Shown here: piece after piece, positions 1-52,954 of the stretch
Layout of the letters: each line of letters starts with the position of its first letter
How positions within the stretch are numbered: the stretch's first letter is position 1
Origin: Lachnospiraceae bacterium
GTDB lineage: Bacteria; Bacillota; Clostridia; Lachnospirales; Lachnospiraceae
Direction: 5' to 3'
Length of the DNA: 52,954 nt
Assembly (NCBI GenBank): GCA_017557525.1
Contig: JAFYYN010000169.1
Coordinates: 1 to 52,954 of the forward strand
Program-made: the position numbers and the translations under genes
Notes under the pieces: generated by a model
What the model saw: the letters and a program-made list of their open reading frames with translations, nothing else
Told to the model about the DNA's origin: nothing
The model's database searches: none

Positions 1-1068
1 AGCAAGAGCCTTAGCTACAGCGATAGTTCCCTTTGCAAGAGTAGGATTCTCAAATACGCCCATAGGTCCGTTCCAAACAACGGTCTTAGCTGTCTTAGCT
101 GCGTTAGCGAAAAGCTCGCAGGTCTTAGGTCCGATATCAAGACCTTCCATATCAGCAGGGATCTTGTCTGAATCTACATACTTAACATCAACAGGTCCGT
201 CGATAGGATCAGGGAAGCCTGCTGCGATACCTGTATCAACCGGAAGAAGAAGGTTCTTGCCAAGCTTAGCTGCCTTCTCCATCATTTCCTTACAGTAATC
301 GATCTTCTCATCATCACAAAGTGATTTACCGATCTCATATCCCTTAGCCTTAAGGAATGTGAATGCCATACCACCACCAATGATAAGTGTATCACACTTC
401 TCAAGAAGATTGTTGATAACGTTAAGCTTATCAGCTACCTTAGCGCCGCCAAGGATTGCTACGAAAGGTCTAACAGGATTCTCTACAGCGTTACCTAAGA
501 AGTTAATTTCCTTCTGCATAAGGTATCCAACTGCACAGTTTCCACCCTTCTTACGAACATACTCGGTAACTACTGATACAGAAGCATGAGCTCTGTGTGA
601 AGAACCGAATGCGTCACATACATAATCATCGCAAAGATCAGCAAGTTCCTCAGCAAACTTTGTGCCGGCCTTGTTGGGCTTTGTCTCTTCTTCCATTCTA
701 AAACGTGTATTCTGAAGAAGGATTACGTCGCCTTCGTTCATAGCTGCTACAGCTGCTGTTGTCTCAGCGCCTGTTACATTGTAATCAGCGATGAATTTAA
801 CATCCTTGCCTAGCTTCTCAGCAAGTCTCTTTGCTACGGGTGCTAAAGACTCCTTCTCATTAGGGCCTTCCTTAACCTTTCCTAAGTGTGAGCAAAGGAT
901 AACCTTTGCACCATCATTAACGAGCTTGTTAATGGTAGGAAGTGCTGCTACGATACGGGTATCATCTGTAATCTCACCGCTCTTTAACGGTACATTGAAA
1001 TCGCAACGAACGAGAACTCTTCTTCCCTTTGCGTTGAAATCGTCAACTGACTTTTTGTTAAGTCCCAT
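1..1068 (-). CDS. pgk: Phosphoglycerate kinase, C-terminus cut by window edge
   Basis: Phosphoglycerate kinase converts 1,3-bisphosphoglycerate and ADP to 3-phosphoglycerate and ATP in cytosolic glycolysis. The 356 codons present begin [11 protein letters not shown] and show the N-terminal substrate-site motifs RCDFNVP and SHLGK, then LQNTRF and [14 protein letters not shown]. The family is about 395-400 residues long, so about 40 C-terminal residues lie beyond base 1. The ATG at 1066-1068 is preceded by a clear GGAGG at good spacing. It lies downstream of gapA on the same strand, the usual glycolytic order, but a strong terminator separates them, so pgk probably has its own promoter; I could not pick a convincing one. 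Identity is secure. Confidence 0.97.
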
Positions 1069-1103
1069 GGATATTGCCTCCTATAATTTGATAAAATTTA
1101 TTA

Positions 1104-1152
1104 CACCTCATCAGTCGCCTTTGGCGACAGCTTCCCCTCAAGGGGAAGCCTT
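1104..1152. repeat. Double-hairpin intergenic repeat upstream of pgk
   Basis: Two adjacent perfect palindromes are visible: GTCGCC/GGCGAC with a TTT loop at 1114-1128, and a 9-bp stem GCTTCCCCT/AGGGGAAGC with a CA loop at 1130-1149. From memory, very similar double hairpins (CTCATC, then a short stem, then CTTCCCC-GGGGAAG) are scattered through intergenic regions of gut Firmicutes; this cannot be confirmed here. It lies in the leader between the gapA terminator and the pgk start, so it would be transcribed if pgk transcription starts upstream of it. Confidence 0.6.
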
Positions 1153-1170
1153 ATCTGTAGGTATGCTTTC

Positions 1171-1211
1171 ATAAGAAAAACAGGGTCCGGTCCAATTTTG
1201 ACCGGACCCTG
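1171..1211 (-). terminator. Rho-independent terminator of gapA
   Basis: A perfect 12-bp inverted repeat (CAGGGTCCGGTC at 1181-1192 and its complement at 1200-1211, 7-base loop) is followed on the minus strand by TTTTTCTTAT at 1180-1171. It sits about 45 bases past the gapA stop codon, so gapA is probably transcribed alone. Confidence 0.93.
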
Positions 1212-1255
1212 ATAGGTCTTGATTAATATCAAACAACCATTACCTTACAGCTTAA

Positions 1256-2299
1256 TTATTTAAGCTCTGAGAAGTACTTGATTGTACGAACCATCTGTGA
1301 GGTGTAGCTGTTCTCGTTGTCATACCATGAAACTACCTGTACAAGGTTGTCAGCGCCAACCATTGTCTGTGTAGCATCAAAAATTGAACCAAATCTGCTT
1401 CCTACGATATCGCTTGAAACGATCTCATCCTCGTTGTAGCCGAATGACTCATTTGAAGCTGCCTTCATAGCTGCATTGATCTCGTCCTTTGTAACGCTCT
1501 TCTCTACTGTAGCAACAAGGATTGTTGTTGAACCGGTAGGGGTAGGAACACGCTGTGCAGAACCGATAAGCTTGCCGTTAAGCTCAGGGATAACAAGGCC
1601 GATAGCCTTAGCAGCACCTGTGCTGTTAGGAACGATATTGCAAGCGCCTGCACGTGAACGACGAAGGTCACCCTTTCTCTGAGGACCATCAAGGATCATC
1701 TGATCGCCTGTGTAAGCATGGATTGTGCTCATGATACCTGACTTGATACCAGCAAGGTCATTAAGAGCCTTAGCCATAGGTGCAAGACAGTTAGTTGTAC
1801 ATGAAGCTGCTGAGATAATGGTATCCTCAGGCTTAAGTGTTGTATGGTTTACATTGTAAACGATGGTAGGAAGATCATTTCCTGCAGGAGCAGAGATAAC
1901 AACCTTACGAGCGCCGGCATCGATATGAGCCTGAGCCTTAGCCTTGCTTGTATAGAAACCTGTACACTCAAGAACTACGTCTACCTTTAATTCGCCCCAA
2001 GGAAGATCCTTAGCTGCGGGCATAGCATAGATGGTGATTTCCTTACCGTCTACTGTGATTGATCCGGGAACCTTAACGGTCTTTCCGTCTTCCTCAAAGA
2101 TAGCATCCTTGTAAGTAACCTTATCAGCTAAAGCGTACTTACCCTGTGATGAATCATACTTAAGAAGATGAGCAAGCATCTTAGGGCTTGTTAAATCGTT
2201 GATAGCTACTACTTCGTAACCTTCTGCACCAAACATCTGTCTGAATGCAAGACGACCGATACGGCCGAATCCGTTGATTGCAACTCTTACATTTGCCAT
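1256..2299 (-). CDS. gapA: Glyceraldehyde-3-phosphate dehydrogenase, type I
   Basis: The enzyme oxidises and phosphorylates glyceraldehyde-3-phosphate with NAD+ in glycolysis. The 347-residue protein has the N-terminal Rossmann signature [15 protein letters not shown], the active-site motif [10 protein letters not shown] with the catalytic Cys, the histidine region [10 protein letters not shown], and the C-terminal [15 protein letters not shown]. Length is near the usual 335-350. The ATG is preceded by AGGAGG about 9 bases upstream. It is followed by its own terminator and preceded by a leader with two possible promoters. It lies between pgk and rpoZ and is probably monocistronic. The Asp in VAINDL near the end of the second beta strand fits NAD rather than NADP use. 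Confidence 0.98.
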
Positions 2300-2334
2300 G
2301 TCAAATGACCTCCTAAAAATCTTTTAATTTATAT

Positions 2335-2397
2335 GCTATAACCGTACCGATACCACGAAGCAAACGTCGGTTATACTCATAACTACTTAAACAGCAA
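2335..2397 (-). promoter_or_regulatory. Tandem candidate promoters and inverted repeat upstream of gapA
   Basis: Two sigma-A-like promoters can be read on the minus strand. The upstream one has TTGCTG (2397-2392), 16 bases, TATAAC (2375-2370). The downstream one has TTGCTT (2363-2358), 17 bases, TATAGC (2340-2335). The same stretch holds an 8-bp inverted repeat, TATAACCG at 2337-2344 and CGGTTATA at 2368-2375, so each arm covers one of the two -10 elements. A regulator binding the arms could switch both promoters, but that is inference. Confidence 0.5.
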
Positions 2398-2473
2398 AAC
2401 CTATTTTATCTTGCTTTTGAAAAAAAATCAATATATTTTTTATTAAATATTTTTAACTTCTGTCTTCAGAGCA

Positions 2474-2767
2474 TCAAACACTCTCTTCAGCACCCTCAGT
2501 TTCTTCGGAAACGGCACTCTTATCAAGAGCAGCCTCTTCCTCGCTTAAAATTTTAACCTTTCCGGTAGCAAGCTCCTCAACTGCGATCGAAAGGGGCTTG
2601 TCACACTTGGGTGAAGCGTAGGGTGTTGCTCCATCGATAAGCTGTCTTGCTCTCTTTGCTGTAGCAAGAACTATAGAATACCTGCTGTTAACTATGGGCT
2701 GGGTGTTATTAGCCTCGCTGTCGCTGTTAACTACCTTCATAAGATCGGTGTAAGACGGATGTAACAT
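2474..2767 (-). CDS. rpoZ: RNA polymerase omega subunit
   Basis: Omega helps assemble and stabilise RNA polymerase by holding the beta-prime subunit. The 97-residue protein starts MLHPSYTDLM and carries the omega core VNSRYSIVLATAKRARQLIDG followed by KPLSIAVEELATGKVKI, and it ends in an acidic tail, as in Clostridia. The start is supported by AAGGAG about 8 bases upstream. It lies 56 bases after yicC and almost certainly shares its promoter. In many Firmicutes remA and gmk lie between yicC and rpoZ; neither is here. AT-rich sequence follows the stop without a clear GC-rich terminator. Confidence 0.95.
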   Translation of the reverse strand: MLHPSYTDLMKVVNSDSEANNTQPIVNSRYSIVLATAKRARQLIDGATPYASPKCDKPLSIAVEELATGKVKILSEEEAALDKSAVSEETEGAEESV

Positions 2768-2823
2768 ATTTTATCTCCTTAAAAAATCATATGTATTTTT
2801 CTATACGGCCTATACGCCGCCTG

Positions 2824-3702
2824 TTACTCGATGTTTTGTATCTGTTCCCTTACCTTTTCAATATCTGTCTTAAGATTAATGGCTGTATTGGTAATATCAA
2901 GGTCACTGGACTTTGAAAGGATGGTGTTTGCCTCCCTGTTCATTTCCTGTGCGATGAAGTCAAGCTTTCTGCCGACATTTTCTGCCTCGTTAAGGGTATT
3001 CTTCATGTTATTGATATGTGCTCTCAGCCTTACGGTCTCCTCATCTACACATATCTTATCGGCAAATACCGTTATCTCGGTAGCCAGTATACCCTGATCC
3101 ATGTTTGTGTTGCCTAAAAGCTCTTCAACCTTGGCATAGAGACGGTTCCTGTACTCGTCAACAACCAAAGGAGACCTCTCCTCTATGAAATCTATCATAG
3201 AGATCATGCCGTCAAGCTTACCGATAAGGTCATTCTTTAAGTGCTCGCCCTCGGCAATCCTGGTTTTAACAAAGCTCTCGGCCGCATTCTTAATGGCGTT
3301 CTCTATAAAGCCCCAGATCTCGTTTTCATCGGCCTGCTGCTCCTCCAATGTAAATACATCAGGAAATCTGGCAAGCTGTGAAGCATTGATGTTGCCGTCT
3401 ATACCGAACTGACTGCCCATCTTCTTTATAAGCTCAAAATAGCTCTTTGCGATATCTTCATTATATTTTACGAGTTCCCTTCCCTCGGTAAAATCCTCAT
3501 AAGTGATAAAAATATCAACCTTACCCCTGGATATATAGTTCTTCAGCAGATTTCTGATGGCCGACTCAAAGAAATTAAGCTTCTTTGGCATCTTGAGACC
3601 TATCTCACAATACCTGTGATTAACGGCCTTCATCTCAACCGAAATCTTTCTTTCGGGAGTCTCGGATTCAAAACGTCCGAAACCGGTCATACTCTTAAGC
3701 AT
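2824..3702 (-). CDS. yicC: YicC/YloC family endoribonuclease
   Basis: YicC-family proteins are endoribonucleases implicated in RNA turnover; that role comes from the family. The 292-residue protein has the diagnostic start MLKSMTGFGRFE and AVNHRYCEI, and a C-terminal region with REANTILSKSSD and DIEKVREQIQNIE. Length is typical (about 290). It is the first gene of a two-gene unit with rpoZ, under a near-perfect sigma-A promoter about 40 bases upstream. There is no strong Shine-Dalgarno sequence, only a GGGGAAAGGCGG purine stretch, but the start fits the family exactly. Confidence 0.95.
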   Translation of the reverse strand: MLKSMTGFGRFESETPERKISVEMKAVNHRYCEIGLKMPKKLNFFESAIRNLLKNYISRGKVDIFITYEDFTEGRELVKYNEDIAKSYFELIKKMGSQFGIDGNINASQLARFPDVFTLEEQQADENEIWGFIENAIKNAAESFVKTRIAEGEHLKNDLIGKLDGMISMIDFIEERSPLVVDEYRNRLYAKVEELLGNTNMDQGILATEITVFADKICVDEETVRLRAHINNMKNTLNEAENVGRKLDFIAQEMNREANTILSKSSDLDITNTAINLKTDIEKVREQIQNIE

Positions 3703-3742
3703 TCAATTTTCCGCCTTTCCCCATTACATCTGAAACCAATTT

Positions 3743-3771
3743 ATTATAGTAAGATTTTCCTGTTTAGTCAA
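3743..3771 (-). promoter_or_regulatory. Sigma-A promoter of yicC-rpoZ
   Basis: On the minus strand TTGACT (3771-3766) is followed after 17 bases by a perfect TATAAT (3748-3743). Transcription would start near 3736, giving a leader of about 35 bases before yicC. Confidence 0.85.
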
Positions 3772-3795
3772 GAGAAATTATAAATATTTTTCTTT

Positions 3796-4755
3796 TTATG
3801 TGAAATAAACAATCTCTTCCTCGGCAGGAATGGAATCCTCCAGTTTGGTTACATAAAGCACAGGCCCCTTGCCCCTGTATTCAAGCCTGAGCTCTATCTT
3901 GATCTTTGCTTCTACATAGATCCAGTCTTTGTTGTTATGTGTATTTAAGAAATCAGCATAAGTCGAAGGGATCCTGGCGGTAAAGCCGATAAAGCCTATG
4001 TCGTTTGCACAGCACTGCATAGCAAATCTTCCGGGCACAAAGACACCCTTTCCTGACTTGGGATCCTTATAAAACTGAGCCTTAAAGCTGATATTCTTTC
4101 CCTCATACTTTTTAGGGAAATCAAGTATGTCAAGATACCATAAGCCAAAATCATCATCCTCGATAACTATGGGGTTGGCATTTATATCAAAAGGAAGCTC
4201 GTCCTCTTCCTCCGTATCCATATCCGTGCCGTCCATGCTCTCATAGATGATCTGCGCTTTTCTGTTTACAGGCTTAATGATACGTCTTACTTCGTTCTTC
4301 TTTGTATCCTTGGTGCACCTGTTAAGGATAATGGTATCCGAATACTTTAACTGCTCCATGATGAGAGAACGCATGTTATTCACATAGTTCATGAAGGTCG
4401 TTGCATCCACCATCGTAATAAGCTGTACTATGGTCCATCCTGCAGGATACTCCATATTAAGGATCTCAAGCATCTGCCATACACCGTTCAGCTCCACGAT
4501 GATCTTGTCAGGATGATACTCCGCGTTAAGCTCTGCAAGCTTTTCTGCAGAAAAATCTTCCCTGCTCTCTATGTATTCAGTAAATATATTCTTTTTTCGG
4601 AACTTCTCTTCATCATACTCTTCCTCGCCCTCTTCACAGACAAGCAAAAGTATCCTGTCTCCGTTTATAAACTCGGGATCCTCCAACGTAACCTTTATAA
4701 AGTTGGTTTTACCCGACTCTAAAAACCCGTTTATAAGATATACCGGTGTTTCCAT
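3796..4755 (-). CDS. CobW-like GTP-binding protein with YcgQ/TIGR03943-like C-terminal domain
   Basis: CobW-type (COG0523) proteins are P-loop GTPases that deliver or manage metals, often zinc. The 319-residue protein opens with METPVYLINGFLESGKTNF, a variant P-loop, then KIIVELNGV in the Walker B position and TIILNRCTKD in the base-recognition position. The CxCC metal motif of classical family members is absent. From about residue 215, SFKAQFYKDPKSGKG and VFVPGRFAMQCCANDIGF resemble the C-terminal region of YcgQ (TIGR03943), which in other Firmicutes is a separate membrane protein next to a zinc-linked CobW gene. Here the two appear fused. It follows the His-rich GTPase by 47 bases, including a palindromic repeat. 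A metal-handling role is inference. Confidence 0.8.
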   Translation of the reverse strand: METPVYLINGFLESGKTNFIKVTLEDPEFINGDRILLLVCEEGEEEYDEEKFRKKNIFTEYIESREDFSAEKLAELNAEYHPDKIIVELNGVWQMLEILNMEYPAGWTIVQLITMVDATTFMNYVNNMRSLIMEQLKYSDTIILNRCTKDTKKNEVRRIIKPVNRKAQIIYESMDGTDMDTEEEDELPFDINANPIVIEDDDFGLWYLDILDFPKKYEGKNISFKAQFYKDPKSGKGVFVPGRFAMQCCANDIGFIGFTARIPSTYADFLNTHNNKDWIYVEAKIKIELRLEYRGKGPVLYVTKLEDSIPAEEEIVYFT

Positions 4756-4772
4756 GTTTCCACCTCAAATTT

Positions 4773-4799
4773 GTGACAAGGGGACGGTTCTCCTGTCAC
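4773..4799. repeat. REP-like palindrome between the two CobW genes
   Basis: The sequence GTGACAAGG...CCTGTCAC forms an imperfect hairpin around GGGACGGTTCT. The arms GTGACA and TGTCAC pair perfectly. From memory this matches a widespread palindrome (GTGACA...GGGACGGTTCT...TGTCAC) found dispersed in Clostridia and other bacteria, often linked to REP-associated transposases. No transposase is present here. On the minus strand it would be transcribed between the two genes and could slow decay or attenuate the downstream gene. Confidence 0.65.
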
Positions 4800-4802
4800 T
4801 AT

Positions 4803-6029
4803 TTATGAAAATAAAACTCTGATCTGGTCTTCGTTAATCTTGCTTCCGATAACGCAAATCTTTCCAATTACATCTGCACTGCCGCGTCTTACCTCATATT
4901 CTTCGGGTACGTGGTCAAAATGAATCCACTCGCCCTCGGTAGCTGCAACGATACCCTTGGCACGGAGGATTGTACCAAACTCCTCAGAGTTATCCAGTCT
5001 CTTTAAGATATCTGCAATTTCTTGCTCGGTAAACTTCTTAGTCGTCTCTATGCCAACGCTTGTAAATACCTCATCCGCATGATGATGTCCTTCATGCCCG
5101 TGGTGATGATGATGTTCATGCTCATCCTCGTCGTCATCGTCGTGATGATGGTGATGATGCTCATGCTCGTCATCGTCGTGATGATGGTGATGATGCTCAT
5201 GCTCGTCCTCATCGTCATCGTCATGATGATGGTGGTGATGCGCATGCTCATCCTCGTCATCATCATCGTCATGGTGGTGATGCTCGTGGTGATGATGCTC
5301 ATGCTCATCCTCGTCATCGTCGTCGTGATGGTGGTGATGGTGGTCATGTCCGCAACACTCCTCGCCATCCTCATGGTGATGTCCACACTCAGGACAGATG
5401 CCGGCAGCCTCTAAAAGTTCTTCCTCAAACTTAGACTTCTCTTCCATAGCCTCTAAGATCTTAGCGCCGTCAAGCTCATCCCAGGGAGTTGTGATAAGTA
5501 CAGCCTTATCATTATGCTCACGTATAAGCTGTACAGCAGTAGCCAGCTTTTCCTCAGAGCAGTTCTGGGTACGGCTGAGTATTATGGTCTTTGCATACTC
5601 TATCTGGTTATTGAAGAACTCACCAAAGTTCTTCATATACATCTTGCACTTGCCTGCATCTACTACTGCCACAAAGTTGTTTACAACGATACCTGCTTCA
5701 TCAGCAACATCCTGTATTGCCTTGATAACATCGGAAAGCTTTCCGACACCTGAGGGCTCAATTATGATCCTGTCAGGAGCAAACTGCTTCATAACATCCT
5801 TTAATGCCTCGCCGAAATCACCTACCAGTGTACAGCAGATACAGCCCGAGTTCATCTCAGTGATCTGTATGCCCGAATCCTTAAGGAATCCTCCATCGAT
5901 ACCGATCTCACCAAATTCGTTTTCGATAAGGACCAGCTTCTGTCCTTTAAAAGCCTCCGAGATGAGCTTCTTGATAAGAGTAGTCTTTCCTGCTCCTAAA
6001 AACCCGGAAAAAATATCAACCTTTGTCAT
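4803..6029 (-). CDS. CobW/COG0523 GTPase with very long His/Asp metal-binding tract
   Basis: This is a P-loop GTPase of the metallochaperone family. With the start chosen here it is 408 residues: MTKVDIFSGFLGAGKTTLI (P-loop near 9-17), NEFGEIGID, and CxCC as CICC at 63-66. The switch region follows as DRIIIEPSGVGKL. The base-recognition site reads ILSRTQNC instead of NKxD. A CPECGHHH...ECCGH segment leads into roughly 100 residues made almost only of His, Asp and Glu in about five imperfect 16-residue repeats. A short C-terminal CobW domain (VAATEGEWIHFDHVP) follows. An upstream ATG at 6044 is possible, but its GGAG serves as the ribosome site for the ATG at 6029, which fits the family start. 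The tract suggests binding or storage of zinc or nickel. Confidence 0.9.
   Translation of the reverse strand: MTKVDIFSGFLGAGKTTLIKKLISEAFKGQKLVLIENEFGEIGIDGGFLKDSGIQITEMNSGCICCTLVGDFGEALKDVMKQFAPDRIIIEPSGVGKLSDVIKAIQDVADEAGIVVNNFVAVVDAGKCKMYMKNFGEFFNNQIEYAKTIILSRTQNCSEEKLATAVQLIREHNDKAVLITTPWDELDGAKILEAMEEKSKFEEELLEAAGICPECGHHHEDGEECCGHDHHHHHHDDDDEDEHEHHHHEHHHHDDDDDEDEHAHHHHHHDDDDEDEHEHHHHHHDDDEHEHHHHHHDDDDEDEHEHHHHHGHEGHHHADEVFTSVGIETTKKFTEQEIADILKRLDNSEEFGTILRAKGIVAATEGEWIHFDHVPEEYEVRRGSADVIGKICVIGSKINEDQIRVLFS
5100..5347. repeat. Low-complexity tandem repeat encoding the His/Asp tract
   Basis: The stretch is built from GTG/ATG and GTC/ATC/CTC triplets on the plus strand, encoding HHHHHHDDDDEDEHEH-type units of about 48 bases in the GTPase gene. 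Unit lengths vary in multiples of three, so the frame stays open. Triplet slippage is expected to make this length-variable between strains. Confidence 0.8.
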
Positions 6030-6097
6030 TTCTTTTATCTCCATTCTGCCATTTTGTGGCTGTTATAAAATATTTGCAATTTATATAATCTTTTAGC

Positions 6098-6117
6098 ATC
6101 CCGTCATAAATCGGGAT
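6098..6117 (-). terminator. Possible weak terminator hairpin after the amidase gene
   Basis: A 6-bp stem ATCCCG/CGGGAT with an 8-base loop lies 12 bases after the amidase stop. The following minus-strand sequence is GCTAAAAGATT rather than a T-run, so this is at best a weak terminator or an RNA end protector. Confidence 0.3.
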
Positions 6118-6129
6118 TATCCCAAACAA

Positions 6130-7059
6130 CTATCTGTCATATCCCGCAAAGGCATCGATACCGTCAACAATACCTTCAACTATAAGCTCCTGATAGTCAT
6201 CATCTGCAAGCTTGGCAGCCTCCTCGGCATCAGTAACATATCCGCACTCAAAAATTATAGCGGGCATTGTAGTCTTACTTGTAACTACCAGATTGGTCCT
6301 TGTACGGGTACCTCTGTTCTTTGCTCCTGTTTTCTTTGATACCGCTTCAGCCACGGCATCACCGAGCTCCACACAGCCCTCTCTTTTGTATGTCCAGGCT
6401 TCAAGACCGCTCGCAGAACCCTCTGATTCATCCAGCGAATTTTGATGGATGCTTATGAGACAGACAGGGTCATCCTGTGAATTTGCAAGCGAAGCACGCG
6501 CGTTTAGACCTACAAACTCATCATTGGGTCTTGTCAGATAAACCGTATACCCCCTAAGGATCAGTTCATCCTTTAATTTGTATGAAATCTCCAAATTAAG
6601 GTCCTTCTCCAAAACTCCGTTAGCCTCAGCGCCTCCGTCATATCCGCCATGACCTGCATCTACGATTACAAGCCCTTTACTTCCGGGTATAATATCCTTG
6701 TACTTCTGTGCTTTCGGATTAACCTTAACAGTCTCCGTATTTTCATCTTCGACTTTTTCCTCTATCACATAAAAGGCTCCTTCATCACCCTGCCTCGCAT
6801 GTGAATTGTCTACAAGCCATATCTCCTTATATTCGCCGGTATAATCGACATAGGTAACTTTCTCATTATGATCATTTATGAGTTTTTTAATCAATCCAAC
6901 CGTTAAACATATAATGAGTATAAGGAGTCCGAGGGCAACAGCAAACATTGAGAGTATGACAATAAGCCTTTTCCGTTTTCTCTTACGGATAAAGGCTTTT
7001 TTACGTCTGTCTCTTTCACTTGAGTCATAAGGCACATTATAAGTTGCACGAGATGACAT
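6130..7059 (-). CDS. N-acetylmuramoyl-L-alanine amidase (Amidase_3), membrane anchored
   Basis: The enzyme cleaves the bond between N-acetylmuramic acid and L-alanine in peptidoglycan. The 309-residue protein has a basic cytosolic start (RRKKAFIRKRKRKR), one membrane segment at about residues 32-56, and an extracellular linker. The zinc-dependent amidase domain shows GLVIVDAGHGGYDGGAE (first His), VLEKDLNLE (Glu ligand), CLISIHQNS (second His) and PAIIFECGYVTD (catalytic Glu). All catalytic residues are present. The start overlaps the end of the upstream MgtC gene by 23 bases and has AAAGGG at good spacing, so the two are co-transcribed. No binding modules are visible beyond the single anchor. 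Confidence 0.92.
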   Translation of the reverse strand: MSSRATYNVPYDSSERDRRKKAFIRKRKRKRLIVILSMFAVALGLLILIICLTVGLIKKLINDHNEKVTYVDYTGEYKEIWLVDNSHARQGDEGAFYVIEEKVEDENTETVKVNPKAQKYKDIIPGSKGLVIVDAGHGGYDGGAEANGVLEKDLNLEISYKLKDELILRGYTVYLTRPNDEFVGLNARASLANSQDDPVCLISIHQNSLDESEGSASGLEAWTYKREGCVELGDAVAEAVSKKTGAKNRGTRTRTNLVVTSKTTMPAIIFECGYVTDAEEAAKLADDDYQELIVEGIVDGIDAFAGYDR

Positions 7060-7735
7060 AAGGATACCCTTTCATAAATTCCCAAACATCATTATCAATA
7101 CTTAACCTGTCGGGATGGAACCCGATCTTGACCGTATAAACACCGTCATTTTCTCTGCTGAGTGACAGTACGCGCACCGAGCTGTCCTGTTTTTTTAGAG
7201 AATCAAGCAGTTCATCCAGGTGCTTTTCTCCGTCAGCTATCTCCAGGGTACATTCGGTTGACTGTCTGCCCTCAAAATGGTCCAGTGAGTTATGTAAAGT
7301 ATACTGTATAACAACCATTATAAAGGTTCCGGCTAATGCTAAAATATATAAACCGTTACCAAAGCACATACCAAGAGCTGATACAGCCCATACTCCTGCC
7401 GAAGTGGTAAGACCCTTAATGGTCCTGTTCCTTAATATTATCATACCGGCACCAAGGAAACATATACCGGTTACTACATTTGCCGCAATACGTGAGGCAT
7501 CTACGGAAACACCCTGGTAAACAACAACATCAAAATAGGAATACTTGGAACAGATAGAGAAAAGCGCACTTGCAAGAGCAGCTATGATATGAGTACGCAT
7601 ACCTGCAACCTTTTCTCTTTTCTTTCTTTCGTATCCTATAACGGCACCTGCCAGACATGACAAAACGAGCCTTAAAATAAGCTCTATCTGAAACGGCAGA
7701 CCAAATATATCATTTATCAGATTTTGTCCAAACAT
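7037..7735 (-). CDS. MgtC/SapB family membrane protein
   Basis: MgtC/SapB proteins are small membrane proteins linked to magnesium limitation and, in some bacteria, F-type ATPase control. The 232-residue protein has four or five membrane segments in its first 140 residues and the family signature AVIGYERKKREKVAGMRTH followed by ASALF. The C-terminal 85 residues (CTLEIADGEKHLDELLDSL and VRVLSLSR) look like the ACT-like soluble domain of longer family members. It is the first gene of a unit with the amidase, under a near-consensus promoter. No M-box-type leader fits in the short 5' region. Confidence 0.9.
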   Translation of the reverse strand: MFGQNLINDIFGLPFQIELILRLVLSCLAGAVIGYERKKREKVAGMRTHIIAALASALFSICSKYSYFDVVVYQGVSVDASRIAANVVTGICFLGAGMIILRNRTIKGLTTSAGVWAVSALGMCFGNGLYILALAGTFIMVVIQYTLHNSLDHFEGRQSTECTLEIADGEKHLDELLDSLKKQDSSVRVLSLSRENDGVYTVKIGFHPDRLSIDNDVWEFMKGYPYVISCNL

Positions 7736-7800
7736 ATACTATCCTTTTAATGATTATCATCACGCTTCATATGATGGTGTATGCACAAAACATTCATTAT

Positions 7801-7829
7801 ATTATACTACATGGAAATCATTTTTTCAA
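7801..7829 (-). promoter_or_regulatory. Sigma-A promoter of mgtC-like gene and amidase
   Basis: TTGAAA (7829-7824), a 17-base spacer, and a perfect TATAAT (7806-7801) on the minus strand. The leader before the MgtC-like gene would be about 60 bases. Confidence 0.85.
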
Positions 7830-7847
7830 GTCCCCTAAAATCCGGGG

Positions 7848-8384
7848 CTATTCGTCCCTTAAGTTTAGATCCTTTTGCATCATGTCTAAATATGGGATAT
7901 AGTATCCCTTTGATGCCTTGAAAAAGAAGTCCTCATCAAGCTCGTCCAATCTAAAGCTCTTTCTTCCGCCGTCCTCAGCTCTCTTCCAGAACCTTTCCAG
8001 CTCCACATCCCGCATATAATAGTAAATATCCCGTTTGGTAAAATATATCAGGATAAAGGCAACACCGTCCTGTCTCTCAAAATCACGCATAAAAAGGACC
8101 TGGTGCTCATGGATATTCTGCAGGGCAAAGGTATCCGCCGCGCATTCCTTGGCATCAAAGCATACCGGCACTCCCTGTACTACCCCTATGTAGTCAACAG
8201 TACTTTTCTTATCAAAGTAGGCAAGAGTGATATGCCCATGCTCCTTATCCATCTCCACAGGTGTGATCGGAGTAGGTACCTTCTGGATGAGAGCCAATCC
8301 CTGCTCACGGTATTTATCATTTGTCATATTGACGGATTCCTCAAGTGCCGATCCCCTGAGTCCCCTGGAATTCCATGATGGCAT
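7848..8384 (-). CDS. recU: Holliday junction resolvase RecU
   Basis: RecU cuts four-way DNA junctions during recombination and chromosome segregation in Firmicutes. The 178-residue protein has the family's nuclease core: RGSALEESVNMTNDKYREQG near the start, STVDYIGVVQGVPVCFDAKEC (acidic residues and the ExK-type site), then FALQNIHEHQVLFMRDFE and a C-terminal SKGYYIPYLD. Length fits (170-200). In B. subtilis recU precedes a penicillin-binding protein gene; that partner is absent here and recU ends the RNA-modification cluster, 79 bases after the RluA-type synthase. Confidence 0.9.
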   Translation of the reverse strand: MPSWNSRGLRGSALEESVNMTNDKYREQGLALIQKVPTPITPVEMDKEHGHITLAYFDKKSTVDYIGVVQGVPVCFDAKECAADTFALQNIHEHQVLFMRDFERQDGVAFILIYFTKRDIYYYMRDVELERFWKRAEDGGRKSFRLDELDEDFFFKASKGYYIPYLDMMQKDLNLRDE

Positions 8385-8463
8385 ACCCTTCTCCTTTCCC
8401 GGTAACTTTAAAATTCCTTCCCGCCACTTAAAGCACTTTATAAGGTGGGTTTCTCTAATTGAT

Positions 8464-9516
8464 TTATATAAAAAATCCTGTAGGCTTATCTATAACAATC
8501 TCTTTACCATTAAGCCTGCCAAGTTCCCCGCAGTCCTTAGGGAACTGCAGACGGTATGCGCAGAGCAGCTGACTTTTAACCTTATACTTATCCCTCACCA
8601 GTCTGTTAAAGCTCTCATCACCGTATTTTACATCCCCTGCTATCGGATGCCCGATAGATGCGAGATGAGCTCTTATCTGGTGTGTTTTACCTGTAAGCAG
8701 CTTTACTTCAAGCAGAGTGCATCCGTTTTCGCTTTTTAACGGCTTGTACTGTGTTGAGATTCTTGACAGATCCCTTTTATCATCATCCTCACGGAATTCT
8801 GTATTTTTTCTGGAAGCCTTCTCCTCTTGAGACTTAGAGAATATCTTTACAGTATTGGTCTTTTCATCCTTTACCAAAAACCCGTCTATCCTCTCTTCCT
8901 TATCCACAACTCCCTTAACAATACATAGATAATACTTACCGAGATCTCTGGTCCTAAAAAGCTCTGAAAGCCCGCGCAGACCTTTTAGAGTCTTTCCGCC
9001 GCATATTAACCCTTCCGTATTTCTGTCAAGCCTGTTACACATGGACGGTCTAAAGGTACTTAGCTGGTTTTCATCTATTTCTTTAGTTTCAAGCATATGC
9101 TCAATGAGTAGCTCATTTAAGGAAACATCACTGTCTAAAGCCTTTTGGGAAAGAACCCCCTTGGGCTTGTTTAGGATTATCACATCCTCATCCTCATATA
9201 CGGTAATATCCTTTATACTTATTTCTGTCTTTCCATGCTGTTTACTGCTCTCTTTTTCGCCAGCTTTAGAATCCGGAAAACTTTTCTCTTTATTATCTTC
9301 CGACAGCTTTGCAAAGGATTCATCAGAAAAAAACAGCTTTATCTCGTCCCCAGCGGTAAGTCTCTCACTGCCCTCAGCCTTTTTCCCGTTTAAGACTATG
9401 TTTTTCTTTCTCAGCATCTTAAATATAAAGCCCTTACCGGCATTAGGGAAAAGCCTTATCAAGATCCTGTCCAGACGTTGACCGTCTTCATTTTTTCCAA
9501 TCGTAATTATTTTCAT
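8464..9516 (-). CDS. RluA-family 23S rRNA pseudouridine synthase with S4 domain
   Basis: RluA-type enzymes isomerise uridine to pseudouridine in rRNA. The 350-residue protein starts with an S4 RNA-binding domain (GQRLDRILIRLFPNAGKGFI to AGDEIKLFF). A charged linker of about 25 residues follows, then the catalytic domain: VIILNKPKGVLSQ, and motif II as MCNRLDRNTEGLI with the catalytic Asp, where most relatives have HRLDRDTSG. Later motifs LLTGKTHQIRAHLASIGHPI and GDVKYG are intact. It starts 10 bases after the upstream membrane-protein gene. The RluC/RluD target position cannot be told from sequence alone. Confidence 0.9.
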   Translation of the reverse strand: MKIITIGKNEDGQRLDRILIRLFPNAGKGFIFKMLRKKNIVLNGKKAEGSERLTAGDEIKLFFSDESFAKLSEDNKEKSFPDSKAGEKESSKQHGKTEISIKDITVYEDEDVIILNKPKGVLSQKALDSDVSLNELLIEHMLETKEIDENQLSTFRPSMCNRLDRNTEGLICGGKTLKGLRGLSELFRTRDLGKYYLCIVKGVVDKEERIDGFLVKDEKTNTVKIFSKSQEEKASRKNTEFREDDDKRDLSRISTQYKPLKSENGCTLLEVKLLTGKTHQIRAHLASIGHPIAGDVKYGDESFNRLVRDKYKVKSQLLCAYRLQFPKDCGELGRLNGKEIVIDKPTGFFI

Positions 9517-9526
9517 GTTTAAATGT

Positions 9527-10114
9527 TTAAGCCATAAAGCTTTCTAATACTTCGCAGAGTCTTTCTCTTTCCTTACCTGCTGCCTTCTTTTCATCCTCAT
9601 CATCATATTTCTGTTCGCCATAAGAATCGGCACTCTTTAAGAAATTCTGAAATTTTGCGGCATCATCCGTACAGGTAACCTTATAAGCCAGGGCACGTCT
9701 TTTTATAATATCTGCGAGATAATCCTGAAGCTTTTCGGATTTTTTACCTGAAAGTGCAAATATTTTGTCCGATGTAACCACAATAAAGGAGGCACAATAA
9801 GCTCTTTCTGTTGAAGTAAGAAGTACATCGCTGTACAGGAGATTCCCTTGTTTCATCAGAGAAAACACCTTGTCATATTCCGTTTTGGAAACTGATCTGT
9901 AGGGCAAGAATAAAAACCATACTGTAAGAAACCTTGCCATGGGGATAATAAATAACGCTCCTATGATCGTCAGAATATTTCCCTTGGTTTCATATACAGA
10001 TAACCCGATGATAAATAATATTGCCGCAATTACAAACAATACGACACTCACCAGCAGATTAAAAGACTTCATAAAGCTTATGTAGCCCTGTTCGCCTTTT
10101 CTTTTAAAACTCAT
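9527..10114 (-). CDS. Unknown two-helix membrane protein
   Basis: I do not recognise this 195-residue protein. It has a short basic N-terminus, two membrane segments (about residues 17-40 and 46-70) and a cytosolic domain of about 120 residues. That domain contains YCASFIVVTSDKIFALSG and a charged C-terminus with KYDDEDEKKAAGKERE. It lies between a HAD phosphatase gene (58 bases upstream) and the RluA-type synthase (10 bases downstream), so it is probably co-transcribed with RNA-modification genes without an obvious link in function. Confidence 0.75.
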   Translation of the reverse strand: MSFKRKGEQGYISFMKSFNLLVSVVLFVIAAILFIIGLSVYETKGNILTIIGALFIIPMARFLTVWFLFLPYRSVSKTEYDKVFSLMKQGNLLYSDVLLTSTERAYCASFIVVTSDKIFALSGKKSEKLQDYLADIIKRRALAYKVTCTDDAAKFQNFLKSADSYGEQKYDDEDEKKAAGKERERLCEVLESFMA

Positions 10115-10172
10115 ATATAATCTCCGATCGTTTAAAACCTATATTCTATTGCAATGCCAAGCAACCTTTAGC

Positions 10173-10841
10173 TCAAATAAGAGAAGGTGCATCCATCAGG
10201 ACATCAAAGCCTTTAATATAGTAATCCGAGTATTTCATTGCAATATTTATATCCTGATGTGCATATTTGTCATACACAGAGCATACCTTCATCCTGGCAG
10301 CCCTTCCTGCCCAGATTCCGGGGAGTATATCCTCAAACACAAGGCATCTCGCATTATCGACTCCGAGCTTTTCTGCAACTAAGAGATAAATATCCGGAAA
10401 AGGCTTTCCGTGCTTAACCTCGGATGAAGTATGTATCTCATCAAAGTACTGATGTGCATCAAGATGATCAAGCACAATATCCACCAGCTCCATAGAGTTA
10501 CTGGTAGCCATGCCGGTCTTTATACCTCTCTTTTTGAGCTCTTCCAAAAACCAGCGGGCTCCGGGTTTAAAGTCCACCTTAGTCCTGTAAAATTCAAATG
10601 CCATATCATTCCATGTTTTCATCATGGTATCGATATCTTCAGGAATGTTAAATCTGTCCTTGATATAAACGGCGGTTTCATGAAAGCTCATGCCCTCTAT
10701 GCATTCCTGCAGGTCATCGGGTAATTCCATGCCAAATTTTGCCAGATAGTCAATGTCTATCTGCTCCCACATCCACATGGAATCTATAAGAGTCCCGTCC
10801 ATATCAAATATCACTGCGTCTATATTGTCTAATAATCCCAT
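10173..10841 (-). CDS. HAD-superfamily phosphatase, beta-phosphoglucomutase-like
   Basis: The 222-residue protein has the HAD motif I VIFDMDGTLIDSMWMWEQID with both catalytic Asp residues, motif II in GMATSNS, motif III Lys in KHGKPFPDIYLL and motif IV in CLVFEDILPGIWAGRAARM. A helical cap lies between motifs I and II, as in the beta-phosphoglucomutase/GS1-like class. Substrate is not predictable; small sugar phosphates are usual. It is 48 bases after the RsuA-type synthase gene within the same unit. Confidence 0.88.
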   Translation of the reverse strand: MGLLDNIDAVIFDMDGTLIDSMWMWEQIDIDYLAKFGMELPDDLQECIEGMSFHETAVYIKDRFNIPEDIDTMMKTWNDMAFEFYRTKVDFKPGARWFLEELKKRGIKTGMATSNSMELVDIVLDHLDAHQYFDEIHTSSEVKHGKPFPDIYLLVAEKLGVDNARCLVFEDILPGIWAGRAARMKVCSVYDKYAHQDINIAMKYSDYYIKGFDVLMDAPSLI

Positions 10842-10889
10842 TTCACTACCACTGCTATAATTATTTTTTTCCTGTCGTACTTAATCGTA

Positions 10890-11645
10890 TTATCTTGATA
10901 ATGCTTCAAGCTCCTGTACATTCAGCTCCCTGTATTCCCCCTCGGCAAGATTTTCATCAAGGCACAGCTTTCCCATCGAAAGCCTCTTCAGCTGTACAAC
11001 CTCACAGCCAACCTTCAGGAACATTCTTTTAACCTGATGAAACTTTCCCTCACTGATCGTTACTTTAGCTGCTGAGTATACCTCACCCTCACAGTTTGTA
11101 CTGTATCCGGCTGGTGTCCCATCATCATTACGGTCTAATATCTCTAATTTTGCCGGAGCGGATGTAAATTCTTTAAACTCAAAGCCCTTTTCAAATGCGG
11201 AAACCGCATCTTCCTTAAGCTCTCCCCTTACCTTTACCAGATATGTCTTATCAACATGCTTTCCCGGAGCAGTAAGCCTGTGCCCGAGTTCCCCGTCATT
11301 TGTGATTATCAAAAGTCCGGTAGTATCCTTATCGAGCCTGCCTACCGGAAATAACCCCTTTATGCCTTCACTCTTAAAAAGACTTATCACATTAGGGCTG
11401 TTATCCCCGGGCTCCGGTTCTGTTGATGAAATATATCCTTCCGGCTTGTTAAGCATGAAATATCTGTATTTCGCGGTGTTTATTGCCTTTCCATCCACTA
11501 ATATCTCATCACTGTCACTAACCTTTAGACCGGGATCCTTAACAACAGCGCCGTTTACTTTTATGCGTCCGTTTTTTATATAGAGTTTAGCGTCTGCCCT
11601 TGACAGTCCCCCATTGTTTGATAAAAGCTTATCTATCCTGTCCAT
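10890..11645 (-). CDS. RsuA-family pseudouridine synthase
   Basis: RsuA-type enzymes make pseudouridine in 16S or 23S rRNA. The 251-residue protein has an N-terminal S4 domain (MDRIDKLLSNNGGLSRADAK), the linker YFMLNKPEGYISS, and motif II FPVGRLDKDTTGLLIITNDG with the catalytic Asp. The C-terminal EGKFHQVKRM and VVQLKRLSMG complete the family pattern. It starts 10 bases after the m5C methyltransferase. The length favours the RsuA (16S) group over the longer RluB group, with moderate confidence. Confidence 0.9.
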   Translation of the reverse strand: MDRIDKLLSNNGGLSRADAKLYIKNGRIKVNGAVVKDPGLKVSDSDEILVDGKAINTAKYRYFMLNKPEGYISSTEPEPGDNSPNVISLFKSEGIKGLFPVGRLDKDTTGLLIITNDGELGHRLTAPGKHVDKTYLVKVRGELKEDAVSAFEKGFEFKEFTSAPAKLEILDRNDDGTPAGYSTNCEGEVYSAAKVTISEGKFHQVKRMFLKVGCEVVQLKRLSMGKLCLDENLAEGEYRELNVQELEALSR

Positions 11646-11655
11646 TTATATTTTC

Positions 11656-13134
11656 CTATTGCAGTCTCCAGGAAGGCAGGTACTTGTTTTTAAAGTGACC
11701 CTTATCAATCTTTCCCCAGCCTAACGGGTATCCGTCCACAGCTATAAGACAGTAACCGTCCTTTGCTTCGCCTTCCTCAACATCTATACTTTCACATTTT
11801 AGATACCGCACAACTCTGTCATCCTCTACAGAAAGATTAAGCACATTCGGATATTCAGAAATTTTAAGTGCCAGGGCAAGCGACTGTGAAGGTTCAAACC
11901 TTCCTTTTTTCATTTCTCCCAGGAATAAGCCGGTCCTTAAGACTCTTAATCTGTTAAAAACATCCGGGTCGGTAGAAAGCATATATAATCTTTCTTCGCT
12001 TACCCTGAGCTTTGATGCGTCTATCTTAAACCCGATATTCTCAAAGAAATCAAAGGTCTCATCGCTTATCTTTTTATACTTTGCACGGGTCTGGTTATCA
12101 TACCGGTTTACAGACTTAAATCTGTTATTATCTTTATCATCTTCGTTATCTGCGTTAGTATTACTACTTGCAGTCCCTAAAGACAAATCTTTTACATTAA
12201 ACCCGGTATCACCTTCTGCTTTCTTCCTTAGCAGAGCTGCAAAATGCCCCTCGCCGTTTATCCTATGCGGGAAAAGTCTTATCGCTTTATCTGTTTCCGC
12301 GCCGTAACCCCTGCTAAACCCACGGTATCTCTCATCTTCAAAATCTATTGCGCTTACAAGCTCCATATCAGGATAATTTGTAAGTATAAACGACAGGCTG
12401 TCCTCATCCTCTAATTTAGAAAAGGTACAGGTGGAATATACCATCATTCCTCCGGGTTTAAGCATCTTAACCGCAGACGGTAACACCTGTCTTTGTATGT
12501 CGGCATAATACTGTGAGCCGTACTGCTCCCAGTTTTTTGCAATCGAATGCACCTTTCTGAACATTCCCTCACCCGAGCAGGGAGCATCCACAAGTATTTT
12601 ATCAAAATAGCCCTCAAATCTTTCGGCAAGCTTATCCGGTGCCTCACTTACAACGACCGCATTCTTTATGCCGAAAAGCTCAACATTTTTGACCAGTGCC
12701 TTAGCTCTTGAAGCACTGATATCATTGCTTACTAAGAGTCCCTCCCCCTTTAGCTTTGCTCCGAGTTCGGTAGTTTTTCCTCCGGGAGCTGCACAAAGGT
12801 CAAGAATCCTGTCCCCCGGCTCTATCGGTAAAAGAGCAGCCGGAAGCATGGCGCTTGGTTCCTGTATATAGTACAGACCTGCAAAGTAATACGGATGCTT
12901 TGCGGGCTGATCGTCTTCTTTTGTATAATATCCGTTATCTGTCCATTTTACCTTTTCGGAAATAAAAGGAGCTTTTCTTTCAAATTCGGAAGATGAGATT
13001 TTTAAGTTATTGCATCTCATGCCCCTGAAATAGTCGCTTTCATAAGACTTAAAGAATGCATCAGATTCACTTCCAAGCATTTCCTTCATTTCCTCTATAA
13101 ACTTTTCCGGAAGCCAGTTTGTCTTTTCACTCAT
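11656..13134 (-). CDS. RsmB/NOP2-type rRNA m5C methyltransferase (RsmF-like)
   Basis: It transfers a methyl group from S-adenosylmethionine to cytosine in rRNA. The 492-residue protein has the SAM site ILDLCAAPGGKTTELGAKL, motif IV DAPCSGEGMFRK and motif VI MVYSTCTFSKLEDE, giving the two conserved Cys residues (release and nucleophile). A C-terminal domain of about 130 residues (LFLGEMKKGRFEPSQSLALA, DGYPLGWGKIDKGHFKN) is typical of the YebU/RsmF class. It is the first gene of a probable six-gene unit running to recU, under a strong promoter at 13181-13209. Confidence 0.92.
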   Translation of the reverse strand: MSEKTNWLPEKFIEEMKEMLGSESDAFFKSYESDYFRGMRCNNLKISSSEFERKAPFISEKVKWTDNGYYTKEDDQPAKHPYYFAGLYYIQEPSAMLPAALLPIEPGDRILDLCAAPGGKTTELGAKLKGEGLLVSNDISASRAKALVKNVELFGIKNAVVVSEAPDKLAERFEGYFDKILVDAPCSGEGMFRKVHSIAKNWEQYGSQYYADIQRQVLPSAVKMLKPGGMMVYSTCTFSKLEDEDSLSFILTNYPDMELVSAIDFEDERYRGFSRGYGAETDKAIRLFPHRINGEGHFAALLRKKAEGDTGFNVKDLSLGTASSNTNADNEDDKDNNRFKSVNRYDNQTRAKYKKISDETFDFFENIGFKIDASKLRVSEERLYMLSTDPDVFNRLRVLRTGLFLGEMKKGRFEPSQSLALALKISEYPNVLNLSVEDDRVVRYLKCESIDVEEGEAKDGYCLIAVDGYPLGWGKIDKGHFKNKYLPSWRLQ

Positions 13135-13180
13135 AATCTATGTCTCTTAAAACAAATAGTCTCTAATTCACCAATTTTAC

Positions 13181-13209
13181 ATCTTACTATTTATATATTT
13201 TTTTGTCAA
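13181..13209 (-). promoter_or_regulatory. Sigma-A promoter of the rRNA-modification operon
   Basis: A perfect TTGACA (13209-13204), 17-base spacer and TAAGAT (13186-13181) on the minus strand. It begins directly at the end of the relQ terminator T-run. Confidence 0.82.
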
Positions 13210-13210
13210 G

Positions 13211-13244
13211 AAAAAGGTGCAGGCCACACTACGGTCCGCACCTT
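13211..13244 (-). terminator. Rho-independent terminator after relQ
   Basis: AAGGTGC (13244-13238) pairs with GCACCTT (13220-13214), extended by an interior GG/CC pairing, and is followed by TTTTTCTT on the minus strand. It lies 10 bases past the relQ stop. Confidence 0.88.
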
Positions 13245-13253
13245 ATACTCTTT

Positions 13254-14057
13254 TTATCTTAATGACTGAGCTCTGTAACCTTCCGAAATAGTATCCAGCT
13301 CCTTGGCAAATCTTTCAAGATGCTCAAGATCCTCCGAATCGTATATCTTAAAGAATTCATCCTGAATCTTTACGATCTCACGTTTATTTGCCACCTTATA
13401 CAGATTCTGGATATTGTTTAATATATCTGCCACGAGGGTTGAACGCAATGTAAAGGTATTCTGAGCGTCCATGATCTCCTCTCGTACCTCTGCCATCTCG
13501 CTGTCCAAGACACCGATGGCATCTGCGGCCTTAAGCAGTCTTGCACGCAGGGAATCAGGCATGTTCTGCTTATACTTATATTGCAGCGAATGTTCTATGG
13601 TCGCCCAGAAATTCATTGCAAGAGTCCTTATCTGTATCTCTACATGGATCTCTTTCGGACCGTTTATCGTCTCAACCACATATTTTACAACCATATGGTA
13701 GCTGCGATAGCCGGATGCCTTCTGATTCTTAACATAGTCCATTTCCTCTATGACAATCATATCGCTTCTCTTATTGATCAGCTCGGCAACCTTGTAGATA
13801 TCCTCGACAAACTGACAGATAAGCCTGATACCGGCAATATCATCAATATTATCCTCTATATCATCCAGTGAGATATGCTTTTTCTGCACCTTCTCCAGCA
13901 ATGAAGAAATAGATTTTACTCTGCCGTATATCTGCTCAATAGGCGAATACAGACCTGCATTTTTATAAGAGTTCTTAACATGCTCAAACTTAACCTTTAG
14001 CTCTTCTACCGCTAAGGCATAAGGTTCAAGCCTTTCCCTCCACATTTGTATTTCCAT
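13254..14057 (-). CDS. relQ: Small alarmone synthetase, RelQ/YjbM type
   Basis: It transfers pyrophosphate from ATP to GDP or GTP, making (p)ppGpp; it has no hydrolase domain. The 267-residue protein matches the B. subtilis YjbM (SasB/RelQ) pattern: LEPYALAVEELKVKFE, SPIEQIYGRVKSISSLLEK, DDIAGIRLICQFVEDIY, KASGYRSYHMVVKY and VEIQIRTLAMNFWATIEHSL. The C-terminal extension is about 50 residues longer than YjbM and mostly helical and charged. It ends the run ACT-PFL-LCP-LCP-relQ, and a terminator follows. The 43-base gap to the LCP gene suggests co-transcription, linking stress signalling to cell-envelope genes; that link is inference. Confidence 0.92.
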   Translation of the reverse strand: MEIQMWRERLEPYALAVEELKVKFEHVKNSYKNAGLYSPIEQIYGRVKSISSLLEKVQKKHISLDDIEDNIDDIAGIRLICQFVEDIYKVAELINKRSDMIVIEEMDYVKNQKASGYRSYHMVVKYVVETINGPKEIHVEIQIRTLAMNFWATIEHSLQYKYKQNMPDSLRARLLKAADAIGVLDSEMAEVREEIMDAQNTFTLRSTLVADILNNIQNLYKVANKREIVKIQDEFFKIYDSEDLEHLERFAKELDTISEGYRAQSLR

Positions 14058-14100
14058 TAAATTTTCCCCTTTTTACTTCTCCAAATTTAATACTGCTAAA

Positions 14101-15747
14101 TCAGGATGCCTTTCCGACAGGTGTCGGTGTAGGTATCGGTGATGGCGTAGGTGACGGCATAAGAGTCGGTGTAGGTGTGGGAGCATCCGCATTTTCAACA
14201 TAGTCACCGTATATGAAATCATGTAAAGCTTCCCTGTTCTTTGCGATATCGAGCTGGGTAACGCTCATCTTACGGATAGTGACAAATTTATAGGTACCAT
14301 CCATAGGTATACGCATTTCCTTGATAGTAATATCCTTACCGCCGATATCAAGGATCATCTGAGTATATCTTTCAATCTCCACCTCGGTAACATCGGTTGT
14401 AACCATAGGCAGACACTCTAAACCCACTCTTACAAGATCTGCATAGCCTAAATCCTTTACCTTATCGATAAGGGCCGATATAGCCACACGGTGCCTTGTA
14501 GTTCTGCCAAAGTCGTTTTTCTCACCGTCCTTTGCAACATAACGTACACGGCAATAACCAAGTACCTGGTTACCGTTCATATGGTTTACGCCCTCTTTTA
14601 CAGTTCTGTATTCAGGCTTTGAAATATAATTGGTCTTATTAAGATATTTTGCCTCTTTTGCAGAAAGCGTTATATCAACTCCGCCTACAGAATCAACTAT
14701 TTTTTCAAAATCATCAAACCTTACCAGACAGTAGCTGTCCGGTGTGATACCGAAATTCTTTTCGATTGTGGCGTATAAAAGCGGCACGCCGCCAAGAGCA
14801 TATGCTGCATTTATACGGTTATCGTCATAACCGGGTATCTGTACAAAGCTGTCCCTCATAAGAGAGGTAAGCTTTACAGTCTTTGAAATAGTATCAATCG
14901 TAGCTAAGACTATCATATCCGTCCTGCCGCGTGATGTATAACTGCCGATATTTTCCTCTCCAAGCAGCAGGATGTTTATGATCTTTTTCTCATAAACAGG
15001 CTGTGTGGGAGTAGGATCGGGCGGCGTAGGTGTTGGCTCTGTTGTCGGTATCGGAGTCAGCTGATCCATAAACTCTTCGATACTTTCAACATTTCCGGGC
15101 ATGATCTCAGTATTTTCAGGGTCAAGCGGCTGATAATCTACTGTAACGGCAGCAACCTTTGCACCGAGCTTTATAAGCAGCTTTTCACCGAGTCCGCTCG
15201 CATCAAGTATCCATACAAGGATAATGATAAACAGAGCAATACCTGCAAGGATATAGATCCATTTGGGGATCCTTGAAAGAAAGCCTGCAATCCCTTTTTT
15301 CTCTTCCTTTTCTTCATCGGTTGGCTCCGGATTTTCCGCACTCTCTGCTGCGGCTTCGATCTCCTGGTCAACCTGATCCTTTATGGAAGCCGAAACTGAT
15401 TTTACAATTTCATTATCCTCAGCCTCGTGTTCTATCTCAGAAAGCTCGTCTGCAAACTCCTCCGAAGGGTCGGTGTTTGCGGCCTCATCCCTTGCTGCCT
15501 GCTTTCTGCGGGCCTCTTCGTCTTCCTTTTTGATAAACTCGGCATCATCCTCATCTATTACATCGGATGTTTTCTTCTCATGCTTAACTACTTCTTTACT
15601 ACCCTTTTCATTTATCTCTGCTATCTCAGAGCTGCCCTGCTTTGCCAGTTCCGTACCGGTTTTTTTAGCCAGCTCCGAGCTCCCCGTTGTTACAAGTTCG
15701 GTTCCTGTAGACTCTCCGTTTACGTCTGTCCTGTTATTATCTTCCAT
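14101..15747 (-). CDS. LytR-CpsA-Psr (LCP) family cell-wall glycopolymer transferase
   Basis: LCP proteins attach teichoic acids or other glycopolymers to peptidoglycan outside the membrane. The ATG at 15747 (548 residues) has GGAG at good spacing and avoids overlap with the upstream gene, unlike an in-frame ATG at 15783. The cytosolic N-terminus is about 160 residues, charged, with imperfect repeats (GTELVTTGSSELAKKTGTEL). One membrane segment (IYILAGIALFIIILVW) and a TPTP-rich linker follow. The LCP domain shows SRGRTDMIVLATID, LTSLMRDSFVQIPG, GNQVLGYCRVRY and GRTTRHR. The tail is Pro/Thr-rich (PTPTPTLMPSP). It is paired with a second LCP gene 16 bases upstream. Confidence 0.92.
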   Translation of the reverse strand: MEDNNRTDVNGESTGTELVTTGSSELAKKTGTELAKQGSSEIAEINEKGSKEVVKHEKKTSDVIDEDDAEFIKKEDEEARRKQAARDEAANTDPSEEFADELSEIEHEAEDNEIVKSVSASIKDQVDQEIEAAAESAENPEPTDEEKEEKKGIAGFLSRIPKWIYILAGIALFIIILVWILDASGLGEKLLIKLGAKVAAVTVDYQPLDPENTEIMPGNVESIEEFMDQLTPIPTTEPTPTPPDPTPTQPVYEKKIINILLLGEENIGSYTSRGRTDMIVLATIDTISKTVKLTSLMRDSFVQIPGYDDNRINAAYALGGVPLLYATIEKNFGITPDSYCLVRFDDFEKIVDSVGGVDITLSAKEAKYLNKTNYISKPEYRTVKEGVNHMNGNQVLGYCRVRYVAKDGEKNDFGRTTRHRVAISALIDKVKDLGYADLVRVGLECLPMVTTDVTEVEIERYTQMILDIGGKDITIKEMRIPMDGTYKFVTIRKMSVTQLDIAKNREALHDFIYGDYVENADAPTPTPTLMPSPTPSPIPTPTPVGKAS

Positions 15748-15763
15748 TTCACTCTCCACAAAA

Positions 15764-17314
15764 TCAAGCCGCGGGTGATGCACTCGGTGACGCTACAGGT
15801 GTAGCTCCGGCCTCGGCAGAAGCATCTGTAGCAGCTTCTTCCTGACCGTCTAAGAATACAAATTCATGTAAAGCTTTAATATTATCCTCAAGATATTTAT
15901 CAAGAACCAAGGCGTAAGTAACAGTATACTTTCCATTAAATATACCCTTCTTACTGCTGTCCTTAAATTTGCCATCGATTGGCAGTCTCAGCTGATCAAC
16001 CTGGAAGGTCTTATTTTCTACAATATTCTTAAGCATTGTTGAAAAATCTTCCTCGTTAAGATCTGTGATGATATAACCGAGACAGTCCTTTAAGGCTGAA
16101 TACATATCTGTTATAGGAAGTGACTTGTACTGCTGTACTATAGCATTAATAACACGTCTGTGACGTAGTGTACGTCCGTAATCAGCGTTTTCTCCGCCAA
16201 GTGTAACTATCTTACGTACACGGCAGTATCCAAGTACCTGGTTACCGTTCATATGATTCCATCCGGCCTGTACAGTCCTGTATGAAGGATTGGAAATATA
16301 ATTGGTAGTCCTTAGATATGATGCCTCCGCTTTACCAAGCTCAAGATCTATACCGCCGAGTCTGTCGACTATATCCTGGAAAGCTCTGAAATTAACACAT
16401 GCAAAGCCTTCAATCTCGATATTAAAGGTCTTTTCTATAACCTGTGTCAAAAGCTTTCCGCCGTTCATACGCTGCTCAGCTAAGGTATCACCTGTCTTTA
16501 AACCGTGCGCATAAACGGAATTAATCTTATTGCTGTAATAACCGGGTATTTCTACATAAGTATCTCTCATTATTGAGGTCAGCTTAATAGTATTATCCTT
16601 GGTATTGACGGACATTAGCAGGATCGCATCGGTATTGGCTGCTCCACCTATCTCTTCTATACCAAACAGCAGGTAGGTCTTAACATAGTCCTCGGATCTG
16701 AATTCAGTAGCTGGCCTAACCACAGGGACAACATCTCCTGAACCTTCAGTAGGAGTAGGATCCTCCAGAGGGATGATACTCGGGAAGTCATGCTCCGTAT
16801 CTACTCCCGTTGGCAGGATATCCTCAGGGGCAAGCTCCTTATCTATATCCCTGTTAACATTTCCGTAAATCCATGATCCTACCAGATCAAATATATATTT
16901 TCTTCCGGAAGGTGTAATTATTGTTACTGCAACTGCAACGATCAGCATCAGTAATATGCCAAGCAGGATCTTTCCTACCATGCGTCCTGTCTTTGGCTTT
17001 TCTTTTTCCTCTTCCTCGTCAAAATCATCCTCATCATAGTCAAAATACTCTGCATCACTCTCTTCTTCATCAAGAGATAATGTTGAGGGTACCTTTGCCT
17101 TTGATTCGGGAACATCGAGAGCTTTAAAAGCCTCAGCCTGTATGAGCGCTGCAAAATCTTCGGAATCGTCAAGATCCTCCTCGTATTTTTTCAGCTCATA
17201 TTTTTTTGATGACCCTGAAGAATCTTTTTCTTCTTCCTCAAGATCAAGATCGCTTAAATCGAGTTCCGGCAGATCATCATCAAACTCCAGATCCTCGTCG
17301 TCAAAATCCTTCAT
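15764..17314 (-). CDS. LytR-CpsA-Psr (LCP) family protein, second copy
   Basis: This 516-residue LCP protein has a strongly acidic cytosolic N-terminus (about 110 residues, with DEDDFDEEEEKEK), one membrane segment near 113-133 and an extracellular LCP domain: AANTDAILLMSVNTKDNTIK, LTSIMRDTYVEIPG, GGIDLELGKAE, GNQVLGYCRVRK and GRTLRHRRVINAI. The tail is Ala/Ser/Pro-rich. The start has AAAGGA at good spacing. The two neighbouring LCP proteins differ in their N- and C-terminal regions but share the core, suggesting an old duplication with specialisation. Which glycopolymer they transfer is unknown. Confidence 0.92.
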   Translation of the reverse strand: MKDFDDEDLEFDDDLPELDLSDLDLEEEEKDSSGSSKKYELKKYEEDLDDSEDFAALIQAEAFKALDVPESKAKVPSTLSLDEEESDAEYFDYDEDDFDEEEEKEKPKTGRMVGKILLGILLMLIVAVAVTIITPSGRKYIFDLVGSWIYGNVNRDIDKELAPEDILPTGVDTEHDFPSIIPLEDPTPTEGSGDVVPVVRPATEFRSEDYVKTYLLFGIEEIGGAANTDAILLMSVNTKDNTIKLTSIMRDTYVEIPGYYSNKINSVYAHGLKTGDTLAEQRMNGGKLLTQVIEKTFNIEIEGFACVNFRAFQDIVDRLGGIDLELGKAEASYLRTTNYISNPSYRTVQAGWNHMNGNQVLGYCRVRKIVTLGGENADYGRTLRHRRVINAIVQQYKSLPITDMYSALKDCLGYIITDLNEEDFSTMLKNIVENKTFQVDQLRLPIDGKFKDSSKKGIFNGKYTVTYALVLDKYLEDNIKALHEFVFLDGQEEAATDASAEAGATPVASPSASPAA

Positions 17315-17334
17315 TTTCGTTCCTTTACTAAACC

Positions 17335-18699
17335 TTAATTCTTAAAGCTGTGGATCGGCGCAGGGATCCTGCCCTTGCGGTTAACAAATCTGTCGCACGC
17401 AAAGGAATTAACCGGCATAACCGGAGCGTATCCGAAAAGACCGCCGAAATTAAGCTTATCTCCCACCTTCATACCGATGGCAGGAATAAGTCTTACAGCT
17501 GTTGTTTTATTGTTTATCATGCCTATAGCCATTTCATCTGCGATAATACCCGCAACTGTTTCCGCAGAAGTATCTCCGGGTATGGCTATCATATCAAGTC
17601 CTACAGAGCATACGCAGGTCATGGCCTCAAGCTTTTCGAGTGTCAGTGCGCCTGCCTCAACGGCATCTATCATGCCCTGGTCTTCGCTTACAGGTATAAA
17701 TGCTCCGCTTAAGCCTCCGACATAGGAGCTTGCCATAACGCCGCCCTTCTTTACCTGATCGTTAAGAAGCGCAAGCGCTGCGGTTGTTCCGGGTGCGCCG
17801 GGATGCTCCAGTCCGATTTCCTTTAAGATATCAGCCACACTGTCTCCTATAGCTGGAGTAGGTGCTAAAGAAAGGTCAACGATACCAAACGGAACGCCGA
17901 GCATCTGAGCAGCTTCTCTCGCAACCAGCTGTCCGACTCTTGTTATCTTAAACGCTGTCTTCTTTATTGTCTCGCAAAGGAACTCAAAATCAGCTCCTCT
18001 TGCAGACTCCAAAGCCTTTTTAACAACGCCGGGACCGCTTACGCCGACATTTATAACACTTTCGCCTTCGGTAATACCGTGGAAGGCACCTGCCATAAAC
18101 GGGTTGTCATCGGGAGCATTGCAGAATACCACAAGCTTTGCTGCACCTAAGCTTTCTGTGCCATAGGAAGCCCTGGCGGTATCAATGACTATGTCACCCA
18201 TACGCCTTACCGCATCCATATTTATACCGGTCCTTGAAGAACCCACATTTACAGAGCTGCATACTCTGGCAGTAACCTTTAAAGCCTCGGGTATCGAGTT
18301 TAGGAAAACAATTTCCCTGTCTGTGTTACCCTTAGCAAGCATGGCTGAATAACCGCCTATCAGGTTAACTCCGACGTTTTCCGCTGCTTTGTCAAGAGTT
18401 TTTGCGAGCTCTACATAGTCCTCTTCAGATTTACATGCAGAAGAACCTACCGTTGCAATAGGAGTAACCGATATACGCTTATTTACTACCGGAATACCAT
18501 AGCTTTTAGAGATATGCTCTCCGGTCTCAACCAGTCTTCCTGCTTTACGGCAGATCTTGTCGTAAATATTCTTCTTTGTGTTTTCAAGTGAAGAATCGAT
18601 ACAGTCAAACAGGCTGATTCCCATTGTGATCGTACGTACATCAAGGTTCTCATGCTGTATCATTTCATTTGTTTCGTTAACTTCTGAAATGTTGATCAT
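17335..18699 (-). CDS. PFL/UPF0210 family protein (DUF711)
   Basis: Function of the family is not established; its fold is related to glycyl-radical-type enzymes, hence the PFL name, but no glycyl-radical motif is visible. The 454-residue protein has conserved stretches [41 protein letters not shown]-like [10 protein letters not shown], and [20 protein letters not shown]. The start at 18699 (MINISEVNE) has GGGAG 8 bases upstream; the in-frame ATG at 18714 lies before that site and is less likely. It follows the ACT-domain gene by 27 bases. This ACT-PFL pair is widely conserved in Firmicutes and archaea, suggesting the ACT protein regulates it. Confidence 0.9.
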
Positions 18700-18726
18700 T
18701 TTTCTTTCTCCCATACCATCAAAAGA

Positions 18727-18999
18727 TTACAGTCTGTGCATCATATCAAAAATATCTTCACGCTGGATCCTTACCTGTACTCCGATACCGTTTCCAAGCT
18801 CGTCGAGTTCGGTCCTTACCTTCTCGAATTCATCCTGCTTCTCGCCCATGTCCGCGATCATCATCATATTGAAATAACCGGAAACTATGGTCTGTGAAAT
18901 ATCCAGGATATTTATCCCGTTATCTGCAAGATATGTGCAGACCTTTGCCATGATGCCGACCTTATCCTTGCCAAGCACTGTAATAACAACCTTTTGCAC
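18727..18999 (-). CDS. ACT-domain protein (UPF0237)
   Basis: A single ACT domain of 90 residues, a small-molecule-binding regulatory fold related to GcvR. The core reads KVVITVLGKDKVGIMAKVCT, then NINILDISQTIVSGYFNMMM. The start is most likely GTG at 18999: GGAGG lies 8 bases upstream and overlaps the in-frame ATG at 19014, which therefore cannot use it. It heads the unit ACT-PFL-LCP-LCP-relQ. Partnership with the PFL-family protein is known from gene-order conservation; the ligand is unknown. Confidence 0.88.
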   Translation of the reverse strand: MQKVVITVLGKDKVGIMAKVCTYLADNGINILDISQTIVSGYFNMMMIADMGEKQDEFEKVRTELDELGNGIGVQVRIQREDIFDMMHRL

Positions 19000-19077
19000 G
19001 ATGATTACCTCCATATAATAACTGTGTTTTTTTACAAAGATACGAAATCCATGTTAAATAAATGTGAAAAATCTTAA

Positions 19078-19866
19078 CTAAATTATCGAAAAAATATCCG
19101 ATGGAGTATTTCTGCCCGCCACATCCAGCTTAAGTTCCTTATGCGGACATCGTGAAAGCAGCTCTGCTCTAACCGTCTCGTAGGCAAGTTCAGCATAATT
19201 GTTGTCCTTGCTTAAATGTATCAGCAGCACATATTTAAGCCTTTCACAGAAAATCCTGCAAAGAAGATCTGCTGCCGAATCATTTGAAAGATGTCCCTTA
19301 GGTCCCGAAACCCTCTGTTTCAGATTATAGGGATATTTTCCTACCATCAGCATATTTATATCATGGTTTGCCTCTAAGCATAAACCGTCGAGCTCTTTAA
19401 GATTACTTATTATATAGTCATCAAAGAACCCCAGATCCGTAGCTACCGCAAAGCGCTTGCCCTCTGATTCGACTCTGTAGCCCACCGGATCGGCTGCATC
19501 ATGAGACACAGCAAACGGAGTTATTATAGCATCTTTTAGACAAAAGTCAATATCCGGAACAATTTCTTCAAAAGTACTTCCGCCAAAATCCGGTCCGAAT
19601 TTTGACCTTATCGCCCTTAAAGTCTTATTTGTAGCATATATCACAGTCGGATATTTTTTTGCAAAAACCTGTAGTCCCTGGATATGATCGATATGCTCAT
19701 GGGTGATAAAGATACCGTCTATTTCCGAAGGATCGATATCTATTCCCTTCAGAGCCTCACATATCTTTTTTGCGCTGACACCGGCATCGATCAGGATATT
19801 TGCCTCATTAGTACCTACAAATATACAATTTCCGCTGCTGCCACTCGCTATACTGCAAAATTCCAC
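19078..19866 (-). CDS. Metallo-beta-lactamase-fold hydrolase, WalJ/YycJ-like
   Basis: The 262-residue protein starts MEFCSIASGSSGNCIFVG, the diagnostic start of the YycJ/WalJ group, with metal ligands in FITHEHIDHIQG and AVSHDAADPVGY, and later LCLEANHDINML and GHLSNDS. Relatives are proposed exonucleases linked to cell-wall and replication coordination. In B. subtilis the gene lies in the walRK operon; here it is downstream of an ftsA-like gene and no WalRK pair is adjacent (the two-component pair near 40-42 kb is separate). Confidence 0.88.
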   Translation of the reverse strand: MEFCSIASGSSGNCIFVGTNEANILIDAGVSAKKICEALKGIDIDPSEIDGIFITHEHIDHIQGLQVFAKKYPTVIYATNKTLRAIRSKFGPDFGGSTFEEIVPDIDFCLKDAIITPFAVSHDAADPVGYRVESEGKRFAVATDLGFFDDYIISNLKELDGLCLEANHDINMLMVGKYPYNLKQRVSGPKGHLSNDSAADLLCRIFCERLKYVLLIHLSKDNNYAELAYETVRAELLSRCPHKELKLDVAGRNTPSDIFSII

Positions 19867-19907
19867 TTTAACAAAGTTCCTCTCAAAAATTATTTATGTA
19901 TTATATC

Positions 19908-22352
19908 TTAGTCATTGGCCCAGTAAAGATCTATTATGTCCCCGTCATTTACAGGCGTAAAGAAATCCGCGTTAAATCCGTTACATTTCTGTACGATCCT
20001 GGTACCCTTTAAGGTTGATGTATCAAACGGATAAAAGTCAAGGATATTTACAAAGGTATACTCTGCCTTTCCGTTCATATGTATGGGCGTACCGTTTACG
20101 GAAACAACTATTTCTCTTATCTCCTTCGGTTTCTGTATTATACCGCCGTCCTCCGTACCCTGGATCTCCGGCAGCTTAGATGACTGCGGCTCCTCCGGGG
20201 CAGTATTTAGCATCTGCTTTCCCTTAATTCTTGCCAGTTCGTTGCTCTGTCTGATTTTTTCGAGCTCCCTGTTTAACTCCTCAGACTTTTTCTCAAGCTC
20301 TTTGTACCTTAAGCTTGTCTCCATCCTGTCTGCTGCCAGGATCGCATTTATCTGCTCAACAGAAAGACTGCCAAAGCTGCCAAGGCCCGAGTTTTCGGGA
20401 GCCTCTTCCGGCTTTTCCCTTTTAACGCTTCTATACTGATTTTTCCCATAGCGTCTGTCAAGGAAGGACTCATAATCCTCATCCTCTCTTATACCGCGGT
20501 CATCTACAACTGTTTCCCCGTCCGAGTTTTCGGGTACCACAACGTCTCTTGCATCCTTTACGATGCCCTTTATTATATCCTTTTGCACGGACTCTATGTC
20601 TATTATGTAGTTTCCGTATATCTTTTCATTCCTATCCGCTGTTTGTGGGTCCATTATCCTGTTGTTGATCGTAACCCTGAAGTTTTCAGACAGATTCAGT
20701 CCGACCATCAGCTCTTCATATGTATAATAGTCGGGTATCTCAATGCTGTCGCCCTCGCAGATATCATAGGATGGCTTAACAGCTTCCCCGTTTACCCTTA
20801 TAAATCTTTCAAATCTTGACTGCCTGCCGTTAATAATAAAGTAAATGCCGTCCTTATATTCCTGTATGTCGGAGATTTTGCAGGTAGCGTTCTCACCCTC
20901 GGTAGATTCCTTTACTGTAATGATGTCATTACATTTTATGGGAGTGGCTACACTGCCCTCCTCGTCATTTACCTTTATTATAGAAGAATCTCCGTTTTTA
21001 CCCTTAACGGTTCTTTCCTCTCCGTTTGCGGTAAAGTGCAGGTCCTTGCCGCGCTTCGGGAATATATCCTTATTGGACATTCCAAAGCTGAGTATCGCGT
21101 CCATCACATTAAGCTTACCGTTATCGTAGAGCTTTATGTCCACTCCGTTCATCTTGACAATGATGAAATTATTATTCTGCTCGTAATAATTCATGCAGAT
21201 ACCGATAGGAGTAACCAGCATCGGGTCCTTAACCGCAGTACCGTCGGGCGTTACTATCTGGGTAAATACCTCTTCCCCACGCAGAGCCACACGCTGACTG
21301 GGCAGTCCGATCGCCTCAGAAAGCATCCCTGCAAATTCAGGATTCTTTCCGCCGCCACCTACGATAAATACGGCTCCGACTCTTTCACCACCGTTTAACT
21401 CGATGATCTTGTCGGCTATCAAATGTGAAAGCTTATCAAACGGACCTGCAAGTATTTCTTTTATATTAGACGCATCCACCGTCTGCCTGGTTCCCATTAC
21501 ATCAGTATACGGTATCTTTTTCTTGTTTGCGGAATATGCAAGCTTAACCTCCTCAGCCGTTGCAAAATCGGTAAGCAGTGCATACATGATGCTCTCTGTA
21601 AGGAAATCGCCTGCACAGGGGAGCATACCGTAGCCTGTAATGCTGCCCTCCTTGGTGATACAGATATCGGAAGTACCTGCTCCTATATCGACAAGGGCGA
21701 GATTCAGCAGCCTGAATTTCTCGGGTATCGCGATATTTATTGCAGCGATTGGCTCCAAGGTAAGATTTAGGACCTTGAGCTTTGCTTTTTCACATACTGA
21801 GTAAAGACCGTCAATAACGTCTCTCGGCAGGAAGGTCGCAAGTACATCTGCGGAGATTTTTGAGCCTCTGTGACCTTCAAGGTTTGTAAGTACTACATTG
21901 CCAAGGTAGTACTTAACTATGGAATATCCCACACAGAAATATTCCGTGCCGTCCTTTTCATCGGATCTGAGCTTTGCATGAGCCTGTTCCATACCCATAA
22001 GCTCCATTGCGTATACCATGTCCTCGGTTACAGTCATGTCGTCACCGAGATCGTAATCCATCCTCACGGTAACAGTTTTAAGCACACGTCCTGCTGCCGC
22101 GATGCATACGCTGTCAAGAACCGTATCCAGTTCCTTTTCAAGCTCAAATTTAACTTTAAATACAGTATCCGCAACCTTACCTATATCGTGAATCTGTCCG
22201 TCAAGCATAGCTCTAGTCTCGTGAAATGCAGACTTCTGAGCCAGGATTACAAACTGTCCGTTCGGTTTTCTGTAGCCTACAGTACCCACAACACTTCTTG
22301 TGCCTATATCCAGTCCGAATACCGTGTTTTCGGGAAATTTCTTATCGCTCAT
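19908..22352 (-). CDS. FtsA-like actin-fold protein with large C-terminal extension
   Basis: The first 400 residues match the FtsA/PilM actin-like ATPase fold: NTVFGLDIGTRSVVGTVG (phosphate 1), EPIAAINIAIPE, LALVDIGAGTSDICI (phosphate 2) and AVFIVGGGGKNPEFAGML (adenosine). Classic FtsA is about 420 residues and ends in an amphipathic helix; this protein is 814 residues. Its extension contains repeated beta-rich segments and a coiled coil (about 625-670, LEKKSEELNRELEKIRQ). It ends in a domain with IREIVVSVNGTPIHMN and FVNILDFYPFDTSTLKG. The ATG at 22352 (MSDKKFPEN) has GGAG upstream and is preferred over 22424. A role in division or envelope assembly is inferred from the fold only. Confidence 0.85.
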   Translation of the reverse strand: MSDKKFPENTVFGLDIGTRSVVGTVGYRKPNGQFVILAQKSAFHETRAMLDGQIHDIGKVADTVFKVKFELEKELDTVLDSVCIAAAGRVLKTVTVRMDYDLGDDMTVTEDMVYAMELMGMEQAHAKLRSDEKDGTEYFCVGYSIVKYYLGNVVLTNLEGHRGSKISADVLATFLPRDVIDGLYSVCEKAKLKVLNLTLEPIAAINIAIPEKFRLLNLALVDIGAGTSDICITKEGSITGYGMLPCAGDFLTESIMYALLTDFATAEEVKLAYSANKKKIPYTDVMGTRQTVDASNIKEILAGPFDKLSHLIADKIIELNGGERVGAVFIVGGGGKNPEFAGMLSEAIGLPSQRVALRGEEVFTQIVTPDGTAVKDPMLVTPIGICMNYYEQNNNFIIVKMNGVDIKLYDNGKLNVMDAILSFGMSNKDIFPKRGKDLHFTANGEERTVKGKNGDSSIIKVNDEEGSVATPIKCNDIITVKESTEGENATCKISDIQEYKDGIYFIINGRQSRFERFIRVNGEAVKPSYDICEGDSIEIPDYYTYEELMVGLNLSENFRVTINNRIMDPQTADRNEKIYGNYIIDIESVQKDIIKGIVKDARDVVVPENSDGETVVDDRGIREDEDYESFLDRRYGKNQYRSVKREKPEEAPENSGLGSFGSLSVEQINAILAADRMETSLRYKELEKKSEELNRELEKIRQSNELARIKGKQMLNTAPEEPQSSKLPEIQGTEDGGIIQKPKEIREIVVSVNGTPIHMNGKAEYTFVNILDFYPFDTSTLKGTRIVQKCNGFNADFFTPVNDGDIIDLYWAND

Positions 22353-22434
22353 CCTGTAAATCTCCGTAATGATTTTACTGATCTTTCTATGCACCTTGTC
22401 CGCATACTTCTTTGTACGGATCAAATGCGGATTA

Positions 22435-23034
22435 TCACAGATATCCCCGTATGATACGGATCATATCCTCCTCTGTTACATCATCTCCGTTAGGGACAGT
22501 CCTGTCTGAGAGCCTCAAAAACTCCTCTTCCGGCTTCTGTCCGCCAAAGAACCCATCTATCCTCTCGTCACTGTAGCCCCTGTCGCAGGATAATCTTTTT
22601 CTCCTTGTAGCCATGGGAGCATATACATACCAGACCTCGTCACAGATGCAGTCCATACCCGCTTCAAAGATTAGAGCCGTCTCTATTAGTATCGCCTCAT
22701 ACTCAGCTCTTTCCCTTTCAGCAGCTATAATACTGTTAACCTCATCTATTACTGCCGGATGTGTAATATCATCAAGCTTTTTAAGGAGCTCCTTATCATT
22801 TAAGACCAGTCTGCTTAAAACAGGTCTGTTTATCTCTCCGTTTTCCAGGATCAGTTCATCGGTATACTTAGAAAACTCCTCGATAACGCGGTAGTAGCTT
22901 TTACCGCCCTTTAGCATCTGCTGCCTTGCGATCTCATCGGTACTTATATGCAGGACGTTAAAATGCGTTTTAGCCACATTCGCCACAAAGGATTTTCCGC
23001 TCCCTATACCGCCTGTCAAACCTATTATCTTCAT
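22435..23034 (-). CDS. coaE: Dephospho-CoA kinase
   Basis: Last step of coenzyme A synthesis: phosphorylation of dephospho-CoA on the 3'-hydroxyl of ribose. The 199-residue protein begins MKIIGLTGGIGSGKSFVA (P-loop) and has ISTDEIARQ, ITHPAVIDEV, EAILIETALIFEAGMD (substrate-binding region) and a basic lid helix in ATRRKRLSCDRG. Length is typical. It follows polA by 39 bases; polA-coaE is a common gene pair in Firmicutes. Confidence 0.96.
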   Translation of the reverse strand: MKIIGLTGGIGSGKSFVANVAKTHFNVLHISTDEIARQQMLKGGKSYYRVIEEFSKYTDELILENGEINRPVLSRLVLNDKELLKKLDDITHPAVIDEVNSIIAAERERAEYEAILIETALIFEAGMDCICDEVWYVYAPMATRRKRLSCDRGYSDERIDGFFGGQKPEEEFLRLSDRTVPNGDDVTEEDMIRIIRGYL

Positions 23035-23073
23035 AAATTTGTCCTTACTTAAGTGTCACACAATCGTTAAATA

Positions 23074-25911
23074 TCAGTGAGCCTCATACCAGCTCATGCC
23101 CTTTGCTGTGCCTACCTCTAAGGATACAGGCATATCTGCTGCCGATTCCATTTCCTCGGTCATGATCTTTAATGCCAGGTCTGCCTTATCGGCATCAACC
23201 TCTACAAGCAGCTCGTCATGTATCTGTAAAAGGAGCTTTGCACCCGGGCACTCTGCCTTCAGTCTCTTAGAAACCTTTAGCATTGCGATCTTTATGATAT
23301 CAGCAGCACTGCCCTGCACAGGGGAATTCATCGCGATCCTCTCTCCAAAAGATCTCTGCATGAAATTTGATGAGGAAAGCTCAGGGATTGGTCTCCGCCT
23401 GCCAAACATCGTAGTGCTGTAGCCGTCTTTTGCTGCATTTGAAACCATATCGTCAAGATATTTCTTAACTTGCGGGTAGGTCTCAAAATAGCTTTTTATA
23501 TACTGCTCAGCCTCTTTCCTCGGGATATTGAGATCTGTCCCGAGACCAAAGGAGCTGATACCGTATACTATACCAAAGTTAACTGCCTTTGCTCTCGATC
23601 TTAGCTCCTTGGTAACCTCTTCCATTGGTACTTTAAATACTGCCGAAGCGGTACTCTGGTGTATATCAGCTGAGTCCCTGTAGGCTCCTATCAGCTTTTC
23701 ATCCCCCGATAGTGAGGCGAGGATCCTAAGCTCTATCTGCGAATAATCGGCATCCACAAATACCTTTCCGTCAGCCGGCACAAATACCTTTCTGAGCTCT
23801 CTGCCAAGTGATTCCCTTATGGGGATATTCTGCAGATTGGGTTCGGTACTTGAAAGCCTGCCGGTTGCCGTAACGGTCTGATTAAGGCTGGTCCTTATCC
23901 TGCCGTCATCATCAATATAATCCTTTAAACCGTCCGCGTAGGTAGATTTAAGCTTGGTAAGAGTACGGTAATTTAGTATCTTTTCAACAACCGGGTCCTC
24001 AAGCTTTAATTTTTCAAGCACGTCGGCGTTTGTCGAGTATCCGGTCTTTGTCTTTTTGCCGTATGGCAGCTTAAGCTTTTCAAAAAGGATATTTCCAAGC
24101 TGCTTGGGTGAGTTGATATTAAACTCTTCCCCGCAGGCTTTATAAATTTCCTTCTCTAAAACTCCGATATCCTCGTTAAGCTTTTCTCCAAATTTACTAA
24201 GCTCCTCATCAAGCACCCGTACGCCGTTTTCTTCCATTTCCTTTAATACAAGGGTTAACGGCAGCTCTATCTCGCGGTACAGCTTAAGCATACCGGTCTC
24301 TTCCAGCTCTTTTGTAAGTATCTCTCTTGCAAGCTCCGCAGTTTCAGCCTCAGCCTGAGCAACCTTGCACAGAGCCTCCGGGTTACCGGTAAATGCCTCC
24401 TTTACAAGAGTCTTACCAAGTATTTCTGCCTTAGAAGGCGGTATATCAATACCTGCTACGGATGCGACATCATTATACAGATAGCTGCCAAGTAACGGAT
24501 TTATAAGATAAGCAGCTATCGAGACATCAAAAGTATTCTTTAGCTCATTTAAACCGATTAGCTTAAATGTCTTTTTAACATCAACAAGGCTTATATTGGA
24601 TCCGGCAAGTATCAGGCCTTTTAATGTATCAGCCAGTATCTCGCCCGTAATAAAGCCCTCGGTGATCACATAGTAATTTTTTCCAGGTGCTGCGAGGAAT
24701 AAACCGTAGATAGCTGTGGGTGCATACCCCTTTATCCTTACACTATCATCATATACTAAAGCAGCTCCGATCACGCCCTGTTCCTTAACAAGCTCGTCTT
24801 TTAGCTTCAGAGCTCTGTTAAAATCTGTGATCGTCTCTGTTTCTTTTTTCTTTTTGTTAATCTCTTCTGTACCGTCATCAATTTTTAAGCTTGCAAACTC
24901 TAACCTCGCAAACTCTGCTCTCAGAGCAGCGGTATCGGGCTTATATTTCAGGTCATCTATTGAGATATGTAAAGGTATGTCACACTTGATGGTAGCCAGC
25001 TGCTTGCTTATCATAGCAGCCTTTTCACCCACAAGCTCCTCATCGCTTTTCTTAAGCAGCGGTCCAAAAGGAGATCTGGTGATACCAAGCTCGCTCTTCC
25101 ATTCTGCTGCCTTAAGCTTCTGAGCCTTTTCATCGAGATCCCTTATATCATCATATAGGGTCTCCACACTCCCATACTTTGCAATAAGAGCCACAGCGGT
25201 AGCAGGTCCTACGCCCGGTACTCCCTTTATATTATCCGAGGAGTCACCCTGCAGGCCCTTTAAAGAGTTTATCGACTCCGGCTCAACGCCAAATTCCTTT
25301 TTAACAAGCTCCTTTGTGAGGTTAAAAGCTCTCTCGGGCACATCGGCGGTATGTGTCATACCGTATTTCTTATACAGCTCATCGGTTTTCTGGGCAGTCG
25401 AATGCATGAGCCACAGATTTGTCCTGTCGGTAACGAGCTGCAGATAATCGTTATCCTTTGTGAGGATCTTTACGGGCAGATCTTTTTCGAATTTCTTAGC
25501 AAGGCTGCCGCAGAAATCATCAGCCTCAAAGCTGTCATCCATAAACTGCCTGATACCCATTTTCTCGAGCAGCTCCTCACAGAGTATGAACTGATCCTTT
25601 AAGGGCTTTGGAGTTTCACCGCGGTTTCCCTTGTACTCACTGTATATCTCTCTTCTAAAGGTATTTCTGCTCTTATCCCAGGCTACAGCTATATATGCAG
25701 GCTTCTGCTCCTTTATGATCTTTAGCAGCGTCCTCATAAAGCCGTAAATGGCATTTGTATAAATACCGGCCCTTGTCTGCATTATCTTATGATAAAATTT
25801 CTTTTTCTCCTCATCGGATTTTGCAAAAAGGATTTCCCTAGGGAGATTACCGTAATACTGGGTAGTTAAGAGACTCGACCCGTCTATTAACAGCAAATAA
25901 TCATTATCCAT
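23074..25911 (-). CDS. polA: DNA polymerase I
   Basis: Repair and lagging-strand maturation polymerase, 945 residues from the ATG at 25911. The 5'-3' nuclease domain is intact (LLIDGSSLLTTQYYG, VAWDKSRNTFRREIYSEYKG, FEADDFCGSL, GDSSDNIKGVPGVGPATA). The 3'-5' exonuclease region (about 375-530) lacks the DxE site (it reads IGAALVYDDSVRIKGYAPTA), so proofreading is probably lost, as in the Bacillus enzyme. The polymerase domain is complete: VDADYSQIELRILASLSG, RSRAKAVNFGIVYGIS and LQIHDELLVEV. An in-frame ATG at 25950 adds 13 residues but has a poorer ribosome site and does not fit the family start. Confidence 0.97.
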   Translation of the reverse strand: MDNDYLLLIDGSSLLTTQYYGNLPREILFAKSDEEKKKFYHKIMQTRAGIYTNAIYGFMRTLLKIIKEQKPAYIAVAWDKSRNTFRREIYSEYKGNRGETPKPLKDQFILCEELLEKMGIRQFMDDSFEADDFCGSLAKKFEKDLPVKILTKDNDYLQLVTDRTNLWLMHSTAQKTDELYKKYGMTHTADVPERAFNLTKELVKKEFGVEPESINSLKGLQGDSSDNIKGVPGVGPATAVALIAKYGSVETLYDDIRDLDEKAQKLKAAEWKSELGITRSPFGPLLKKSDEELVGEKAAMISKQLATIKCDIPLHISIDDLKYKPDTAALRAEFARLEFASLKIDDGTEEINKKKKETETITDFNRALKLKDELVKEQGVIGAALVYDDSVRIKGYAPTAIYGLFLAAPGKNYYVITEGFITGEILADTLKGLILAGSNISLVDVKKTFKLIGLNELKNTFDVSIAAYLINPLLGSYLYNDVASVAGIDIPPSKAEILGKTLVKEAFTGNPEALCKVAQAEAETAELAREILTKELEETGMLKLYREIELPLTLVLKEMEENGVRVLDEELSKFGEKLNEDIGVLEKEIYKACGEEFNINSPKQLGNILFEKLKLPYGKKTKTGYSTNADVLEKLKLEDPVVEKILNYRTLTKLKSTYADGLKDYIDDDGRIRTSLNQTVTATGRLSSTEPNLQNIPIRESLGRELRKVFVPADGKVFVDADYSQIELRILASLSGDEKLIGAYRDSADIHQSTASAVFKVPMEEVTKELRSRAKAVNFGIVYGISSFGLGTDLNIPRKEAEQYIKSYFETYPQVKKYLDDMVSNAAKDGYSTTMFGRRRPIPELSSSNFMQRSFGERIAMNSPVQGSAADIIKIAMLKVSKRLKAECPGAKLLLQIHDELLVEVDADKADLALKIMTEEMESAADMPVSLEVGTAKGMSWYEAH

Positions 25912-25980
25912 CTTTTTTTCCTGTTCTTCTTCAATCTGTGATATATCCATGGACAGTATTTCCGTTTTAACAAATAAAGG

Positions 25981-26313
25981 TCACAGTATCAGCAGCAGTA
26001 CCCCGGCCGTAATGGCTGCAAGACCTGCGGCTGCAAATCCGTATGCTGCACTGACCCCGAATAATTTCGAGTCCGACTTTGATGCAGTACCCAGCTTTTT
26101 CTCCAAGGTCTGCATATAGTTGGTAGTTTCCTTGTCCTTCTCATTATTCAGCTCGTCCAGCACCGAATATATCACATGATATATCTCCAGCTCCTCATGG
26201 CATACCTTACATTTTCTTACATGCTCTATAAAGCTCTGTCTGCTTGAACCCGGCAGCTTTCCTTCAAGAAAAGGCTCTACCATGGACTGGAATTGCATAC
26301 ATTCCTTTTTCAT
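25981..26313 (-). CDS. Small membrane protein with anti-sigma-type zinc finger (zf-HC2-like)
   Basis: The 110-residue protein has FIEHVRKCKVCHEELEIYHV near residue 30, the HxxxCxxC pattern of zinc-finger anti-sigma factors, then a charged helical stretch and a single C-terminal membrane segment (AYGFAAAGLAAITAGVLLLIL). This order (cytosolic finger, membrane anchor) is that of short anti-sigma proteins, but it ends at the membrane with no outside sensor domain. No sigma factor gene is adjacent. Its ATG overlaps the GH115 stop by four bases (ATGA), which points to translational coupling, and polA follows within 30-70 bases. Confidence 0.75.
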   Translation of the reverse strand: MKKECMQFQSMVEPFLEGKLPGSSRQSFIEHVRKCKVCHEELEIYHVIYSVLDELNNEKDKETTNYMQTLEKKLGTASKSDSKLFGVSAAYGFAAAGLAAITAGVLLLIL

Positions 26314-29207
26314 ACGCTACCAAGCCTGGAGTACGGGATCTCCGTTTCTTCATCTGCCAGTTCAAATTTCTCAAGTACGAATCCGGGTTCCATCGCCTTG
26401 AAAACAATACTGTTGACACCGGCTTTAAGCTCCGTAATAACTTCGGTTTTCCTTATATTTTCAAGCACTCCCACGTTCCATCTTCCACAGGAGTTTTCTC
26501 CGCCGACATAGCCTTCGGGTATTGTATTTACCTGTAGTTCCTCTAAGTCGTTCACCTTTAGCTTAAAAGGTATGAAATTCTTTTCTGCAGAAGGATTAGA
26601 AGGAGCGGTATAAACAACCATTCTGTATTTTCCGGCTTTTGCAGCATCTACCCTGTATTCTGCTTCCGGTCCGTTTTCAAAGGAAATATCCTGAGGGAAT
26701 GCCTTTAGGGCAGAATGCATTTCTCCCGGCAGCAGCCTGCCAAACTGCTTTATTTCCTTAAATGAAGCAGTACCAGCGTCCCTAAGAGTATGATAATTTT
26801 CAGCATAAATCGGTGTGATACCGACTCCTAAGGCATTTACTCCGTCCTTAAAACTTGCTTTTTTAAGTGTGTCCTCATTTATCTCAAAGAAAACCTTTAC
26901 ACTGCCTGCATTTGTCTTTACGATAAACTCATGTCTGCCGGACGCTATACCGCAAGCTGCCTCTACCGTAATATGAGCATCATTTTCTGCATCTGCCATG
27001 CCTGAAAGGACATATTTCGAATCCTTTCCTGTAAAATTAATATATTTATCCTCACACTCTATCGTATAAGTTACAGGATTTCTGCCCGAGGTAGCGATCG
27101 TAAAGCTGCCCACTCCCCTGTAATCAAAGCCCGATAGCCTAACCGGGCGTTTCGTCCAGTCTCCGCCGCCGCTGTACCTATAGGAATCATCATCAGAAAC
27201 CACCACATCATTTGCTGCTTCCGGCTCGACATAAACCATAACCGGCATACGGCAGCCTTCCTCATTCCATGCATGAAAACCGATATGCTTTGACATGCCC
27301 ATGCCATACCATTTTCCTAAAGCAAATTCATGGAAATACTCTGTAAGCTTCTTATCCTTAGCTATACAGTCCTTTATAAGCTTAGCGTATTTATTTGCTG
27401 TGATCCTGCCCTGGGCTGCATATTTCTTATTTAACCCTGCAAAAATCTGCATCTTTATCAGGTTGAACGTTGCCAGAGCCTGATATCCTACAAGACTCTC
27501 ATAGGTATCACGGTATTCCTTTTCTATATCCTGCTGCAGAGCCTCTGCTTTTCTTTCTAAAGCATTTACAATATCAAGTACCCTGCCGGCCTCATTAAAC
27601 TTTTCAATACTGTAGGTATTTTCCGATATAACCTCGGGCTTTACGATATTGTTTAACCTGGTATAGCCGTCAGTTATTTCATATATGAGCTCCTTAGTCT
27701 TTTCTCCTGCTCCGTTAAACTGCTTTCCTACCCATTCCTTAAGGTACTCCACATAATTACCGGGGTTAGAGGTACCATACTTTTCAAAATCATAAGCTAG
27801 ATCCATAAAGTAGCTTAAAGGCAGCTCCTGGTTTTTAAGATCGCCCACATTAACTATCCATATATCCCTGATACCGAAATCATATGCAGTTGTCATCTGC
27901 TCCCAGATCTTGGGCAGATACGAGCTGTTTATCCACTCATAGGAAACGGGACCGCCATGATAGTCGAAATGATAATACATTCCGTAACCACCCTTATGGT
28001 CACGCTTATCATCATCCATCATAAGACGGAGATTTCCGAAATTATCATCACAGAGCATTAGCGTTATGCCGTCAAGACCGTCCCAGTCCTTTAAGCCTGA
28101 AGTTTCGGCACTTCCCTTATAGTACTCCTCCACTTCCTTATACACAGCAAGCATCAGTGGTTGATCGCCGTCGGTATACTTTTCGATCAGCCCCTTCTGA
28201 CATTTTATTACATCCTTTAAGACATTTATATTATCCTCGAGGGTTGCATTCGCGAAAAGCTTTGAATCAGCCTCCCCACGCATGCCCACAGTGATAACGT
28301 TTTCAAATTTTCCGTTACGCTTAAGACCTTCCTCCCAGAATCTGGTAACGCCCTCACGGTTAGTAAGAAAGCTCCAGTCATTGCCATACTCGGGATGAGT
28401 TTTCTTTAGTTTCTGGAATTCCTCACCGGCTCTGCAGCAGGGCTCATGATGGGAAGTACCCATAACAACGCCAAGCTCATCTGCAAGCTCTGCAGATTTA
28501 AGGTCAGGCCCGTCCATGCTGAATATTGAGCTCCACATAGCTGGCCACATATAATTTCCCTTTAGCCTCAAAAGGTACTCAAATACCTTTTCATAGCACT
28601 CAACAGTAAATCCGCCGAAATGCTTATTGCACCAGTTACCAAATGCCGGCCATTCATCATTTATAAAGAAACCCCTGTAGCGTACGGAAGGCTCCCTGGA
28701 GATTATCGAAGGTTTAGTGTACAGACTCTTCCCGGCAACTGTATTATTTTTACTGCTTTTGAGGGTTTCTGCATCCTCAGTGAAAATAATCTCTGCGTAT
28801 TTTACCGGTACCGTATCTCCAAAGTAGATCAGAGGGGTTACTCCTATGCACTCCGAGATATGCAGCAGACCGTATATGGTACCTCTTTTCTCACTGCCGG
28901 CGACAAGTACAGTCCCGTCCTTTACAAAAACACCGAATACCTCACGCTTATCCCTTATACCCGATAAATCTAAACCTAAAGCTTTGGCTGCATTTTCTAC
29001 AAGGGAAGCGCAGCCCAAAGTACCTGCTATGATCTTTCCGCTGTAATCAGTAAAATCTGATTTTTGAGAAACAACATTGGGAGTGATACCTGATACTCTT
29101 GCGATATCCTCAGCAAGCCAGCCTGCTGCTTTTTTAACTCCGCTGTATTCTCCGATGTCAAGTAATATATCCGCTGCCAGCCCGTTTCCTGCCAGTTTAA
29201 AAGCCAT
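26310..29207 (-). CDS. Glycoside hydrolase family 115, xylan alpha-glucuronidase
   Basis: GH115 enzymes remove (4-O-methyl)glucuronic acid from xylan. The 965-residue protein has the family core: PSVRYRGFFINDEWPAFGNW, LLRLKGNYMWPAMWSSIF, GVVMGTSHHEPCCRAG, NVITVGMRGEADSKLF and LMLCDDNFGNLRLMMDD, followed by the C-terminal beta-rich region typical of the family. There is no signal peptide at the start (MAFKLAGNGLAADILLDIG), so it is predicted cytosolic, acting on imported oligosaccharides. No other xylanase or transporter gene is nearby. The start has AAAGGGG 10 bases upstream and a candidate promoter; the end overlaps the zinc-finger gene. Confidence 0.93.
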   Translation of the reverse strand: MAFKLAGNGLAADILLDIGEYSGVKKAAGWLAEDIARVSGITPNVVSQKSDFTDYSGKIIAGTLGCASLVENAAKALGLDLSGIRDKREVFGVFVKDGTVLVAGSEKRGTIYGLLHISECIGVTPLIYFGDTVPVKYAEIIFTEDAETLKSSKNNTVAGKSLYTKPSIISREPSVRYRGFFINDEWPAFGNWCNKHFGGFTVECYEKVFEYLLRLKGNYMWPAMWSSIFSMDGPDLKSAELADELGVVMGTSHHEPCCRAGEEFQKLKKTHPEYGNDWSFLTNREGVTRFWEEGLKRNGKFENVITVGMRGEADSKLFANATLEDNINVLKDVIKCQKGLIEKYTDGDQPLMLAVYKEVEEYYKGSAETSGLKDWDGLDGITLMLCDDNFGNLRLMMDDDKRDHKGGYGMYYHFDYHGGPVSYEWINSSYLPKIWEQMTTAYDFGIRDIWIVNVGDLKNQELPLSYFMDLAYDFEKYGTSNPGNYVEYLKEWVGKQFNGAGEKTKELIYEITDGYTRLNNIVKPEVISENTYSIEKFNEAGRVLDIVNALERKAEALQQDIEKEYRDTYESLVGYQALATFNLIKMQIFAGLNKKYAAQGRITANKYAKLIKDCIAKDKKLTEYFHEFALGKWYGMGMSKHIGFHAWNEEGCRMPVMVYVEPEAANDVVVSDDDSYRYSGGGDWTKRPVRLSGFDYRGVGSFTIATSGRNPVTYTIECEDKYINFTGKDSKYVLSGMADAENDAHITVEAACGIASGRHEFIVKTNAGSVKVFFEINEDTLKKASFKDGVNALGVGITPIYAENYHTLRDAGTASFKEIKQFGRLLPGEMHSALKAFPQDISFENGPEAEYRVDAAKAGKYRMVVYTAPSNPSAEKNFIPFKLKVNDLEELQVNTIPEGYVGGENSCGRWNVGVLENIRKTEVITELKAGVNSIVFKAMEPGFVLEKFELADEETEIPYSRLGSV

Positions 29208-29256
29208 GTTTCATATCCCCTTTCGGTTAATCTAGCCTATAGACATACTTCACATT

Positions 29257-29285
29257 ATTTTACCATTTTCCGTTAAAAAAGTAAA
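29257..29285 (-). promoter_or_regulatory. Candidate promoter of GH115
   Basis: TTTACT (29285-29280), 17 bases, TAAAAT (29262-29257) on the minus strand, about 50 bases before the GH115 start. It is divergent to the promoter of the activase gene within a 294-base gene-free stretch (29208-29501). Confidence 0.6.
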
Positions 29286-29328
29286 GAAAAGAAATTTATT
29301 AACAAACTATAAAAAAATCAATCTTTGC

Positions 29329-29357
29329 TTGTATTTATTTTTAAAATTTGCTATACT
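29329..29357 (+). promoter_or_regulatory. Promoter of the activase fusion gene
   Basis: TTGTAT (29329-29334), 17 bases, TATACT (29352-29357) on the plus strand. The start near 29364 leaves an AT-rich leader of about 138 bases. The leader contains a weak hairpin around ATTTAC/GTAAAT and no strong Shine-Dalgarno sequence next to the ATG. No known riboswitch pattern was recognised in it. Confidence 0.72.
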
Positions 29358-29501
29358 ACTTAAGATTGCGAATAACACATTATCTCGTTTTCAAAACTAC
29401 ATATCATTGAAAGGTAAACTATATCCATTCAATATCACTATTTACTTATGGTAAATATTGGTTAGTTTTAGTGACAATTTAGGATATGCAAATGATTTAA
29501 G

Positions 29502-32500
29502 ATGTACAAATTTGGAATTGACATCGGCTCCACAACCGTCAAGGTTATGCTGCTCGATGAAAAGAACAACAAACTATTTTCTGACTACAGAAGACATTTT
29601 GCAAATATACAGGAAACCCTGGCAGATCTTATCGAAGAGTGCCTTGCCAAGTTTCCCGATATAGAATCATCCTGCTCTATCACGGGTTCGGGCGGACTTG
29701 CCATTGCAGAATTTTTAGGCATTCCCTTTACACAGGAGGTTATAGCCGTTTCCACTGCTATCGAGCTGCTCCCAGTTAAACCCGATGTTGCCATAGAGCT
29801 TGGCGGTGAGGATGCAAAGATCATATATTTCGGTTCAACCATAGAACAGAGAATGAACGGTATCTGTGCCGGCGGTACAGGTTCCTTTATCGACCAGATG
29901 GCTTCCTTATTAAAAACGGATGCCAAGGGCTTAAATGAATATGCAAAGAGCTATAAGGCGATCTACCCCATAGCAGCACGCTGCGGCGTATTTGCCAAGA
30001 GTGATATACAGCCCCTTATCAATGAGGGTGCGACAAAGCCCGACCTTTCAGCTTCCATTTTCCAGGCAGTAGTTAACCAGACCATAAGCGGTCTTGCCTG
30101 CGGTAAGCCCATAAGAGGTAAGGTTGCCTTCCTTGGAGGTCCTCTTACCTTCCTTTCAGAGTTAAAGGCCTGCTTTATAAGGACTCTTAAGCTCACTGAT
30201 GAAACAGCAATTTCTCCTGAGGATTCACATCTTTTTGCCGCAATGGGCGCAGCTCTTAATTCCTGCATGCTTCCCGGCGGACGTGATATGGATGAAAAGG
30301 ATATACAGTTCTTTGACCTTAAAAAGCTCCATGATACATTAAGAAACAAGGTTGATATCAAATTTGAGGTCAGCCGTATGACTCCTCTCTTTTCTTCAGA
30401 GGATGAGTTTGAGGCATTTAAGAAAAGACATGCTTCACATTCTGTAAAGAAGGCCGATCTTGATTCCTATAAGGGAAATGCTTTCTTAGGTATTGATGCA
30501 GGTTCAACCACTACAAAGGTAGCTCTGGTCGGAGAAAACGGTGAGCTGCTCTATTCATTCTACTCAAATAATAACGGCTCTCCCTTAAAGACTGCCATAA
30601 GATCTATAAAAGAGATCTACAGCAAGCTCCCTGAGGGTGTAAGAATAGTGCGCTCCTGCTCTACAGGCTACGGTGAGGCACTTATTAAGGCAGCCTTAAT
30701 GCTTGATCAGGGCGAGGTTGAGACCGTTGCCCACTATCAGGCAGCAGCTTTCTTTGACCCGAATGTTGACTGTATCCTTGACATCGGCGGACAGGACATG
30801 AAATGCATCAGGATCAAGGACGGTGCCGTAAATTCCGTACAGCTTAACGAGGCCTGCTCATCAGGCTGCGGCTCGTTTATTGAGACGTTTGCAAAATCTC
30901 TTGATTATGAAATATCCGATTTCTCTAACATAGCACTTTTTGCAGAAAACCCTATAGATCTGGGCAGCCGCTGTACCGTTTTCATGAATTCTAAGGTCAA
31001 GCAGGCTCAAAAGGAAGGTGCTACCGTTGCAGATATCTCGGCAGGTCTTGCCTATTCCGTAATCAAGAACGCTCTTTACAAGGTAATCAAGGTTACTGAC
31101 CCCAAGGACTTAGGCAGCAATATCGTTGTCCAGGGCGGTACCTTCTATAATAACGCGGTTCTCCGTGCATTGGAGACAATACTGGGTTGCAACTGTATCC
31201 GCCCGGATATCGCAGGTATCATGGGTGCCTTTGGTGCTGCTCTTATCGCACGCCGCGATTATGAGCCTGAGCTTAAGACCACCATGCTTACCATCGACCA
31301 GATCACTGCTCTGACCTTTGAAACCTCGATGAGCAGATGCAAGGGCTGTACAAATACCTGCATGCTGACTATCAACAAGTTCAGTGACGGCAGACGTTTC
31401 ATCTCCGGCAACCGCTGTGAGCGTGGTATCGGCGGTGAGAAAAACAAGGACAATATCCCTAACCTTTTTGATTATAAGCTTGACCGTATATTCGGCTACA
31501 CACCTCTGCCTGAAAAAGAGGCTGTAAGAGGCACAGTCGGTATACCGAGAGTCTTAAATATTTACGAAAATTATCCTTTCTGGTTTACTTTCTTTACAAA
31601 GTTAAAATATAAAGTAATAGTTTCACCTCTTTCCAGCAGGAAAATCTACGAGATGGGTATCGAATCGATCCCTTCAGAGTCGGAATGCTACCCTGCTAAG
31701 CTTGCTCACGGACATATCATGTGGCTGCTTAAAGAAGGCTGCAAGTTTATCTTTTACCCCTGCATACCTTATGAGAGAAATGAAACGACTGATGCGGGCA
31801 ACCATTACAACTGCCCCATCGTTACCTCATACGGTGAAAATATCAAAAACAACGTTGAAGAGCTGCGTGACCCCGATATCGTTTACGCCAATCCTTTCCT
31901 CTCATTGGAGAATGAAGATATCGTAACAAACAGACTCGTAGCGATCTTCTGCGACAAAAATGCTCCTTTCTATAAGGACTTTACTCCCGATGAGGTCATG
32001 CAGGCTTCCCGCGCAGCATGGCTCGAGTTAAACAGTGCAAGGCTTGACGTCGAGAGAAAGGGCGAGGAAACCATTGAGTATCTAAAGCGTACCGGCAGAA
32101 AGGGTATCGTACTTGCGGGCCGTCCTTATCATATCGACCCCGAGATCAATCACGGTATCCCTGAGATGATCAATTCTTACGGTGTAGCCGTGCTTACCGA
32201 GGACAGTGTTTCCCACTTAGGTAAAATTGACAGGCCCCTTATAGTAGTTGACCAGTGGATGTATCATTCACGTCTGTATGCTGCAGCATCCTTTGTACGT
32301 ACTCAGAAAAACTTAGAGCTCGTACAGCTTAATTCCTTTGGCTGCGGTCTTGATGCAGTAACTACCGACGGTGTTTCAGATATTTTAAATGCTTCGGGAA
32401 AGATTTATACAGTATTAAAGATAGATGAAGTTAACAACCTCGGTGCCGCAAGGATAAGGATCAGATCTCTTCTTTCGGCTGTAAAGGACAGGGAAAAGAA

Positions 32501-33785
32501 TAATTATGTTCCCCATGTACATTCGGCTGCCGTACAGAGAGTACTCTTTACCAAGGCTATGCGTAAGGATTATACTATCCTTGCACCCAGGATGTCGCCC
32601 ATACATTTTGAGGTCTTAGAGGCTGCTATCCGTTCGGAGGGCTACAATATCGAAATCCTCCAGAATGATGACAGGACTGCAGTAGATGTCGGACTTAAAT
32701 ATGTTAATAATGACGCCTGCTATCCTTCCCTGATAGTTGTAGGCCAGGTTATCCAGGCTCTGCAGTCAGGCAAATATGATGTAAATAAGGTTGCGGTTAT
32801 CTATACCCAGACCGGTGGCGGCTGCCGTGCTACAAATTATATAGGCCTTATAAGACGTGCCTTAGCAAAGGCAGGCATGCCCCAGGTACCGGTACTGTCT
32901 ATAAGTACCTCCGGCATAGAGAAAAATCCCGGATTTAAGTTTACACCCGGTCTTATCGTTAAGGTTATGCATGCTCTCTGCTACGGTGATATCTTCCAGA
33001 AGGTTGTTTACCGTACCCGTCCTTACGAACTCGTACCCGGTTCTGCAGACGCACTGCATAAGAAATGGCTGGATATCGTTTGTAAGTCCCTTTCCAGAAA
33101 GGATTTCGGTTATACCTTCTTCTGGAAGGAATATAAAAAGAACGTAAGAAATATTATCAAAGAATTTGATGAGCTGCCTTTAGACGAAAGTATAAAGAAG
33201 CCTAAGGTTGGTATCGTAGGCGAGATCCTTGTTAAGTATGCTCCGATGGCTAACAATCACCTGATAGAGCAGCTTGAAAAAGAGGGTGCCGAGGTTATTG
33301 TACCGGAGCTTATCAATTTCATACTATACTGCTCATATGATGCCAAGTTTAAATATGAATGCTTGGGTAAGAGTAAAAAGGATGTTAAGTTTAACAAGAT
33401 GATCATCAATATCGTCGAGTTCTGCCGTAAGGAGTCCCGTATTGCTTTTGAAAAGAGTAAGCGGTTTGAGCCTCCTATGAGGATTGAGGATCTGGCTGAG
33501 CTTGCCTCACCGATCTGCTCCCTCGGTAATCAGACCGGTGAAGGATGGTTCCTTACAGGCGAAATGGTTGAGCTTATCAAATCCGGTGCTCCGAATATTG
33601 TCTGTGCACAGCCTTTTGCATGTCTGCCTAACCACATCGTCGGAAAGGGCGTTATCAAAGAGCTGCGCCGTCAGTATCCCGATTCCAATATCGTGGCTGT
33701 CGACTACGATCCGGGTGCCAGCGAGGTTAACCAGCTGAACCGTATCAAGCTGATGCTATCAGCCGCAATGCGTAAGATTAATTAA
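29502..33785 (+). CDS. 2-hydroxyacyl-CoA dehydratase activase/dehydratase fusion protein
   Basis: This 1427-residue protein joins two BadF/BcrA-type ATPase domains to dehydratase-related domains (COG1924 + COG3580/3581). ATPase domain 1 starts [16 protein letters not shown], with Cys122 in ICAGGTGSF and Cys161 in [11 protein letters not shown]. Domain 2 starts [16 protein letters not shown] at about 328, with Cys452/456 in ACSSGCGSF and Cys491 in [10 protein letters not shown] Cys-rich segment ([18 protein letters not shown]) follows near 610-640, then DUF2229-like and HgdB-like domains. Activases that energise radical dehydratases are homodimers sharing one 4Fe-4S cluster; the fusion may carry both halves. 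The substrate is unknown. It is the only plus-strand gene, with its own promoter and terminator. Confidence 0.88.
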
Positions 33786-33792
33786 ACATTTA

Positions 33793-33829
33793 AGGGGCTC
33801 GCTGCAGAAAGTGCAGCGGCCCCTTTTCT
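33793..33829 (+). terminator. Rho-independent terminator of the activase fusion gene
   Basis: AGGGGC-CGCTGCA pairs with TGCAGCG-GCCCCT around a GAAAG loop (one bulged T), followed by TTTTCTT on the plus strand, 8 bases past the stop. The minus-strand side has no T-run, so it acts in one direction. Confidence 0.9.
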
Positions 33830-33862
33830 TAATATCCGGTATATTTTCTTAAAAATTTATGA

Positions 33863-34888
33863 TCAATCCAGAAAAGCATCGTTTACAAGCTTTATAACGG
33901 AATTTTTCATCTCTTCTGACATGCCGTTATACGTATAATCAAATGCTTCACACATTATCACGTACTTCTCGTCAATGATTCTTATTACAACAATACCGGC
34001 TCCGGCATCTATAATAAAATCATTTGAGCCATGTCCGTCAGACTCCATTGCAAAAGTAACCTCAAACGGATAATCCTCCATATCGTCTAAAGGAATGCCA
34101 AGGAGATCGATCATCAAAGCCTTTAACTCTTCAAATTTTGATTTGTCCTTAATTAATTCAGCTATCTTTACTGTTTCTTCATCGCAGTCGGCAAAATCAG
34201 CCATCATGCCAATTTCACACTCCGGTCCGATGGAAAACAAAACACTTTCCGCATCATCTTCATCATATCTTTTTATTGTCCATTCGTCCTTGTAAGGCAC
34301 CACAATCTCATCCTTAAGTATTACTGACATTCCGATCTCGTCAGCAACCACTTTTTTAGCATACTTAAGCACTTTCTTCTTTATTTTGGAGCTTACCTCC
34401 ACAGAGGCGTTGTTTGCAACTCCGTAAATCACGATAAATCTGTCATCAACGTTCCTTATAACCAGATAATCGTTTTCAGTATCCATGTGGATATTAAGTA
34501 TTGCCAAATACTTGCCATTAGAATCCTTTTTCAGAGTTATATCCTTTTTGGTAAATTCTGCGCCTTCCATTATCGGTAAATTTTTTATAGCTTTGCAGAC
34601 CTTTGACTTACTGCTCTTTTTATTAAGCAGTCCGGCGAGCTTTTTAGCTGCGGATGAGCTTACTGCCGACTCTGAGATTATAACAAACAGCTGATCGTCA
34701 TTGCCACTCTTCTCATCATAATAAGCATTAAACTCTTCGGTATTTTCATTTCTGACCCAGGTTTTTTCAATGGGAGCTATGATACCTTTTATACGGACTT
34801 TTGACTCCTTTGATGCTGCACTCGCAGGCACCCAGATTACCCCTGCAATCATACAGGTTAGTAAAATCAATGACAGTATTTTTTTCAT
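33863..34888 (-). CDS. Unknown secreted protein
   Basis: I do not recognise this 341-residue protein. It begins with a clear signal peptide (MKKILSLILLTCMIAGVIWV, cut near ASA-AS). The mature part appears to contain two similar halves of about 140 residues rich in beta strands and Lys/Asp, with DYLVIRNVDDRFIVIYGVAN in the first half and DFIIDAGAGIVVIRIIDEKY in the second, each followed by a helical segment. There is no lipobox, membrane anchor or cell-wall motif. It lies between the activase gene (convergent) and the hisF terminator, so it is probably transcribed alone. Confidence 0.8.
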   Translation of the reverse strand: MKKILSLILLTCMIAGVIWVPASAASKESKVRIKGIIAPIEKTWVRNENTEEFNAYYDEKSGNDDQLFVIISESAVSSSAAKKLAGLLNKKSSKSKVCKAIKNLPIMEGAEFTKKDITLKKDSNGKYLAILNIHMDTENDYLVIRNVDDRFIVIYGVANNASVEVSSKIKKKVLKYAKKVVADEIGMSVILKDEIVVPYKDEWTIKRYDEDDAESVLFSIGPECEIGMMADFADCDEETVKIAELIKDKSKFEELKALMIDLLGIPLDDMEDYPFEVTFAMESDGHGSNDFIIDAGAGIVVIRIIDEKYVIMCEAFDYTYNGMSEEMKNSVIKLVNDAFLD

Positions 34889-34924
34889 TTTACATTTTCC
34901 CCTTTCCTTCTTATACTATTTTAC

Positions 34925-34948
34925 AAAAAGAGGCTGCATAACAGCCTC
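34925..34948 (-). terminator. Rho-independent terminator after hisF
   Basis: GAGGCTG and CAGCCTC (34948-34942 and 34936-34930) pair around a 5-base loop, followed by TTTTTG on the minus strand, 23 bases past the hisF stop. Confidence 0.92.
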
Positions 34949-34971
34949 CTGATGACTTATTGATTATCTAT

Positions 34972-35733
34972 CTACATCCTCACAGGTATACCCTTACCCT
35001 TTAAATATTTCTTTAAGTCCATTATCTCCATTTCCTTATAATGGAAAAGTGATGCTGCAAGCACTGCATCCGCATGTCCCAGCTCAAATGCATCTGAGAA
35101 ATGCTCAAAGGTACCGGCACCGCCCGAAGCAATGACAGGGATATCTACAACATCGGATATCGCACGGGTAAGCTCACAGTCATACCCTGCCTTTGTACCG
35201 TCACAGTCCATGCTGGTAAGGAGTATTTCTCCAGCACCCAGTTCATAGGCACGTCTGCCCCATTCCACTGCATCGATACCCATATCGATCCTGCCGCCGT
35301 GCTTATAGATTGTCCAGCCGTTTCCGTCAGCCCTGCGTTTTGCATCAATTGCGCATACAACACACTGGCTGCCAAATTTCATGGCTGCATCACTTATTAT
35401 CTGAGGATTGTCTATTGCTGCCGAATTAACAGCTACCTTGTCGGCACCTGCCCTTAAGATTGTCCTGAAATCATCTACCGTACGGATACCGCCGCCCACA
35501 GTAAAGGGTATAAATACATTCTCAGCTACCTGACGGACCATATCGACCGTAGTATTTCTTTTATCGGAAGAAGCGGTGATATCGAGGAAAACCAGCTCAT
35601 CGGCTCCGTTTTTACTGTAATTTGCGCCTACCTCGACCGGATCTCCCGCATCACGCAGATTTATAAAATTTGTTCCCTTGACAACTCTGCCGTCCTTAAC
35701 GTCCAGACAGGGTATAATTCTTTTTGTAAACAT
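34972..35733 (-). CDS. hisF: Imidazole glycerol phosphate synthase, cyclase subunit
   Basis: HisF uses ammonia from HisH to close the imidazole ring in histidine synthesis, also releasing AICAR. The 253-residue TIM barrel has [73 protein letters not shown] and [14 protein letters not shown]; both catalytic Asp residues (CLDV and MDCDG) are present. It follows hisH by 34 bases and ends at a terminator. The other his genes are not in this window. Confidence 0.96.
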
Positions 35734-35767
35734 AAATTCACCTATACCTGTAAAAGTTTCTGTCTAA

Positions 35768-36469
35768 TCATATCGAACAGAAATTCTTCAATATCTCCAT
35801 CCCTACATCACCACTCTTTTCAGGGTGGAACTGGCAACCAAAGATGTTTTCATGTTCTACGGCACTGTCAAAGCTTATACCATACTCTGTAACAGCTGCA
35901 ACATCACAACTGTTCTTTGCACTTAGATAAAAAGAGTGCACAAAATAAACAAAGCTCCCGTTTTCAATGCCCTTGAACAGTTTAGAATCCTTGCTTCTGA
36001 TCTCCAAAGAGTTCCAGCCCATATGCGGAACCTTTATCTTCATCAATTCTCTGCCATTCTCCGGTGTTTTTTCAGCATCTTTTGTGTCAGTAGCCTTTAG
36101 GATAAATTCCTCATTCTCCTTAAAGCCTGTGATCTTACCGGGTAATATGCCAAGTCCCTCAATGCTTGGTACTCCAAAGTCGGCTGCATTTTCTGTACTG
36201 CTATCAAAGATCAGCTGCATTCCTAAGCATATGCCTAAAAACGGAATCCTGTTTTTTATAATCTCTTTAATTGGCTGGGTGAGACCATACTCCCTTACCT
36301 TATTCATCGAGTCGGCATAAGCGCCTACTCCGGGGAATATAACGTGGTCAGCCCCAAATAAAACCTTAGGATCATTCGAGAGAGTTACCTCATACCCTAA
36401 AAATTTCAGGGCATTCATAACACTCATCGTATTACCTGCATCGTAATCTATTACTGCAATCTTACTCAT
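35768..36469 (-). CDS. hisH: Imidazole glycerol phosphate synthase, glutaminase subunit
   Basis: HisH hydrolyses glutamine and passes ammonia to HisF. The 233-residue protein has the class I amidotransferase nucleophile motif FLGICLGMQLIFDSS and the His/Glu pair in FGCQFHPEKSGDVG. It is about 25-30 residues longer than usual, owing to an insertion around ATDTKDAEKTPENGRELM, ahead of VPHMGWNSLE. The insertion is outside the catalytic motifs. It forms a two-gene unit with hisF. Confidence 0.95.
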   Translation of the reverse strand: MSKIAVIDYDAGNTMSVMNALKFLGYEVTLSNDPKVLFGADHVIFPGVGAYADSMNKVREYGLTQPIKEIIKNRIPFLGICLGMQLIFDSSTENAADFGVPSIEGLGILPGKITGFKENEEFILKATDTKDAEKTPENGRELMKIKVPHMGWNSLEIRSKDSKLFKGIENGSFVYFVHSFYLSAKNSCDVAAVTEYGISFDSAVEHENIFGCQFHPEKSGDVGMEILKNFCSI

Positions 36470-36576
36470 TTTTCTACCATACCAAAATTTTTTATCTGTA
36501 TCTACAAAAAACTTTTTCTGTATCGTTCATTATTACTTATACAGACGCAGTACCGGGATCCTGCTTATACTCATTA

Positions 36577-38184
36577 TTATTTATACTTCTTCAGTTCTTC
36601 TTCGTAATCTCCGATCAGTCCGTATAAATACTCACTATAATCAACCGGATCAAGATTTGCCATCAGCTTGTCAGCTTCTGACTCGTTTAAGCTAAACTCA
36701 GAGTCAAGCTTTTCAAGTATTTCCTGCTTAACATAATCAAGATCGCTTGTAATACCGAGCTCCTTGGCGAGCATCAGGTACTTATCGTACTTCTGAAGTC
36801 CCTTAAGCAGTGAATCAAGTGCCTTAGCCTGATTATTTGAAGTCATATAATACTCATATGAATTAAGCTGGGACTTTACATACATGACTGTCATGATCTT
36901 ATCATAAAGCAGTATATCGTCCTCTATACCTGACTCCTTGATCTTTAAATCATAACCGTAAACGTCATAATATGCTTCGTTATACTTTCTGACGCTGAAA
37001 TCTTCCCTTGCGTTCTGCAGACTTAAGTTATACGAATAGATATTGGTACCGATTATGATAACGATGGTAAGGATGGCAAAGATCACGAAAAGTATCGTAG
37101 CTCCGGCCTTGTTTATCTTACCGTGCTCAAGCTCATATTCTGCAATTGCTAAGGCCTGTTCCTTCTTCTTTTTCTCCTTTTCCTTAGCTGCATTTTTCTT
37201 TTCTATGGCAAGAGCAAGCTTTCTGTTTCTTTCAGCATCAGCCTCGGCCTTCTTTCTTTCCTTTTCGGCCATCTGCTCAGCTTTTCTTTCCTCATCAAGC
37301 TTTTTCTTCTCTTCTCTCTTTTTCTTTTCAAGCTCCTCTTTCTCAGCCTTCTTTACCTTATCGGCTTCGATCATCTCGGGAGTAACTTCATCGTTTACAT
37401 TACCGAAAAGCTTGCGGAAAAGTCTCTTTATCCAGCTGTCCTTCTTTTCTTTCTGTATTTCCTCGGACTCTATTTCTTCTTCTAACGGATCAAAATCTGT
37501 GAATGCAGCTTCAGCAGCATTTAACCCTTCATTTAAGATAATCTCGTCCTCTTCGTCAAAGCCGTCATCTATTTCCTGCTGAGGAACGTAATCATTATCT
37601 CCCTGACCTTCATTCCAGTCAAAATCTATAAACTCCTGATTTTGAGGCTGATCACCATTCTGATCAGATTCCGGGACACTTGTACTGTCAAGATGCTCAA
37701 ACAGGCCGTTATTGATATTTCCCTGACTGTCATCCTGACTATCATTACCATTCTTTGACAAAAGCTCTGCATAAGCCTCAGCTTCGTCAAAAATATTCTC
37801 GATATCCTCTTCACCAAAATTGTTTTCGGGCTGCTGATCAAACTCGCCTGCCTCATCCATATCATTAAGGAGGTCTGTCAGCATATCGTCCATTTCGCCT
37901 GTGGGCTCTTCAGGTGCAGGAGCTACAGGAGCAGGCTCGGCAGGAGCGGCATTCATCCTCCTGTTACCCATGGAAATGGAATTATTATCGGTATATGCAG
38001 GATAATCCCCGAAACGGTTCTTTTCCTGCTTATCAGCTTTAGGTTCCGGCCTGTTTTCTCCAACAGAACTAAGCAGACTGTCTAAGTAAGACTCATCTGC
38101 TTTCGTTTTCCTTTTCTGTTTGCAGTTCTCACAGAATTTCTGCCCGTTCGGGATCTTTCTGTGACACATCAGGCAAGTTCCCAT
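36577..38184 (-). CDS. Zinc-ribbon, coiled-coil, single-span membrane protein of unknown function
   Basis: The 535-residue protein starts with a zinc ribbon (Cys4, Cys7, Cys18, Cys21 in CLMCHRKIPNGQKFCENC). A long acidic, Gln/Asn-rich low-complexity stretch (about 40-230) follows, then a Lys/Glu coiled coil (about 270-355, KKREEKKKLDEERKAEQMAE), one membrane segment near 363-385 (ILFVIFAILTIVIIIGTNI) and an outside helical domain of about 150 residues. I do not recognise the outside domain. It lies 37 bases after cheV. The layout suggests a cytosolic sensor or scaffold tied to an envelope domain, which is inference. Confidence 0.82.
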   Translation of the reverse strand: MGTCLMCHRKIPNGQKFCENCKQKRKTKADESYLDSLLSSVGENRPEPKADKQEKNRFGDYPAYTDNNSISMGNRRMNAAPAEPAPVAPAPEEPTGEMDDMLTDLLNDMDEAGEFDQQPENNFGEEDIENIFDEAEAYAELLSKNGNDSQDDSQGNINNGLFEHLDSTSVPESDQNGDQPQNQEFIDFDWNEGQGDNDYVPQQEIDDGFDEEDEIILNEGLNAAEAAFTDFDPLEEEIESEEIQKEKKDSWIKRLFRKLFGNVNDEVTPEMIEADKVKKAEKEELEKKKREEKKKLDEERKAEQMAEKERKKAEADAERNRKLALAIEKKNAAKEKEKKKKEQALAIAEYELEHGKINKAGATILFVIFAILTIVIIIGTNIYSYNLSLQNAREDFSVRKYNEAYYDVYGYDLKIKESGIEDDILLYDKIMTVMYVKSQLNSYEYYMTSNNQAKALDSLLKGLQKYDKYLMLAKELGITSDLDYVKQEILEKLDSEFSLNESEADKLMANLDPVDYSEYLYGLIGDYEEELKKYK

Positions 38185-38221
38185 ATGTCTATGCTTCTTT
38201 CGAATTTATTTGCTTGACAGA

Positions 38222-39139
38222 TTACGTTGTACCGTGATATTTAGCAATGATCTCATCAAGTACTCTTACCAGTGAACCGATCTCAGGCTTAGACATCTGA
38301 GCGTCGGCACCTAACAGCTCGCCCTTTCTTCTCATGTCATCATTAACAAGTGATGAGAATATGATAACGGGAAGCTTACTCATTTCAGGGTCTTCTTTAA
38401 TAAGCTTTGTCAGATGATGGCCATCCATCTGAGGCATCTCTATATCGGTTATTACACATTTAACATTTTCATACAGGCGATTATCCCTCTTTAACATCGA
38501 CAGATAATCATAAGCCTCCTGACCGTTATTGGTAAGTATAAGCTGGGTATATCCGGCCTTGTTTAACGAGTCATGGATAAGCTTTCCAAGGAGAGGTGAG
38601 TCCTCAGCAATTAGGATGGGATCGTTATTCCTCTGTCTGATGCCAAGAGCATCTATATCCGACATGCGGAGTCCCGTTTCGGGGCTTATATCGGTTACTA
38701 TCTTCTCAAAGTCAAGTATAACTATCAGCTTGCCGTTTATCTTTAAAAAGCCTGTTGCAACACTTCTGCCGGCGTCATTTATAGACTCATCCGGCTTTGA
38801 TATGTCAGCCCATGAAACTCTGTGTATGCCGCAAACTGTCTGTACATGGAAAGCCACATTCAGCTTGTTAAAGTTTGTTACGACAAACATATCGGTTTCT
38901 TCGTTTGTTACATAGGGTACTGCTAAGCTCTTATTAAGGTCGATGACCGTAATAATGGTATCTCTTGGCATATAGATACCTTCAACACAGGGGTGTGAAT
39001 TAGGTATGGGTGTCGGACGCTTATAGGGAAGTATCTCCCTGATCTTGGCAACATTTATGCCGTAATGGTTCTCCCCAACTACAAACTCAAGAATCTCAAG
39101 CTCATTAGTTCCGCTTTCAAGAAGAATTTTAGAATCCAT
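38222..39139 (-). CDS. cheV: Chemotaxis coupling protein CheV (CheW-REC)
   Basis: CheV couples chemoreceptors to CheA and takes part in adaptation. The 305-residue protein has an N-terminal CheW-like domain (ILEFVVGENHYGINVAKIRE, PCVEGIYMPRDTIITVIDLN). A C-terminal receiver follows: ILIAEDSPLLGKLIHDSLNK, CVITDIEMPQMDG with the phospho-acceptor Asp, IIFSSLV and the Lys in AQMSKPE. All receiver residues are present. It overlaps the upstream lipoprotein gene by 11 bases and has AAGGGGG at the right spacing. No other che or flagellar gene is in the window. Confidence 0.95.
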   Translation of the reverse strand: MDSKILLESGTNELEILEFVVGENHYGINVAKIREILPYKRPTPIPNSHPCVEGIYMPRDTIITVIDLNKSLAVPYVTNEETDMFVVTNFNKLNVAFHVQTVCGIHRVSWADISKPDESINDAGRSVATGFLKINGKLIVILDFEKIVTDISPETGLRMSDIDALGIRQRNNDPILIAEDSPLLGKLIHDSLNKAGYTQLILTNNGQEAYDYLSMLKRDNRLYENVKCVITDIEMPQMDGHHLTKLIKEDPEMSKLPVIIFSSLVNDDMRRKGELLGADAQMSKPEIGSLVRVLDEIIAKYHGTT

Positions 39140-39893
39140 ATGAACCCCCTTCTATATCAAATACCTTACCGTTTTCGCTGCTTTCAACCCTTAACTTTGC
39201 CGGCTCATCTTTATCGCTTATTATGAAAAGCAATACCGCCGTATACTGTTCATCCTTCTCAATCTTATCATTTAAAAATTGCAGATCGTTACCGAGCATT
39301 GAAAGTGAAGGAGCATAAATATCGCCGTTCTTGCAGTACAGTGCATAAGCAACCTTGCTGCCGGCAGAAACAAATTTCTGTGTCTCGGAACTTTTATTCT
39401 TTATCACAAACTCAACTGCACAGATATTTTCCCCATCTTTAGCGGAAATGGAGGAATAATCGTTCTCACTGTATGTCTTTGTAAGATAAAGCGATTTAAA
39501 CTCAACCTCAAAGCCGTCCTGCAGGTAAAGCTCATTAAGGCTTTCCGCCATCCTGTCCTCTTCAATGGGCGCCTCGGTAGGTGTTGTCTCTGCTTCTGTA
39601 GGAGTGGGTGTCTCCTCCGGAGCCTCGGTAGGAGTCGGTGTGGCATCTGCTTCAGGTGTCACCTCAGGAGTTGGATCATTTTTATGCAGCTCCTCATAAT
39701 AATCTTCGATCTCATCAATATCCAGCAGCTTTCTGTTGGCCACCTTGTTTTTATCATCCTTAAGGAGCAGATGCGCACAATACTGTGCTATCGCATCCGA
39801 TTCTGCCTCGGATATTTCTATATAGTCAGAGGAACATGCAGAAAGCATTACCGATGACATTATTATGATAAATAAAGTAATCAGCTTCTTCAT
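39129..39893 (-). CDS. Unknown lipoprotein with Thr/Pro-rich linker
   Basis: The 254-residue protein has a lipoprotein signal (MKKLITLFIIIMSSVMLSAC, lipobox LSAC). A short helical part (EISEAESDAIAQYCAHLLL) and a TPTPTE-rich linker of about 45 residues follow. Its C-terminal domain of about 120 residues has beta strands (VCAVEFVIKN-like ICAVEFVIKNKSSETQKFV, EQYTAVLLFIISDKDEPAKL). The C-terminal domain resembles the immunoglobulin-like fold of DUF5067/Telomeric-repeat-like lipoproteins, at low confidence. It is the first gene of a unit with cheV and the zinc-ribbon protein, under a good promoter. Confidence 0.8.
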   Translation of the reverse strand: MKKLITLFIIIMSSVMLSACSSDYIEISEAESDAIAQYCAHLLLKDDKNKVANRKLLDIDEIEDYYEELHKNDPTPEVTPEADATPTPTEAPEETPTPTEAETTPTEAPIEEDRMAESLNELYLQDGFEVEFKSLYLTKTYSENDYSSISAKDGENICAVEFVIKNKSSETQKFVSAGSKVAYALYCKNGDIYAPSLSMLGNDLQFLNDKIEKDEQYTAVLLFIISDKDEPAKLRVESSENGKVFDIEGGSYGF

Positions 39894-39932
39894 TTTCTCC
39901 TCCTTAAGAAATCACAATTTAACTATTATATA

Positions 39933-39961
39933 ATAATACCACTTACCCGATATTTTTGCAA
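39933..39961 (-). promoter_or_regulatory. Sigma-A promoter of the lipoprotein-cheV unit
   Basis: TTGCAA (39961-39956), 17 bases, TATTAT (39938-39933) on the minus strand, about 40 bases before the lipoprotein start, which has AAGGAGG. Confidence 0.8.
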
Positions 39962-39966
39962 GAATT

Positions 39967-41508
39967 TTAGTCCTTTTTAAGTTCAAACCAGAATTCCACA
40001 CCGGAACTGTGATTTACTGCACCATAGCCCTCGTTGTGAGCCTCCATGATGGCCTTGACGATCGATAATCCGATACCGCTTCCGCCGTACTCCCTGGTCC
40101 TGGCCTTGTCAATCTTATAAAACTTGTCCCAGATATGGTCTATATCCTCTTCAGGTATATTCTTACCGGAGTTAAATATCGAAACCCTGATCCTGTCATC
40201 GCTCTCTTTGAAACTGATGTCTATGATCTTAGGTCCGTCAACATGGTTTAAAGCATTGGAAATGTAATTGGTCACAACCTCTTCTATCCTGTATTCATCG
40301 GCCCAGACATAAACCGGATCGATAACATTAAATACAAGTGATGCTTCCTTCTGCTTTGTAAGCACCTGTACGGAATTAACCACGGACTTTACAAGCTCAA
40401 CTATATCAAATCTTGAAAGATCGAGCTTGGCATTACCGAACTCTATCTCATTAAGTGAAAGAAGCTTTTTAACCATATTGTTCATCTTAAGAGCTTCATC
40501 CACTATAACATCGCAGTAAAACTGCCTGCTTTCCTCGTCATCGTTTACGTTTTCGGCAAGACCCTCCGCATACCCCTGGATAAGGGCAATCGGAGTTTTT
40601 AGCTCATGTGAGACATTTGAAAGGAAATCCCTTCGCATCTCGTCTATCTCGGTTTTCCTTGCAATATCCTTTTCAAGCTCAATATTGGCCGCCTTAAGCT
40701 CGCTTATGGAGGTTTCAAGCTGACCTGAAAGGGTATTTATACTGTTTCCGAGTATCCCGATCTCATCCTTGCGCTTTCCGGTATATTTCTTTTCAAAATT
40801 AAGCCTGCTCATCTCAGAGGAAATCTCTGACAGCTCAAGCAGCGGATTTGCAATACTCAGCGAAAAGATATACATTAGTATCGATGCAAGCACTGCAAGA
40901 GCACACCCGGAAATAGCTAAGAATCTGTTAGAGATCGATGCACTCTCCTCAATATTCTGATAGCTTGTCCTTACAAATATCAGGTCTCCGTTAGAAAGAT
41001 ATCCTACAAGATCGATAAAGTTGGAATCAACTCTTTCATCATACATCTTGTAAACATCGTAGCTGTCAGTGGTTTTTAAGGTTTCGGGAGCATTCTTGTC
41101 ATTATTTGCCATCCCGAAAATATATTTTTGTAGTGTATTGATTATCCTCTCAAACCTGTCATATGCAAAAAATGAGAGCTTATCATCATACTCGGACAGG
41201 GCAAATGAAAGCGGATAAACGAAATACAGCCTGCCATCCCCCGTATGCCGGCTTGAAAAGATATAAACATTTACATTTGAAAGGCTTTCCGTCTTTTCAA
41301 TCTGTGTAGCCAGCGGCTCATTTTTGAGCAGATCACTGTCGCCTATAGTCTTATCCAGCTCCTGATATACATCCGATAATGATGTTACCTTTGATTTTTG
41401 ATAAAACGAAGGCAAAAATACATCATTTGCTATCCAGCATAAAAAGATCAGCAGGAACATAGAGGAGGATAAAAACAGCGTTATTTTAAGTTTTAACGAA
41501 TGTCTCAT
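39967..41508 (-). CDS. Membrane sensor histidine kinase
   Basis: The 513-residue kinase has two membrane segments (about 9-31 and 205-225) enclosing an extracellular sensor domain of about 170 residues. HAMP follows, then HisKA with the phospho-acceptor His in FLSNVSHELKTPIALIQGYAEG. The ATPase domain has VVTNYISNALNHVD (N box), VSIFNSGKNIPEEDIDHIW (G1) and YGGSGIGLSIVKAIM (G2). Its start overlaps the response regulator's stop by four bases, so this is a cognate pair. The sensor domain gives no ligand clue. No terminator is seen before the next promoter, six bases past the stop. Confidence 0.95.
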   Translation of the reverse strand: MRHSLKLKITLFLSSSMFLLIFLCWIANDVFLPSFYQKSKVTSLSDVYQELDKTIGDSDLLKNEPLATQIEKTESLSNVNVYIFSSRHTGDGRLYFVYPLSFALSEYDDKLSFFAYDRFERIINTLQKYIFGMANNDKNAPETLKTTDSYDVYKMYDERVDSNFIDLVGYLSNGDLIFVRTSYQNIEESASISNRFLAISGCALAVLASILMYIFSLSIANPLLELSEISSEMSRLNFEKKYTGKRKDEIGILGNSINTLSGQLETSISELKAANIELEKDIARKTEIDEMRRDFLSNVSHELKTPIALIQGYAEGLAENVNDDEESRQFYCDVIVDEALKMNNMVKKLLSLNEIEFGNAKLDLSRFDIVELVKSVVNSVQVLTKQKEASLVFNVIDPVYVWADEYRIEEVVTNYISNALNHVDGPKIIDISFKESDDRIRVSIFNSGKNIPEEDIDHIWDKFYKIDKARTREYGGSGIGLSIVKAIMEAHNEGYGAVNHSSGVEFWFELKKD

Positions 41509-42176
41509 ATCTCAAATTTATATCCCATACCCCAGATAGTCTTTATGTAGTCGCCCTTAGTACCCATCTTTGCTCTAAGTTTCTTTACATGTGTGTCAAT
41601 AGTGCGGGCATCGCCGAAATAATCATAATTCCAGACATTATTTAATATCTTGTCACGTGAAAGTGCAACTCCCTTATTGGTCATAAAGAATTCAAGGAGC
41701 TCAAACTCCTTTACGCTAAGATCTATCGGAGTGCCGTCTATGCTTACAATATGTGCCTGACGGTCAAGAGTGATGCCGCCGAGCTCCAAAGTATCATTCG
41801 AAGCCGCATTCGTACGACGAAGTATGGCTTCTACTCTGGCAACGAGTATCTTTGGACTGAAAGGCTTAGTGATATACTCATCCACTCCTAATTCAAAGCC
41901 CAAAAGCTCGTCCCTCTCATCAGCCTTCGCGGTAAGCATAATGATCGGTATCTTGGAATACTGTCTTATTTCCCTTACAACCTGCCACCCGTCCATCTTA
42001 GGCATCATTACGTCAAGTATCAGTAAAGCAATGTCCTTATCGGCAAAAAACATATCGCATGCCTGCTCTCCGTCCTCTGCCTCTAAAACAATAATATCCT
42101 TCTTGCTTAAAAAATCCTTTACAAGCTTACGCATTCTGCTTTCGTCATCTGCCAAAAGCACCTTGATCATATCCAT
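41505..42176 (-). CDS. OmpR/PhoB-family response regulator
   Basis: The 223-residue regulator has a receiver domain (IKVLLADDESRMRKLVKDFL, LLILDVMMPKMDGWQVV with the Asp, IIMLTAKADE, EYITKPFSP) and a winged-helix DNA-binding domain (SVKEFELLEFFMTNKGVALS, VWNYDYFGDARTIDTHVKKL, IKTIWGMGYKFEI). It starts on the TAATG junction with the upstream gene (one shared base) and overlaps the kinase gene downstream, so the three genes are translated together. Confidence 0.96.
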   Translation of the reverse strand: MDMIKVLLADDESRMRKLVKDFLSKKDIIVLEAEDGEQACDMFFADKDIALLILDVMMPKMDGWQVVREIRQYSKIPIIMLTAKADERDELLGFELGVDEYITKPFSPKILVARVEAILRRTNAASNDTLELGGITLDRQAHIVSIDGTPIDLSVKEFELLEFFMTNKGVALSRDKILNNVWNYDYFGDARTIDTHVKKLRAKMGTKGDYIKTIWGMGYKFEI

Positions 42177-42871
42177 TACTGTTCTCCTTCACCCAGGGCT
42201 TTTTCCCGTTCGGTAAGATAGTTTTCCTTTGCGGAAAGCTCCTCTGCCCAAGCAGCATACCTGTTCTGTATATCCTCTTCAGCATCGGTAAAAGGAGTAT
42301 TTCCTGTAGAAATAGCCATGACAAAAAGTACTATGATAACTATAACAAGACCTGCAATGACAAGATAGCATCTCTTTACCTTATTCCTGTAATGATCAGC
42401 CACTGCCTTGAACTTGCTTTCCTTGCTCTTTAAATCCTGAATATTTCTCTTAAGCTCCTTTTCCTTCTCCGAAAACTCCTCAGATATCTTGGTATCCAGC
42501 TTCTCAAAGCCCTTATCCATATCCTTTGTGCTGTCGGATATAGCCGAATCAATCTCTAATGCGTTTTCATCACCGAACGAGGCCAGCTTCCCCTTCTTAT
42601 CACTTTTTATACTGATAAGACGGATACTCTCATCATCTGCAACACCGTTCTGAACACAAAAATCACGCAGCTGCTTTAAAAATGTATGTCCGACAACAGT
42701 TTTTAAATCCTGCCGTTCCAAGAGCTTATAATACACCTTTAAAGCCACCTGCGGGTCACTTATATCCATTCTTTCGATAATGTAATTGATTATGTCTGCT
42801 TCTTTCTTTGCAAGAGCGTATTCCATCGAATCATCGAACTGAAACCCACTCACCTGTAATCCTTCCCACAT
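42176..42871 (-). CDS. Unknown coiled-coil membrane protein ahead of the two-component genes
   Basis: I do not recognise this 231-residue protein. It has a helical N-terminal domain of about 95 residues (MEYALAKKEADIINYIIERM, PQVALKVYYKLLERQDL). A charged coiled coil at about 120-160 (KISEEFSEKEKELKRNIQDL) leads to one membrane segment at about 165-188 (CYLVIAGLVIVIIVLFVMAI) and a short outside tail. It lies between the PPIase-like lipoprotein (22 bases upstream) and the response regulator (one-base overlap). It may be an accessory of the kinase; that is inference from tight linkage. Confidence 0.8.
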   Translation of the reverse strand: MWEGLQVSGFQFDDSMEYALAKKEADIINYIIERMDISDPQVALKVYYKLLERQDLKTVVGHTFLKQLRDFCVQNGVADDESIRLISIKSDKKGKLASFGDENALEIDSAISDSTKDMDKGFEKLDTKISEEFSEKEKELKRNIQDLKSKESKFKAVADHYRNKVKRCYLVIAGLVIVIIVLFVMAISTGNTPFTDAEEDIQNRYAAWAEELSAKENYLTEREKALGEGEQ

Positions 42872-42893
42872 AGCATAATCACCCCTGCCGGTA

Positions 42894-43589
42894 TTAATCC
42901 GTCTCGATACTGTCGATAATTATCTCCGTTTCAGGCTCGTCAGTATGGATTTTACTGATGTTTTCAAGTACATCCATCCCTTCTATCGCCTGTCCGAGTA
43001 CAACAGTGTGTCCATATAGCCACGGAGCTCCTCCGTAAGTCCTGAAAGCTGTAAGCTCTTCTTCGGAAAGTTCGGTCTTATATCCAAATTTAATATAATC
43101 CGAAAATGTGAAACCTTTGTGTTCGACCAGTTCTTCAATATTATCCAGCTGCCCCTTATCTATGGTTATAATGATAAAGCTGTTTAACGAACACTTCCCG
43201 TCTCCCGAAATATTAAGACATAAAGAGCCTTTAAACGGATAAAGCTTATCCGAAGCCTTTGCGCTGACCGTAGCGGGATCATCCTGGTCCCTGCCGCCGA
43301 TCATAAGATAGTCCTCTATAATGTTATAAAATGAAGTTCCATTATAGAAACCGCTTTTACATTTATCAATGAAGCCGTTAACAATTTCTTCCTGTTCGTT
43401 AGGTATTAACCTAAAGGTTACGGCTCCGAAGTCCCTGATATTTATCCTTACAAGCCTCTGTCCTTCCTGCTTTTCAAACTGTACCGGTTTTCCCTGATCA
43501 GAGTTTCCGCACCCGGTAAGGAGCATGGTACACATCACAAGCAGAAGGATAAATACCCGTAGGAATTTTAGGTTACTGTTTCTTTTCAT
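42894..43589 (-). CDS. Cyclophilin-type PPIase lipoprotein, probably inactive
   Basis: From the ATG at 43589 the 231-residue protein has a lipoprotein signal (RVFILLLVMCTMLLTGC). The cyclophilin fold follows: VRINIRDFGAVTFRLIPNE, FYNIIEDYLMIGGRDQDD, GSLCLNISGDGKCSLNSFII and YGHTVVLGQAIEGMDVLENI. Compared with cyclophilin A, the catalytic Arg55 (FHR) is Asn here (FYN), Phe60 is Tyr and Gln63 is Ile, so isomerase activity is doubtful and a binding role is more likely. Longer in-frame starts run through palindromic repeats, lack ribosome sites and would bury the signal. Even the chosen ATG has no obvious Shine-Dalgarno. Confidence 0.82.
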   Translation of the reverse strand: MKRNSNLKFLRVFILLLVMCTMLLTGCGNSDQGKPVQFEKQEGQRLVRINIRDFGAVTFRLIPNEQEEIVNGFIDKCKSGFYNGTSFYNIIEDYLMIGGRDQDDPATVSAKASDKLYPFKGSLCLNISGDGKCSLNSFIIITIDKGQLDNIEELVEHKGFTFSDYIKFGYKTELSEEELTAFRTYGGAPWLYGHTVVLGQAIEGMDVLENISKIHTDEPETEIIIDSIETD

Positions 43590-43598
43590 ATTTCGTAT

Positions 43599-43717
43599 CA
43601 TGCCGCAGGCATGTTTACACATCGGTGACGTGCCTGTCGCGGCACCGATGGAAGTTTGAAAGTATACTTTCAAACTTTTCCTCATCGAAGAAAACCCTCC
43701 ATTGCATTACGGGTTTC
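43599..43717. repeat. Cluster of palindromes between tmRNA and the PPIase-like gene
   Basis: Four palindromes lie side by side. CATGCC/GGCATG has a 3-base loop (43599-43613). CATCGG/CCGATG with inner TGCC/GGCA spans 43620-43650. A perfect 26-base palindrome without a loop lies at 43652-43677. AAACCC/GGGTTT spans 43692-43716. The last, with its loop (minus strand GTAATGCAATGGA), is nearly identical to a module at 48688-48718 in the opposite orientation. On the minus strand it is followed by TCTTC and lies 9 bases past tmRNA, so it may also serve as the ssrA terminator. Confidence 0.85.
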
Positions 43718-43724
43718 CTTATGA

Positions 43725-44110
43725 TGGACCAGAGGGGAGTCGAACCCCTGTCCGAAAGCCTATTCACTCCAGTTTCTCCCATCACAGTCTATGTTTTGTC
43801 ATTCCCTTATCGCAACGCCCACAGACAGGCTTAGCAACTTGGTAGCTTCATGTTTCTACTTTCCGCTCAAAGCTTTGCAGAAAGAGTTCCCCACCTGGAT
43901 GACGCCGGTTACAGGGGCGAACCCCTGCGGGACCTTGCGGCTTCTCCTCCTGTGCAGTGGGCTACACAGGTCCGACGTGCTGCACGTTAGGCAGCTAATG
44001 CGTAATTTTCTTTAGCGTTTATATTTAGTTATCCGTTTATTTAGGTGAGTGCAGACTCTCACCGATGGCTTCCAAAGCTTCAAAACCCCCGTCGAAACCA
44101 GTACTGGCCC
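43725..44110 (-). ncRNA. ssrA: tmRNA (ssrA)
   Basis: tmRNA rescues stalled ribosomes with SmpB by adding a degradation tag. The 5' end (minus strand) reads GGGCCAGTACTGGTTTCGAC and the 3' end has the T-arm ACAGGGGTTCGACTCCCCT then CTGGTCCA. GGGCCAG pairs with CTGGTCC to give the 7-bp acceptor stem with discriminator A; CCA is not encoded. The tag frame lies at 44019-43987: NAKENYALAA followed by TAA (the exact resume codon, AAC or GCT, is uncertain). Length is 386 bases. It begins 9 bases after the smpB stop, so it may be cut from an rnr-smpB-ssrA transcript or use a promoter inside smpB. Confidence 0.97.
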
Positions 44111-44119
44111 GAGGTGTTG

Positions 44120-44587
44120 TTAATAGTTAGAATTTTTAAAATTCTTCTCCTCTTCCCGTTTCCTGTCTTTCTCTGCTATAGTGTCGCGCTTGTCATAGAG
44201 CTTTTTGCCCCGTGCAAGACCGATCAGCACCTTTACCAGACCGTGATCCAGATAAACCTCAAGCGGAACTATCGTATATCCCTTTATCTTTATAGCCGCA
44301 TCGAGCTTTCTTATCTCTGTACGGTGGAGAAGAAGTTTCCTTGTCCTTAACGGATCCTTGTTGAATATATTTCCCTTTTCATAAGGACTTACATGCATGC
44401 CGTATATCATCACCTCGTTGTTATCTATCTTGATATACGATTCCTTGATGCTGCATTTACCCATCCTCATCGATTTTACTTCCGTACCATGAAGGGAAAT
44501 GCCTGCTTCATATTTATCTTCTATAAAATAATCGAAATAAGCTTTCTTGTTATTTGCAATAAGCTTTCTCGGCTTCTCCTTTGCCAA
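44120..44587 (-). CDS. smpB: SsrA-binding protein SmpB
   Basis: SmpB binds tmRNA and brings it to stalled ribosomes. The 155-residue protein has [38 protein letters not shown], and the basic C-terminal tail [19 protein letters not shown]. The best start is TTG at 44587, giving [16 protein letters not shown], which fits the family, with GGGAG 8 bases upstream. A GTG at 44596 is too close to the ribosome site. It follows rnr by about 30 bases and is directly followed by ssrA. Confidence 0.95.
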
Positions 44588-44617
44588 GCTGTGCACTCCC
44601 TCCTTTCCCGGTCAATG

Positions 44618-46852
44618 TCACAACTCCTCTTCCTCACATATCGAGAAAATAATACTCCGTAATAATTTATCGGCTTCTTCAAGCTTAACCTTAACCCTCT
44701 GGCCAAGGTTATAGCATTTATTTATGTTTCTGCCGATAAGCCTGTAATGCTCCTCGTCAAAATAGTAGAAATCATCCTGGATATCTTCTATCTTAACCAT
44801 GCCCTCTACGGTATTGGGCAGCTCTATATAGATACCCATGGTCGAGATACCTGAAATAACGCCGTCAAATATCTCACCGATATGGGGCTCCATAAACTCT
44901 ATCTTCTTAAGCTTTTGTACCTCACGCTCAGCTTCATCTGCCCTGCGCTCACATTTGCTTGAAAGAAAAGCAACATCATTCAGTATCTTGTTGTAGTGGT
45001 TAATACGCTTTTCATTGAGCTTCCCGCGCAGGTTTTCCTTTATGATCCTGTGTATCTGCAGGTCGGGATAACGTCTGATAGGTGAAGTGAAATGACAGTA
45101 ATACTTTGAAGCAAGTCCGAAATGTCCATCACATGTGGTAGTATATTTAGCCTGTTTCATCGAACGTAGCGTCAGTCTGCTGATCAGGGCCTCTTCATCG
45201 GTACCCTCGATCTTTTCAAGCAGCTTTTGTAGCTCCTTGGGGTGTATTTCCTCCTGACCCATCTTTATGGTATATCCGAAATTATTGATAAAAATACCGA
45301 GCTTTGTGATCTTTTCGGGATCGGGCGTCTCATGCGTACGGTATACAAAAGGCAGCTCCTGCCAGAAATAATCCTCGGCAACGGTTTCATTTGCTGCCAG
45401 CATGAAATCCTCAATTATCTTAGTCGCCCTGTTTCTGTCATAGGGTTTGATCTCGATAGGCTTGCCCATCTCATCAACATGTATCTCACATTCAGGGATA
45501 TCAAAATCAATTGAGCCCCTCTTATGACGTCTGGCTCTTAAAATATCGCTTAATTCGAGACACAGACGGAACATCTCGGCAAAGTCCCTGTATTCATCAA
45601 GTGTCTCAAGTATTTCACCACTTAGCTCTTCTTTAAACTTAAGCTCCGAAATCTTTACATTTGCATCGGAAAGCTTGGCAAAAAGCTCTTGTTCAGTACC
45701 GTCATAAGCATCTATCGCATCATTTACACGCTGGACATTGGTATAAGTCATACGACGGTCAACATTTATCACAGTCTCTGCGATCCTGTGTCCTTTAATC
45801 TCGCCCTTGGGAGTGATCTCCATTATACAGCTCATGGCCAGTCTGTCTGTGCCCTGATTTAGAGAACATATACCGTTTGAAAGCTCATGAGGCAGCATAG
45901 GGATAACACTGTCGATCAGATAATTACTTGTACCACGCTTTAACGCTTCCTTGTCGAGCGGAGAATTTTCGGTAACATACTGTGAAACATCCGCAATATG
46001 TACTCCTAATGTGTACATACCATCCTTTTTCGAAATGGTTATCGCATCATCAAGATCCTTTGCCGTCTCACTATCTATGGTAATTGTTTGTTCGTCTCTT
46101 AAATCAAGCCTGCCGACCTTTTCCTCCTCGGCTACTTCAGAAGGGATATCCTTTAGCTGGTTAATAACACCCTCCGGAAACTCCATAGGGATACCGAAGG
46201 CTCTGATAACCGAAATGATATCCGTGCCCGGGTCATCAATATGCCCGATGATTTCGGTAACATGCCCCTCGGGATTTTTATCCGGTCCGCCAAAATCGGT
46301 CATCTCAACCACAACCTTATGCCCTGTAACGGCACCCTTGGTAAAACCGTGCGGTATAAAAATATCAGAACCGAATTTTCTGTTGTCAGGTATTACAAAG
46401 CCATAGGTCTTAGTCCTCTGGAAAGTACCTGTTATATGATCGTCAGCTCTCTCGAGGATACTTACTACCTCACCTTCACGGCTCCGGCCGGTTGACTGTT
46501 CCAGGATATTTACCAGCACCTTGTCCTTGTCATGGGCGCTGCCGGTTTTATCCGGTGGTATAAAGATATCATTATCATCTCCCTCTACTCTTACAAAACC
46601 ATAGCCTTTGGCAGTCCCCGAGAAATAGCCGGTGACCATATTGTCTCCGGAGCACTTAAGGCAGTTTCTTTTATCATAGATAACCTTACCCTCCGAGATA
46701 AGCTTATCGATAACCTCTTTAAACTCCTCTTTTTCCTGCTTCGGAACCTGCAGGATGCTTGCCAGCTCTTTAAGCTTCATAGGAGTATATTCCTTACTCT
46801 GCAAAAATGAGTATATTTTATCTTTCTTCTCTTCTAATTCCTGTATATCCAT
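44618..46852 (-). CDS. rnr: Ribonuclease R
   Basis: RNase R is a 3'-5' exoribonuclease that digests structured RNA and, with tmRNA-SmpB, the faulty messages freed by trans-translation. The 744-residue protein has an N-terminal winged-helix domain (LKELASILQVPKQEKEEFKE), cold-shock OB domains (GTAKGYGFVRVEGDDNDIFI), the RNB catalytic domain with TIDSETAKDLDDAITI and RRYPDLQIHR, and a C-terminal S1 domain (GEIFDGVISGISTMGIYIEL). Length is typical. It has its own promoter, and secG ends at a terminator upstream. Confidence 0.96.
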   Translation of the reverse strand: MDIQELEEKKDKIYSFLQSKEYTPMKLKELASILQVPKQEKEEFKEVIDKLISEGKVIYDKRNCLKCSGDNMVTGYFSGTAKGYGFVRVEGDDNDIFIPPDKTGSAHDKDKVLVNILEQSTGRSREGEVVSILERADDHITGTFQRTKTYGFVIPDNRKFGSDIFIPHGFTKGAVTGHKVVVEMTDFGGPDKNPEGHVTEIIGHIDDPGTDIISVIRAFGIPMEFPEGVINQLKDIPSEVAEEEKVGRLDLRDEQTITIDSETAKDLDDAITISKKDGMYTLGVHIADVSQYVTENSPLDKEALKRGTSNYLIDSVIPMLPHELSNGICSLNQGTDRLAMSCIMEITPKGEIKGHRIAETVINVDRRMTYTNVQRVNDAIDAYDGTEQELFAKLSDANVKISELKFKEELSGEILETLDEYRDFAEMFRLCLELSDILRARRHKRGSIDFDIPECEIHVDEMGKPIEIKPYDRNRATKIIEDFMLAANETVAEDYFWQELPFVYRTHETPDPEKITKLGIFINNFGYTIKMGQEEIHPKELQKLLEKIEGTDEEALISRLTLRSMKQAKYTTTCDGHFGLASKYYCHFTSPIRRYPDLQIHRIIKENLRGKLNEKRINHYNKILNDVAFLSSKCERRADEAEREVQKLKKIEFMEPHIGEIFDGVISGISTMGIYIELPNTVEGMVKIEDIQDDFYYFDEEHYRLIGRNINKCYNLGQRVKVKLEEADKLLRSIIFSICEEEEL

Positions 46853-46928
46853 ATATTTTACCCCAATATATACTACTCATCCCTAAAACCATTTTCAAAG
46901 GGATTACGCATAATTTCCCCTATGTATC

Positions 46929-46956
46929 ATTATATAGATTTGTATAAAAAAATCAA
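46929..46956 (-). promoter_or_regulatory. Promoter of rnr-smpB-ssrA
   Basis: TTGATT (46956-46951), 16 bases, perfect TATAAT (46934-46929) on the minus strand; leader of about 70 bases before rnr. Confidence 0.75.
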
Positions 46957-47010
46957 GTAAACTAATGGTTTAAACTAAAAAATCTTGAAAATTTCTGCAT
47001 TTTTAGAAAA

Positions 47011-47038
47011 ATAAAAAGGCATATGAAAACATATGCCT
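47011..47038 (-). terminator. Rho-independent terminator of secG
   Basis: AGGCATATG and CATATGCCT pair perfectly (9 bp) around TTTT, followed by TTTTATTTTT on the minus strand, 21 bases past the secG stop. Confidence 0.92.
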
Positions 47039-47059
47039 CAAAATATTGCTTTAAAAGTC

Positions 47060-47305
47060 TTATTGGAAAGTCTTTAAACTTAAAACAACTGAAAGTACGA
47101 TGAAAAGGAATGCTAAAATAATTGTAAGCTTGTTAAGCATACCCTCTTTTGAACGTCCCTTGTTTTTGCTCCAATATGTACTCTTTGCTCCTGAACCTCC
47201 CGCAAGAGCAGCTCCAAGGCCTTCACTCTTTGTATCCTGTATCATAACTATAATAACTATAGCCACACAAATCAAAAGATAAACAATAGTTAACGCTGTC
47301 TTCAT
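47060..47305 (-). CDS. secG: Preprotein translocase subunit SecG
   Basis: SecG is the small accessory subunit of the SecYEG channel. The 81-residue protein has two membrane segments (about 4-20 and 58-77) enclosing the conserved loop MIQDTKSEGLGAALAGGSGA. The start has TTTGGAGG upstream. secG next to rnr, smpB and ssrA is a conserved order in Firmicutes, but here a terminator and a new promoter separate it from rnr. Confidence 0.95.
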   Translation of the reverse strand: MKTALTIVYLLICVAIVIIVMIQDTKSEGLGAALAGGSGAKSTYWSKNKGRSKEGMLNKLTIILAFLFIVLSVVLSLKTFQ

Positions 47306-47341
47306 TTCTTTAATCCTCCAAATAAATTCTCACGAAAGAGA

Positions 47342-47370
47342 ATATTATCATAAATATTTACAAAATGCAA
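47342..47370 (-). promoter_or_regulatory. Promoter of secG
   Basis: TTGCAT (47370-47365), 17 bases, TAATAT (47347-47342) on the minus strand, about 36 bases before secG and just past the end of the upstream regulator gene. Confidence 0.65.
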
Positions 47371-47381
47371 GCACTTTTTTA

Positions 47382-48296
47382 TCAGCTGCCTTTTCTTTCA
47401 TCCAAAACGCTCTCATCGCTTGAAACAAGCTCACGCTCATAGATGATCGCAACATAATCAGAATACTTTGACTCTGTCCAGCTGCGCTCTATACGGTCAA
47501 GCACGCTCTCAAGATGAGCCTCATCTACCTCGGGAAGCAACAGGAGGAACTGATTGGGCTTGCTCTGAACCATAACGTCGCTCTTTCTCAAGATACCAAC
47601 AAGTATCTGTCCGAAATCATCCATCAGCTCGTCAAAGCTCTTCTTAAGCTCAGAAATATCCCTGAACTCAGAGAAATTGAACAGAACCTTGCATGCATGA
47701 ACCTTGTAGCTTTCGATATATCTTGCAAAGAATCTATAGATGCTTGCGAAAGCCTTATTGTCTACCCAGAGAGCTGAATTAGGATCGCTCTTTTCCTTTA
47801 AGGTACGGTTAAGATGCTCAAGATCCTGCTTTTCATCCATTTCTACTGCAGTGTGGTCAATGGGCTGAATATTTTCAACCTTGCCGGTCTCAGCCTTATT
47901 TCTGCACTTAACACCCTTATCGGATAATATATTTTTCCATATAACATTGAGGAAAACCTCAGGAGCAAAGGGCTTTTTGATAAAATCAACCACGCCGAGC
48001 TCTTTACCCTGCTTCTCAATCTCTTCATTATCATTTGTCATAAGGAATATAACCGGGATAGCCTTAAGTCCTTTCTTACCCTCATAATCCCTGAGCTTCT
48101 GCACGGTAGTGATACCGTCCATCTCGGGCATATCGGTCTGGACAAGGACAAGGTCAGGCTTATTATCCTTTATAAAGCTAAGAAAAGCCTTTCCGGAATT
48201 CATAGCACTTACACGCATATTATTGTTGCTAAGAATACGGCCTGCTACCGTAAGAGTGGTCATATCATCATCTACTACAGCAATCCAGTTTGTCAT
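47382..48296 (-). CDS. Receiver-domain protein lacking the phospho-acceptor Asp, with degenerate GGDEF-like domain
   Basis: From the ATG at 48296 (304 residues) the N-terminal domain is a receiver fold: WIAVVDDDMTTLTVAGRIL (acidic pair), IPVIFLMTNDNEE and VDFIKKPFAPEV (Lys). At the phosphorylation site it reads LVLVQTDMPEMDG, so the Asp is replaced by Gln53. The C-terminal half (VHACKVLFNFSEFRDISELK, ILVGILRKSDVMVQSKPNQF, LLLLPEVDEAHLESVLDRIE) follows the GGDEF pattern. The signature, however, is SKPNQF, so cyclase activity is unlikely. It is probably an unphosphorylated signalling or scaffold protein. An ATG at 48308 is an alternative start. It has its own promoter. Confidence 0.87.
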   Translation of the reverse strand: MTNWIAVVDDDMTTLTVAGRILSNNNMRVSAMNSGKAFLSFIKDNKPDLVLVQTDMPEMDGITTVQKLRDYEGKKGLKAIPVIFLMTNDNEEIEKQGKELGVVDFIKKPFAPEVFLNVIWKNILSDKGVKCRNKAETGKVENIQPIDHTAVEMDEKQDLEHLNRTLKEKSDPNSALWVDNKAFASIYRFFARYIESYKVHACKVLFNFSEFRDISELKKSFDELMDDFGQILVGILRKSDVMVQSKPNQFLLLLPEVDEAHLESVLDRIERSWTESKYSDYVAIIYERELVSSDESVLDERKGS

Positions 48297-48355
48297 AATT
48301 TTCCCCATTCCTTTATTTTATTGGTAGAAATATATACCATTTGAATCCAAATTAG

Positions 48356-48384
48356 ATTTTAACACGAAAACGCTTTAAATGCAA
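48356..48384 (-). promoter_or_regulatory. Promoter of the receiver-domain gene
   Basis: TTGCAT (48384-48379), 17 bases, TAAAAT (48361-48356) on the minus strand, just past the tRNA terminator; leader of about 50 bases. Confidence 0.75.
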
Positions 48385-48407
48385 TAAAAAAAATGTAAAA
48401 TTGCACA

Positions 48408-48439
48408 AAAAAAGAATCCTCTCGTAAGGATTCTTTTTT
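48408..48439 (-). terminator. Rho-independent terminator after tRNA-Leu
   Basis: A 13-bp stem AGGATTCTTTTTT/AAAAAAGAATCCT with a 6-base loop; the minus-strand arm ends in T7. It lies 4 bases past the tRNA 3' end. Confidence 0.9.
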
Positions 48440-48443
48440 CAAA

Positions 48444-48526
48444 TGCCGCAAGCGGGACTTGAACCCGCACGCTTTTGAGGGCGATGGATTTTGAGTCCAT
48501 TGCGTCTGCCATTCCGCCATTGCGGC
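48444..48526 (-). tRNA. tRNA-Leu, anticodon CAA
   Basis: The minus strand gives acceptor GCCGCAA/TTGCGGC with discriminator A, D-arm GCGGAATGGCAGACGC, anticodon stem ATGGA/TCCAT with loop CTCAAAA (anticodon CAA, reads UUG), a long variable arm as in Leu tRNAs, and T-arm GCGGGTTCAAGTCCCGC. Length is 83 bases; CCA is not encoded. A terminator follows directly. It is alone, not in a tRNA cluster, and is preceded by a hairpin array that appears to form its leader. Confidence 0.96.
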
Positions 48527-48529
48527 ATA

Positions 48530-48786
48530 TGCCATCACACAACGTGTGATGGCAGTCAGTCTGCGCGACGCTTGGCGCAGTCCCATCAAATGAAATTCCG
48601 AGCACAGCGAGGAATTTCTTCATTTTCCATCACAATACGTTACAAAATGACAATCCGTTCGCGCGACGCCTGGCGCGATCAATCACCAGAAAACCTGTAA
48701 TGTAATGGAGGGTTTTCTTCCATCCAGCCATCATACGAAGTATGATGGTCATGTGAAAATTTCTACTAGTCCGTTGCGCGACTTCA
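48530..48786. repeat. Tandem array of three degenerate palindrome units, apparent leader of tRNA-Leu
   Basis: This gene-free stretch holds three units of about 95-100 bases. Each begins with a CCATCAC-type palindrome: 48530-48554 (11-bp stem), a decayed copy at 48627-48650, and 48728-48748 (9-bp stem). Each then has a GCGCGAC motif at 48563, 48661 and 48776; the first two form hairpins CTGCGC/GCGCAG and TCGCGC/GCGCGA around near-identical loops. Units 1 and 2 add a third hairpin (48592-48618, and 48688-48718, which matches the module next to tmRNA). Stem differences between copies keep pairing. A promoter at 48789-48817 points into it. Confidence 0.85.
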
Positions 48787-48788
48787 TT

Positions 48789-48817
48789 ATAATACCATCT
48801 ATCTCCCCACTTGTCAA
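48789..48817 (-). promoter_or_regulatory. Strong promoter reading through the hairpin array into tRNA-Leu
   Basis: A perfect TTGACA (48817-48812), 17 bases, TATTAT (48794-48789) on the minus strand. The start would be near 48782, at the array edge. It begins 9 bases past the sufB stop. Confidence 0.85.
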
Positions 48818-48825
48818 TCCATTTT

Positions 48826-49743
48826 TTACTTCAGGAACCCGTTAACTATCATCTCTTCCGCCTCATGCTCGGTGAGTCCCAGAGACATAAGCTTAACGAT
48901 CTGCTCGCCGGCGATCTTTCCGATGGCAGCCTCATGGATCAGCGAAGCATCGACGCAGTTAGCCTCAACCTCAGGTATTGCAGCCACCTTACCGTTATCC
49001 ATAATGATAGCGTCACACTCGGAGTGTCCTGCACATTTGTTATTTCCCCTGATATTGGACTTAAACATCTGGGTAGAGTTTTCCCTTGCCACAGAACGAG
49101 AGATAACATTGGTACTTGAGCCCTCGCCGTTTAAGTCAACCACAAAATCAGTCTCTGCATGCTGCTTACCGTGGGTCATTATCTTCTCTTTAATAACCAG
49201 ACTGCCATTATCAGCAATATCAGCCTTCGTAGTCCTGATGGTAGAATCCACGCCCTTAATCTGGGTAGTTTCCATCTCCATAGTGCTCCCCGCACCTACA
49301 TGGACAATCGTCTGAGGGTTAAGCACGATCTCACCGTTACCGTCTCCCTCTCCGTAATGCTTCTCCACGTATCTGACTCTAGAATTCTCTCCTATAAAGA
49401 AGCTGTGTATTCCGTCATGCTCTGATTTCTGAGTTCCGCAGTTATGAATACCGCAGCCCGCAATAATAGTCACATCACAGTCATTTCCGATATAGAAATC
49501 ATTGTAAACAGCCTCTGTAAGACCTGTCTCACTTATGATAACGGGGATATGCACGCTTTCCCTCTTGGTCCCGTCAGCAATACGTATATCTATACCGGGC
49601 TTATCCTGTTTGGTAGTGATCTCAATATGTTCTGTTGAACGTCTTCCTGCACCCTCACCGTTGGCCCTTATATTATATGCTCCGGTCGGGATCTCATGTA
49701 GTCCTGCGATCTCCGCAAGTAAGTTTTCCTGTATCTTATCCAT
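48826..49743 (-). CDS. SufB/SufD-family Fe-S scaffold protein (minimal SmsB-like)
   Basis: SufB-type proteins form the scaffold on which Fe-S clusters are built, with SufC as ATPase. The 305-residue protein has the right-handed beta-helix core (VTIIAGCGIHNCGTQKSEHD, RYVEKHYGEGDGNGEIVLNP) and the C-terminal HSECDAIIMDNGKVAAIPEV and DASLIHEAAIGKIAGEQIV segment. It is much shorter than E. coli SufB (495). Only sufC is adjacent; there is no sufS, sufU or sufD, which fits the two-gene SMS-type SufCB system described in anaerobes. It follows sufC by 14 bases. Confidence 0.9.
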   Translation of the reverse strand: MDKIQENLLAEIAGLHEIPTGAYNIRANGEGAGRRSTEHIEITTKQDKPGIDIRIADGTKRESVHIPVIISETGLTEAVYNDFYIGNDCDVTIIAGCGIHNCGTQKSEHDGIHSFFIGENSRVRYVEKHYGEGDGNGEIVLNPQTIVHVGAGSTMEMETTQIKGVDSTIRTTKADIADNGSLVIKEKIMTHGKQHAETDFVVDLNGEGSSTNVISRSVARENSTQMFKSNIRGNNKCAGHSECDAIIMDNGKVAAIPEVEANCVDASLIHEAAIGKIAGEQIVKLMSLGLTEHEAEEMIVNGFLK

Positions 49744-49757
49744 TACCGTACCTCAAT

Positions 49758-50471
49758 TTATCTCTTAAACTGGCACTTAAAGGTTGACCCTGAGAAAAGA
49801 GGCATAACCTCTTCCTTAGTGCCCTGTTTTACTACCTCACCGTCAGCCACAAGGATGATCTCATCAGCGATATTGATAATTCTTTCCTGATGCGAAATGA
49901 TTATTATCGATCCCTGTGTTTTCCTCTTCAGATCCTCAAATACCTTTATGAGATTTGAAAAACTCCAGAGATCTATACCTGCTTCAGGCTCATCAAAAAT
50001 TGTAAGCTTGGTGCCCCTTGCTATAGTTATGGCAATCTCGATCCTCTTTAATTCACCGCCGGAAAGGCTTGCATTTATCTCTCTGTTTAAATAGTCGTTT
50101 GCACACAGGCCAACCTCTGAAAGATAATCACAGGCAGAGGACTTCATCTTTTCTCCTGCTGCTAAGTGCAAAAGATCCTTTACAGTTAAACCTTTGAAAC
50201 GCACAGGCTGTTGGAAAGCAAAGCCAATACCCAGCCTTGCCCTGTCGGTTATCGACATATCGGTTATGTCCTGCCCGTTATAAAGGATCTGCCCCGACGT
50301 AGGCTTATAAATACCTGCAATAAGCTTTGCAAGAGAGGATTTTCCGCCTCCGTTAGGACCGGTTATAACGAAAAATTTATCGTCAGGAAGAACAAGCGAG
50401 ACATTCTTTACAATCCCGATGTTCTTTCCTTCATCCTCAACATTGTAACTTAAATTCTTTAACTCTAACAT
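49758..50471 (-). CDS. sufC: SufC Fe-S assembly ATPase
   Basis: SufC is the ABC-type ATPase of the Suf system. The 237-residue protein has Walker A FVITGPNGGGKSSLAKLIAG, the Q loop in FAFQQPVRFKG, the signature ASLSGGELKRIEIAITIARG, and Walker B LTIFDEPEAGIDLWS with a His switch in IIIISHQERI. Length is typical (about 245). It follows pyrI by 15 bases, so the Suf pair may be read from the pyr operon transcript. Confidence 0.94.
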   Translation of the reverse strand: MLELKNLSYNVEDEGKNIGIVKNVSLVLPDDKFFVITGPNGGGKSSLAKLIAGIYKPTSGQILYNGQDITDMSITDRARLGIGFAFQQPVRFKGLTVKDLLHLAAGEKMKSSACDYLSEVGLCANDYLNREINASLSGGELKRIEIAITIARGTKLTIFDEPEAGIDLWSFSNLIKVFEDLKRKTQGSIIIISHQERIINIADEIILVADGEVVKQGTKEEVMPLFSGSTFKCQFKR

Positions 50472-50486
50472 AATAAAACCCTTCCA

Positions 50487-50909
50487 CTATTTCTTCTCAG
50501 CTTCAGTCTCGCAGTAAATACATCTGTAAGTCCTCTTCTCAGGATCGGTAAGTTTGAAGATATGGGGCAGCTCCTGCTCGGTAGAAGTAATACATCTGGG
50601 ATTCTTGCACTTGATGATATTCTTTACCATTTTAGGGAGCTCAATATGCTTCTTTTCAACTCTTTCATTATCCTTGATGATATTAACCGTGATATTGGGG
50701 TCGATAAATCCGAGGATATCAAGATCTACGTCCAAGACCTCATCCACCTTGATGATATCCTTCTTTCCCATCTTGTGGCTGGTCACATTCTTGATAAGAG
50801 CCACCGAGCTTTCAAGCTCTCCTAAATGAAGCGCATTATAAAGATCCATGCCCTTGCCTGCCTCGATATGGTCTATTACCAGACCGTTAGTGATTCCATC
50901 TATATTCAC
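50487..50909 (-). CDS. pyrI: Aspartate carbamoyltransferase regulatory subunit
   Basis: PyrI binds nucleotides and controls PyrB. The 140-residue protein has the N-terminal nucleotide-binding domain (GLVIDHIEAGKGMDLYNALH, SHKMGKKDIIKVDEV) and the zinc site in IIKCKNPRCITSTEQ and YRCIYCETE (four Cys). It is 48 bases after pyrB. The split pyrB/pyrI form is usual in Clostridia and unlike Bacillus, which lacks PyrI. Confidence 0.95.
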   Translation of the reverse strand: MNIDGITNGLVIDHIEAGKGMDLYNALHLGELESSVALIKNVTSHKMGKKDIIKVDEVLDVDLDILGFIDPNITVNIIKDNERVEKKHIELPKMVKNIIKCKNPRCITSTEQELPHIFKLTDPEKRTYRCIYCETEAEKK

Positions 50910-50957
50910 TTATAATTATCCTCCTGTAATCTCCGCCTTTTCAGTCAGATTATACTT

Positions 50958-51872
50958 TTATTCAATGCCAAGCAGTTTAAGTATCAGTGCCATCCTGATG
51001 AACTTTCCGTTCTTTACCTGTCTGAAATAAGCAGCTCTCGGGTCATCATCCACTGCCACCGAAATCTCGTTAACTCTTGGGAGTGGATGCATTATGGTCA
51101 TATCAGCTTTAGCTGTTACAAGCTTTTCAGGTGTAAGTATATAGCTGTCCTTCAGTCTGATATAATCCTCTTCGTTGAAGAAACGCTCACGCTGGACTCT
51201 TGTCATATAGAGTATGTCAAGCTCGGGCATCGCATCTACGAGATTTGTGGTTTCTACATATTCAATTCCCTTTCTGTCAAGCGTTTCCTGCTTTACATAG
51301 TTGGGAAGCTTTAATTCCTCAGGGGAAATCAGTACAAATTTGATACCTTCATATCTGGACATAGCCTCGATCAGCGAATGTACGGTCCTGCCGAATTTAA
51401 GGTCACCGCACAGACCAATGGTCATGTTGTTAAGCCTGCCCTTTTCGGTCATTATGGTAAGCAGGTCTGTAAGGGTCTGGGTAGGATGATTGTGTCCGCC
51501 GTCTCCTGCATTTATAACAGGTACCCCTGCATGCATTGAAGCGACCAGCGGCGCACCCTCCTTAGGATGTCTCATAGCTATGATATCAACATAGCAGCCG
51601 ACAGTCCTTACAGTATCCGCTACACTCTCTCCCTTTGCAGCCGAGCTTGCCTGTGCCTCCGAAAAGCCCATGACTCTGCCGCCAAGGTCGATCATCGCTG
51701 CTTCGAAAGAAAGCCTGGTACGTGTAGACGGCTCAAAAAACAGGGTTGCAAGCTTTTTATATTTGCACTTCTCATGATAAGCATCGGGGTTAGCGATTAT
51801 ATCCTGAGCTTTTGCAATAAGTTCATCAATCTCTTCGGTAGTCAGATCAGTGATACTTAATAAGTTATTCAT
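50958..51872 (-). CDS. pyrB: Aspartate carbamoyltransferase catalytic subunit
   Basis: It joins carbamoyl phosphate and aspartate in pyrimidine synthesis. The 304-residue protein has the carbamoyl-phosphate motif [53 protein letters not shown] and HPLPRVNEI. The ATG at 51872 ([10 protein letters not shown]) has GGAGG 10 bases upstream and shares one base with the pyrF stop (TAATG); an ATG at 51893 lies before that site and is rejected. Confidence 0.96.
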
Positions 51873-52573
51873 TAAACGAAGTCCTCCACACATCTCTTAT
51901 ATGCTGCAACGGGGTCAGGAGCCTGTGTTATCGGTCTGCCAACTACTATATAGTCAGAACCGATCTCCTTAGCCTGTGCAGGAGTCATGATACGTCTCTG
52001 GTCATCCTTTGCGCTGTCTGCAAACCTTACACCCGGTGTAACCGTGATAAAGCTTTTTCCGCATCTTTCCTTTACAACTGCTGCCTCTAACGGTGAGCAG
52101 ACTACACCGTCAAGCCCTGCATCCTTGGCATTCTCAGCGTAATGCATAACTGTCTCGGGCAGGCTGGCGTTAATGAGGAGTTCATCTCTCATTCTCTGCT
52201 CATCTGTTGATGTAAGCTGTGTAACCGCTATAAGCAGAGGTCTTGTCCCGTCAGGTCTTGTAAGTCCCTCAAGAGCTGCCTCCATCATTGCCTTTGTACC
52301 AGCTGCATGGAGGTTGGTCATATCAACATCAAGCTTTGAAAGAACTGCCATGGTCTTTTTAACGGTATTGGGAATATCATGCAGCTTCAGATCCAGGAAA
52401 ATCTTGTGGCCCCTTGCCTTGATCTGTCTTACCATATCGGGCCCGGCAGCATAATAAAGCTCCATTCCGATCTTTACAAACGGCTTTACGTCTGTAAATT
52501 TGTCAAGAAACGCTAAGGTTTCCTCTGCGCTTGCGAAATCGCAGGCAATGATTACATCTCTCTTCTGATCCAT
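51872..52573 (-). CDS. pyrF: Orotidine 5'-phosphate decarboxylase
   Basis: It converts OMP to UMP. The 233-residue TIM barrel has [20 protein letters not shown], the catalytic [17 protein letters not shown] (Lys/Asp cluster), [20 protein letters not shown] and [20 protein letters not shown]. The ATG at 52573 has GGAGG 9 bases upstream; an in-frame TTG two codons earlier is too close to it. It lies 31 bases after pyrD. Confidence 0.96.
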
Positions 52574-52604
52574 TTTCAATGTCCTCCTCTATATTACTTT
52601 TAAC

Positions 52605-52954
52605 TCAACCGTGTGCACGCCCTATTATATCCGATAATTTTTCGATCTTAAGCTCCTCGCAAAGCTTAGGAAGCCTCTCTATGATCTTAGGGCATATATA
52701 AGGATCAACCAGGTTTGCTGCACCTATCTCAACCGCAGAAGCACCTGCCATCATCATTTCGATGACATCCTCTGCCGAAGAGATACCGCCCATCCCTATG
52801 ATCGGGATGTTAACTGCTTCATAAACCTGATATACCATTCTAACCGCTACAGGGAATATTGCAGGTCCGGAAAATCCACCCATCTTATTTGCGATGACCG
52901 GACGTCCCCTCTTAATATCAATCCTCATACCGAGCAGGGTATTTATAAGACTTA
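52605..52954 (-). CDS. pyrD: Dihydroorotate dehydrogenase catalytic subunit, N-terminus cut by window edge
   Basis: PyrD oxidises dihydroorotate to orotate. Only the last 115 codons are inside the window: SLINTLLGMRIDIKRGRPVI, FSGPAIFPVAVRMVYQVYEA, IPIIGMGGISSAEDVIEMMM and GASAVEIGAANLVDPYICPK, the FMN phosphate-binding end of the barrel. This pattern fits the class 1B enzyme that partners PyrK. The frame continues past base 52954, so the first internal ATG (52928) is not the start. Confidence 0.95.
   Translation of the reverse strand, partial: SLINTLLGMRIDIKRGRPVIANKMGGFSGPAIFPVAVRMVYQVYEAVNIPIIGMGGISSAEDVIEMMMAGASAVEIGAANLVDPYICPKIIERLPKLCEELKIEKLSDIIGRAHG

Follow-up and report, generated by a model that had tools for sequence, protein, structure and literature searches.

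The palindromic array that separates tRNA-Leu(CAA) from its promoter in the window (the whole 52,954-nucleotide stretch of DNA analysed here) is very probably a cluster of dispersed, mobile, non-coding, structured intergenic repeat units that landed in a tRNA leader. Its association with tRNA-Leu(CAA) is probably incidental. The initial annotation had described three degenerate units in front of this tRNA, and these are indeed present: two complete copies of a repeat of about 100 bp, together with a truncated third copy, spanning 48529-48782. All three are read on the plus strand, antisense to tRNA-Leu(CAA). The relevant features of the window are as follows.

48529..48619, plus strand: unit A, complete, with hairpin 1 at 48530-48554, hairpin 2 at 48561-48580 and hairpin 3 at 48592-48618; match to covariance model R1 of 99.6 bits, E 1.0e-17 (unit A is a seed of the model)
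48627..48717, plus strand: unit B, complete, with hairpin 1 broken, hairpin 2 at 48659-48678 and hairpin 3 at 48689-48717; R1 match of 76.5 bits, E 9.4e-13 (unit B is likewise a seed)
48727..48782, plus strand: unit C, truncated, delimited by eye, with hairpin 1 at 48728-48748 and the left half of hairpin 2 at 48773-48782
48789..48817, minus strand: tRNA-Leu(CAA) promoter, TTGACA and TATTAT separated by 17 nt, with TG ahead of the second hexamer
48443..48527, minus strand: tRNA-Leu(CAA)
48408..48439, minus strand: likely terminator of the tRNA transcript, a 13-bp stem with an A/T tract, judged by eye
48826..49743, minus strand: SufB/SufD-family protein, the synteny neighbour (Pfam SUFBD_core above cut-off)
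43684..43728, minus strand: lone copy of hairpin 3 at the tmRNA 3' end (plain DNA search, E 7.3e-7)

The initial annotation recognised the first two hairpins of the unit; a third, which it had overlooked, is present in each full unit (48592-48618 and 48689-48717). The matched stem changes that it quoted between copies are also present, with hairpin 1 of the middle unit broken. The promoter, which it had characterised as a perfect -35 and a good -10 at 17 bases, is the best of five promoter-like sites in 48300-48900, where 1.4 would be expected by chance, and it has a counterpart in all seven congeneric loci compared. The minus strand of 48400-48782, a stretch that takes in the tRNA and its terminator-like stem, folds at -141.1 kcal/mol compared with -111.8 (sd 5.9) for 100 shuffles (z -5.0). 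The likely tRNA terminator at 48408..48439 is absent from the terminator-scan list. Searches against Rfam gave no match over any unit at gathering score in the window, and none over a unit in five unit-bearing loci at a permissive threshold (E up to 10). For the SufB/SufD-family protein, the NCBIfam sufD, SmsB and sufB models all score below their cut-offs; together with its neighbour it forms a short SufC-like and SufB-like pair at 48826-50471, over which NCBIfam SufC, SufB, SufD and SmsB matches stay under cut-offs.

A complete unit of the family is about 100 bp long and consists of three hairpins in a row. Hairpin 1 has a stem mostly of 10-13 bp (at least 8 bp in 57 of 66 units) and is followed by a well-kept linker, CAGTC[A/G]GT; hairpin 2 carries the conserved loop GACGCNTG; and an A-rich spacer then leads to hairpin 3, whose left arm is A-rich and whose right arm is T-rich. 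A coding frame spanning the unit was rejected by eye, as it runs into a stop in both copies read in this way (L039 and unit A). The loop of hairpin 2 holds an extra hairpin of one kind in four own-genome copies (L050, L051, L052, L053) and of another kind in L155 and L161 (genome G008) and L149 and L168 (G010); from their sequences, these look as if hairpins had been inserted into hairpins.

Pieces of the array occur elsewhere in the genome of the window by plain DNA search (best E 4.1e-10), and a covariance model was built from seven units, with A and B of the window among these seeds. At E <= 0.001 the model has 16 matches in the own genome, seven of which are the seeds; the best of the nine non-seeds has an E value of 3.1e-17. 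The covariance search of related genomes that had initially been proposed yielded 66 units in seven of the 24 genus genomes, the own genome included (16, 26, 7, 6, 5, 3 and 3 units), and zero in the other 17 at the same threshold. This number derives from 71 model matches, less three that were removed (one spanning a tRNA and two fragments) and two duplicates of one locus. The pattern CAGTCNGTNYGCGYG gave 50 matches in 11 of the 24 genomes compared with five for a reversed control pattern. Twelve of its matches fall outside the model list, and five of the nine inspected resemble degenerate or truncated units (three in G006, one each in G001 and G020); those in G009, G019, G021 and G023 show no visible unit and look like chance. 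Beyond the genus, a second model, R2, found the family in the own genome only among 392 genomes of the order, a weak negative given 11 scored candidates per genome and stricter filters, and one exact-pattern scan of viral contigs returned 0 matches. No unit reaches E <= 0.001 in the draft of G003 (71% complete), although its near neighbours G006 and G001 have six and 26. An Rfam Clostridiales-1 RNA (111.8 bits, L041:240-406) lies about 0.9 kb away from one unit.

Most of these units have no tRNA nearby. A tRNA lies within 300 bp of nine of the 66 units: three stand in the tRNA-Leu leaders of the window and G006, four belong to an Asp-Val-Thr-Tyr cluster of the own genome, G006 and G010, and two adjoin a tRNA-Arg in G008 and G020; the remaining 57 are without one, although some contigs stop close to the unit. 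The initial annotation had held that hundreds of scattered copies with no link to tRNA genes would mark a generic repeat rather than a leader element. The link is indeed mostly missing, but the copies in this genome number about 16, not hundreds. The tRNA-cluster copy in G010 (L149:765-858) is nearly identical to an own-genome copy (L046:332-425) while the SufB-like proteins of the two genomes are only 61% identical, a similarity that may reflect transfer, strong conservation or mixed assembly. A second variable kind of hairpin (CTCC...GGAGCC, GTCAAA...TTTGAC) was seen by eye between the tRNAs of a Val-Thr-Tyr-Met-Phe cluster (L007:113-600).

The genus is probably one of gut or rumen Lachnospiraceae. 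The stretch after the SufB-like gene was read in 25 loci. tRNA-Leu(CAA) is on the same strand in seven of them (window included), on the other strand in six and not found in 12. Locus L010, one of these 12, whose contig ends early, was added by choice for its promoter and array, giving eight loci for comparison (the window and seven congeneric loci). TTGACA with an extended -10 follows the SufB-like gene in all eight, and because the promoter is kept throughout, the array is probably transcribed as a leader of the tRNA. Arrays of differing make-up lie between promoter and tRNA in four of the loci (window, L010, L012 and L013), three of which share a similar hairpin 1; a hairpin 1 like that of unit C is present in the tRNA-Leu leaders of G006 and G008, closer to the tRNA in G006. 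The other four (L014, L015, L022 and L032) have promoter and tRNA-Leu without an array, and their genomes have zero model matches at E <= 0.001, so the array is optional. By eye, L014 and L022 contain small inverted repeats of their own between promoter and tRNA. In a one-gene tree of the SufB-like protein, G003 (no array; a partial row for this gene) is closest to G006 (array), an arrangement that either gain or loss of the array at this locus could produce.

Likewise, several other intergenic gaps are occupied in one genome and free of a unit in its relatives. The genomes are drafts, and the gene names tig-clpP and rpoA-rplQ were assigned by eye. At tig-clpP, among 12 loci compared, G006 alone has a unit. 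The gap measures 135 bp in G006 compared with 37-39 bp in G003, G001, G020 and G007, and the G003 flanks match those of G006 at 98% (451 bp on the upstream side, 83 bp on the downstream side); several bases of the left flank differ as well, which makes the junction something other than a base-exact insertion into the relatives' sequence. A second gap has a unit in G001 and none visible in eight other loci compared, some of which hold other sequence. The rpoA-rplQ gap contains full units in G001 and G020, whereas G006 retains just hairpin 1 and the unit end there; the copy of the own genome is degenerate (E 0.016), and G003, G008, G010 and G017 have none. This gap is occupied in several genomes and not in G003, which is near G006 in the one-gene tree, a pattern that either losses or repeated gains could produce. 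The atpG-atpD gap offers no clean comparison with and without the unit; it is occupied by a unit in the own genome, but by a different palindrome (GTCAGCCGCAGGCTGAC and neighbours) in L256, L258 and L260 (G010, G003 and G020). Sites with and without the element, as expected of a MITE, are therefore found at tig-clpP, the second gap, rpoA-rplQ and tRNA-Leu, with junctions that are not base-exact.

Junctions were profiled at those unit ends that conformed to a start or end pattern, 57 on the left and 48 on the right. AT immediately precedes 30 of the 57 left ends fitting [AT][TC]G, and.CAT follows 39 of the 48 right ends, with TCAT in 24 of these 39. The termini show only a weak ATG...CAT match. 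No consistent target duplication was found at the unit junctions; a possible AAG was noted by eye at tig-clpP. Neighbouring units stand head to tail in all five two-unit loci (L040, L149, L195, L205 and L206), a count that omits fragments and one match spanning a tRNA.

The units lie mostly in gaps between genes and show a directional preference relative to them, with gene calls and starts taken from a simple codon script. Between genes of the same direction, 36 of 46 units read with them and 10 against (p 1.6e-4), the two full units of the window being among the 10. When loci were merged by shared flanks, 31 groups read with the genes and seven against (38 scored of 55, p 1.2e-4). With a same-direction gene downstream, 32 of 48 units have their ends in the range from 45 nt before to 25 nt past the called start of that gene, and with a same-direction gene upstream, 16 of 41 start within 5 nt of its stop. 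The proteins encoded downstream of ten own-genome units are unrelated by Pfam scan: a LytTR protein, an argininosuccinate synthase, DnaG, a DnaB_2-domain protein, a topoisomerase, a family-2 glycosidase, a member of the ATP synthase alpha/beta family, a class-II tRNA synthetase, a C-type lectin and one protein without a Pfam match.

The fold of the unit is conserved across its copies. In the alignment fitted to the model (71 matches, 69 distinct, with three non-units still in the pair count), both partners have changed in 24 of 25 pairs, and the proportion of paired cells is 96.3%, compared with 74.4% after shuffling. In an unfitted alignment of 40 units, built without structure, hairpins 2 and 3 still pair at 96.7% compared with 86.2%, with a covariation score of 0.406 against 0.201. 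Double-change pairs (10 vs 7.3) and further pair types (22 vs 19.8) differ less, and these two weak measures out of five were reached by 10 and 42 of 500 shuffles. Covarying conserved structure of the kind reported for bcr repeats is therefore found in the fitted alignment and, for hairpins 2 and 3, in the unfitted one.

In hairpin 1, the stem sequence changes between units while pairing persists, and the remaining mismatches are asymmetric between strands. When stems were placed by Watson-Crick pairs alone and the remaining pairs counted, the 66 units gave 61 G-T and seven A-C pairs; the fitted alignment gave 69 and 12. Among 57 stems in 19 clusters the counts are 26 and six (p 5e-4), and they fall to 11 and three (p 0.057) when each cluster contributes a single stem; nine of the 66 units, having no 8-bp stem, were kept in the 61:7 count and left out of the clustered and antisense-stem counts. 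Hairpins 2 and 3 have no clear excess of G-T over A-C (6:3 and 10:8). As every G-T pair becomes an A-C mismatch on the complementary strand, it is seemingly the plus form whose folding is preserved, and we infer that what is maintained is a folded single strand, either RNA or, in the course of movement, ssDNA. The seven stems placed antisense have four G-T and no A-C pairs, an excess that hints at source copies or the moving form rather than local transcription, in a sample too small to decide.

We regard the repeat as a new family among the small structured intergenic repeats. Its nearest counterparts in kind are the BOX and bcr elements of other Firmicutes, compared here by description, and the REP/REPIN elements. 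In a literature search, no title among the matches listed names such a repeat family in Lachnospiraceae. The account of BOX in PMC3049150 presents a small modular interspersed repeat of Streptococcus pneumoniae that is predicted to form hairpins on transcription, folds by pairing its terminal inverted repeats, is thought to be mobile and likely affects co-transcribed genes. By description, the present family resembles BOX as a modular Firmicute repeat with predicted hairpins and mobility, but it has three successive hairpins and barely matching ends in place of paired termini. The bcr1-bcr18 repeats of the Bacillus cereus group are intergenic and often located in untranslated regions or operon gaps, and bcr10 and bcr18 have conserved structure and a proposed RNA function (PMC3446304, citing Kristoffersen 2011). 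Again by description, these are likewise intergenic structured repeats, though of another host group.

REP, REPIN and BIME sequences are described in PMC3733652 and PMC3116915 as intergenic palindromes, often near the 3' end of the upstream gene and in many cases plausibly transcribed; PMC10969869 was also among the sources for the repeat comparison. The suggestion that the array belongs to a REP/BIME-like mobile palindrome family is supported as to mobility by scattered copies, unit-free gaps in relatives and the 57 units without a nearby tRNA, but strict REP/BIME identity does not fit. The unit is a three-hairpin element of about 100 bp and not a single 20-40 bp palindrome with an unpaired GTAG/CGTC tag, as in REP elements; in units starting with A[TC]GTC, those bases lie mostly within the hairpin 1 stem. 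Neighbours alternate in BIME, whereas the units in the five two-unit loci keep the same orientation, and no RAYT flanked by units was found (no unit at the four own Y1 loci; G001 without a PF01797 match). ERIC and Correia elements are inserted in transcribed regions. They differ from the present family, in which neither a target duplication nor a terminal inverted repeat was clearly seen. For ERIC, an effect that depends on orientation is reported in PMC3049150.

Two readings offered initially tie the array to the tRNA itself. One, a regulatory leader specific to tRNA-Leu(CAA), such as an attenuator or a processing control, would accord with the conserved promoter and probable transcription, the strong fold (z -5.0) and the occurrence of arrays in the window and three of seven congeneric loci, three of these four with a similar hairpin 1. 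We consider it very unlikely, because the array is missing from half of the compared loci and varies in make-up by species, most units of the family (57 of 66) are more than 300 bp from any tRNA seen, and the units stand antisense to the tRNA, opposite to the bias of the family. The other, in which the array is processed from the tRNA precursor as a distinct small RNA, is if anything a shade less probable still: the array is structured and probably transcribed, but the Rfam searches of the window and the five loci gave no match over a unit, and the same absence from four of eight loci and differing make-up among relatives argue against it.

If the units were instead cis-regulatory RNAs, forming a class of 5' leaders that had spread along with genes or from gene to gene to serve common control, covariation in the units and the ends of 32 of 48 of them close to downstream starts would be understandable; relatives without a unit in the same gap and the unrelatedness of the downstream genes in ten own-genome cases make this improbable. 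The mobile repeat could also be one moved by a RAYT or an IS200-type Y1 transposase acting on folded ssDNA, which is compatible with our preferred explanation and which we regard as possible but doubtful. The asymmetry of hairpin 1 extends to antisense stems (4:0), as expected if the moving single strand is recognised, and PF01797 genes occur in six of the seven unit-bearing genomes compared with six of the 17 without units. Yet G001, with 26 units and 85% completeness, has no PF01797 match, the four own Y1 loci have no model match, and 25 Y1 loci give two 12-bp matches to the typed consensus (E 0.33). A RAYT/Y1 mover is therefore not supported: the PF01797 search of the own and genus genomes, followed by the unit search at Y1 loci, gave no link, and the Y1 transposase loci examined revealed neither a mover nor an autonomous parent. 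The two longer Y1 genes of the own genome (L171 and L172) are flanked, by eye, by other short repeats (GGGGTCTGACCCC-like and GGGACGGTTCT-like).

Under the preferred explanation of a dispersed mobile repeat, a small non-autonomous element would settle in intergenic gaps and be transcribed with the neighbouring genes. Units would have reached the gap between promoter and tRNA-Leu by insertion, perhaps with local duplication, and the tRNA would be transcribed through them, its 5' end then being cut by ordinary RNase P processing; as the leader would be removed in this way, its length is probably just tolerated. Elsewhere, sense units between genes could form hairpins that separate cistrons and modulate their stability or translation. 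A bolder and rather tentative version, which we think unlikely to hold in full, is that the element moves as a folded single strand of RNA or ssDNA by means of a non-RAYT mover, with a hairpin stem that is free in sequence but must pair on that strand, and that its insertion, oriented with transcription, targets the gap separating a stop codon from the next ribosome site.

Bacterial genomes commonly contain small structured repeats, which are still poorly explained. The present family offers units that are present in one species and missing from the same gap in close relatives, and it combines fast sequence turnover of a fold with a strand bias, which makes it possible to ask whether selection acts on RNA or on ssDNA. 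If the array is transcribed as the conserved promoter suggests, it would also show how insertion can provide a tRNA with a leader of about 255 nt.
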